IMG/VR virus record: IMGVR_UViG_3300025879_000009
Span: 1 to 30,067 of that record
Reading direction: 5' to 3' (one strand)
Source of the DNA: a virus
Length of the DNA stretch: 30,067 bases
The notes beneath the pieces are model-generated. The model worked only from the letters and a program-made list of their open reading frames with translations. It was not told where the DNA came from and did no database searches. Shown here piece after piece: positions 1 to 30,067 of the stretch (position 1 is its first letter; every line of letters starts with the position of its first letter). The position numbers and the translations under genes were made by a program.

Positions 1-127
1 CTATATCTTGTGCTTCATCCAAGAATGCGTAGTCTATACTCAGTCCTCGTATCGTTTCTGGTTTCTCTGCTGAACGGAAGTATATTCTACTACCATTTAC
101 GAGGGTTATTATCTTCTCACTCTTGTT
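1..127. repeat. Terminal direct repeat, left copy (assembly overlap of a circular genome)
   Basis: These 127 bases are identical to the last 127 bases of the window. The large terminase reading frame runs unbroken through the repeat when the ends are joined, so this is the overlap of a circular sequence. A length of exactly 127 matches a common maximum assembler k-mer, so it should not be read as a biological terminal repeat. Confidence 0.95.
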
Positions 128-388
128 TGCTTCTTTGGTTATACCACTTCCTTCTATTGCATCTATTATCTGTGATAGTACCTTGATTGCCATGGAGTAG
201 TAGGGAGACACCCATAGTATTGTAGTTCTTGGAGTGTTTATCCCATAGTATAGTAGCATGTTTATCAGTAGTAGTGTCTTACCTATCTGTCTTCCGCATA
301 CAAGGGTATAGAACATATCCTCCTTACCGATTATATCATCTATTATATTTCGCTGGAATTCATATGGTTGGAACCCTTTATACTGCAT
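1..388 (-). CDS. terL: Terminase large subunit, N-terminal part (continues at the right end of the window)
   Basis: This is the DNA-packaging motor ATPase. The start at 388 gives a protein beginning MQYKGFQPYEFQ. The Walker A motif CGRQIGKT is at residues 31-38 and Walker B AFLDEAQD at about 121-128. The piece encodes residues 1 to about 129 and runs off the left edge; joined to 29108-30067 across the circle it makes a 406-residue protein, a normal length for TerL. The start codon overlaps the end of the 53-residue ORF at 378-539 by 11 bases, which suggests translational coupling inside the packaging operon. No strong Shine-Dalgarno sequence precedes it. Confidence 0.93.
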   Translation of the reverse strand, partial: MQYKGFQPYEFQRNIIDDIIGKEDMFYTLVCGRQIGKTLLLINMLLYYGINTPRTTILWVSPYYSMAIKVLSQIIDAIEGSGITKEANKSEKIITLVNGSRIYFRSAEKPETIRGLSIDYAFLDEAQDI

Positions 389-539
389 TCTTTTGTTTTA
401 GTTCTTCTATTTCTTGTTCCAATTTCCATACTCTCTTTTGGAGAGTATCAAAGGCAGATATATATTCTACCTCTCTCTTTGCTATCTGTGCTCGTTCTTC
501 CAATGCACCCAATGCTGATATTAGTTCTTCTGCGTTCAT
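378..539 (-). CDS. 53-residue coiled-coil protein between the two terminase genes
   Basis: A short ORF beginning MNAEELISALGALEERAQIA and ending VWKLEQEIEELKQKNAV. Its ATG overlaps the stop of the small terminase gene as TAATG, and its last 11 bases overlap the large terminase start, so it fits exactly into the packaging operon. The sequence is charged, Leu/Glu/Lys-rich and predicted all-helical with heptad spacing. It has no known domain that I recognise. It may be a small adaptor of the packaging complex, but that is a guess from position. Confidence 0.7.
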   Translation of the reverse strand: MNAEELISALGALEERAQIAKREVEYISAFDTLQKRVWKLEQEIEELKQKNAV

Positions 540-877
540 TAGTTAAAATCAAATGATATACTACTTGTGGTTTCGTTCTGTATCTCCTGTCTTTCTATAT
601 ACCCTCGGTGTTTCCCTTTGGTTTTTAGGTAGAAGATTGTTGCAGTTGTGTTCTTATCTTTGATTTGTTCGTGCAACTTACTCTCTGCAAAGTCTACTGC
701 AATCTCGGTTATATCTTTTACCTCCCTTGCAAACTCTGCATCTTCGTTTAGGTATTTGTAGAATGTTGTTCTATCTACTCCTACTGATTTACACGCTGAG
801 GTTACTACTCCAAGTGTTTGTGTCAGTGCTTCTATCAGTGCTCTTTTAGTCTGTTGTTTTTTGTTAGTTCTAGCCAT
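539..877 (-). CDS. terS: Terminase small subunit
   Basis: The DNA-recognition partner of the packaging motor. Residues about 18-50 form a helix-turn-helix (GVVTSACKSVGVDRTTFYKY), followed by a helical region (EVKDITEIAVDFAESKLHEQ) and the segment ATIFYLKTKGKHRGYIERQE. This architecture is typical of the HTH small terminases of Bacteroidetes and other phages. The length of 112 residues is within the family's range. The start overlaps the end of the decarboxylase gene by 8 bases and the stop overlaps the next start as TAATG. Its position upstream of TerL supports the call. Confidence 0.82.
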   Translation of the reverse strand: MARTNKKQQTKRALIEALTQTLGVVTSACKSVGVDRTTFYKYLNEDAEFAREVKDITEIAVDFAESKLHEQIKDKNTTATIFYLKTKGKHRGYIERQEIQNETTSSISFDFN

Positions 878-1151
878 CTCTATTTATCCTTTTTATGAAT
901 GCATCATATGGTTCTCTTACGCATGATGATAGTTCTATATAACTTTCATTGTGTTCTGGAAAGGTATGCACTGCAAAGTGGCTCTCTCCTAAAAGAAAAA
1001 GAGCCGTATATCCTTGTGGTTGGAAGTGGTGTTCTACATAGTTTAGTATAGTAAATCCACTATCTTTTAATAGTTTAGTATATTCTTTGTATAGTTTAGC
1101 AGGGTTAGTTTCATCTATCCATGTGCTATAATTGTGCATCTGTGCCTTCAT
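870..1151 (-). CDS. speD: S-adenosylmethionine decarboxylase proenzyme homologue (short class 1b SpeD)
   Basis: Class 1b AdoMet decarboxylases cleave themselves between Glu and Ser to make a pyruvoyl cofactor, then decarboxylate AdoMet for spermidine synthesis. This 93-residue protein keeps the signature: HHFQPQG (41-47), GESHFAVHTFPE (55-66) with the cleavage pair Glu56/Ser57, His62 at +5 and Cys77 at +20. These correspond to Ser63, His68 and Cys83 of the Thermotoga enzyme; Thr49 occupies the Ser55 position. It is shorter at the C-terminus than the usual 115-130 residues. It lies between a SAM-using methyltransferase (1 base away) and the small terminase (8-base overlap). Activity may be on AdoMet or, as in neofunctionalised relatives, on an amino acid; the sequence does not settle which. 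Confidence 0.8.
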   Translation of the reverse strand: MKAQMHNYSTWIDETNPAKLYKEYTKLLKDSGFTILNYVEHHFQPQGYTALFLLGESHFAVHTFPEHNESYIELSSCVREPYDAFIKRINRDG

Positions 1152-1152
1152 T

Positions 1153-2421
1153 CTATAATATATTTACATCAAACTCATCCATATACTCCAATTTAGGGTA
1201 TATCTGTTTTATTTCTTTTGGGTCTCCTTTGTAAAAAACGAGTATATTTTGGTGGCACTTACCTATCTTTCTCCACCCCATATACCTATTTACTCTCTGT
1301 GGTAGTGTTCCTAATGGTTCTACAAGTATTAGTTCATTGTATAGTTGTGCTCCACCTTGTACCATTATCGTATTTATATCATCTACGAACCTTCGGTAGA
1401 ACCCATCGTTCTTTCTTATATCACCTATCACTATCGTTGCAAACCTATTATCTTTTAGGGTTTTTAGTCCATCTGTTAGTGCATTTCTTATTATCTCTAT
1501 AAACTCCTCATAGGTATCTTGGTTACTTGCATCGTTCTCTAAATCACTATACACTTCTAAATCAAAGTAGGGTGGGCAGGAGAACATCATATCTTGTGTT
1601 CCTTCTCCTACATGTTTTAGCACATTCTGGCCATCATCATTTATATACTTTCCACCAAACTCTTTTACTCTGGCGTTATTTACATCTGCTTGTTCCTTAC
1701 GTATTTCTATACCTGTAAAGTTATATCCTCTGTATCCACTTATATATCCCATTACAGTATCTCCTGCAAACGGGTCAATTATATTTCCACCTTCTATACA
1801 AAACCATTTAATTAGTATCTCACTTAAAACTGGGTCAAGTAAAGAAACGCCATTATTATATTTGTCTATCATACCTGCATCACCAGATAGTGCTCCTTCT
1901 CTCGTTTCTCCGTTATCTTGTATTAGTGTTCTCCATAATCTTTTTCTTTCCATCCAATAGCCTTGTCTTGTATCCAATATACTAAATGGTGGCATCAAAA
2001 AAGTATCTACTAATTTACCATGTGCTTCTTCTACTTCCTTTTCTACCTTTTCTTCTGGTGATAGTACATCCAATCCCCATCCTTCTAGTTCATCTATATC
2101 CCATTCGTTAGCGAGTACATCCCAATCCCATTCACCAAACCCTACATTATCTTTTACTATAAACTCTCGTTTCTGTTGTTCAGTTAGTTCATCTGCTTTG
2201 ATAATGTATATTTCTTTTAGTTTAGCATCTTTACACGCCTGTAATCTCATATTACCACCCAACACTATCATATCACTATCTACTACGATAGGTCTTATTT
2301 TTAGCATCTCTGGAAACTCTTGGATAGATTGTACTAATTTCTTTCTCTTATCCTTACTGATTGTTCTTGGGTTATCTTTGTTAGGTTTTACCTCACTTAT
2401 TTTTACTTTCTGTATATTCAT
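1153..2421 (-). CDS. ParB-like nuclease domain fused to DNA methyltransferase
   Basis: Residues 5-95 form a ParB/sulfiredoxin-type domain with the GGNMRLQA motif (55-62). After a conserved linker (WDWDVLANEWDIDELEGWGLD) comes an N4/N6 amino-methyltransferase: FLMPPFSILD (141-150), the AdoMet-binding motif DPFAGDT (216-222) and the catalytic motif SCPPY (281-285). AdoMet motif before catalytic motif is the alpha/gamma order. Such fusions are common in phages, where they modify phage DNA and may evade restriction; no cognate restriction enzyme is present here. The Cys in SCPPY replaces the more usual Asn/Asp/Ser-Pro-Pro-Tyr start but occurs in phage members I remember. The start overlaps the preceding stop as TAATG. 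Confidence 0.88.
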   Translation of the reverse strand: MNIQKVKISEVKPNKDNPRTISKDKRKKLVQSIQEFPEMLKIRPIVVDSDMIVLGGNMRLQACKDAKLKEIYIIKADELTEQQKREFIVKDNVGFGEWDWDVLANEWDIDELEGWGLDVLSPEEKVEKEVEEAHGKLVDTFLMPPFSILDTRQGYWMERKRLWRTLIQDNGETREGALSGDAGMIDKYNNGVSLLDPVLSEILIKWFCIEGGNIIDPFAGDTVMGYISGYRGYNFTGIEIRKEQADVNNARVKEFGGKYINDDGQNVLKHVGEGTQDMMFSCPPYFDLEVYSDLENDASNQDTYEEFIEIIRNALTDGLKTLKDNRFATIVIGDIRKNDGFYRRFVDDINTIMVQGGAQLYNELILVEPLGTLPQRVNRYMGWRKIGKCHQNILVFYKGDPKEIKQIYPKLEYMDEFDVNIL

Positions 2422-2840
2422 TATTTTTTCTTTGTGGTTCGTTTTTTTCTTACTGGTTTAACTGGTACTGATTTAGCCTTAGGTTCTTCTTTAGCACTAT
2501 CTATACTCTTTTCCAACTTACTTACATCAAACTCTACCTTTACGTTTGATTCTTCTATTGGCTCTTCTTCTTTTATCAGTGCCAGTTGTGGTAGTAGTGA
2601 GTGGAACCTTTCTGTAAATCTTATCTCATCACTAAAAGTATATCCACTTATCATTACATTTACCTTATTTACTGTATCCCTATCCATGCAGGTACATACA
2701 TGTGGTCCTCTTCCTTCTTGTGGCCTGAAGTAGTTAAAGATTTGGTATAGGGTGTTCCTATCCATTTCTTTAGGTCCTTTACCTTGGTAGTTTTCTATAT
2801 AGAAAAGTATTAGTGTTTCTTGTTCTAGCGTTAGTTTCAT
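2421..2840 (-). CDS. Hypothetical protein with Cys motif and basic tail
   Basis: I do not recognise a functional domain. The first 85 residues look folded and contain GRGPHVCTCMDRDTVNKVN, with two closely spaced cysteines. Residues 90-120 are acidic, and the C-terminus is strongly basic (PVRKKRTTKKK), suggesting contact with nucleic acid. The gene ends in a TAATG overlap with the ParB-methyltransferase gene, so it is probably co-translated with it. A 16-base perfect palindrome (2791-2806) falls in its codons 12-17 and is shared with the intergenic region near 15747. Confidence 0.8.
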   Translation of the reverse strand: MKLTLEQETLILFYIENYQGKGPKEMDRNTLYQIFNYFRPQEGRGPHVCTCMDRDTVNKVNVMISGYTFSDEIRFTERFHSLLPQLALIKEEEPIEESNVKVEFDVSKLEKSIDSAKEEPKAKSVPVKPVRKKRTTKKK

Positions 2841-2841
2841 C

Positions 2842-3105
2842 TTATTGGTGTTTGTAGGTATATGGGTCTTGCTTTCTTAATCTATCTATTTTCTTTTTCA
2901 TATCACGGATTTCTTTACACGTTAATCCGTTCAGGTAGTCTTCCCTCTCAGCACATCCGCATGATTCATAACCAAGTTTATTGGCTATCCATTGTGCTAT
3001 TTGGTATCCATTACCAAGTGTTACTATGGTTATTACTCCTTGTAGCATTGTTCCTAGCTTTATATAACATCCTATTTGTTTCATATCTATTAGTTTAGTG
3101 TCCAT
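2842..3105 (-). CDS. Small conserved protein with hydrophobic N-terminus and CGC motif
   Basis: An 87-residue protein. Residues 10-45 are hydrophobic and glycine-containing (GTMLQGVITIVTLGNGYQIA), followed by the motif CGCAEREDYLNGL and a basic helix. I recall similar small proteins with a CGC-x-R-x-LN motif from many Bacteroidetes and marine phages, without a known function. The hydrophobic part could insert in a membrane, so a role in lysis is possible but unsupported. The start overlaps the end of the HNH gene by 16 bases. Confidence 0.75.
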   Translation of the reverse strand: MDTKLIDMKQIGCYIKLGTMLQGVITIVTLGNGYQIAQWIANKLGYESCGCAEREDYLNGLTCKEIRDMKKKIDRLRKQDPYTYKHQ

Positions 3106-3632
3106 TTATCTTTTAGGTTCTCATCATATACTCGTGTTCCATACTTACCCGTTTCTCTATCAAAGTAGTGGGTTCTGTTTCGTATCACTCTCCATACTGC
3201 TGGATAGGATACTCCCCACTTCTTAGCAACTTTCTTAAAAGAACCGAGTGTTTCATAATCTTTACAGAGTTCATCTCTGTGTTCTCTTAAATATACTCCA
3301 TAATTATCCTTTGTAGCCTTTATACCATTACCTCTATGAGTTAAAACTTGTAGGTTAGTTAAACTATTGTTAGTAGTATCACCATCCTTATGGTCTATTT
3401 CCAATCCTTTCGGTATATTACCTCTAAAGGTTTCCCATACTAATCTGTGGATATAATTTAACCTACCGAGTTTTCCACTACCATCGTATAATCTTACTTG
3501 GAAGTAGCCTTTTTTAGATTGGGTTGCTCGTTGTGGTTTTAGTTTTCTTGGTTTTAGTCCTTTTAAGGAATATACTGTACCATCTTCTGTGATTGTATAT
3601 GCGTTGTACCCTTCTATTTTTTTTGTATTCAT
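3090..3632 (-). CDS. HNH homing endonuclease (NUMOD4/HNH_3 type)
   Basis: The N-terminal 30 residues match the NUMOD4 pattern (EGYNAYTITEDGTVYSLKG). The HNH core contains IHRLVWETF (61-69) and LEIDHKDGDTTNNSLTNLQV (77-96), with the His-Asn catalytic pattern of HNH_3 enzymes. A C-terminal helix-turn-helix (about 122-155, FKKVAKKWGVSYPAVWRVI) would give DNA-binding specificity. It is free-standing, not inside an intron or intein. It overlaps the next gene by 16 bases and has only a 3-base gap on its upstream side. It is probably a selfish gene, though HNH proteins near terminases can also help packaging. Confidence 0.9.
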   Translation of the reverse strand: MNTKKIEGYNAYTITEDGTVYSLKGLKPRKLKPQRATQSKKGYFQVRLYDGSGKLGRLNYIHRLVWETFRGNIPKGLEIDHKDGDTTNNSLTNLQVLTHRGNGIKATKDNYGVYLREHRDELCKDYETLGSFKKVAKKWGVSYPAVWRVIRNRTHYFDRETGKYGTRVYDENLKDKWTLN

Positions 3633-3635
3633 ATC

Positions 3636-3824
3636 TTATTTTTTTAGTTGGTTTAGGTATTCTACCACTTCCTTTCGTATATACCCCTTTATAGGGTTTT
3701 TAAGTGGCTTTAGTTTGATTTTGGATATAGTATATCTTATTCCTTTATACACTCCGTATCCCATTGTAAATGCACCTACGAAGGGTAGTGCATCATTTAG
3801 TATTCCTATCATAATTGTTCCCAT
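3636..3824 (-). CDS. Small protein with one predicted membrane segment
   Basis: A 62-residue protein. Residues 4-32 (MIGILNDALPFVGAFTMGYG and on) are hydrophobic enough for one transmembrane helix, followed by a very basic C-terminus (KIKLKPLKNPIKGYIRKE), predicting a cytoplasmic tail. It sits 1 base downstream of the sigma-like gene and 3 bases upstream of the HNH start. No family is recognised. A holin-type role cannot be excluded since no lysis gene is evident elsewhere, but nothing specific supports it. Confidence 0.65.
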   Translation of the reverse strand: MGTIMIGILNDALPFVGAFTMGYGVYKGIRYTISKIKLKPLKNPIKGYIRKEVVEYLNQLKK

Positions 3825-3825
3825 G

Positions 3826-4353
3826 CTATTTGGTTTTATAGTTTTCTTTATTGAAGCTCATTCTTATATTTTTCTTGATGTTGTTTATATCCTTGGTTAT
3901 ATGGATACGATTTATATTATAGTATCTACTCATTTCCCGTTGTGAGTCACCTGATACAAAGTGTTTCTCTGCTATGGTTCTTTCATATACTGGTAGATTA
4001 CCTATGTATAGTTTTACATCTTTGGAGAGTTTTTCTGTGTCTTGGTGGGTTTCTACTTTATCTTCTATCCCTTCTAGTATATCATCGTTTATTTCTACTG
4101 ATTTTAGAAGTGTTTTTTTATATTGGGTATAGAATGGAGAGGTTGATGAGTTATATTGTATATGCACCATCTTGATGATATAGTGTTGTACTTTATCATC
4201 TTCTACTATTTTGTTTGTATAATCACTACCTTTTTCTAGTAGGTTTAAGATGCAGTCTTGTAGTAAATCCTCTGTATCCTGATGGTTACGAGTTACTGCT
4301 TTTACCTTATTTAGTATTTCGGTATAGTGCTTTTGTATATAGTTTCCTATCAT
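3826..4353 (-). CDS. Sigma-70-like RNA polymerase sigma factor
   Basis: The 175-residue protein has the two-domain plan of ECF-type sigma factors. Region 2 is at about residues 25-90 (HQDTEDLLQDCILNLLEKGS), and region 4 at about 119-165 contains a helix-turn-helix (LPVYERTIAEKHFVSGDSQREMSRYYNINRIHITKDI, given here as two overlapping parts of the domain). It probably redirects host RNA polymerase to phage promoters; the shared element before units B-E is the natural candidate target. It is the first gene of its unit, just after a terminator (4405-4435), with a leader carrying GGGAAAGG before the ATG. That ribosome-binding region is perfectly complementary over 15 bases to a hairpin loop at 15704-15718. 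Confidence 0.75.
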   Translation of the reverse strand: MIGNYIQKHYTEILNKVKAVTRNHQDTEDLLQDCILNLLEKGSDYTNKIVEDDKVQHYIIKMVHIQYNSSTSPFYTQYKKTLLKSVEINDDILEGIEDKVETHQDTEKLSKDVKLYIGNLPVYERTIAEKHFVSGDSQREMSRYYNINRIHITKDINNIKKNIRMSFNKENYKTK

Positions 4354-4381
4354 TGGATTACCTTTCCCTTTAATATAAGTA

Positions 4382-4396
4382 TAGTATAATTATATT
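4382..4396 (-). promoter_or_regulatory. Possible promoter -10 (TATAAT) before the sigma-like gene
   Basis: Minus-strand TATAAT at 4394-4389, about 36 bases upstream of the start at 4353 and directly after the terminator hairpin. No convincing -35 box is seen. The shared ACCAAT-type block of the other phage promoters is absent, so this gene is probably read by a different (host) sigma factor, which is sensible if it encodes the phage sigma. Confidence 0.35.
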
Positions 4397-4404
4397 TAAC
4401 GTAA

Positions 4405-4435
4405 AAAACCCCATAGATTTTTTCTATGGGGTTTT
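4405..4435. terminator. Bidirectional intrinsic terminator between fibre operon and sigma operon
   Basis: A perfect 13-bp stem (4405-4417 with 4423-4435, core CCCCATAGA/TCTATGGGG) and a 5-base loop, flanked by A and T tracts on both sides so it can work in both directions. On the minus strand it closes the structural operon that ends with the small ORF at 4455 and precedes the sigma-like gene. Confidence 0.85.
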
Positions 4436-4454
4436 AATTTACTATTGGTATTTT

Positions 4455-4556
4455 CTATTCTACTATGGTATATCCTCTTAATGTGTATCTTGTAATTGCA
4501 AACTCATTTGTTGCTTCTACTTCCACGATGTTTCCATCTAATTCTAATTGTATCAT
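4455..4556 (-). CDS. 33-residue peptide downstream of the tail fibre
   Basis: This small ORF (beginning MIQLELDGNIVEVEATNEFA, ending RGYTIVE) starts 20 bases after the fibre gene and has the Shine-Dalgarno-like AAAAGGA 9-10 bases before its ATG. It ends about 20 bases before the terminator hairpin. The alternating hydrophobic and charged residues suggest a beta hairpin or small beta domain. Its position as the last gene of the structural operon and its ribosome-binding site support a real gene, but it is too short to assign. Confidence 0.55.
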   Translation of the reverse strand: MIQLELDGNIVEVEATNEFAITRYTLRGYTIVE

Positions 4557-4575
4557 ATCTTTATTTCCTTTTAAT

Positions 4576-7500
4576 TTATACTACTTGTGTCCAACTTCCA
4601 TTATAGAAGAATAAGTTTGAACCTGATACTGCCAACTCACCAACCACTCCACTTGGTAGTGGGTCTTGAGCAACCATTTTGAGAGTTTCTGTAATCTGAA
4701 CGGTTCCGTTGAGGTTTACATCTACACCGGTTGCATTTGCTAAACCAAGGTTATTTACTTCTAATCTACTGGTTCCATTACCATCTTTAGCTGTAAAAGT
4801 TTGTGTAAATGCAAAGGAGTTTCCATCTATAACGGTATTATCTAATACATTTAGAGTCTCCGTAATTTGAGTCTTACCATTTATATTAACATCTACACCA
4901 GTCAATCCACCAAGAGTAGCATTTTGCACTGATAGTCTTATAGTTCCATTACCATCTTTTGCAGTAAAAGTATCTCCTGGTGCTGTATTAGTTCCATTTA
5001 CTATTATATCATCTGCAAAGTCAGTTGAACCAGATACAATTATATCACCACTTGATTTGAGGTTTAATAGATTCTGTGCCTCTATATTAACCGCGTTTAT
5101 TGAATAATGATTCCAAGTGGATACTACTGTTCCATATGATGCTGCCTTTATGTTAAAGTTATCTACATAGTTCCCCGGTGAGCCAAAATCTACATTACTT
5201 GCACTTGGTGCGTTTAGATCACCAGTAGTAGTAAAGTTTCCAGCATTTAATAAATTACCATTTAACAATACATCTACATCAGTAAATCCTTTTAGAGTAG
5301 CATTCTGAACTGCTAATATTGGTGTTCCATTTCCATCGTTTGCTTGAAAAGTATTGCCTGGTGCTAAGTTAGTTCCTACTATCGTAGTATCACCACCATT
5401 TGTAAATGAACCTGTATTTTCTAAATTACCATTTATTGTAGTAGCATCATCTATTGCCACAGTTCCATCTAATATGGTATTACCATTTACTACTACATCA
5501 ACACCAGTAAATCCTTTTAGGGTTGCGTTGTTTACTTGTAATCTTGGAGTTCCATTTCCATCCTCTACTTGTAAAGTAGGACCTGGTGCTGTATTAGTTC
5601 CATCTATCTCTAAATATCCAACTTGGTTAATGGTATTACCACCCAATTGTAAGTTAGAACCATTGAAGGATGCACCACCAAAGAATACTACCGGTGCATC
5701 AAATGGAACTGCAGGACCAAATGCACCATCAGTAGAAATACCAGCACCTTGGCTAAGAACGATTCCTCCAAAGACATTCATCTTATCGTTAGAACCCGAG
5801 GTTCCAAAGTTAGTCACTCCACTTACATTCATCGTTCCATCTACTATTACATTCGCTCCCAATACTCCCGCACCAGCATCATTTGCAACTGCAAATTTAT
5901 TACTACCACTATCTTGTGCCAGTATCAAATAGTTAGGTGTTCCTAATGGATTGTTTACTTGTAATCTATAATCGGTGTAAATAGTATCTGTTGCATCTAC
6001 TCTACCATTTACAACTGTATCACCATCTATTTGCAATCCTCTTGTAAAAGTTGGAGTTCCTCCTTGTTCTACTGTCATCCAAGGTGCATCTCCATAAGAA
6101 GGTAAATCCCAATCGTTAAATGATATTCCATTTGCATCAGCCTTAATTGCAATTACATTATCATATGCTCCACTATAAGCATTAACAGTTATTCGTCCTT
6201 CACTCTTTTCACCTACAAATAATCTACTTCTACCACCTGCAAATTCAGGTTGCCACAATTGTGCAGAACCATAATAAGTGCTAAAGAAATTACCTTGTTG
6301 TATAAGTGCATTGTTGTTAGAATCAGGGGTTTGTGTTATGGTTCCATTTGCATTTGTATTTCCATTTAACAATATTGATCCAGTGTCACCACCAGTGGAT
6401 AGTCCAATATTACCACCAGCAAAAAAGTTTATTTCGTCTTGTTGTGATGTAAATATCAAATTGGTGTTAGGAGCACTCTTGAACTCTGCAAAATCAACAC
6501 CACCTACTGTTTGTGCAAATGTTGTTCCAGCTCCACCAAGGTTAGAAAATTGTTGTCTTACATAACCAGTTTCTCCAATTGAGCTTGTAAATGGATATGA
6601 TACTTCTGTAATACCATCAAACTTTGTTGGTGTTGATTGTATCACCTCTATTTTGCCATTTATAGTTTGGTCACCATCAAAAGTATTTGAACCAGTAGTT
6701 GCAAAAGAACCAGTATCTATTGTTCCTCCACCACCGAATGAACCAGTTGAGGTTGGGGTTGCAACACCATCAGCATTACCTACCCATACATATCCTTCTT
6801 GGATGTTTGGTAATCCTCTTACTTCACCCATCATTTGTATTACACCACTACCATTCACTGCAGATTTCTCTACATTTCCTAAGTGTTGTATCAAGTTAGT
6901 AGAACCAGTTGGGGCAACATTAGTATATCCTCCACCTACTCCTACAAAGATTTCATCTCCTGATGCGAAGATACTTGTATTTACTCCACCAATATATCCA
7001 TCTAAAAGAACTATTCCTTCATCACCATTTGCTATATCCTCACCGGCTATACCACCTGCAGGCATTCTATCAGGGTTTCCTGCATCTGCTGGATAAACTC
7101 CTACAAGGTTTCCTTGTGTTCCACTACCCGTAAAGTATAATGGTGTTCCTTTTAATAATTCACCACCCGATAAGTTCTTACCAGTGGTTATAGTATTCTG
7201 TGCGTATAGTGAGTTGGTTGAATCTGCAACTACTCCATCTATTCTACTACCACTTAATAGACCCGTAGTATCTTGTAATATGATTTGTTCACTTCCACTT
7301 ACTACTCCACTTGGTAGGGGTTCTATTGGTAGGTTAGTTAGTTGGGAACCATCACCGATGAATGAACCTGTAAAGTTAGAAGCAGATACATCACCATTTA
7401 CTGTTAAAGATACTCCACTATCTACCGAAGATGAACCGTTCATTGTGATTTCATCGCCTCTAAGATTGAGTGTTCCATTATATCCATTTGATTGAACTGA

Positions 7501-7893
7501 ATTATAGCTTACTCCATGTCTTAATGATACATCACCAGCAGTTGTTGGAGATACATTAGCGTTTTGTATTCCTGAACCATTTGTAATTGAACCAACAGTT
7601 CCCCAAGAGCCACTTAAAGTATTACCACCATAGGTATTAATACCTGTTAAAGTTGCATCGTTAAATGATGTTATATAATCTGGTCCTGATGTTATCCGTA
7701 CCTCACCCGTTCCACTCGCATTTCTTAATGTTAGTTCAGCTACTGTATCTTGTATATTTAATGAACCAGTTAGATTTAATCCATCTATCCCATTACCCAA
7801 TCCATCTACTAAATTACCAGTATCTGTATCTTTTTGTAGTAGTTGTTGGAATGAACTACTGATTGTTTGATTTGTTAAATTATAGTTTGCCAT
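4576..7893 (-). CDS. Long tail fibre / receptor-binding structural protein
   Basis: This 1105-residue protein is rich in Gly, Asn, Thr and Ser with beta-helix-like runs (NGxxxIxGxTxINGxL) throughout, as in trimeric phage fibres. The C-terminal third has four copies of a 27-residue unit of the type DGNGTPRLQVNNATLKGFTG, separated by variable spacers. The last residues (GVVGELAVSGSNLFFYNGSW) are a common end for phage appendage proteins. A middle part (residues about 255-385, including AGGIAGEDIANGDEGIVLLD) resembles phage head-fibre or decoration-type domains. It lies last in the head operon, after the connector gene, with AGAGGA upstream of the start. The location beside head genes leaves open a head fibre rather than a tail fibre. 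Confidence 0.72.
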   Translation of the reverse strand: MANYNLTNQTISSSFQQLLQKDTDTGNLVDGLGNGIDGLNLTGSLNIQDTVAELTLRNASGTGEVRITSGPDYITSFNDATLTGINTYGGNTLSGSWGTVGSITNGSGIQNANVSPTTAGDVSLRHGVSYNSVQSNGYNGTLNLRGDEITMNGSSSVDSGVSLTVNGDVSASNFTGSFIGDGSQLTNLPIEPLPSGVVSGSEQIILQDTTGLLSGSRIDGVVADSTNSLYAQNTITTGKNLSGGELLKGTPLYFTGSGTQGNLVGVYPADAGNPDRMPAGGIAGEDIANGDEGIVLLDGYIGGVNTSIFASGDEIFVGVGGGYTNVAPTGSTNLIQHLGNVEKSAVNGSGVIQMMGEVRGLPNIQEGYVWVGNADGVATPTSTGSFGGGGTIDTGSFATTGSNTFDGDQTINGKIEVIQSTPTKFDGITEVSYPFTSSIGETGYVRQQFSNLGGAGTTFAQTVGGVDFAEFKSAPNTNLIFTSQQDEINFFAGGNIGLSTGGDTGSILLNGNTNANGTITQTPDSNNNALIQQGNFFSTYYGSAQLWQPEFAGGRSRLFVGEKSEGRITVNAYSGAYDNVIAIKADANGISFNDWDLPSYGDAPWMTVEQGGTPTFTRGLQIDGDTVVNGRVDATDTIYTDYRLQVNNPLGTPNYLILAQDSGSNKFAVANDAGAGVLGANVIVDGTMNVSGVTNFGTSGSNDKMNVFGGIVLSQGAGISTDGAFGPAVPFDAPVVFFGGASFNGSNLQLGGNTINQVGYLEIDGTNTAPGPTLQVEDGNGTPRLQVNNATLKGFTGVDVVVNGNTILDGTVAIDDATTINGNLENTGSFTNGGDTTIVGTNLAPGNTFQANDGNGTPILAVQNATLKGFTDVDVLLNGNLLNAGNFTTTGDLNAPSASNVDFGSPGNYVDNFNIKAASYGTVVSTWNHYSINAVNIEAQNLLNLKSSGDIIVSGSTDFADDIIVNGTNTAPGDTFTAKDGNGTIRLSVQNATLGGLTGVDVNINGKTQITETLNVLDNTVIDGNSFAFTQTFTAKDGNGTSRLEVNNLGLANATGVDVNLNGTVQITETLKMVAQDPLPSGVVGELAVSGSNLFFYNGSWTQVV
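4705..5562 (-). repeat. Four 81-bp repeat units inside the fibre gene
   Basis: Copies at 5482-5562, 5257-5337, 4876-4956 and 4705-4785, each encoding 27 residues on the pattern DGNGTxRLxVxNATLxGxTG followed by VDVxxNG. The spacers differ in length (144, 300 and 90 bases), so the module has been duplicated between unlike segments rather than in simple tandem. Confidence 0.85.
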
Positions 7894-7906
7894 GTTCTAT
7901 GTCCTC

Positions 7907-8488
7907 TTATTGTGGTAGATAGTTATATCGTGAGTTAGTTATTTTTAGTCCCATATCGGTTGCAATTTCTTCTATACCTCGTCTAAAAACTATTGGAGAT
8001 TTATATTGTGTTGATGTATCCGGGAATATATCATCATTTATGTTTTGTTGATACTCTGGATATACGGTAGTGTTAAAACAAAGATAGTCTACTAATCTTT
8101 CGCTAAAGTATTCTGCTTTGTTTTTCACCGATTGTCTTTTTTTATCGTATAGTGCTATATCACTAGCAGAGTTGTTTTCTCCACCTTGTGGTACTACTAA
8201 TCCTGCGTTTCTTGGTCGTAGGTATATCGTTTCCAAACTTTCGTAGTAGGACCAGTATAGTAGTGCATCTTGGATATAATCATCTACGAGTGTTTTGTAG
8301 TTGCCAGTTAGGGTTCCATTATCTACATCATCTATAATTTTATCATATAGTTTAGTTCCCAATAGTCTTGTTATATGAACTATCTGTGCCTCTCTTATTA
8401 CTGATGATATCAAGTCAACATCCAATGCGTTGTTTATATCAGTAAATCTTTTTAGTTTTGCTTCACTTATTAGTAGAGTATTCTGCAT
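7907..8488 (-). CDS. Head-tail connector / head completion protein (putative)
   Basis: A 193-residue, mostly helical protein lying directly after the portal gene (TAATG overlap). The N-terminal pattern (LLISEAKLKRFTDINNALDV, then ISSVIREAQIVHITRLLGTK) and a YWSYYESLETIYLRPRNAGL segment match the small proteins after the portal in Bacteroidetes phages, thought to act as adaptor proteins under the portal. I base the call on position, size and predicted helical fold rather than on a diagnostic motif. AAGGG lies before the start. Confidence 0.6.
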   Translation of the reverse strand: MQNTLLISEAKLKRFTDINNALDVDLISSVIREAQIVHITRLLGTKLYDKIIDDVDNGTLTGNYKTLVDDYIQDALLYWSYYESLETIYLRPRNAGLVVPQGGENNSASDIALYDKKRQSVKNKAEYFSERLVDYLCFNTTVYPEYQQNINDDIFPDTSTQYKSPIVFRRGIEEIATDMGLKITNSRYNYLPQ

Positions 8489-9729
8489 TATACTATTCCC
8501 TTATTTTCGTTTATATTTAGGTCTGGTGTTACTTCCTTTTTTTCTATACTATCTTCTAAAACTTTATCTTCACCAGCATCAGCATCTATTGAGGTTACTA
8601 CTTCGGTTTCTTCCCCATCATCAAATAGTCTTGTTGTATCTACTCCTATTGGTTCTGTATATCCATTTACCATAAATAGTTCTTCGAAGACTGATAGTAT
8701 ATCACTTTGTTTAGGTTCTATCACGTTTTTTTGGAACAATGCCATAGATTCCAACATTTCATCTCTACCACCAAGTTGTCCTTCGGTTTTGATACCTACC
8801 AACATTGGAGAGGTTATACGATGTGATGTTAGTATTTTTTGTAGTACCATATCATTTACAGTAGTATAGTATCCATCTGCTCCGTTCTGTGGTATAGGTG
8901 TTATGATTGGTGCTTCATCTTTATTAGCCACATCCATGTATATCAACGAACCTGCATTGTTAGAACCAGCATAAGATTGTCTTAACTGTCTCTCTATCGC
9001 TTCCCTTTCTTCATTATCTGCATCAGTAAAGGTAGTTATGGATAGCGAAGGTGCTAGTCCATTTGCTATATTGTTCTTATGGAAATTATCTATCTCAGCA
9101 TCTAGCGAAATTATATTTAGACCACCTGTATAATCAGGTAGTGGATAGTATCTCATTCCTGGTCTATATGGGTTATAGTAGTATATCTGTGATGGAGAGC
9201 TTCTATCTACCTTGTTAAATCTTGGTATATAGGTTACTTCTTCATCCTTTACTCTTAATCTACCTTTGTTTTGGAACTCACTTGATACATAGTATCCTGG
9301 TGTTATACCTCTTTCATTACATCTATGTGCTCTTACATATGAAAAATCTATATGGTAGACATCAGTTATTTTAGTTCTATCGTTAGACCAGATTACTTCG
9401 AGTGCAAATCCACCGAATAGTGCTCTATCCAATGCAACTTTCTTAAATATGTCATTCCATGATTCACCATCTCGGTTAGCAACTTCTAAAACTTGTTCGT
9501 TTTCAGTAGTTAATCCATTTCCAATTATACCATCTTTGATTGCATTAATTGCAGTAGCATTGATTGCTGATTTATTATATAGTTCGATTATATAAGTTGG
9601 AAAGTCATTCCTTGTTCCATAATATACTATCTTACCTTTATCATCTTCAAAGGTCATAGTATCTGGATAGAAGTCATTACCATACTTTGGTATAATCATC
9701 ATCTTGTGTTTATTTAATTTTTTTTCCAT
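8488..9729 (-). CDS. Portal protein
   Basis: The 413-residue protein forms the ring at the unique capsid vertex through which DNA enters. The N-terminal region (NDFPTYIIELYNKSAINATA, GIIGNGLTT) and the later segment SHRITSPMLVGIKTEGQLGG are typical of HK97/PBSX-type portals of Bacteroidetes phages. The C-terminal 50 residues are acidic and look disordered. It is slightly short for a portal (usually 400-500). It follows the small structural gene at 9733 by three bases and is coupled to the connector gene. It lies downstream of the capsid gene, the reverse of the common portal-protease-capsid order. Confidence 0.83.
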   Translation of the reverse strand: MEKKLNKHKMMIIPKYGNDFYPDTMTFEDDKGKIVYYGTRNDFPTYIIELYNKSAINATAINAIKDGIIGNGLTTENEQVLEVANRDGESWNDIFKKVALDRALFGGFALEVIWSNDRTKITDVYHIDFSYVRAHRCNERGITPGYYVSSEFQNKGRLRVKDEEVTYIPRFNKVDRSSPSQIYYYNPYRPGMRYYPLPDYTGGLNIISLDAEIDNFHKNNIANGLAPSLSITTFTDADNEEREAIERQLRQSYAGSNNAGSLIYMDVANKDEAPIITPIPQNGADGYYTTVNDMVLQKILTSHRITSPMLVGIKTEGQLGGRDEMLESMALFQKNVIEPKQSDILSVFEELFMVNGYTEPIGVDTTRLFDDGEETEVVTSIDADAGEDKVLEDSIEKKEVTPDLNINENKGIV

Positions 9730-9732
9730 GGG

Positions 9733-10257
9733 TTATCCTGTGTATACTGTGTAAGTTGCATCTTCGTTTGATGATATATATGTTTCTTGATTTGGTTGTA
9801 CTGTGCCTGATACAAAGATTCTATCTTGGTATTTTAGAGTAGAGTTTTGAGTTACACCATCATAATCTACAGCCAATGCTCCTGAAGAAGGTGCAGACCA
9901 TAGCCTGGTTTCTTCTGTCCATGTATTGGTATTGTTAGTCCATATAAAGTTATTAAGTTCTATAATTGGACCATACCATACTTCTAAATTATAGGTTGTT
10001 CCACCATCTCCTTTGAGTTGGTTTCCAATGTAATTACTTGTAGAAGATAGATTAGTTTTTAGTACTGTCCAACGTGGGTTAGTAGGGTCTACATCATTGG
10101 TATAGGTTATACCTGCCAACTCTGTATTGTTTTGTAATGTAGGGTAGGTTATTATGTTATATACACTTCCACTATCATAGGAACTCGTTACGAGGGGTGT
10201 ATCGTTCTCTTTTTGGAAGGTTATAGTATTGAGTTGGTTTTCTTTTAGACTTATCAT
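9733..10257 (-). CDS. Minor structural protein (hypothetical, beta-rich)
   Basis: A 174-residue protein, Thr/Asn/Ser-rich with alternating hydrophobic residues, suggesting one or two beta-sandwich domains. The start MISLKENQLNTITFQKENDT resembles small structural proteins of Bacteroidetes phages that begin with a similar strand; I know of no assigned function. It has the clearest Shine-Dalgarno sequence in the window (TAAGGAG four to five bases before the ATG) and lies immediately after a strong hairpin (10271-10306). Confidence 0.65.
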   Translation of the reverse strand: MISLKENQLNTITFQKENDTPLVTSSYDSGSVYNIITYPTLQNNTELAGITYTNDVDPTNPRWTVLKTNLSSTSNYIGNQLKGDGGTTYNLEVWYGPIIELNNFIWTNNTNTWTEETRLWSAPSSGALAVDYDGVTQNSTLKYQDRIFVSGTVQPNQETYISSNEDATYTVYTG

Positions 10258-10270
10258 ATATCTCCTTAAA

Positions 10271-10306
10271 ATAAGTTTAGGGGGTTGTTACACCCCCCTT
10301 ACTTAT
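10271..10306 (-). terminator. Strong hairpin after the tail-tube gene (partial terminator or processing site)
   Basis: On the transcript, ATAAGT and GGGGG on the 5' arm pair with CCCCC and ACTTAT on the 3' arm around a 9-base loop, with a small internal loop. Only a short T run (ATTTTAAG) follows, so read-through is likely. It separates the highly expressed capsid and tube genes from the portal genes, which are needed in small amounts. Confidence 0.6.
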
Positions 10307-10313
10307 GTTTCAC

Positions 10314-10850
10314 TTATTGTGATACTGTAATACCAGTTAATGCATCTGCAAGTGTTGTACCTGTGATTACATCTGCTGGGTTAGGCTCTTGTGCTGTAAA
10401 GGTTAATGTATAACCATTTGCATCTCCTATAGCCGTTCCTGATTGTCCTTGTCCACCATTTAACTGTGCTCCAAATACTCTACCTACATAGAAGAACTTG
10501 CTACCAGATGCATCATTGTTAGTTTCCACTACAATTTTTAAGTCTGGGTTAGCTGCAAGTACTTTAATTTGATTTCGTACTGAAGTTTGTAATTTAGCGA
10601 ACACGGCATTTACCGTTGCTTCATAGAATACTGTTCCATTTTCAGTTGAACCGTTGATGGTTTCTGTAAAATCACTTGTATTCCTTTGTAAATCGAACTG
10701 ATAAAAAACTCCGCTACCATCTATATCACTGATTTCGTTAGAAGTATCTGTGATAGTAGTAACTGAACCAGAAAGGATGTATAGGGCCTTAATTCCACCT
10801 GTGTTATCTCTACACCCGAGTGCAAATCCGCTTGTAATATCGCATGCCAT
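10314..10850 (-). CDS. Major tail tube-like structural protein
   Basis: A 178-residue protein starting MACDITSGFALGCRDNTGGI. This opening, together with YQFDLQRNTSDFTETINGST, the central AKLQTSVRNQIKVLAANPDL and the end DANGYTLTFTAQEPNPADVI, matches an abundant structural family that follows the major capsid gene in flavobacterial phages, usually taken as tail tube. The ATG has AAAAAGGA upstream, very like the capsid gene, consistent with high expression. A strong hairpin follows. An alternative is a capsid decoration protein. Confidence 0.65.
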   Translation of the reverse strand: MACDITSGFALGCRDNTGGIKALYILSGSVTTITDTSNEISDIDGSGVFYQFDLQRNTSDFTETINGSTENGTVFYEATVNAVFAKLQTSVRNQIKVLAANPDLKIVVETNNDASGSKFFYVGRVFGAQLNGGQGQSGTAIGDANGYTLTFTAQEPNPADVITGTTLADALTGITVSQ

Positions 10851-10887
10851 AATTTTATTCCTTTTTGTTTAGTTAGTTATTCAGTTA

Positions 10888-11802
10888 TTATAAGTTGTTA
10901 GTTACCCAAAACTCTGGATATGCAACTTGTACACCTAATTTAGTAACGATCCTGTGCTTCAATTGGTCGCCATTAATGTCATACCATAATTGGAAGTTGT
11001 CTAGATCAGAAATTAAGTCAGTACCTACTACGATTTGTCTTGCTGGACCAGTTACGATTCTGTTAGAACCTTGTAATCCTACTGTACCTACTACTGTTAA
11101 GTTAGCATATGGGTGTTTCATAGAAAGCAATGAACCTCTGTTCTCTACCGCAGATGGGTCAAAGAAGAAGTTGTTTTGAGTTCTTAACCATACGATGTAT
11201 TTGCGGAAGTTAGCTACTGATAAGAAAGTAGTTAGATCATCTCTATCTTGTACATCTACTGCTAAAGTTTCCAATTGTTCGTCAATTTGGTTACCGATGT
11301 TTGATGAATCTGGAGCTGATTGTGATACGAAAGTAGCACCTGATCCAGAAGCTAATAAAGTATTTAATCCTACTGAACAATCACCAGCTTCAGTTGTTGC
11401 AGTCCAGATAAATTGGTCATTCTTCTTTTGGAAGTTAGCAACCAATTGAGATGCATATTCTTCTACGAAAGCATAGGTTTCTGGATAAGAACCTTGTGGT
11501 CCTAATAGTCCAATATACTTTGTATCTAAATCTTTAAGACATAGTCCATCGTAAGATGTTCTTGTACATACTGTGATGTCTCTTTGAGTATAAGATACTG
11601 AACCTGATGGAGTAGATACGCAAGTGTTTCCATCTTGGATTACTAAATCAATTTCTTGTAAGTTGATTGGTTCTTTGTATTTAATTCCTTCTTTTACTGT
11701 TACGAACTCTGTTGTAGAGCCTGCGATAACTGATTTTACTAGCAATTCTCCTGCTAGTTCGTTGTTAAAGTTATCTAATGCGGTTACGTTAAATCCTGCC
11801 AT
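10888..11802 (-). CDS. Major capsid protein
   Basis: The 304-residue protein begins MAGFNVTALDNFNNELAGEL, like the capsid proteins of Bacteroidetes siphoviruses. A Cys-containing segment (TQRDITVCTRTSYDGLCLKD) and QIVVGTDLISDLDNFQLWYD follow the same family pattern as I remember it. It follows the protease and scaffold genes, the canonical assembly order. Codon use is more GC-ending and regular than its neighbours, and AAAAAAGGA precedes the start, both consistent with very high expression. There are five cysteines, unusual for a cytoplasmically assembled shell protein. Confidence 0.85.
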   Translation of the reverse strand: MAGFNVTALDNFNNELAGELLVKSVIAGSTTEFVTVKEGIKYKEPINLQEIDLVIQDGNTCVSTPSGSVSYTQRDITVCTRTSYDGLCLKDLDTKYIGLLGPQGSYPETYAFVEEYASQLVANFQKKNDQFIWTATTEAGDCSVGLNTLLASGSGATFVSQSAPDSSNIGNQIDEQLETLAVDVQDRDDLTTFLSVANFRKYIVWLRTQNNFFFDPSAVENRGSLLSMKHPYANLTVVGTVGLQGSNRIVTGPARQIVVGTDLISDLDNFQLWYDINGDQLKHRIVTKLGVQVAYPEFWVTNNL

Positions 11803-11821
11803 TGTATTATTCCTTTTTTAA

Positions 11822-12442
11822 TTAGTTTTTTCTCATATTAAGTAGTCTTTCGAACTGAGCCTTCTTTTTTGAGTCTCTTGGTTCATAAGATAAATCTACT
11901 TTTTTAGAGTTAGTTTTTGTTGTAATTGTTTTTTCGGTTGCTGGTTCTGCAGAAAAAGTTTCTACCTTACCTTTTACCTCTTCGATTTGTTTTGCGAAGT
12001 CTAATTTTAATGCATCAATCTGTGTCTTGAATTCTGCAGATAGTGCTTTGATTAGTTCTTCGTGCATGTCAAAAGTTTCGTCAATGATTTCTTCTGGCAT
12101 TTCCAATTCAGTTTCCTCTTCAGGTGCTGTAGGGTATAGTTCAGTTATTACACCTCCCTCCACTTTGATAGTTATTCCACCTTCTAAATCGTGGTCACCA
12201 TCTGGTGCTGGAATGTCACCATCCTCAGTCACTACATAAATCTCACTACCGATTGCTGGTTCTTCACCTGGAAATTTCAGGTCAATACTACCATCAGCAG
12301 TTTTGATTTCTCCAAAAGCAACTTCCTCTACTACATCTACTACCGTTTCTTCTACGAAAGTTTCTGTTGTAGTTTCTTCTACTGCAGGAGCATCAACTAA
12401 ATTGAAGTGTTTTTTCACTAAATCTTTTAGTTCTTTGTTCAT
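11822..12442 (-). CDS. Capsid scaffold protein
   Basis: A 206-residue, very acidic protein located between the protease and the capsid gene, where scaffolds lie. Residues 19-45 are Glu/Thr/Val-rich; 46-102 hold a small beta module (TADGSIDLKFPGEEPAIGSE, then DGDHDLEGGITIKVEGGVIT at 81-100); 125-162 form a probable coiled coil (ALSAEFKTQIDALKLDFAKQ); the end is basic (SKKKAQFERLLNMRKN), typical of a capsid-binding scaffold tail. TAAGGA precedes the ATG. The DGxxxLxxGxxxxV module also occurs at the C-terminus of the protease. Confidence 0.8.
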   Translation of the reverse strand: MNKELKDLVKKHFNLVDAPAVEETTTETFVEETVVDVVEEVAFGEIKTADGSIDLKFPGEEPAIGSEIYVVTEDGDIPAPDGDHDLEGGITIKVEGGVITELYPTAPEEETELEMPEEIIDETFDMHEELIKALSAEFKTQIDALKLDFAKQIEEVKGKVETFSAEPATEKTITTKTNSKKVDLSYEPRDSKKKAQFERLLNMRKN

Positions 12443-12475
12443 AATTTTGTTCCTTATTAGTTTTTGTTTGTTGAT

Positions 12476-13696
12476 TTAGAAATTACCTTGTGCTTTTGAG
12501 TCTACAACTACCAATGTTTCTCCATTAGTCAACTTGTATTCTCCATCTTGCAACGTTACTGCTCTCTCTCCATCTTTTAATATAAATACGACCAAGGTGT
12601 TTTCATCTATTACGATTTCAGTTCCACTCTCGATTGTTCTGTAATAGAAAGTTTGTTTAGATTGGTTTATCATCTTATCAGCAAAGTATCCTTCTACGGA
12701 CCATCCTAGCACCTTGCCTTCTTTGATATACTCATCCCAAACTTTCTTATTGTTTATTTTCATTGTGCCAAACCATGTACCCTTTGGGTATGTCTTACCC
12801 ATCATTGCGAATGATTTATCTTTTTCTGGATCTTCTACTAGCCATGATTCTACGAGGGTTACATCTTCTACTACATTATCTTCTGCATGGTCTATATTTA
12901 CTGATGATTGGTAGTTGTTTATCAAGTATTTATGTGCAATCTTTTCGATTGTTTCTTCACTAAAATATACCCAGTATTCACCTTGTTCTAAATCGAATCG
13001 GTAGATTAGTTTTTTCGGTACCATGATTGCTCCTACTACTAATCCCTTTTCTTTATTTTGTTCTGCGAAGGTACTTTTTATATTTGATTTCTTAAATGGT
13101 ACTTTTACCCATTGATGTCTGCAGTATTTTCCACCGGCATACTTAAATATATCGTATATAAGTGAGCCTTTTTGTGCAAATCCACTATTCTCACCCGTAT
13201 AGGTCATCTTGTTTATATCTTCTTTACGATATAGTTTATTCATATCGAGTAGAGTTCTACAAAATGAGCGAGTATCACTCTGTATAGGGGAACCTTTACC
13301 TGGTTGTACTCTGTATTGGTATCTGTATATCCTATCACCAGTATCTTCCAAAGAAGAAAGGTCTGCGGTGGATTGTATTACGAAGTGCTCGTCCCCCAAC
13401 CCTTCACGAATCCAACCAGCAGCCTTTAGTTCTTCCTCAGTCTCCCCTACGGATTCTAGTTGTTGTATTATATTATCTTGTATTTCTTCTGGTAGATTAT
13501 CAACTGATTCTTCATTTAGTATATCTTCTACTATTTTCTCGAAGATATATTCATCAGTTATGGGTTTTTGTTCGTTAAAGTAGTAGAAGTTTTCTTCTAT
13601 TGCTGGTGTTTCTACCAACGATATACGATCTACTCCACTCGTTAAATCGAATTCGTCTATTTCTAATGCAATTATTTTCATTGGTTGGTTCCCCAT
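12476..13696 (-). CDS. Prohead protease (XkdF-like) with Mu gpF-like segment
   Basis: The capsid maturation protease. N-terminal residues 6-36 (MKIIALEIDEFDLTSGVDRI) are typical of the family. Residues about 130-200 (DTRSFCRTLLDMNKLYRKED, then CRHQWVKV) resemble the C-terminal part of Mu gpF-type head proteins. The serine protease domain (about 218-340) has VVGAIMVPKKLIYRFD, NIDHAED with likely catalytic His270, and GWSVEGYF with Ser333. Residues 384-399 (DGEYKLTNGETLVVVD) copy a module in the scaffold. The start at 13696 is five codons upstream of a second Met at 13681 that could be the true start. A promoter-like element lies 9 bases upstream. Confidence 0.82.
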   Translation of the reverse strand: MGNQPMKIIALEIDEFDLTSGVDRISLVETPAIEENFYYFNEQKPITDEYIFEKIVEDILNEESVDNLPEEIQDNIIQQLESVGETEEELKAAGWIREGLGDEHFVIQSTADLSSLEDTGDRIYRYQYRVQPGKGSPIQSDTRSFCRTLLDMNKLYRKEDINKMTYTGENSGFAQKGSLIYDIFKYAGGKYCRHQWVKVPFKKSNIKSTFAEQNKEKGLVVGAIMVPKKLIYRFDLEQGEYWVYFSEETIEKIAHKYLINNYQSSVNIDHAEDNVVEDVTLVESWLVEDPEKDKSFAMMGKTYPKGTWFGTMKINNKKVWDEYIKEGKVLGWSVEGYFADKMINQSKQTFYYRTIESGTEIVIDENTLVVFILKDGERAVTLQDGEYKLTNGETLVVVDSKAQGNF

Positions 13697-13705
13697 ATAT
13701 AATTT

Positions 13706-13735
13706 ATTATATATGCTTTGTTAAAGTGGTTAAAA
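13706..13735 (-). promoter_or_regulatory. Phage late promoter copy before the prohead protease
   Basis: Minus-strand TTTTAACCACT (13735-13725), 11 bases, then TATATAAT (13713-13706), 9 bases before the ATG. Block spacing is identical to the copies before 15617 and 27984. It would start the head operon independently of the tape measure gene. Confidence 0.6.
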
Positions 13736-13745
13736 TTATAGTATT

Positions 13746-15617
13746 TTACCCTACACTGCGTTTAGCAGAGAGTTTAGCATCTGCTTCTTGGTTAGTAGTT
13801 ACATCACCACTTACCACGTATGCTCTTACCATCTCGTTACTTGGTTTCTGTGCCTCTGCTATATCAAGTGGTCCTATCTGTTGTTCCAATCCACTCATGT
13901 TAGGTGTTTGTCCTATCCCACTTGGAACTGATGGTGTTGAGTTTCCACCTTTTGGTTTAGCAGAGTTGATTTGTTTTAAGGAACTTACTGTTGTTGCTGC
14001 AAGTAGAGCGAATTGAGAGATTTGGTAGGGTATTGCACCAAAACTCATTTTCTGTGCGTTATTTATAATACCTACTGCAGCTTGTCCTGCATCTACTAAT
14101 ACCATTGCTGATGCTAGTGCTTTGTTTTCACCAAATAGGGTCATCAGTGCACCTTGAATAGCATCGATGGATTGGTTAGTTACATCTCTTTTGTTTTGTG
14201 CAACTGCTTCATCATCATCCTTCTGTATATCATCATACGCTTGGTTCAGTTGTTTTTTCTTCTCGTTGAACAATTTGTTGATTGCTAGTTTCTCTTGTTC
14301 AGTTAGTTCTTCGTTAGCAACCTCCTTTTGTCTATCTGCTTCTAATAAAGCTAGGTTAGCAGTTCTTTCTTCTTCCAAAGAAGTTGCCTGCATCAACCTT
14401 ATCTCATTTTCTATATCTATTACATTTTGAGTTGCAGCAGCAATTGCCATCTTGGTATCTTCATTTGCTTGGTCAGTTATTTCTTTCTTCTTGGTTAGAT
14501 AGTTTTGTTCTGCCTGTAATCGTATTTTGGTTTTTTCTTCTTCACTTACTTTTAGTGCATCTATTTCTGCCTGTGCTCGTTTGTATTCTAAATCAAGTTT
14601 TTCTATATCACTCTTTGCAAGTAAATCTTGTGCTTCTTGTTCGTATTTTTGTAGTAGGTTTAGGGCTTCTTCTGCATTCTTTTTCTTTTCATCAGCTATT
14701 TCTTTATTTCTAGCCTTTCTCTTATCATCAGCTTCCTTATCCAACTTATCTTGTTCATCCTTGATTTCTTTATTTATTTTAGCATCAAGTATCTGTTGTT
14801 GTAAGAGGTTTTCTTCGTATTCATCTGTACCTTTCTCCAAAAGTTTTAGTTCCTCTTGTAGTTTCTTCTTTTGTAGGTCTAATGTCTTTTCTCCTGCTGC
14901 TTCTTGTAATCGTATTTGTTTATCAAGTTCCTTTATAGTAGTTTTAGTTAGTTTAGTTGCAGCATCATCTACTAATCCTATACTTTCTGCAAGGGAAGTA
15001 AATGCTCCTACTATACTATCTATGATTCCACTAAATGGTCCAAGTGCCTTCTTTATCAGGTCAAGTATTGCATCTCTAAAAGTATATATCAGTGCTCCTA
15101 CTGCAGTTAGAGATACAATTAGTATTCCAAGTGGGTTCATTGCCATGATAGCATTGAATGCAGTTTGTACTACGTTATATGCTTTCTGTGCTGCAGATGC
15201 AACTTTGGTAGATTTAGCGAGTTTTCCAAACCCTTCACTTAAATCTTTCAGTCCCATACCGAATGATATAGCAGAGGCTGCTTTTCCTTCCAAGAACTCT
15301 AGTTTCTCACTTTCTACTCCAAGTAGTCCAAACCCTCCTACGAGTGCCTGGGTAGAACCTGCAAGGGTTTTGATTGCACCATCTGCAGTTTCCAGTTTAT
15401 CTTCCAAGGATATACCTTCTATCTCTTTATTTAGGTTCTTTATACTTTTCTGTACGTTTTGAGCCTCTTTGGTTAAATCCTTAAATTGTTGGGTATTGGG
15501 TTTTATCAGTTTCAGAGCTGCATTTAACCCCTCCGCTTCTCTTTCCAATTGGGATAGAGTTTGTACTGATTTACCATCATCTATGTTGATTTTGTAATTT
15601 ATGCTTTTCTCTGCCAT
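13746..15617 (-). CDS. Tail tape measure protein
   Basis: A 623-residue protein that sets tail length and helps DNA ejection. Residues 1-75 form a helical N-terminal domain (INIDDGKSVQTLSQLEREAE); about 150-215 hold hydrophobic segments (NPLGILIVSLTAVGALIYTF, GIIDSIVGAFTSLAESIG); 225-480 are an almost unbroken Glu/Lys/Ala coiled coil; about 505-560 are hydrophobic and Gly/Ala-rich (ALASAMVLVDAGQAAVGIIN). At about 1.5 angstrom per residue this predicts a tail near 90 nm. It has its own promoter-like element 5 bases before the ATG and no Shine-Dalgarno sequence. It lies far from its chaperone gene (27984), which is unusual. Confidence 0.87.
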   Translation of the reverse strand: MAEKSINYKINIDDGKSVQTLSQLEREAEGLNAALKLIKPNTQQFKDLTKEAQNVQKSIKNLNKEIEGISLEDKLETADGAIKTLAGSTQALVGGFGLLGVESEKLEFLEGKAASAISFGMGLKDLSEGFGKLAKSTKVASAAQKAYNVVQTAFNAIMAMNPLGILIVSLTAVGALIYTFRDAILDLIKKALGPFSGIIDSIVGAFTSLAESIGLVDDAATKLTKTTIKELDKQIRLQEAAGEKTLDLQKKKLQEELKLLEKGTDEYEENLLQQQILDAKINKEIKDEQDKLDKEADDKRKARNKEIADEKKKNAEEALNLLQKYEQEAQDLLAKSDIEKLDLEYKRAQAEIDALKVSEEEKTKIRLQAEQNYLTKKKEITDQANEDTKMAIAAATQNVIDIENEIRLMQATSLEEERTANLALLEADRQKEVANEELTEQEKLAINKLFNEKKKQLNQAYDDIQKDDDEAVAQNKRDVTNQSIDAIQGALMTLFGENKALASAMVLVDAGQAAVGIINNAQKMSFGAIPYQISQFALLAATTVSSLKQINSAKPKGGNSTPSVPSGIGQTPNMSGLEQQIGPLDIAEAQKPSNEMVRAYVVSGDVTTNQEADAKLSAKRSVG

Positions 15618-15622
15618 ACTAA

Positions 15623-15652
15623 ATTATATTTTTTTATCATAATTGGTATAAA
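15623..15652 (-). promoter_or_regulatory. Phage late promoter copy before the tape measure gene
   Basis: Minus-strand TTTATACCAAT (15652-15642), 11 bases, AATATAAT (15630-15623), then only 5 bases to the ATG at 15617. The transcript would begin at or within a few bases of the start codon, so a leaderless mRNA is predicted. The block sequence and spacing match the copy at 27992-28021 exactly. Confidence 0.65.
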
Positions 15653-15657
15653 TGATT

Positions 15658-15685
15658 TTAACCACCTGATATATTTTTATATAGT
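15658..15685 (+). promoter_or_regulatory. Predicted plus-strand promoter of the small RNA
   Basis: A -35-like TTAACC (15658-15663), a 16-base spacer and a -10-like TATAGT (15680-15685). The predicted first base (about 15692) lies right at the first hairpin. It is back to back with the tape measure promoter, so the two could interfere. Confidence 0.4.
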
Positions 15686-15691
15686 ATTGTA

Positions 15692-15806
15692 AGAGTGGGT
15701 TTTATTGGATTACCTTTCATTTTTCCCACTCGTGCTATTTTATAGATTTTCTATATAGAAACAAGGGGACAATGGTTTATGGTATTCTTCATTCAGTCCC
15801 CTTTTT
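15692..15806 (+). ncRNA. Candidate antisense small RNA with loop complementary to the sigma-factor start region
   Basis: About 115 nt. The first hairpin has the stem GAGTGGG/CCCACTC (15693-15699, 15725-15731) and a 25-nt unpaired loop. The loop contains ATTGGATTACCTTTC (15704-15718), the exact complement of the sigma-like gene's mRNA from its GAAAGG ribosome-binding site to the AT of its ATG (4366-4352). A linker containing the palindrome TTTCTATATAGAAA follows, then a terminator hairpin with T5. Promoter, exposed antisense loop and terminator in this order are the layout of bacterial antisense RNAs. The RNA would block translation of the sigma factor. Expression is not shown; no long ORF occupies the region. 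Confidence 0.45.
15763..15806 (+). terminator. Intrinsic terminator of the candidate small RNA
   Basis: The stem AAGGGGAC (15763-15770) pairs with GTCCCCTT (15796-15803), extended inside by AATG/CATT with a 2-base bulge, loop of 15, followed by a run of five T (15802-15806). The GC-rich core in an AT-rich gap and the T run support termination on the plus strand. Confidence 0.55.
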
Positions 15807-16258
15807 CGTGCAATATAGTTTCTACCATAGATTTTTCTTATAGTAGATGTTTGTATTATACTATTTTCTTATACTTGTATATTTTTTTTACGTTTCCGCA
15901 ATGCGTGCATATTTATTAGTATACCATTAACCATAAATACTTAAAATCACTTATTATTTTGTTACTTCCTATGATGTTAGAAGACTTGCAGTATTCACTC
16001 TGTTCGGTTCAGCTAAAGTAAATCTGTATATGAATTGCAACTATCCTGCCTTGTAAGTTTCGTCCGCCACCCAATAGTTATTCACCATATCCAGTATCAT
16101 TCATCTTTTAACTTACACAATAAGGGGGGTGGTTATCTCCAAAAATTATTTATATATTATATCAATCAAATTATCAAAAAAAGTATCATCCTCGATAGGA
16201 AAAGCTGATTAGTTCGAGGTTTCTACTATTATTTATTATTCATCTAAATTATTCAGTT
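15807..16258. other. Non-coding stretch with several inverted repeats; possible structured leader or replication region
   Basis: No plausible gene is seen here on either strand. A bulged hairpin pairs TTGCA and ATTCA (15986-15990, 15993-15997) with TGAAT and TGCAA (16031-16040). TGTAAGTT (16052-16059) can pair with AACTTACA (16110-16117), while CCACCC inside that loop (16067-16072) can pair with GGGTGG outside it (16127-16132), an H-type pseudoknot. A smaller hairpin pairs CCTCGA with TCGAGG (16190-16219). A minus-strand TATAAT lies at 15861-15856. The region could be the 5' leader of the plus-strand gene or a replication origin; the sequence alone does not decide. Confidence 0.45.
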
Positions 16259-16588
16259 ATGGCATACAATAAAATTACACTAGCAACTCAGCATCGTTTT
16301 GAGGAACTTAAAGAGTATAGGGCTTATCTTAAAGAAAAGAAGGCTATACAGAAAAAGTATCGTTCCAAACCTTGGGATATACATACTTCTTTAGGTCCAG
16401 GCAACTATAAAGATAGTTATGATGAAAATTGGTGGAAAGAATGGCAATTATACAAACAAGATATGTTAGAGTTGTTATTTAGACCTAATGGCAACTTTCA
16501 GCAATTTACTTGGTTACTTATCAGCGAAAAAGAGGAAGAAGAAAGGGAACGAAGAGCTAAGGGGTATAACCGGAGTATCTACTACTAA
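16259..16588 (+). CDS. Hypothetical protein, the only plus-strand gene
   Basis: A 109-residue protein beginning MAYNKITLATQHRFEELKEY. It is charged, with five tryptophans in all and a WW pair (DENWWKEWQLYKQDMLELLF), and ends in a Glu/Arg-rich helix (SEKEEEERERRAKGYNRSIY). Codon use is ordinary for this genome, which supports a real gene. No domain is recognised. It runs convergent to the SGNH hydrolase gene and overlaps its last 32 bases. The long structured gap before it may be its leader. Being the only gene against the direction of all others, it may be expressed at a different time. Confidence 0.7.
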   Translation: MAYNKITLATQHRFEELKEYRAYLKEKKAIQKKYRSKPWDIHTSLGPGNYKDSYDENWWKEWQLYKQDMLELLFRPNGNFQQFTWLLISEKEEEERERRAKGYNRSIYY

Positions 16589-17180
16589 TCCAATCATACA
16601 TTTGTTCAGCTATTAGTTTATAGCCAAGGTAGTTAGGGTGGTAGTCACCCACCCTCATACCATTTTCATCTTCCCATACACTTCTACTATTATATTCCCA
16701 TACTGATTTATCATTCAGTATTTCATAATCTGCAAGTATATCACTCATACATTGTTCAGGTTCTACAAAGTTAGTAGTGTTGATATATTCTATACTATTA
16801 TCATCAAAGGTTCGGTAGAAGGAGTTAAAGTATAGGTGTTGGTAGTTTTCCAGCACTTGTTCTGCTTCTGTATATACTTCTATTGGGTCACTATCTCTAT
16901 ATGGGTAAGACCACATTATCAGTATTATATCATCTTTATTTACGAACCCACTTTTTATAGTTTCCTTTACTATTTCCAGTATCTTTCTATTTCCTATACC
17001 ACATACTCCAAAGTTTATTGCAGGTAGATTTAGTAGGTTAGCCAGTTGGTTAGGCCAGGAGTTTTGTTCTCGTAGTTTATCTATAAATGGTGGAGGTGTT
17101 GGGTCTTCTTTATATCGTATATCAGTTTCTACTCCATGTCCCTTTGTCCAACTATCTCCAAACGCTAGTATTCTACTCAT
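16557..17180 (-). CDS. SGNH/GDSL hydrolase
   Basis: A 207-residue esterase or deacetylase of the SGNH family. The start at 17180 is preferred because it overlaps the upstream stop as ATGA with GGGGAG just before it; a TTG nine bases further upstream is less likely. Block I FGDSWTKG gives nucleophile Ser10, block II is INFGVCGIGNRK, and block V is GDYHPNYLGY with Asp179 and His181. In phages such enzymes can de-esterify surface glycans or modify the phage's own sugars. Neighbouring glycosyltransferases favour a carbohydrate substrate. No signal peptide is visible. Confidence 0.85.
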   Translation of the reverse strand: MSRILAFGDSWTKGHGVETDIRYKEDPTPPPFIDKLREQNSWPNQLANLLNLPAINFGVCGIGNRKILEIVKETIKSGFVNKDDIILIMWSYPYRDSDPIEVYTEAEQVLENYQHLYFNSFYRTFDDNSIEYINTTNFVEPEQCMSDILADYEILNDKSVWEYNSRSVWEDENGMRVGDYHPNYLGYKLIAEQMYDWISSRYSGYTP

Positions 17181-17842
17181 GCTCCCCAATTAAATCTTGA
17201 TAAATCAGCATTCTTACCCCACCACTCCATATCTTTCTTATGTAGTTCAGTTAGTGTTGGTATTAGTTCATGATGTGCACTCGTTGCTGAGATATTACTT
17301 CCTTTCATTGGTACACCTTTCAGTGCTTTACATGGTATAGGGTTCATATGGAACTGCCAGGTATCACCATAGTATAGTTTTAGTTCCTTTGGTACTTCTA
17401 CCCAATTCCATTTATCAAAGAAGATTGCACACCCCCAGCCGTAGTTATGATGGGGTATATCTACTATCTCGTATTTCTTTTCGGTATTAGTATAGTTATC
17501 TTGGTGCATACCGAGTATTCCTATATTTTCACTCCAATATAGTATATAATCTAGCATATCAGTATCAAATAGTATATCATCATTTAGTATTCCTACCAAA
17601 GATTGGTCACTACACGCACGAACTCCTATATTCCAGGCTTCATTTACTACCCATTCATTATATGTTGGTGGTTGATATACTCTCCACTTACCGAGTGGGA
17701 ACCTATGGGGGTAGTGTTTATGGAACTCTTTACCATTATCTATTATATGGATAGCTGATACTAAATCGTGTTCATCATATTTCTTTAGCATCTCATGTAT
17801 ATGCTCTGATTTCCATAGGGTTGGTATTACTAATTCTATCAT
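17177..17842 (-). CDS. Glycosyltransferase, family 2-like (GT-A)
   Basis: A 221-residue single-domain protein. It begins with the GT-A opening strand MIELVIPTLWKSEHIHEMLK, has the donor-binding region NEAWNIGVRACSDQSLVGIL and the metal-binding NDD motif (residues 87-89, LNDDILFDTDML), and the later YGWGCAIFFDKWNW. This fits a nucleotide-sugar transferase of family 2 type. It lies one base after the bS21-like gene and is coupled to the hydrolase gene. Possible acceptors are the Thr-rich linkers of the adhesin upstream (19049-21445) or host sugars; the sequence does not show which. Confidence 0.78.
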   Translation of the reverse strand: MIELVIPTLWKSEHIHEMLKKYDEHDLVSAIHIIDNGKEFHKHYPHRFPLGKWRVYQPPTYNEWVVNEAWNIGVRACSDQSLVGILNDDILFDTDMLDYILYWSENIGILGMHQDNYTNTEKKYEIVDIPHHNYGWGCAIFFDKWNWVEVPKELKLYYGDTWQFHMNPIPCKALKGVPMKGSNISATSAHHELIPTLTELHKKDMEWWGKNADLSRFNWGA

Positions 17843-17843
17843 A

Positions 17844-18053
17844 CTATTCTTCTTTATATCTTTGTTCAGCCCATTGTTGGGTTCTTATAGCATCTTTCAT
17901 TTTCTTTCTTTTGATGATAGATGGTTTTAGGAACTCTCGTCTATCTTTCAGTTCTTCCAAGTGTCCTGATTCTATTACTTTTGATTTCCACTTTTTAAGG
18001 GCTTTGTTTATATCACCCTTCATTACTTTTACGTATGCCTTACTATTTTTCAT
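17844..18053 (-). CDS. rpsU: Ribosomal protein bS21 homologue
   Basis: A 69-residue basic protein from ATG 18053 (a TTG at 18071 would lie inside the previous gene). It follows the bS21 pattern: VKVMKGDINKALKKWKSKVI aligns with the first helices, and LEELKDRREFLKPSIIKRKK with the family signature (LRRREFYEKPSxKRKRK), followed by a basic helix. bS21 sits near the 3' end of 16S rRNA and affects start-site choice; phage-encoded copies are known from aquatic phages. In Flavobacteriia, bS21 helps hide the anti-Shine-Dalgarno sequence. The gene lies between two glycosyltransferase genes with gaps of 1-5 bases. Confidence 0.85.
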   Translation of the reverse strand: MKNSKAYVKVMKGDINKALKKWKSKVIESGHLEELKDRREFLKPSIIKRKKMKDAIRTQQWAEQRYKEE

Positions 18054-18058
18054 ATCAT

Positions 18059-19009
18059 TTATTTTAAGCAACTTGTTTTCCCTACCTCTTGTACTAATTG
18101 GTAGTATTTATATCCCGCTAGGGTTGTATCTATGTCCTCTATTATATCTCCGTAGGGTAGTATTCCATTATCGTATTTTCCCTTAAAGAATCTATCCTTT
18201 TGAGTTCCCAATACTCCAGCATTATGGTAGAACCCAAAGGTTTCCCAATCCTTTACACCATTAGTATAAAACATAAAGTTAAATTCCTCGGGTACTGCAG
18301 TCAATCTTCCGTGTTTCCATGCAGTCCATAGTTCACTCCACATACTCATTGTCCAATGTTGTAATGGGTGGTAGTGTTCTCCCTTACTTTCCTTTTCCTT
18401 AGCTATTCTTGCTGAGATTGGTGGTATTTCTTCCCATAGTTTTAGTTGTAGTTCATAGGAATCTTTCCAGTAGGAGGTTGGTACTCCTTTCATTAGTTTC
18501 TGTGCACCTCCACTTCCTCCTTGGTTTCTTCTTACGAACCCTTTATCTAGTCCAGCAATCTCACACATCTTATCTAAAATTTCCTCTCCTTTTGAGGAGA
18601 TATATTCTGCACCTATATACGAGATAGTATCACTTAAATACCATATATTATCATGCAAGAATGGCTCAAAATCAAAGGGTTTAGTAAATATAAAATCACT
18701 ATCGTGGAAGAAGATATGTTCTTTTTCTAGCAGTGGGTTACTTATCCAATGTTTGTATAGTAGATGAGCCTGTATAGATGGTTGGTATTTATTATATTCT
18801 CTTGTATCTTTGTAGAAGAAGAATTGCACACCTGGAAAGTTCTTTATTAGTTTTCTCCATTCTATTGGTACTTCATTCCATGTTGGAACTAATCCTTGTA
18901 CTAAATGTATTTGTTGGGGAGACACCCCCATATTTAGAAAATTGGTTATATACACTTCTGCCTCCCACGCAAAACGTGGGATAGCAGGTTGGCAACTTAA
19001 ATAAATCAT
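18059..19009 (-). CDS. Glycosyltransferase-like protein with DxD motif
   Basis: A 316-residue protein beginning MIYLSCQPAIPRFAWEAEVY. Residues 99-110 are IFFHDSDFIFTK, with Asp103-Ser-Asp105 as a probable metal and nucleotide-sugar binding DxD. Histidine- and tryptophan-rich segments (YHPLQHWTMSMWSELW) may form the acceptor site. I know similar proteins from aquatic phages, annotated as hypothetical glycosyltransferases. It opens unit C, with a promoter-like element overlapping the end of the adhesin gene. A short hairpin (18963-18981, TCCCACG/CGTGGGA) lies in codons 10-16. Confidence 0.7.
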   Translation of the reverse strand: MIYLSCQPAIPRFAWEAEVYITNFLNMGVSPQQIHLVQGLVPTWNEVPIEWRKLIKNFPGVQFFFYKDTREYNKYQPSIQAHLLYKHWISNPLLEKEHIFFHDSDFIFTKPFDFEPFLHDNIWYLSDTISYIGAEYISSKGEEILDKMCEIAGLDKGFVRRNQGGSGGAQKLMKGVPTSYWKDSYELQLKLWEEIPPISARIAKEKESKGEHYHPLQHWTMSMWSELWTAWKHGRLTAVPEEFNFMFYTNGVKDWETFGFYHNAGVLGTQKDRFFKGKYDNGILPYGDIIEDIDTTLAGYKYYQLVQEVGKTSCLK

Positions 19010-19025
19010 TCTATATAGTTTATCT

Positions 19026-19054
19026 ATTATATATGATTTTTATATTGGTTATAC
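19026..19054 (-). promoter_or_regulatory. Phage late promoter copy before the glycosyltransferase/bS21 unit
   Basis: Minus-strand GTATAACCAAT (19054-19044), 10 bases, TATATAAT (19033-19026), 16 bases before the ATG at 19009. The spacer is one base shorter than in the other copies and the leader is longer. It overlaps the stop codon of the adhesin gene. Confidence 0.5.
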
Positions 19055-21445
19055 ACATGGTCCTACTGATATTACTATTCCATTCACATCAGTTTGGTAG
19101 TATCCACCCGTTACATTTTCTCTATAATACCCTGGTCCTACTTCATTTCCTAAATTACATCCTGCTGTATCATATACTGTATATCCTACTTCTGGTATAG
19201 CTCCTGGCCCATCGTGGTAGTAGGTATTGAAAGCAAAAGTATTACATACATTTCCTAAAGTTGTTGGGTCACCACTATCAAATGAAGTGCATGAAGGTGC
19301 AACAGTTGTAGTGGTAGTCACCGGAGGTTGGGTAGTAGTAGTTACGGTACAAGTTGTAGCTTCAGTTGTCAATACCCAACTAAAAGTTCCACTCTGTCTT
19401 GCCACCGAACCTTGTTCAGCACAGAAGTCTGGTGTTCCACTATCTGCCAATACCACTACATCTTGTATCAACGTTCCTTCACAATCTCTGTATTGGAATG
19501 TTAAGTTTTCAGTTAAAGAGTTGTTTTGGATACTATACGTATAGCAACCAGGCACAGTCGTAGTGGTTGTAGTCACCGGAATTGTAGTGCTTGTAGTTGT
19601 CACCGGAATTGTAGTAGTAGTAGTTACTGGAATTGTAGTCGTGGTAGTAACTGGCACTACTGGCAAACAATCTCCATCTACGGTACATATAGTTCCATTC
19701 GGGTTGATATTCATACCCTCTATTCCTACGAATGGACTTCCACTTGGGCCATACTTAAATAAATCACTTGTAGTTCCTCTACTACATATTCCAAAGTAGG
19801 TAGAACCATCTTGCTCAGTTCCAATAGTTTGTGCTAAGTTTATATCTCTACTTCCACCTCCACAATCATTAACAATATAGTATAAATCTAATCCACCATC
19901 AGTTAATTGAGTATTTAGTACATCTACTGTTATACAATTACATTCTACTACGGTGGTGCTCGTGGTAGTCACCGGAATTGTAGTGCTGGTGGTTGTAATA
20001 GGTTGAGTTGTGCTAGTCGTGGTAGGTACTACGGTACAAGATGTAGCTTCTATTGTTAAAACCCAACTATTAGTTCCACTTTGTCTATATACACTACCTT
20101 GTTCAGCACAGAAGTCTGGCGTAGAACTATCAGCAAGAACTACTACATCTGTCACAGGGTTTCCATCACAATCTGTATATCCAAATGTTAGGTTCTGGCT
20201 CAAATCATTGTTTTGGATACTATATGTATAGCAACCAGGTACAGTAGTAGTCGTAGTAGTCACCGGAATTGTAGTGCTAGTCGTGGTTCCAATACAAGTA
20301 TCACATCCACTTACGATTGTATATCCACTTATATCCAAACAAGATAAATCACTTGGGTCACATGCATCATAGATAGCTTTTGTAGTAGTTGATTTTGCAA
20401 AGAAGCAAGAACCAAAGATACTTGTAGCATCAGCACTATTCGGTGTTAAAGATGTTGTTAATACACTTGTAGTTCTTACTACTCTATCCAATCCATCAAA
20501 TTGAGTGCCTGGACATCCTTCCATATAATAGTAGTTATACGGGTCTACTGTCGTGGTACTGGTGGTGGTTGTTGTAATTGGTTCGGTGGTGGTACTTGTA
20601 GTTACACATAGTACTGCTCCTAAAAACTCTCCATCACTTGCTATTTGCCAAGATTGTCCTGATACTACATCCAATCCATCTCCTACTCCATAGTATAAGT
20701 TTCCACCATTCCACGGAGTTGTTGCTCCTGCATCACTATATAATATATCTCCTACTACTATTGAGTAGAATGAATTTCTTAACGAGTAGAAGGTATATGG
20801 TAGTGGTTGGTCACATCCTCCTGCAGGTCCTCCTGAACCATTAGTTGGTGTTGCATGTATATCATAACTAAATGTTTGAGGCGAGGTAGTCGTAGTGGTA
20901 GTTATACCCAAACAATCGTTACAGTTAGTATATGTTGATGCAATAAAGAACTTAATGAATGGTTCTTGTTCGTGAGTTGATATCAAAGTATAGCATGCAC
21001 CATTTTCTAGTTTTACTACATCACCTGGTGAGTAAGTTTGAGTAGCTACTATTAGTGTTGTTATAGGGAATGGGTCCTCACATCCACTACCACTCCAATA
21101 TGTTTCTACTATTGGTATAGTTGTACTGGTGGTGGTACTCGTTGTGCTGGTACTGGTGGTGCTTGTAGTGGTGCTGGTACTTGTACTGGTGCTGGTCGTG
21201 GTGGTCGTTATCACACTACCACTTATTACGAAATTACTACATGGTTCTGGTATAGATTGTAGTTTTACACATTGGGTTTCTTCTGGTACGGTTATCACTG
21301 CAGTAGAACCAACAGTAGGCAGATTTATATTACTACCATCTACTGATTGAGTAAAGTTTATACAATCGGTAGAGTAGAATGCATCATAGTTTGGTCCAGA
21401 GTCATTCTTTTCGGTTAGCGTTATTAGTTTTAGTATATCTGCCAT
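19049..21445 (-). CDS. Multidomain adhesin with Thr-rich linkers
   Basis: A 798-residue protein built like beads on a string: about eight Cys-containing domains joined by seven Thr/Ser-rich linkers (such as TTTSTTIPVTTTTTTVP). The first linker (residues about 78-110) is nearly pure Thr/Ser. One domain type occurs twice, at residues 404-470 and 633-699 (GCYTYSIQNN, LADSxTPDFCAEQGS, SWVLTxEAT). The C-terminal domain ends VNGIVISVGPCV. It follows tail hub and marine-type tail genes, so it is probably a tail-tip adhesin or receptor-binding protein. The linkers are good candidates for O-glycosylation, and glycosyltransferase genes come next. The gene has no homologue of known function that I can name. 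Confidence 0.75.
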   Translation of the reverse strand: MADILKLITLTEKNDSGPNYDAFYSTDCINFTQSVDGSNINLPTVGSTAVITVPEETQCVKLQSIPEPCSNFVISGSVITTTTTSTSTSTSTTTSTTSTSTTSTTTSTTIPIVETYWSGSGCEDPFPITTLIVATQTYSPGDVVKLENGACYTLISTHEQEPFIKFFIASTYTNCNDCLGITTTTTTSPQTFSYDIHATPTNGSGGPAGGCDQPLPYTFYSLRNSFYSIVVGDILYSDAGATTPWNGGNLYYGVGDGLDVVSGQSWQIASDGEFLGAVLCVTTSTTTEPITTTTTSTTTVDPYNYYYMEGCPGTQFDGLDRVVRTTSVLTTSLTPNSADATSIFGSCFFAKSTTTKAIYDACDPSDLSCLDISGYTIVSGCDTCIGTTTSTTIPVTTTTTTVPGCYTYSIQNNDLSQNLTFGYTDCDGNPVTDVVVLADSSTPDFCAEQGSVYRQSGTNSWVLTIEATSCTVVPTTTSTTQPITTTSTTIPVTTTSTTVVECNCITVDVLNTQLTDGGLDLYYIVNDCGGGSRDINLAQTIGTEQDGSTYFGICSRGTTSDLFKYGPSGSPFVGIEGMNINPNGTICTVDGDCLPVVPVTTTTTIPVTTTTTIPVTTTSTTIPVTTTTTTVPGCYTYSIQNNSLTENLTFQYRDCEGTLIQDVVVLADSGTPDFCAEQGSVARQSGTFSWVLTTEATTCTVTTTTQPPVTTTTTVAPSCTSFDSGDPTTLGNVCNTFAFNTYYHDGPGAIPEVGYTVYDTAGCNLGNEVGPGYYRENVTGGYYQTDVNGIVISVGPCV
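19349..19549 (-). repeat. Duplicated adhesin domain, second copy
   Basis: This 201-bp segment encodes the domain starting GCYTYSIQNNSL and ending EATTC. It matches 20036-20236 at most positions, with the same length and conserved cysteines, and is followed by a Thr-rich linker as the first copy is. Confidence 0.85.
20036..20236 (-). repeat. Duplicated adhesin domain, first copy
   Basis: This 201-bp segment encodes the domain starting GCYTYSIQNNDL and ending EATSC. It is clearly homologous to 19349-19549, and a different domain lies between the two copies. Recombination between the similar linker DNA would explain the duplication. Confidence 0.85.
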
Positions 21446-21448
21446 AAT

Positions 21449-21790
21449 TTATTGTAGTATATTTATCCAGTTTAGTTCTTCTTCATTCCATCTCCAACCA
21501 GGTTCTGTTGTACTTGGTATTGGTATAGGAGTTTCCCATTTCCATGTTTCTTCATTTAGTATCCAACTTGGATAAGGTTGAGGTGCAATAAAGACATCAT
21601 TTACTTCATCATATGTATATCCCACACCTGCATAGTTCCCTCGTATCGTATCATTATACGATGTCTGTATCCAAGTTCCATTTAGTTTTAGAACCTCGTT
21701 TATATAGGTGTTTCCATCGTTCTCGTATTGGTTATCTATTACGATTACTTCTGTTACTATTCCTTCTACTATCTTTGCAAAATGTGCCAT
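21449..21790 (-). CDS. Marine-phage type tail protein (MAHFAKI family)
   Basis: A 113-residue protein that begins MAHFAKIVEGIVTEVIVIDN and contains TWIQTSYNDTIRGNYAGVGY, TYDEVNDVFIAPQPYPSWIL and a closing WRWNEEELNW. I know this family from tail-fibre regions of marine cyanophages and pelagiphages, where it is a small virion-associated protein of unclear function. It lies 3 bases after the hub gene and 3 bases before the adhesin gene, which supports a tail-tip role. It is the clearest single pointer to an aquatic environment. Confidence 0.75.
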   Translation of the reverse strand: MAHFAKIVEGIVTEVIVIDNQYENDGNTYINEVLKLNGTWIQTSYNDTIRGNYAGVGYTYDEVNDVFIAPQPYPSWILNEETWKWETPIPIPSTTEPGWRWNEEELNWINILQ

Positions 21791-21793
21791 ATT

Positions 21794-24700
21794 CTATGCT
21801 GTATAAGTTCCACTTGTTGTAAATGTATGCGTGGTAGTTCCACCACCTGTTGTTACGGTTCCACCAGTTCCTCGTTGTGCTCCTGGGTAAGAGAATACTA
21901 CTATACCAGAACCTCCAGCACCACCAGTCCAAGTTCCATTTACTCCACCACCACCACCGGCTCCGTGGTTTATTTGTCCTGGTGTTCCTTGTTCTACTGC
22001 ATCTTGTGCTCCGTTTCCACCACCACCGGCTCCACCTTGTCCTGAACGAGTAGAACCAGTAGCACCAGAGTAAGAACCTCCACCACCTCCACCACGAGTA
22101 CCACCCGCGATAGAAGTTCTACCATCTCCACCATCTCCTGCAAATGAAGGGGATGCACTATAATCTCCACCATCAGTTAGAGCTCCACCTCCACCTCCAG
22201 CTGCAGAGTATTGCCCTGCTAGTAAATCACCACTACCTCCATCATTTCCTTCAGCAGTTACTACTGCCGTTCCTCCAAATGTTGGGCTAAAATATGCACC
22301 TGAACCTCCACCACCTGAACCTCCATTAAATCCATTTCTTGTTCCACTCGCAGTTCCACTACCACCAGTTCCACCACCAGCAACACTTATTCCAAATGCT
22401 GAAGTTGCAGTTCCGTTAAAATCTATTGCTCCACCAGCACCTACTACTATTGTATATTCAGTACCAGGTGTTAGTGTTGGTCCATTTGTTAGAGCCTCAT
22501 ATCCACCGGCTCCACCACCTCCACCTATTCCTGCGAATTGTCCTCCACCTGCACCTCCACCAAACATTGCTATGGATATATCATAATCTCCAGCTACGGT
22601 TGTAGTGGTGGTAGTAACGGGTTGCGTGGTGGTAGTAGTGCCAGGTTGCGTAGTCGTAGTCGTACCTTGATAGTCTATTGCAGTAAAATCAAAGTTACAG
22701 TTGTCTATTGTTACATCAGTATAGTATGCTGGGAAAAGACGTATTAGTTCTACCCTTGCTACATCATCGTTAGATAGGTTTATACCACTTATCTTATTTA
22801 TTCTATACCTTTGGTCCTTTACGAAGATTATATCGTTCAGTTGTATATCTTTATACTCATCTTGCCTGAACTTTATATCTACTACTAATTTTTTAGAACC
22901 ATCCCAATACAAACTATTCACATAGGTTTCCCAATAGTTTTGGTAGTTATCTGTTCCACCATAGGGGTTTAGGTCATCAGGTATGAATGCACCATAATCA
23001 TTACTAAAGTGCAGGTCTTTTGTTCCTTGTACCGCAGGTACTTGGGATAGGTTACTGATAGTTGAGTATTCTTCTACTGCCTGTGCAGTACCAGAGTTTC
23101 CTATCCATATTTGATTGTTAAATGCTCCTACTGGTGTTAGTCCATCTACTTTATATCCTAATCTATTCTTGAACTTAAAGGATACTTGGTTGTTGTTTTC
23201 ATACTTGTATAGGTGGGGTAGTACAAAGTTAGAATCACCGAGGTTGAATTCGGTTACTCCATCAAGGTTTAGTGAGCCACTATCTATTGCAGAACCGAGT
23301 ATTACGGGTGCAAATGTTTTTCCTATCTCCTTTTCACCTTTCGGTATATTGGAACTTGCGATTACTCGTTGGGTTCCATATTGGAAGTTAGGGTCATTTT
23401 GTTTAGTTACTACTGAAAATCTATCGTTATCCTCTGCGTTAGTAAATCGTAATTCCTTTTCTTGTTCCTCTATCGTTTGGGATATAGCAACTCTCTTTGC
23501 GTTATTTACTTTATCAGTCCAATCTACGTTTCTACCTTGTCTTACCCATGTATCAAAAGTTTCTATTCGTAGGGTTTTATCTTGGCCTGGTTCTGGTGTT
23601 ACTACAAGGTTAAAGTGTTCTATAAATCCATTTAGTAAATCTATGGATTTAGTCTTACTCTCGAATTGTAGTGCCATATCTACCGGTGCATTATCGTATA
23701 TACTTAATGCTTTCGGTACTCGTAGGTAGGTATTATCACTATTATGTAATACGAATAGTTCTAAATCAGCGTTAGGGTTAGTATAGGTTACTGTCACTCT
23801 TGGGTTATAGGTAGTTCCACCTACTAATGTCACCCTTCTATTCAGTCTTACAGTTGTATTATAGGTTCCTGGTGGTAAATCTATTGTTGTTCCCCACCCA
23901 GCAAAGGATAGGTTCAGTTGTTGAGTATCTGCTTGTCCTGCATCTACTGATAGTTCCAATGATACATCTATTACATATACACCAGTATAGGGTGGGGTAT
24001 AGGTAAAGGTTACTGGGTTATAGTTGTTTCCAGGGTCTGCAATCTCTGTATCAAACTCTAGTGTTGATACTACGGTTCCTCCTGGTTGTAGGATAGATAG
24101 GTCTTGGTCTACGGACATATCTACATCCAAAGTATTTTCTTGTACCAATCCTACTATACCCAGTCCTTCTTTTGCACGTGGTAGTAGATATAGTTTATCC
24201 CATTCAGGTCCATCTATCAAAGATGATGTATAGTTGTAATCTACTTGGTTAAAGATTGCTCGTATTACATCTCTAGCCCTTATTGTAGGTAGAAATTGTT
24301 GTACTTGCATTGGAGATATTTGATTATCTATACTACCTGTTCCACTATTATCTCCACTTACTTGTATTCTTGGTGTTGCTGGAAAAACTACTGTATCATC
24401 TCTTCCATAATCTGCAAGAGGATAGAAGATACTACCACCGAGTAAATTATCACTCCACGAATCTATGATACTACCACTTGTTAGGTTATGGTTGTATTCA
24501 CTAAAATCAGCATCTATGATTAGTTTATCTGCTAGGTTATCGTTAAATTGTATTACATTATCTGTAATCTGGCACTTATAGTTGATATACCCATTATCAT
24601 CATTTACTATTTCTAGTAGTTGGAATTGTCCTTCCAAAAGGGTTTCACCATTGTAGATAATATAACCCGTTATAGTATTGTATAGTGCTGGTATATCTTC

Positions 24701-24907
24701 TGCACCCATTGTCCATGGGTTCTTAAAGAATCTATTGTTTCTTTTAGTTCCTGGCAAATCAAAAGTTTGAGACCCTACACCGAAGAACTTTCCTATCTTT
24801 TGGTTTTCTACTGCAGAGACATCAAGACGTAGTGGTATTCCACTATCTATATCTAAATCATAGGTACTTCCTTCGTATATAACTCGTATCAGTATATCTT
24901 GTTTCAT
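21794..24907 (-). CDS. Tail hub / baseplate protein with Thr linker and glycine-rich tip domain
   Basis: A 1037-residue protein. Residues 1 to about 740 are a tail hub-like protein of Bacteroidetes phages (YEGSTYDLDIDSGIPLRLDV, GKFFGVGSQTFDLPGTKRNN), with beta-rich inserts and a later RYRINKISGINLSNDDVARV. A short linker (about 752-775, TTTTTQPGTTTTTQPVTTTT) follows. The last 260 residues are very Gly-rich (about 40 percent by eye), with GGGGAGGYEALTNGPTLTPG, ending in a THTFTTSGTYTA motif as in phage glycine-rich adhesion domains. The hub thus appears to carry its own receptor-binding tip. The start follows the stop of the previous gene directly (TAAATG). Confidence 0.7.
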   Translation of the reverse strand: MKQDILIRVIYEGSTYDLDIDSGIPLRLDVSAVENQKIGKFFGVGSQTFDLPGTKRNNRFFKNPWTMGAEDIPALYNTITGYIIYNGETLLEGQFQLLEIVNDDNGYINYKCQITDNVIQFNDNLADKLIIDADFSEYNHNLTSGSIIDSWSDNLLGGSIFYPLADYGRDDTVVFPATPRIQVSGDNSGTGSIDNQISPMQVQQFLPTIRARDVIRAIFNQVDYNYTSSLIDGPEWDKLYLLPRAKEGLGIVGLVQENTLDVDMSVDQDLSILQPGGTVVSTLEFDTEIADPGNNYNPVTFTYTPPYTGVYVIDVSLELSVDAGQADTQQLNLSFAGWGTTIDLPPGTYNTTVRLNRRVTLVGGTTYNPRVTVTYTNPNADLELFVLHNSDNTYLRVPKALSIYDNAPVDMALQFESKTKSIDLLNGFIEHFNLVVTPEPGQDKTLRIETFDTWVRQGRNVDWTDKVNNAKRVAISQTIEEQEKELRFTNAEDNDRFSVVTKQNDPNFQYGTQRVIASSNIPKGEKEIGKTFAPVILGSAIDSGSLNLDGVTEFNLGDSNFVLPHLYKYENNNQVSFKFKNRLGYKVDGLTPVGAFNNQIWIGNSGTAQAVEEYSTISNLSQVPAVQGTKDLHFSNDYGAFIPDDLNPYGGTDNYQNYWETYVNSLYWDGSKKLVVDIKFRQDEYKDIQLNDIIFVKDQRYRINKISGINLSNDDVARVELIRLFPAYYTDVTIDNCNFDFTAIDYQGTTTTTQPGTTTTTQPVTTTTTTVAGDYDISIAMFGGGAGGGQFAGIGGGGGAGGYEALTNGPTLTPGTEYTIVVGAGGAIDFNGTATSAFGISVAGGGTGGSGTASGTRNGFNGGSGGGGSGAYFSPTFGGTAVVTAEGNDGGSGDLLAGQYSAAGGGGGALTDGGDYSASPSFAGDGGDGRTSIAGGTRGGGGGGSYSGATGSTRSGQGGAGGGGNGAQDAVEQGTPGQINHGAGGGGGVNGTWTGGAGGSGIVVFSYPGAQRGTGGTVTTGGGTTTHTFTTSGTYTA

Positions 24908-26101
24908 TTATCTGCCTAGTCTTTGGTTAGAAAGGGTATATTCTATTCTGTATTGGAATACCTTTTGTGCTTTTTTGTTTGTATTATGAACGTATGCTGA
25001 ATTGGTTATTAGTACCGGTATAAATAAGTTTCCTTCTTGGATATATACACTTGGAGATTCTAGCAACTCACTCATCCACTCTGCCTGTTCTTGGGTTAGA
25101 AGTTCAGTTGATATACTATATCTATCGTTACTTTGTATATTATAGTACTCATGTCCTCTCCTTAATCCATTATATGGTGCAGTTTGAGATGAGTAGTCTA
25201 TCATTGGTTTAGTTATTTGTTTCTTATCCAACGAGGTGTTATGTGCCTTGGGTAAAGATATACCATGGGAATCCCATACTCCAAACGAGTTGATAAATAG
25301 GAAATTCACTCTTGGGTAGTTGCATCCTTCTCTATCTATGGTATAGTAGAATGAACTACTACCTACTACTATCTCGTAGTATGCAGTCAAGTCCAATTGG
25401 TTTTGAGTTATACCTGCATCTAATAGGTTTTTAGGATGGGATGGTATATATGTTCCATTAGCATCTGTTGTACCGCTTAGAGTTGTTGAGGTTACTATCT
25501 GTCCGTTAGATTGGTATAGTACTACTCCTGGTGTTGTTATACCAGTTCCTTTATATGCAATTACACCATAATCACTTGGTGCAACTTTCTTGTAGTTGTT
25601 TTCGGTATTACTTGTAGTTGAGTTAGGGTAGTTAGTTAGGTAGATGTTGTTTCCATATACATCATCCCAATTCCATCCCACTCCGTTGTTTGGATTTACT
25701 GTTGCTGGCCATACTACTGATGGTGTACCTGTCACTGCAGGGTTTCCTACTACATCGTTTCCATCGTAGATTGTTACTGATGATGAAGGGGATGTACCAT
25801 AACTTTCACCGAACTTGATTGCAAAGGTTCCTATGGAACTTCCTAAATCAGTAGTAGTTGTACTATCGAATATATCAGTTCTATACTCCAAGTAGTCATT
25901 CATTATCCTAGCAGGGTCAAAGATTGCACTTCCTGCTGGGTTAGGGTATTGTTTAACTCTTGTCAGTATATCACTACCCGATACTACATCCATTACGTAT
26001 TGGTATTGGGGATAGGTTATATCATTACTATCTACTGCATATACCAAGGAGGTATATGTTGCGTTAGGGTAGGTTGGTTGTTGTAGTATTGTTATTGCCA
26101 T
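24908..26101 (-). CDS. Distal tail structural protein (putative)
   Basis: A 397-residue, beta-rich protein starting MAITILQQPTYPNATYTSLV, with an Ig/FN3-like N-terminal part (TYPQYQYVMDVV) and the conserved stretch NPAGSAIFDPARIMNDYLEY that I associate with tail proteins of Bacteroidetes phages. The C-terminal part (SYVHNTNKKAQKVFQYRIEY is approximated at 370-390) is also beta-rich. It lies between the gp10-like protein (TAATG overlap) and the tail hub, the place of a distal tail protein in siphoviruses. That assignment is by position. Confidence 0.6.
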   Translation of the reverse strand: MAITILQQPTYPNATYTSLVYAVDSNDITYPQYQYVMDVVSGSDILTRVKQYPNPAGSAIFDPARIMNDYLEYRTDIFDSTTTTDLGSSIGTFAIKFGESYGTSPSSSVTIYDGNDVVGNPAVTGTPSVVWPATVNPNNGVGWNWDDVYGNNIYLTNYPNSTTSNTENNYKKVAPSDYGVIAYKGTGITTPGVVLYQSNGQIVTSTTLSGTTDANGTYIPSHPKNLLDAGITQNQLDLTAYYEIVVGSSSFYYTIDREGCNYPRVNFLFINSFGVWDSHGISLPKAHNTSLDKKQITKPMIDYSSQTAPYNGLRRGHEYYNIQSNDRYSISTELLTQEQAEWMSELLESPSVYIQEGNLFIPVLITNSAYVHNTNKKAQKVFQYRIEYTLSNQRLGR

Positions 26102-26523
26102 TATTTTATCGTTGCTCCATTATTTAGAAAGGTTGCAGTTAGATTTTTATTTATATCTTCTTCACCAGCCTCAAGTAGTGCTTCATCCAAGTATTGGTCT
26201 ACTAGCTGATTATATGATTTTACTATAAATGGTCTTGGTCTAAATCCACTTATTCTATTCTTAAATTGTCCAGGTTCATATAAAGATTGAGGGTTTGCAG
26301 GGAACTTTACTTGGGTTCCATTTACTCCACTATCTTGATACACCCCATAATCCTTCATGGTTATATCCAATGTAGGGTTGTTTGCATCAGTTACTTTATA
26401 GTTTACTGAACGGACAAGAGCACCGGTCTTTATTAACCCTTGTTGGATTATATTATCTTGTAGTATCTCTACAAGTTTTTCTCCAGCCTTCTCTAAGACC
26501 TCTTGTTTCTTTTTGTTATCCAT
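26101..26523 (-). CDS. HK97 gp10-like head-tail/tail completion protein
   Basis: A 140-residue protein with the gp10-type pattern: an N-terminal helix (EVLEKAGEKLVEILQDNIIQ), then KTGALVRSVNYKV, a strand, and DYGVYQDSGVNGTQ, followed by the Pro-rich loop FRPRPFIVKSY before a final helix. Proteins of this fold sit at the neck or complete the tail. Its first 31 bases overlap the end of the small membrane gene upstream, and its stop overlaps the next start. Neighbouring tail genes agree with the call. Confidence 0.78.
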   Translation of the reverse strand: MDNKKKQEVLEKAGEKLVEILQDNIIQQGLIKTGALVRSVNYKVTDANNPTLDITMKDYGVYQDSGVNGTQVKFPANPQSLYEPGQFKNRISGFRPRPFIVKSYNQLVDQYLDEALLEAGEEDINKNLTATFLNNGATIK

Positions 26524-26681
26524 ATATGTTTTAGTCCGTAGAATAGTTGTTTTCCCAAGATACCAAAGAACCCCCCTACCAAACCTAGTAGAGCTGTCAT
26601 TGCTATATCATTCCAACTTATAGTCATTATCGTAGTGGCTGTAAATCCACTTACATATGCAATCTTATCATCTATATTCAT
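26493..26681 (-). CDS. Small membrane protein
   Basis: A 62-residue protein with a hydrophobic stretch at about residues 12-50 (IAMTALLGLVGGFFGILGKQ), enough for one or two membrane helices, and a basic end (HIWITKRNKRS). It lies inside the tail operon between the tail-terminator-like and gp10-like genes, overlapping the latter by 31 bases. It could be a holin, since no other lysis protein is visible, but small membrane proteins of unknown role also occur among tail genes. No family is recognised with certainty. Confidence 0.65.
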   Translation of the reverse strand: MNIDDKIAYVSGFTATTIMTISWNDIAMTALLGLVGGFFGILGKQLFYGLKHIWITKRNKRS

Positions 26682-26682
26682 C

Positions 26683-27129
26683 TTATTCAGGTATATTGCA
26701 GTAGGTTATCCCAGTTCCTGCTGATTCTAGGTTTATAGTTGCAACCCACCCTGCAGCTTTATCACCGAAGGCCTCTATTAGTGGTACTATACCACCTATT
26801 GTTATACCGAACTCGTATTGTACGGGTCCATCTAATATAAATGAGTATATATCATATATACCTTGTTCTGTATTTGATAGTGCAATTCTTCTATCTAAAT
26901 CACTTATCTTTGGCACATCAAGTGAGTACATCTCGAAGGTTAGTGTTCTTACTCTACCATCTACTCCACTCAGTCCTTGGGAACTCATTGGTCTCATAAA
27001 TAGGAGAGGATATCCTCTATTCACTACTGCATCCAATTGGTCTATTGGTCCATGGCCAAATCCTTTATAGTATTGGTTTTGAGTTGTTGCCAACTCGAAG
27101 GTATTTATTATTTCGTTGTAGTTTATCAT
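26683..27129 (-). CDS. Tail terminator-like protein (putative)
   Basis: A 148-residue protein starting MINYNEIINTFELATTQNQY. The pattern PIDQLDAVVNRGYPLLFMRP, then TLTFEMYSLDVPKISDLDRR and AGWVATINLESAGTGI, fits the alpha/beta proteins placed at the end of the tail tube (tail terminator or neck) in flavobacterial phages. Its ATG is one base after the stop of the frameshifted tail chaperone product, which supports the frameshift. Assignment rests on fold style and position. Confidence 0.6.
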   Translation of the reverse strand: MINYNEIINTFELATTQNQYYKGFGHGPIDQLDAVVNRGYPLLFMRPMSSQGLSGVDGRVRTLTFEMYSLDVPKISDLDRRIALSNTEQGIYDIYSFILDGPVQYEFGITIGGIVPLIEAFGDKAAGWVATINLESAGTGITYCNIPE

Positions 27130-27130
27130 C

Positions 27131-27984
27131 TTATCTTCTCCAACTTAATTGTTGTAATCTTATTCGTTCTTTCTTATCTTTTTCTCGTTGTAGTTCTTCT
27201 TCCAACGATAGCCAGTTAAATATGGTTACTATATTTACCTTTGTTACGTCTGTTTCCCCAGTGAGTTTGAGTATTCCTCCATCTTTTGCAAGTTGGTGGA
27301 GCGTATAGAACCATCCATAGAATCCAGCAACTGATTGAACACCTCCATCACTTTCTTCTTCTCCTTTTTCGCTTTCTTGGGTAGGGAATAAATTATCGTA
27401 TCTCTTGATAAGTTGAGACCTATGTACAAAAAAAAACTATATGCTCCGAGAGCAACTGATATTGGTAGGTTCTTAAATCGTTCTTCGTTCCACTCTCGTT
27501 TCTCGGTATCATACTCATCTACTTGATAGTACTTAAATAAGTTTTCTGAGCTTCCTACTGCATACTTTACGTTATGTTTGAGTTTCCATTCTATACTATC
27601 CAATCGGTGTTTGGTTACTGGTCTGTATAGTATTGCAAGTACTTCATGCAGAGATGATATACCCTTACTTAATTTATTATCTAAATCTATATACTCACCC
27701 CCACTCATCTTATGTATTGGTTGCAATCCCCATAGTTGGTTATCCCACTCGAAGATTGGTAGAAAGGTTGATTGTAGTTCTCCTATACGTTCGTGGAGTT
27801 CTTTATATATCTGCAAGATAGATTTTAGTTCCCACGTTCTTACTTCACTTTCATCTTTATCAGCAACTGCAGCAACTATTCGTATCATTCTTTCACCTTC
27901 GGTTAGGTGGTCGAGTGTTCCAAACTTCTGGTATTGTCCTACGGTTATCTGTGCCGGTATTGTTATTTCTATTTGTTTTCCCAT
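27131..27984 (-). CDS. Tail assembly chaperone with -1 frameshift at a run of nine T
   Basis: In frame 0 the gene reads from 27984 (MGKQIEITIPAQITVGQYQK) and would stop at 27244 after 246 residues. After the T9 run (27436-27428 on this strand) the -1 frame continues for about 100 codons to a stop at 27131. It carries QLIKRYDNLFPTQESEKG, GFYGWFYTLHQLAKDGGILK and FNWLSLEEELQREKDKKERI, typical of tail chaperone extensions. Frame 0 after T9 has G-ending codons (aag, gag, gtg), unlike the genome, while the -1 frame has normal codons. The -1 frame has a stop at about 27473, so the switch must lie between there and 27428 or later. Heptamer T-TTT-TTT is a canonical slip site. The product would have 284 residues. 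A one-base assembly error in the T run is the alternative. Confidence 0.8.
27428..27436 (-). promoter_or_regulatory. Slippery T9 run (programmed frameshift site)
   Basis: Minus-strand AGT TTT TTT TTG in frame 0. It permits a simultaneous -1 slip of both tRNAs with full re-pairing (T-TTT-TTT). The downstream -1 frame is open to 27131. Confidence 0.6.
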
Positions 27985-27991
27985 ATAGTTT

Positions 27992-28021
27992 ATTATATTT
28001 TCATTTAGGTATTGGTATAAA
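27992..28021 (-). promoter_or_regulatory. Phage late promoter copy before the tail chaperone gene
   Basis: Minus-strand TTTATACCAAT (28021-28011), 11 bases, AATATAAT (27999-27992), then 7 bases to the ATG at 27984. It shares the 14-mer TCATTTATACCAAT with the tape measure promoter. A leaderless or nearly leaderless mRNA is predicted. Confidence 0.65.
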
Positions 28022-28023
28022 TG

Positions 28024-28052
28024 AAAAAACCCTCACTATTTCTAGCGAGGGT
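28024..28052 (-). terminator. Intrinsic terminator closing the sigma-terminase unit
   Basis: On the transcript, ACCCTCGC and GTGAGGGT form an 8-bp stem with one G-T wobble and an 8-base loop, followed by TTTTTT. It lies 26 bases after the stop of the 109-residue gene and ends two bases before the tail promoter. Confidence 0.8.
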
Positions 28053-28077
28053 AAAGTTTGGCAACTTTGATTATTTT

Positions 28078-28407
28078 TTATTTTAGATATGGTGCAGTTT
28101 CGTCATCTGCCACTAATTGCTCTATTACATCTTTTACGAAGTATTCAGTATCAGGGCTACTAAATCCAAACCCATTTCTTTCTTTATAGTGCCAGTAGGA
28201 GTATTCACCTACATCATCTGTCCCTTCGTAGTAGTTTATTTCTACATCACTCAGGATATATTGTTTAGCATATATTCTTAAAAGTTCTAGTAGTTGGTTA
28301 TTAGTTAGTGTTTCCTTATAGCCATCTGTTAGCTTAAAGATGTCCCATCTAAAGTTTTGTTCTACTACTGGTAGTGCATCAAAGTTTTCTTCTGTAATTG
28401 TACTCAT
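28078..28407 (-). CDS. Hypothetical acidic protein
   Basis: A 109-residue acidic protein (MSTITEENFDALPVVEQNFR). Its first half is helical (TLTNNQLLELLRIYAKQYIL), the second half has aromatic residues (YSYWHYKERNGFGFSSPDTE) and ends in an acidic helix. I recognise no family. It is the last gene before the terminator of the sigma-terminase unit and is separated from the HTH gene by 76 bases, so it may have its own promoter (see 28447-28478). Function unknown. Confidence 0.7.
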   Translation of the reverse strand: MSTITEENFDALPVVEQNFRWDIFKLTDGYKETLTNNQLLELLRIYAKQYILSDVEINYYEGTDDVGEYSYWHYKERNGFGFSSPDTEYFVKDVIEQLVADDETAPYLK

Positions 28408-28446
28408 TTTTTTGTGGTATTTATTATTATTAGTTTTCTATATAAG

Positions 28447-28478
28447 CTAATATACTACTATTTTTTCGTATATCCAAA
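28447..28478 (-). promoter_or_regulatory. Possible Bacteroidetes-type promoter
   Basis: Minus-strand TTTG (28478-28475), 20 bases, TATATTAG (28454-28447). The Bacteroidetes consensus is TTTG, 19 bases, TAnnTTTG; five of the six fixed -7 bases match and the spacer is one too long. It overlaps the end of the gene at 28484 and would serve the gene starting at 28407. Confidence 0.3.
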
Positions 28479-28483
28479 TCTTT

Positions 28484-28951
28484 TTATACTTTTTTGTATA
28501 TACCTCTATTCTTTATCTGGCATATCAAGCTTGCACTACACCCTATCACTCTTGCAATCTCTTTATTAGTTTTAGAAGATTTTCTTATTGCTCTGATTTG
28601 TTCATCAGTAAATCTATATCTTATTTTTCGGTTAGGGTATTCCTTTCTTTCTTCTTCTACCTCATCTTCTCCATCTTGGAATGCAAAGAATGAGTTTTTC
28701 CCTATATTATCCCATTTACTATTTAGTTCATCTGCTCTTCTGGCAATTACATCAAAATCTTTCTTAAAGGTATTTGCCTCTCTTACCCATAGTAGTTTCT
28801 CCGAGAGTTGTTTTAGTTTTACTCCCCAATCTACTACTTGGTTAAATTGGTAGTCTACATCGTGTTCGTTGTATTGGAACTCGTTGATTTCTTTTTTGAT
28901 TAGTGCTACTTCTAATTGGATTGTTTCGTTTTTTGTTAAATCTGTTTTCAT
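28484..28951 (-). CDS. Protein with C-terminal helix-turn-helix
   Basis: A 155-residue protein. Residues 1-75 are helical and charged (NETIQLEVALIKKEINEFQY), 85-105 acidic, and 113-155 form a helix-turn-helix (RFTDEQIRAIRKSSKTNKEI, then ARVIGCSASLICQIKNR) of the type found at the C-terminus of HNH enzymes and small phage regulators. It presumably binds DNA. It lies just after the large terminase gene, with a TATAAT at 29005-29000 in the gap before it. Possible roles are a late regulator or packaging accessory; neither is shown. Confidence 0.72.
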   Translation of the reverse strand: MKTDLTKNETIQLEVALIKKEINEFQYNEHDVDYQFNQVVDWGVKLKQLSEKLLWVREANTFKKDFDVIARRADELNSKWDNIGKNSFFAFQDGEDEVEEERKEYPNRKIRYRFTDEQIRAIRKSSKTNKEIARVIGCSASLICQIKNRGIYKKV

Positions 28952-29107
28952 GCTATAATATAATTTAGTTTATGGCTTACCTTCGTGGTAGGCCTTTATA
29001 TTATAACACTGCACTTTTAGTTTGTAGTTATGATTTCGGTGTTTTTTTTCATTTTTTTTTCATTTTTATGATATTATCAAAGAATAGTATAGTTTGTTGT
29101 CATATTC

Positions 29108-30067
29108 TTACCCAACACCGATGTATATTTTCTTGTTACTTGGGTTCTGTATCCTATTCCAATTACATATTGCCAGAGACATTACAGTATCATCGTGTGC
29201 TCCACTCATTGCACCATACTGAACTTTCCCACTTGGTAGGTATTTGTATTGGAACATTTGCAGTTCTTGGTATAGTGGTTGGAATAGTTTAGGCGAGGGT
29301 AGTTCCAATCCACCATCTGCTATATCACTTATCAACCTTCTTATTATATTTTCCTTACTCTGGTTAGAGGTTATAAATGATTGTGCGTTTCTATACCTTT
29401 TTCGTATCATCTCATATACTGGATCACCTACTCCATTGGTTTCTACAAAGAGTTTAGTTTTGTATCTCTCGCAGTAGTAGGTTACTTTATCTACTATCTC
29501 TGTATATTCCAATCCTCGTGCTCTCCATATCCATACTACTCTACCACTTGTATCCATTATAGTTAGTACTGCGTAATCACCCTTGGTTCCTATATCCAGA
29601 CCTCCATATGTCCTCTCTCTCGTGTTTATCCACTCATCGAGGATACATACTCCATCTATATTAGTAAATACCTCTCCATCTCCCTCTTGCCAGATTGCTT
29701 CAAACTCTTGTTGGTAGATTGCAGGTGGTAGGGATTCTTTTTGTTCTTTGAGGAACTCTGGTGATACGAATGGGGATATACTTGATGGTGCAGTATATGA
29801 GTTGTATTGTTCTTCACCACCCATACCTCTTTGGAAGTATTGGTAGAACCAGTTTTTACTCTTGGGTGTTCCTGCTACCAAACATTTCTTACCTTTTGCA
29901 GTTAGGGTTGGTAGTATTGCCTTGTTAAATGCATCATCATCTATATCTTGTGCTTCATCCAAGAATGCGTAGTCTATACTCAGTCCTCGTATCGTTTCTG
30001 GTTTCTCTGCTGAACGGAAGTATATTCTACTACCATTTACGAGGGTTATTATCTTCTCACTCTTGTT
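29108..30067 (-). CDS. terL: Terminase large subunit, C-terminal part (begins at the left end of the window)
   Basis: This piece covers residues 88-406 of the protein that starts at base 388 on the circle. It holds Walker B (DEAQD, residues 124-128), the coupling motif VAGTPKSKNWFYQ, and an RNase H-like nuclease with the acidic residues expected of TerL: GGLDIGTKGD (Asp245), FVETNG (Glu296) and AHDDTV (Asp379/380). It therefore both powers packaging and cuts the concatemer. The stop is at 29108, and a gene-free stretch of about 156 bases with no clear hairpin terminator follows before the next gene at 28951. Confidence 0.95.
   Translation of the reverse strand, partial: NKSEKIITLVNGSRIYFRSAEKPETIRGLSIDYAFLDEAQDIDDDAFNKAILPTLTAKGKKCLVAGTPKSKNWFYQYFQRGMGGEEQYNSYTAPSSISPFVSPEFLKEQKESLPPAIYQQEFEAIWQEGDGEVFTNIDGVCILDEWINTRERTYGGLDIGTKGDYAVLTIMDTSGRVVWIWRARGLEYTEIVDKVTYYCERYKTKLFVETNGVGDPVYEMIRKRYRNAQSFITSNQSKENIIRRLISDIADGGLELPSPKLFQPLYQELQMFQYKYLPSGKVQYGAMSGAHDDTVMSLAICNWNRIQNPSNKKIYIGVG
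29941..30067. repeat. Terminal direct repeat, right copy (assembly overlap)
   Basis: Identical to bases 1-127. Removing one copy gives a circle of 29,940 bp. The join lies in the ATPase domain of the large terminase, between the Walker A and Walker B motifs, and restores a complete protein. Confidence 0.95.

Follow-up and report, generated by a model that had tools for sequence, protein, structure and literature searches.

Here we report a predicted small RNA gene of about 115 nt, at 15692-15806 on the plus strand of a 30,067-nucleotide viral record (IMG/VR IMGVR_UViG_3300025879_000009, positions 1 to 30,067; the whole of this stretch is called the window below), whose product we consider likely to be a trans-acting antisense RNA directed at the mRNA of an ECF-like sigma factor that the phage itself encodes, with transcription from a late-class promoter closing a negative feedback loop. 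The proposal draws on the architecture of the RNA, its synteny, its complementarity to the sigma message, the co-variation of loop and target and the class of its promoter, each established by sequence analysis alone; there are no transcript or reporter data. In the mechanism that we envisage, the 5′ hairpin would display a single-stranded loop able to pair with the sigma mRNA at its ribosome-binding site and start codon, this pairing would block ribosome entry, and a GC-rich hairpin with a run of U would terminate the RNA. That the RNA is transcribed and that it blocks translation are inferences, as are the sign and timing of the feedback.

The RNA gene opens with a hairpin (15693-15731, plus strand) in which a GC-rich stem of 7 bp, GAGTGGG/CCCACTC (15693-15699 with 15725-15731), holds a 25-nt loop (15700-15724), and it closes with an intrinsic terminator (15763-15806, plus strand) made of AAGGGGAC ... 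GTCCCCTT and then T5 at 15802-15806; an A/T-rich stretch separates the 5′ hairpin from the GC-rich terminator hairpin. The antisense segment of the loop, 15704-15718 on the plus strand, is defined by its exact match to 4352-4366. The coordinates that an earlier, sequence-only reading had assigned to promoter, hairpin, loop and terminator were all borne out. A 119-nt stretch containing the gene folds at -34.1 kcal/mol, against a mean of -20.6 kcal/mol for dinucleotide shuffles (n = 200), giving a z of -4.2, with none of the 200 shuffles folding as well; the 5′ hairpin is additionally supported by stem pairing across seven phages, and the terminator by its counterparts in relatives. Covariance models from Rfam gave no match in the window at the gathering threshold. 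The RNA has a putative promoter and rho-independent terminator of its own, for which the evidence is confined to sequence, and we file it by architecture as a trans-encoded base-pairing sRNA whose expression and activity are inferred.

Relatives were fetched from viral contigs by means of the major capsid, portal, tape-measure and sigma proteins. About a dozen distinct related phages carry an RNA gene that diverges from the tape-measure gene; the sequences differ, and the plan common to them is a promoter of the TAACCAC type, in most cases a large-looped hairpin, and a GC-rich terminator. In L005 and L006 the RNA stretch is 95% identical to that of the window (110 of 116 columns), while the 150 bases 3′ of the terminator are only 53% identical between L006 and the window, which places a sharp edge of conservation at the terminator. 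The fold is supported in nine of the ten relatives tested (z -3.4 to -6.3), the RNA of L023 being unexceptional (z -1.2). Departures from the plan are seen in L077, where one long hairpin doubles as the terminator, and in L135, which has no 5′ hairpin and instead carries a free 5′ segment ahead of the terminator. In the 5′ stems of seven phages, the first seven base pairs are standard in 49 of 49 cases and include 21 two-sided changes. The stem arms were picked by eye, which biases this count towards pairing; with that reservation, the stems do differ among the seven phages while remaining paired.

The nearest cultured phages, judged by the portal protein, are the Nonlabens phages P12024S/L at 29% identity, and for this reason a host among the Bacteroidota is likely. 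It is shown by no direct assignment, because no relative of the major capsid protein family was found in bacterial and archaeal genomes. Close to the RNA gene, at 16259-16588 on the plus strand, the window carries an open frame of 109 amino acids opposite the late genes, without a PHROG or Pfam match; in L006, a 64-base intergenic piece nearby is inverted.

The putative RNA promoter (15658-15685, plus strand) consists of TTAACC(AC), with TTAACC at 15658-15663, a 16-nt spacer and TATAGT at 15680-15685, and most relatives also have a promoter ahead of the RNA. A weight matrix built from the promoters of protein genes only (TWWACCAM, 12-13 nt, TATAAT), with the RNA promoter outside the training set, scored this site at 14.5, the best plus-strand match in the whole window, the next plus-strand site reaching 9.9. 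On the minus strand the matrix picked out four sites, 15647, 13730, 19049 and 28016, which precede the tape-measure gene and the genes at 12476-13696, 18059-19009 and 27244-27984; promoters of the TWWACCAM-N12/13-TATAAT class are thus found shortly upstream of the start codons of four genes, structural or late. The tape-measure promoter (TATACCA-N15-TATAAT, 15615-15652, minus strand), which ties with 28016 as top-scoring minus-strand site, lies back to back with the RNA promoter and ends 5 nt before the ATG of the tail tape-measure gene (13746-15617, minus strand), a gene recognised from PHROG matches and the alignment of relatives and used here as the syntenic marker of the RNA locus. This spacing suggests very short leaders there. 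As judged by motif and matrix, the predicted promoters of the RNA and of the late structural genes are of one sequence class. Because the RNA and tape-measure promoters share that class, co-activation combined with negative feedback is likelier than mutual exclusion, and the earlier suggestion that tape-measure transcription shuts the RNA off is not supported. Also on the minus strand, 19049-21445 encodes a protein in which numerous threonine-rich repeats (TTTTT runs) separate cysteine-bearing modules; it is possibly a tail or adhesin protein.

The proposed target is the message of a 175-aa ECF-like sigma factor (3826-4353, minus strand). The protein matches PHROG 1740 (RNA polymerase sigma factor) with E=2.6e-13, and TIGR02937 (sigma70-ECF) matches all 13 members of the family, the window protein itself at E=8.5e-10 and 38.5 bits, under the curated cut-off of 42.9. 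Foldseek searches of the PDB with the predicted structure returned mainly ECF sigma factors, at modest E-values of which none was below 0.001; a profile of the sigma alignment run against PDB sequences found two unrelated proteins and nothing else, and a phage collection gave no match, whether searched by DNA or, for sigma, by tblastn. The leader of the sigma gene, which is among the few with a clear Shine-Dalgarno (SD) sequence in these genomes, differs from the late-class promoters in having a terminator, TTTTTACGTT and TATACTTATA, and is host-like. That the phage sigma factor recognises and drives the TWWACCAM promoters is an inference. Elsewhere on the minus strand, 1153-2421 encodes a ParB-like N-terminal domain fused to an N6/N4 DNA methyltransferase.

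The sequence ATTGGATTACCTTTC occurs exactly at 15704-15718 and at 4352-4366, and every other site in the window has at least two mismatches to it. Since positions 4351-4353 carry the sigma ATG on the complementary strand, the 15-nt match spans the stretch from the SD-like AAAGG to the AT of the ATG, within a translation start region, AAAGGGAAAGGTAATCCAATG (4351-4375, minus strand), that is delimited as the target on sequence and pairing score; the exact complementarity between loop and sigma start described in the sequence-only reading was confirmed. The loop/sigma duplex, at -24.8 kcal/mol, ranks first among the 1024 ATG sites of the window (0 of the 1023 others pair as well with the loop), and the sigma start has the top pairing score of the window's gene starts, 17, the others listed scoring 8 or less. 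A duplex scan with the full hairpin over all genome windows neither singled out sigma nor ranked it first, because the GC-rich stem sequence dominates the scores, and after such scans the pairing tests were limited to the loop and to ATG regions. None of 40 simulated genomes contained a 15-nt match to the window loop. About two 15-nt direct repeats are expected in 30 kb under a first-order Markov model, however, and many more are observed; because such repeats are not rare in this genome, the bare 15-nt repeat in the window would not convince alone. The decisive support for the predicted pairing of RNA and sigma mRNA is comparative.

Seven phages have the RNA and the sigma gene on one contig, with L033 and L135 read across contig ends. 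Contiguous complementarity between the loop and the phage's own sigma start amounts to 15 nt in the window, 9 nt in L006, 11 nt in L008, 11 nt in L023 and 12 nt in L135, where it lies over the sigma ATG, and pairings of 8+7 nt in L077 and 5+8 nt in L033 are each interrupted by one bulged base. Shared ancestry of a single motif is not the explanation of these matches, because the loops differ so much among the phages. When a gapped pairing score for the sigma start was compared, contig by contig, with those of all other ATGs on either strand, the P values were 0.013 in L008, 0.003 in L023, 0.004 in L077, 0.002 in L033 and 0.004 in L135, giving a Fisher combined P of 2.8e-8 for these five phages, with the window and its close relative L006 left out. 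In a swap test the phages' own loop/sigma pairs gave the highest total of 720 permutations, and with the window removed they remained highest of 120. Among orthologous families present in at least four of the five phages (window and L006 again excluded), sigma had a mean pairing score of 12.4 and the next gene family 8.8. Loop and leader therefore change together in five divergent phages rather than independently, and the claim of the sequence-only reading that the RNA is aimed at the sigma mRNA is supported, the agreement being weak in L006.

This agreement is not uniform. For L006, which is the closest relative, the score of the sigma start is matched by 31 of 721 other ATGs; the loop of L008 is T-rich and of low complexity, and 196 of 2000 shuffled versions do no worse than it; the same-species pairs L018/L017 and L035/L040 show weaker agreement of loop and sigma; and further scans for additional loop/sigma pairs added none. 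The limits of the loops were drawn by eye, and the sample of seven loop/sigma pairs is small. The HNH gene that lies downstream of sigma in the sigma cluster of L077 pairs better than sigma itself (16 versus 13), so the RNA may act on more than one message. At the start of the HNH endonuclease gene at 14699 in L077/L093, 12 contiguous bases, AAAGGTAAACAT, match the RNA loop.

Several other accounts of the shared segment need to be weighed. A cis-antisense RNA of the OOP or sar type was ruled out, since the target lies 11.3 kb away rather than opposite the RNA gene. Coincidence, by which a 15-nt repeat in AT-rich DNA would happen to stand beside an unrelated terminator hairpin, can appeal to the 15-nt repeats that this genome does contain, yet five further divergent phages show the pattern again, in different sequences, at the combined P given above, and we attach next to no weight to it. 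The RNA could also be real and have its main target elsewhere, in a host mRNA or in another phage mRNA such as that of the HNH gene, with sigma as a secondary target. The better match of the HNH start in L077 and the UACCUUUCAU-like core shared by several loops fit such an arrangement, and host genomes lay outside the reach of the comparison; sigma is nevertheless the sole gene family with consistently high pairing across phages, and the dominance of own pairs in the swap test would not be expected for an unrelated host target, so that we judge this account unlikely without dismissing it.

Two further accounts concern what the shared segment might be recognised by. It could be a DNA operator of one regulatory protein, with one copy ahead of the sigma gene and another between the divergent promoters: an operator would likewise look alike at both places within each genome, the segment is close to both divergent promoters, and operators may be inferred to co-vary with their protein. 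Against this, what the sigma-side segment overlaps in every phage is the ribosome-binding site or the start codon and not the promoter; no motif is common to different phages (L135 versus L033); the other copy always lies between promoter and terminator, mostly in a hairpin loop; and the one-base bulge at a similar place in L077 and L033 and the G-U pair in L018/L017 suit an RNA duplex but not an operator. We give an operator little credence. Less credible still is a loop that generically mimics the anti-SD sequence of 16S rRNA and binds any AGG-bearing leader, or the ribosome. Its core, UUACCUUUC, does resemble the anti-SD sequence, by our inference, and few leaders in these genomes besides that of sigma have a clear SD, but the pairing runs past the SD into bases that vary between phages and co-vary, and in L135 it covers CCUGAUGAAAAU, not the SD.

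We accordingly return to an antisense RNA that would act on the sigma mRNA. Negative feedback is proposed because the RNA promoter is of the late class whereas the sigma leader is different and host-like. In the most likely circuit, sigma or late transcription would switch the RNA on and the RNA would stop further sigma synthesis; put in terms of timing, the RNA is probably transcribed alongside the late genes and brings sigma synthesis to a halt. A wider view, in which uncultured and probably Bacteroidota phages share an "anti-sigma RNA" feedback whose loop and target would be re-matched in each lineage as the remaining RNA turns over, is one that we hold to be evenly poised between right and wrong. 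The loop/leader pairs are clean and testable, and the promoters used by sigma are predicted.

Phage antisense RNAs that repress phage regulators include lambda OOP (cII), P22 sar (ant) and lambda aQ (Q), of which sar blocks the initiation of ant translation, and the window RNA is alike in being a small phage RNA predicted to pair with the mRNA of a phage regulator and lower its synthesis (PMC12197685). OOP, sar and aQ are encoded opposite or within their targets, whereas the window RNA (15692-15806, plus strand) is encoded 11.3 kb from the sigma start (4353, minus strand), and it differs from them further in its short pairing through a loop and in having a sigma factor as target. In phages P1, P7 and P4, the c4 RNA and its target come from one transcript, out of which c4 is processed. 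The c4 RNA shares with the window RNA the presentation of complementary segments in RNA loops, and differs in controlling phage immunity and antirepressor genes (PMC12197685). Trans-encoded phage sRNAs that stand alone and pair with mRNAs are represented by VpdS, PreS and PAK_P4as15, none of which targets a phage sigma factor: PAK_P4as15 represses a phage gene, endolysin, which is not a transcription factor, PreS is directed at the host gene dnaN and VpdS operates in a quorum-linked temperate phage, these last two RNAs either relying on Hfq or competing for it (PMC12197685). StxS resembles the window RNA in that it derives from a phage and pairs with a sigma-factor mRNA (rpoS) in its 5′ region, but it is a prophage sRNA that activates host rpoS, whereas the window RNA is expected to repress the phage's own ECF-like sigma factor (PMC12197685). 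In the literature searched, which was covered only in part, no report came up of a phage RNA that targets a phage sigma factor, and we take the predicted RNA to be new in its target and in its phage group. The control of phage sigma factors is generally ascribed to promoters and anti-sigma proteins, and in the Bacteroidota, most of which lack Hfq, regulation by RNA pairing is little explored. If the proposal is correct, it would place a trans-acting sRNA in phages of Bacteroidota; it would also add a new layer to the control of timing, in which an RNA maintained by co-evolution among uncultured phages restrains a phage sigma factor.
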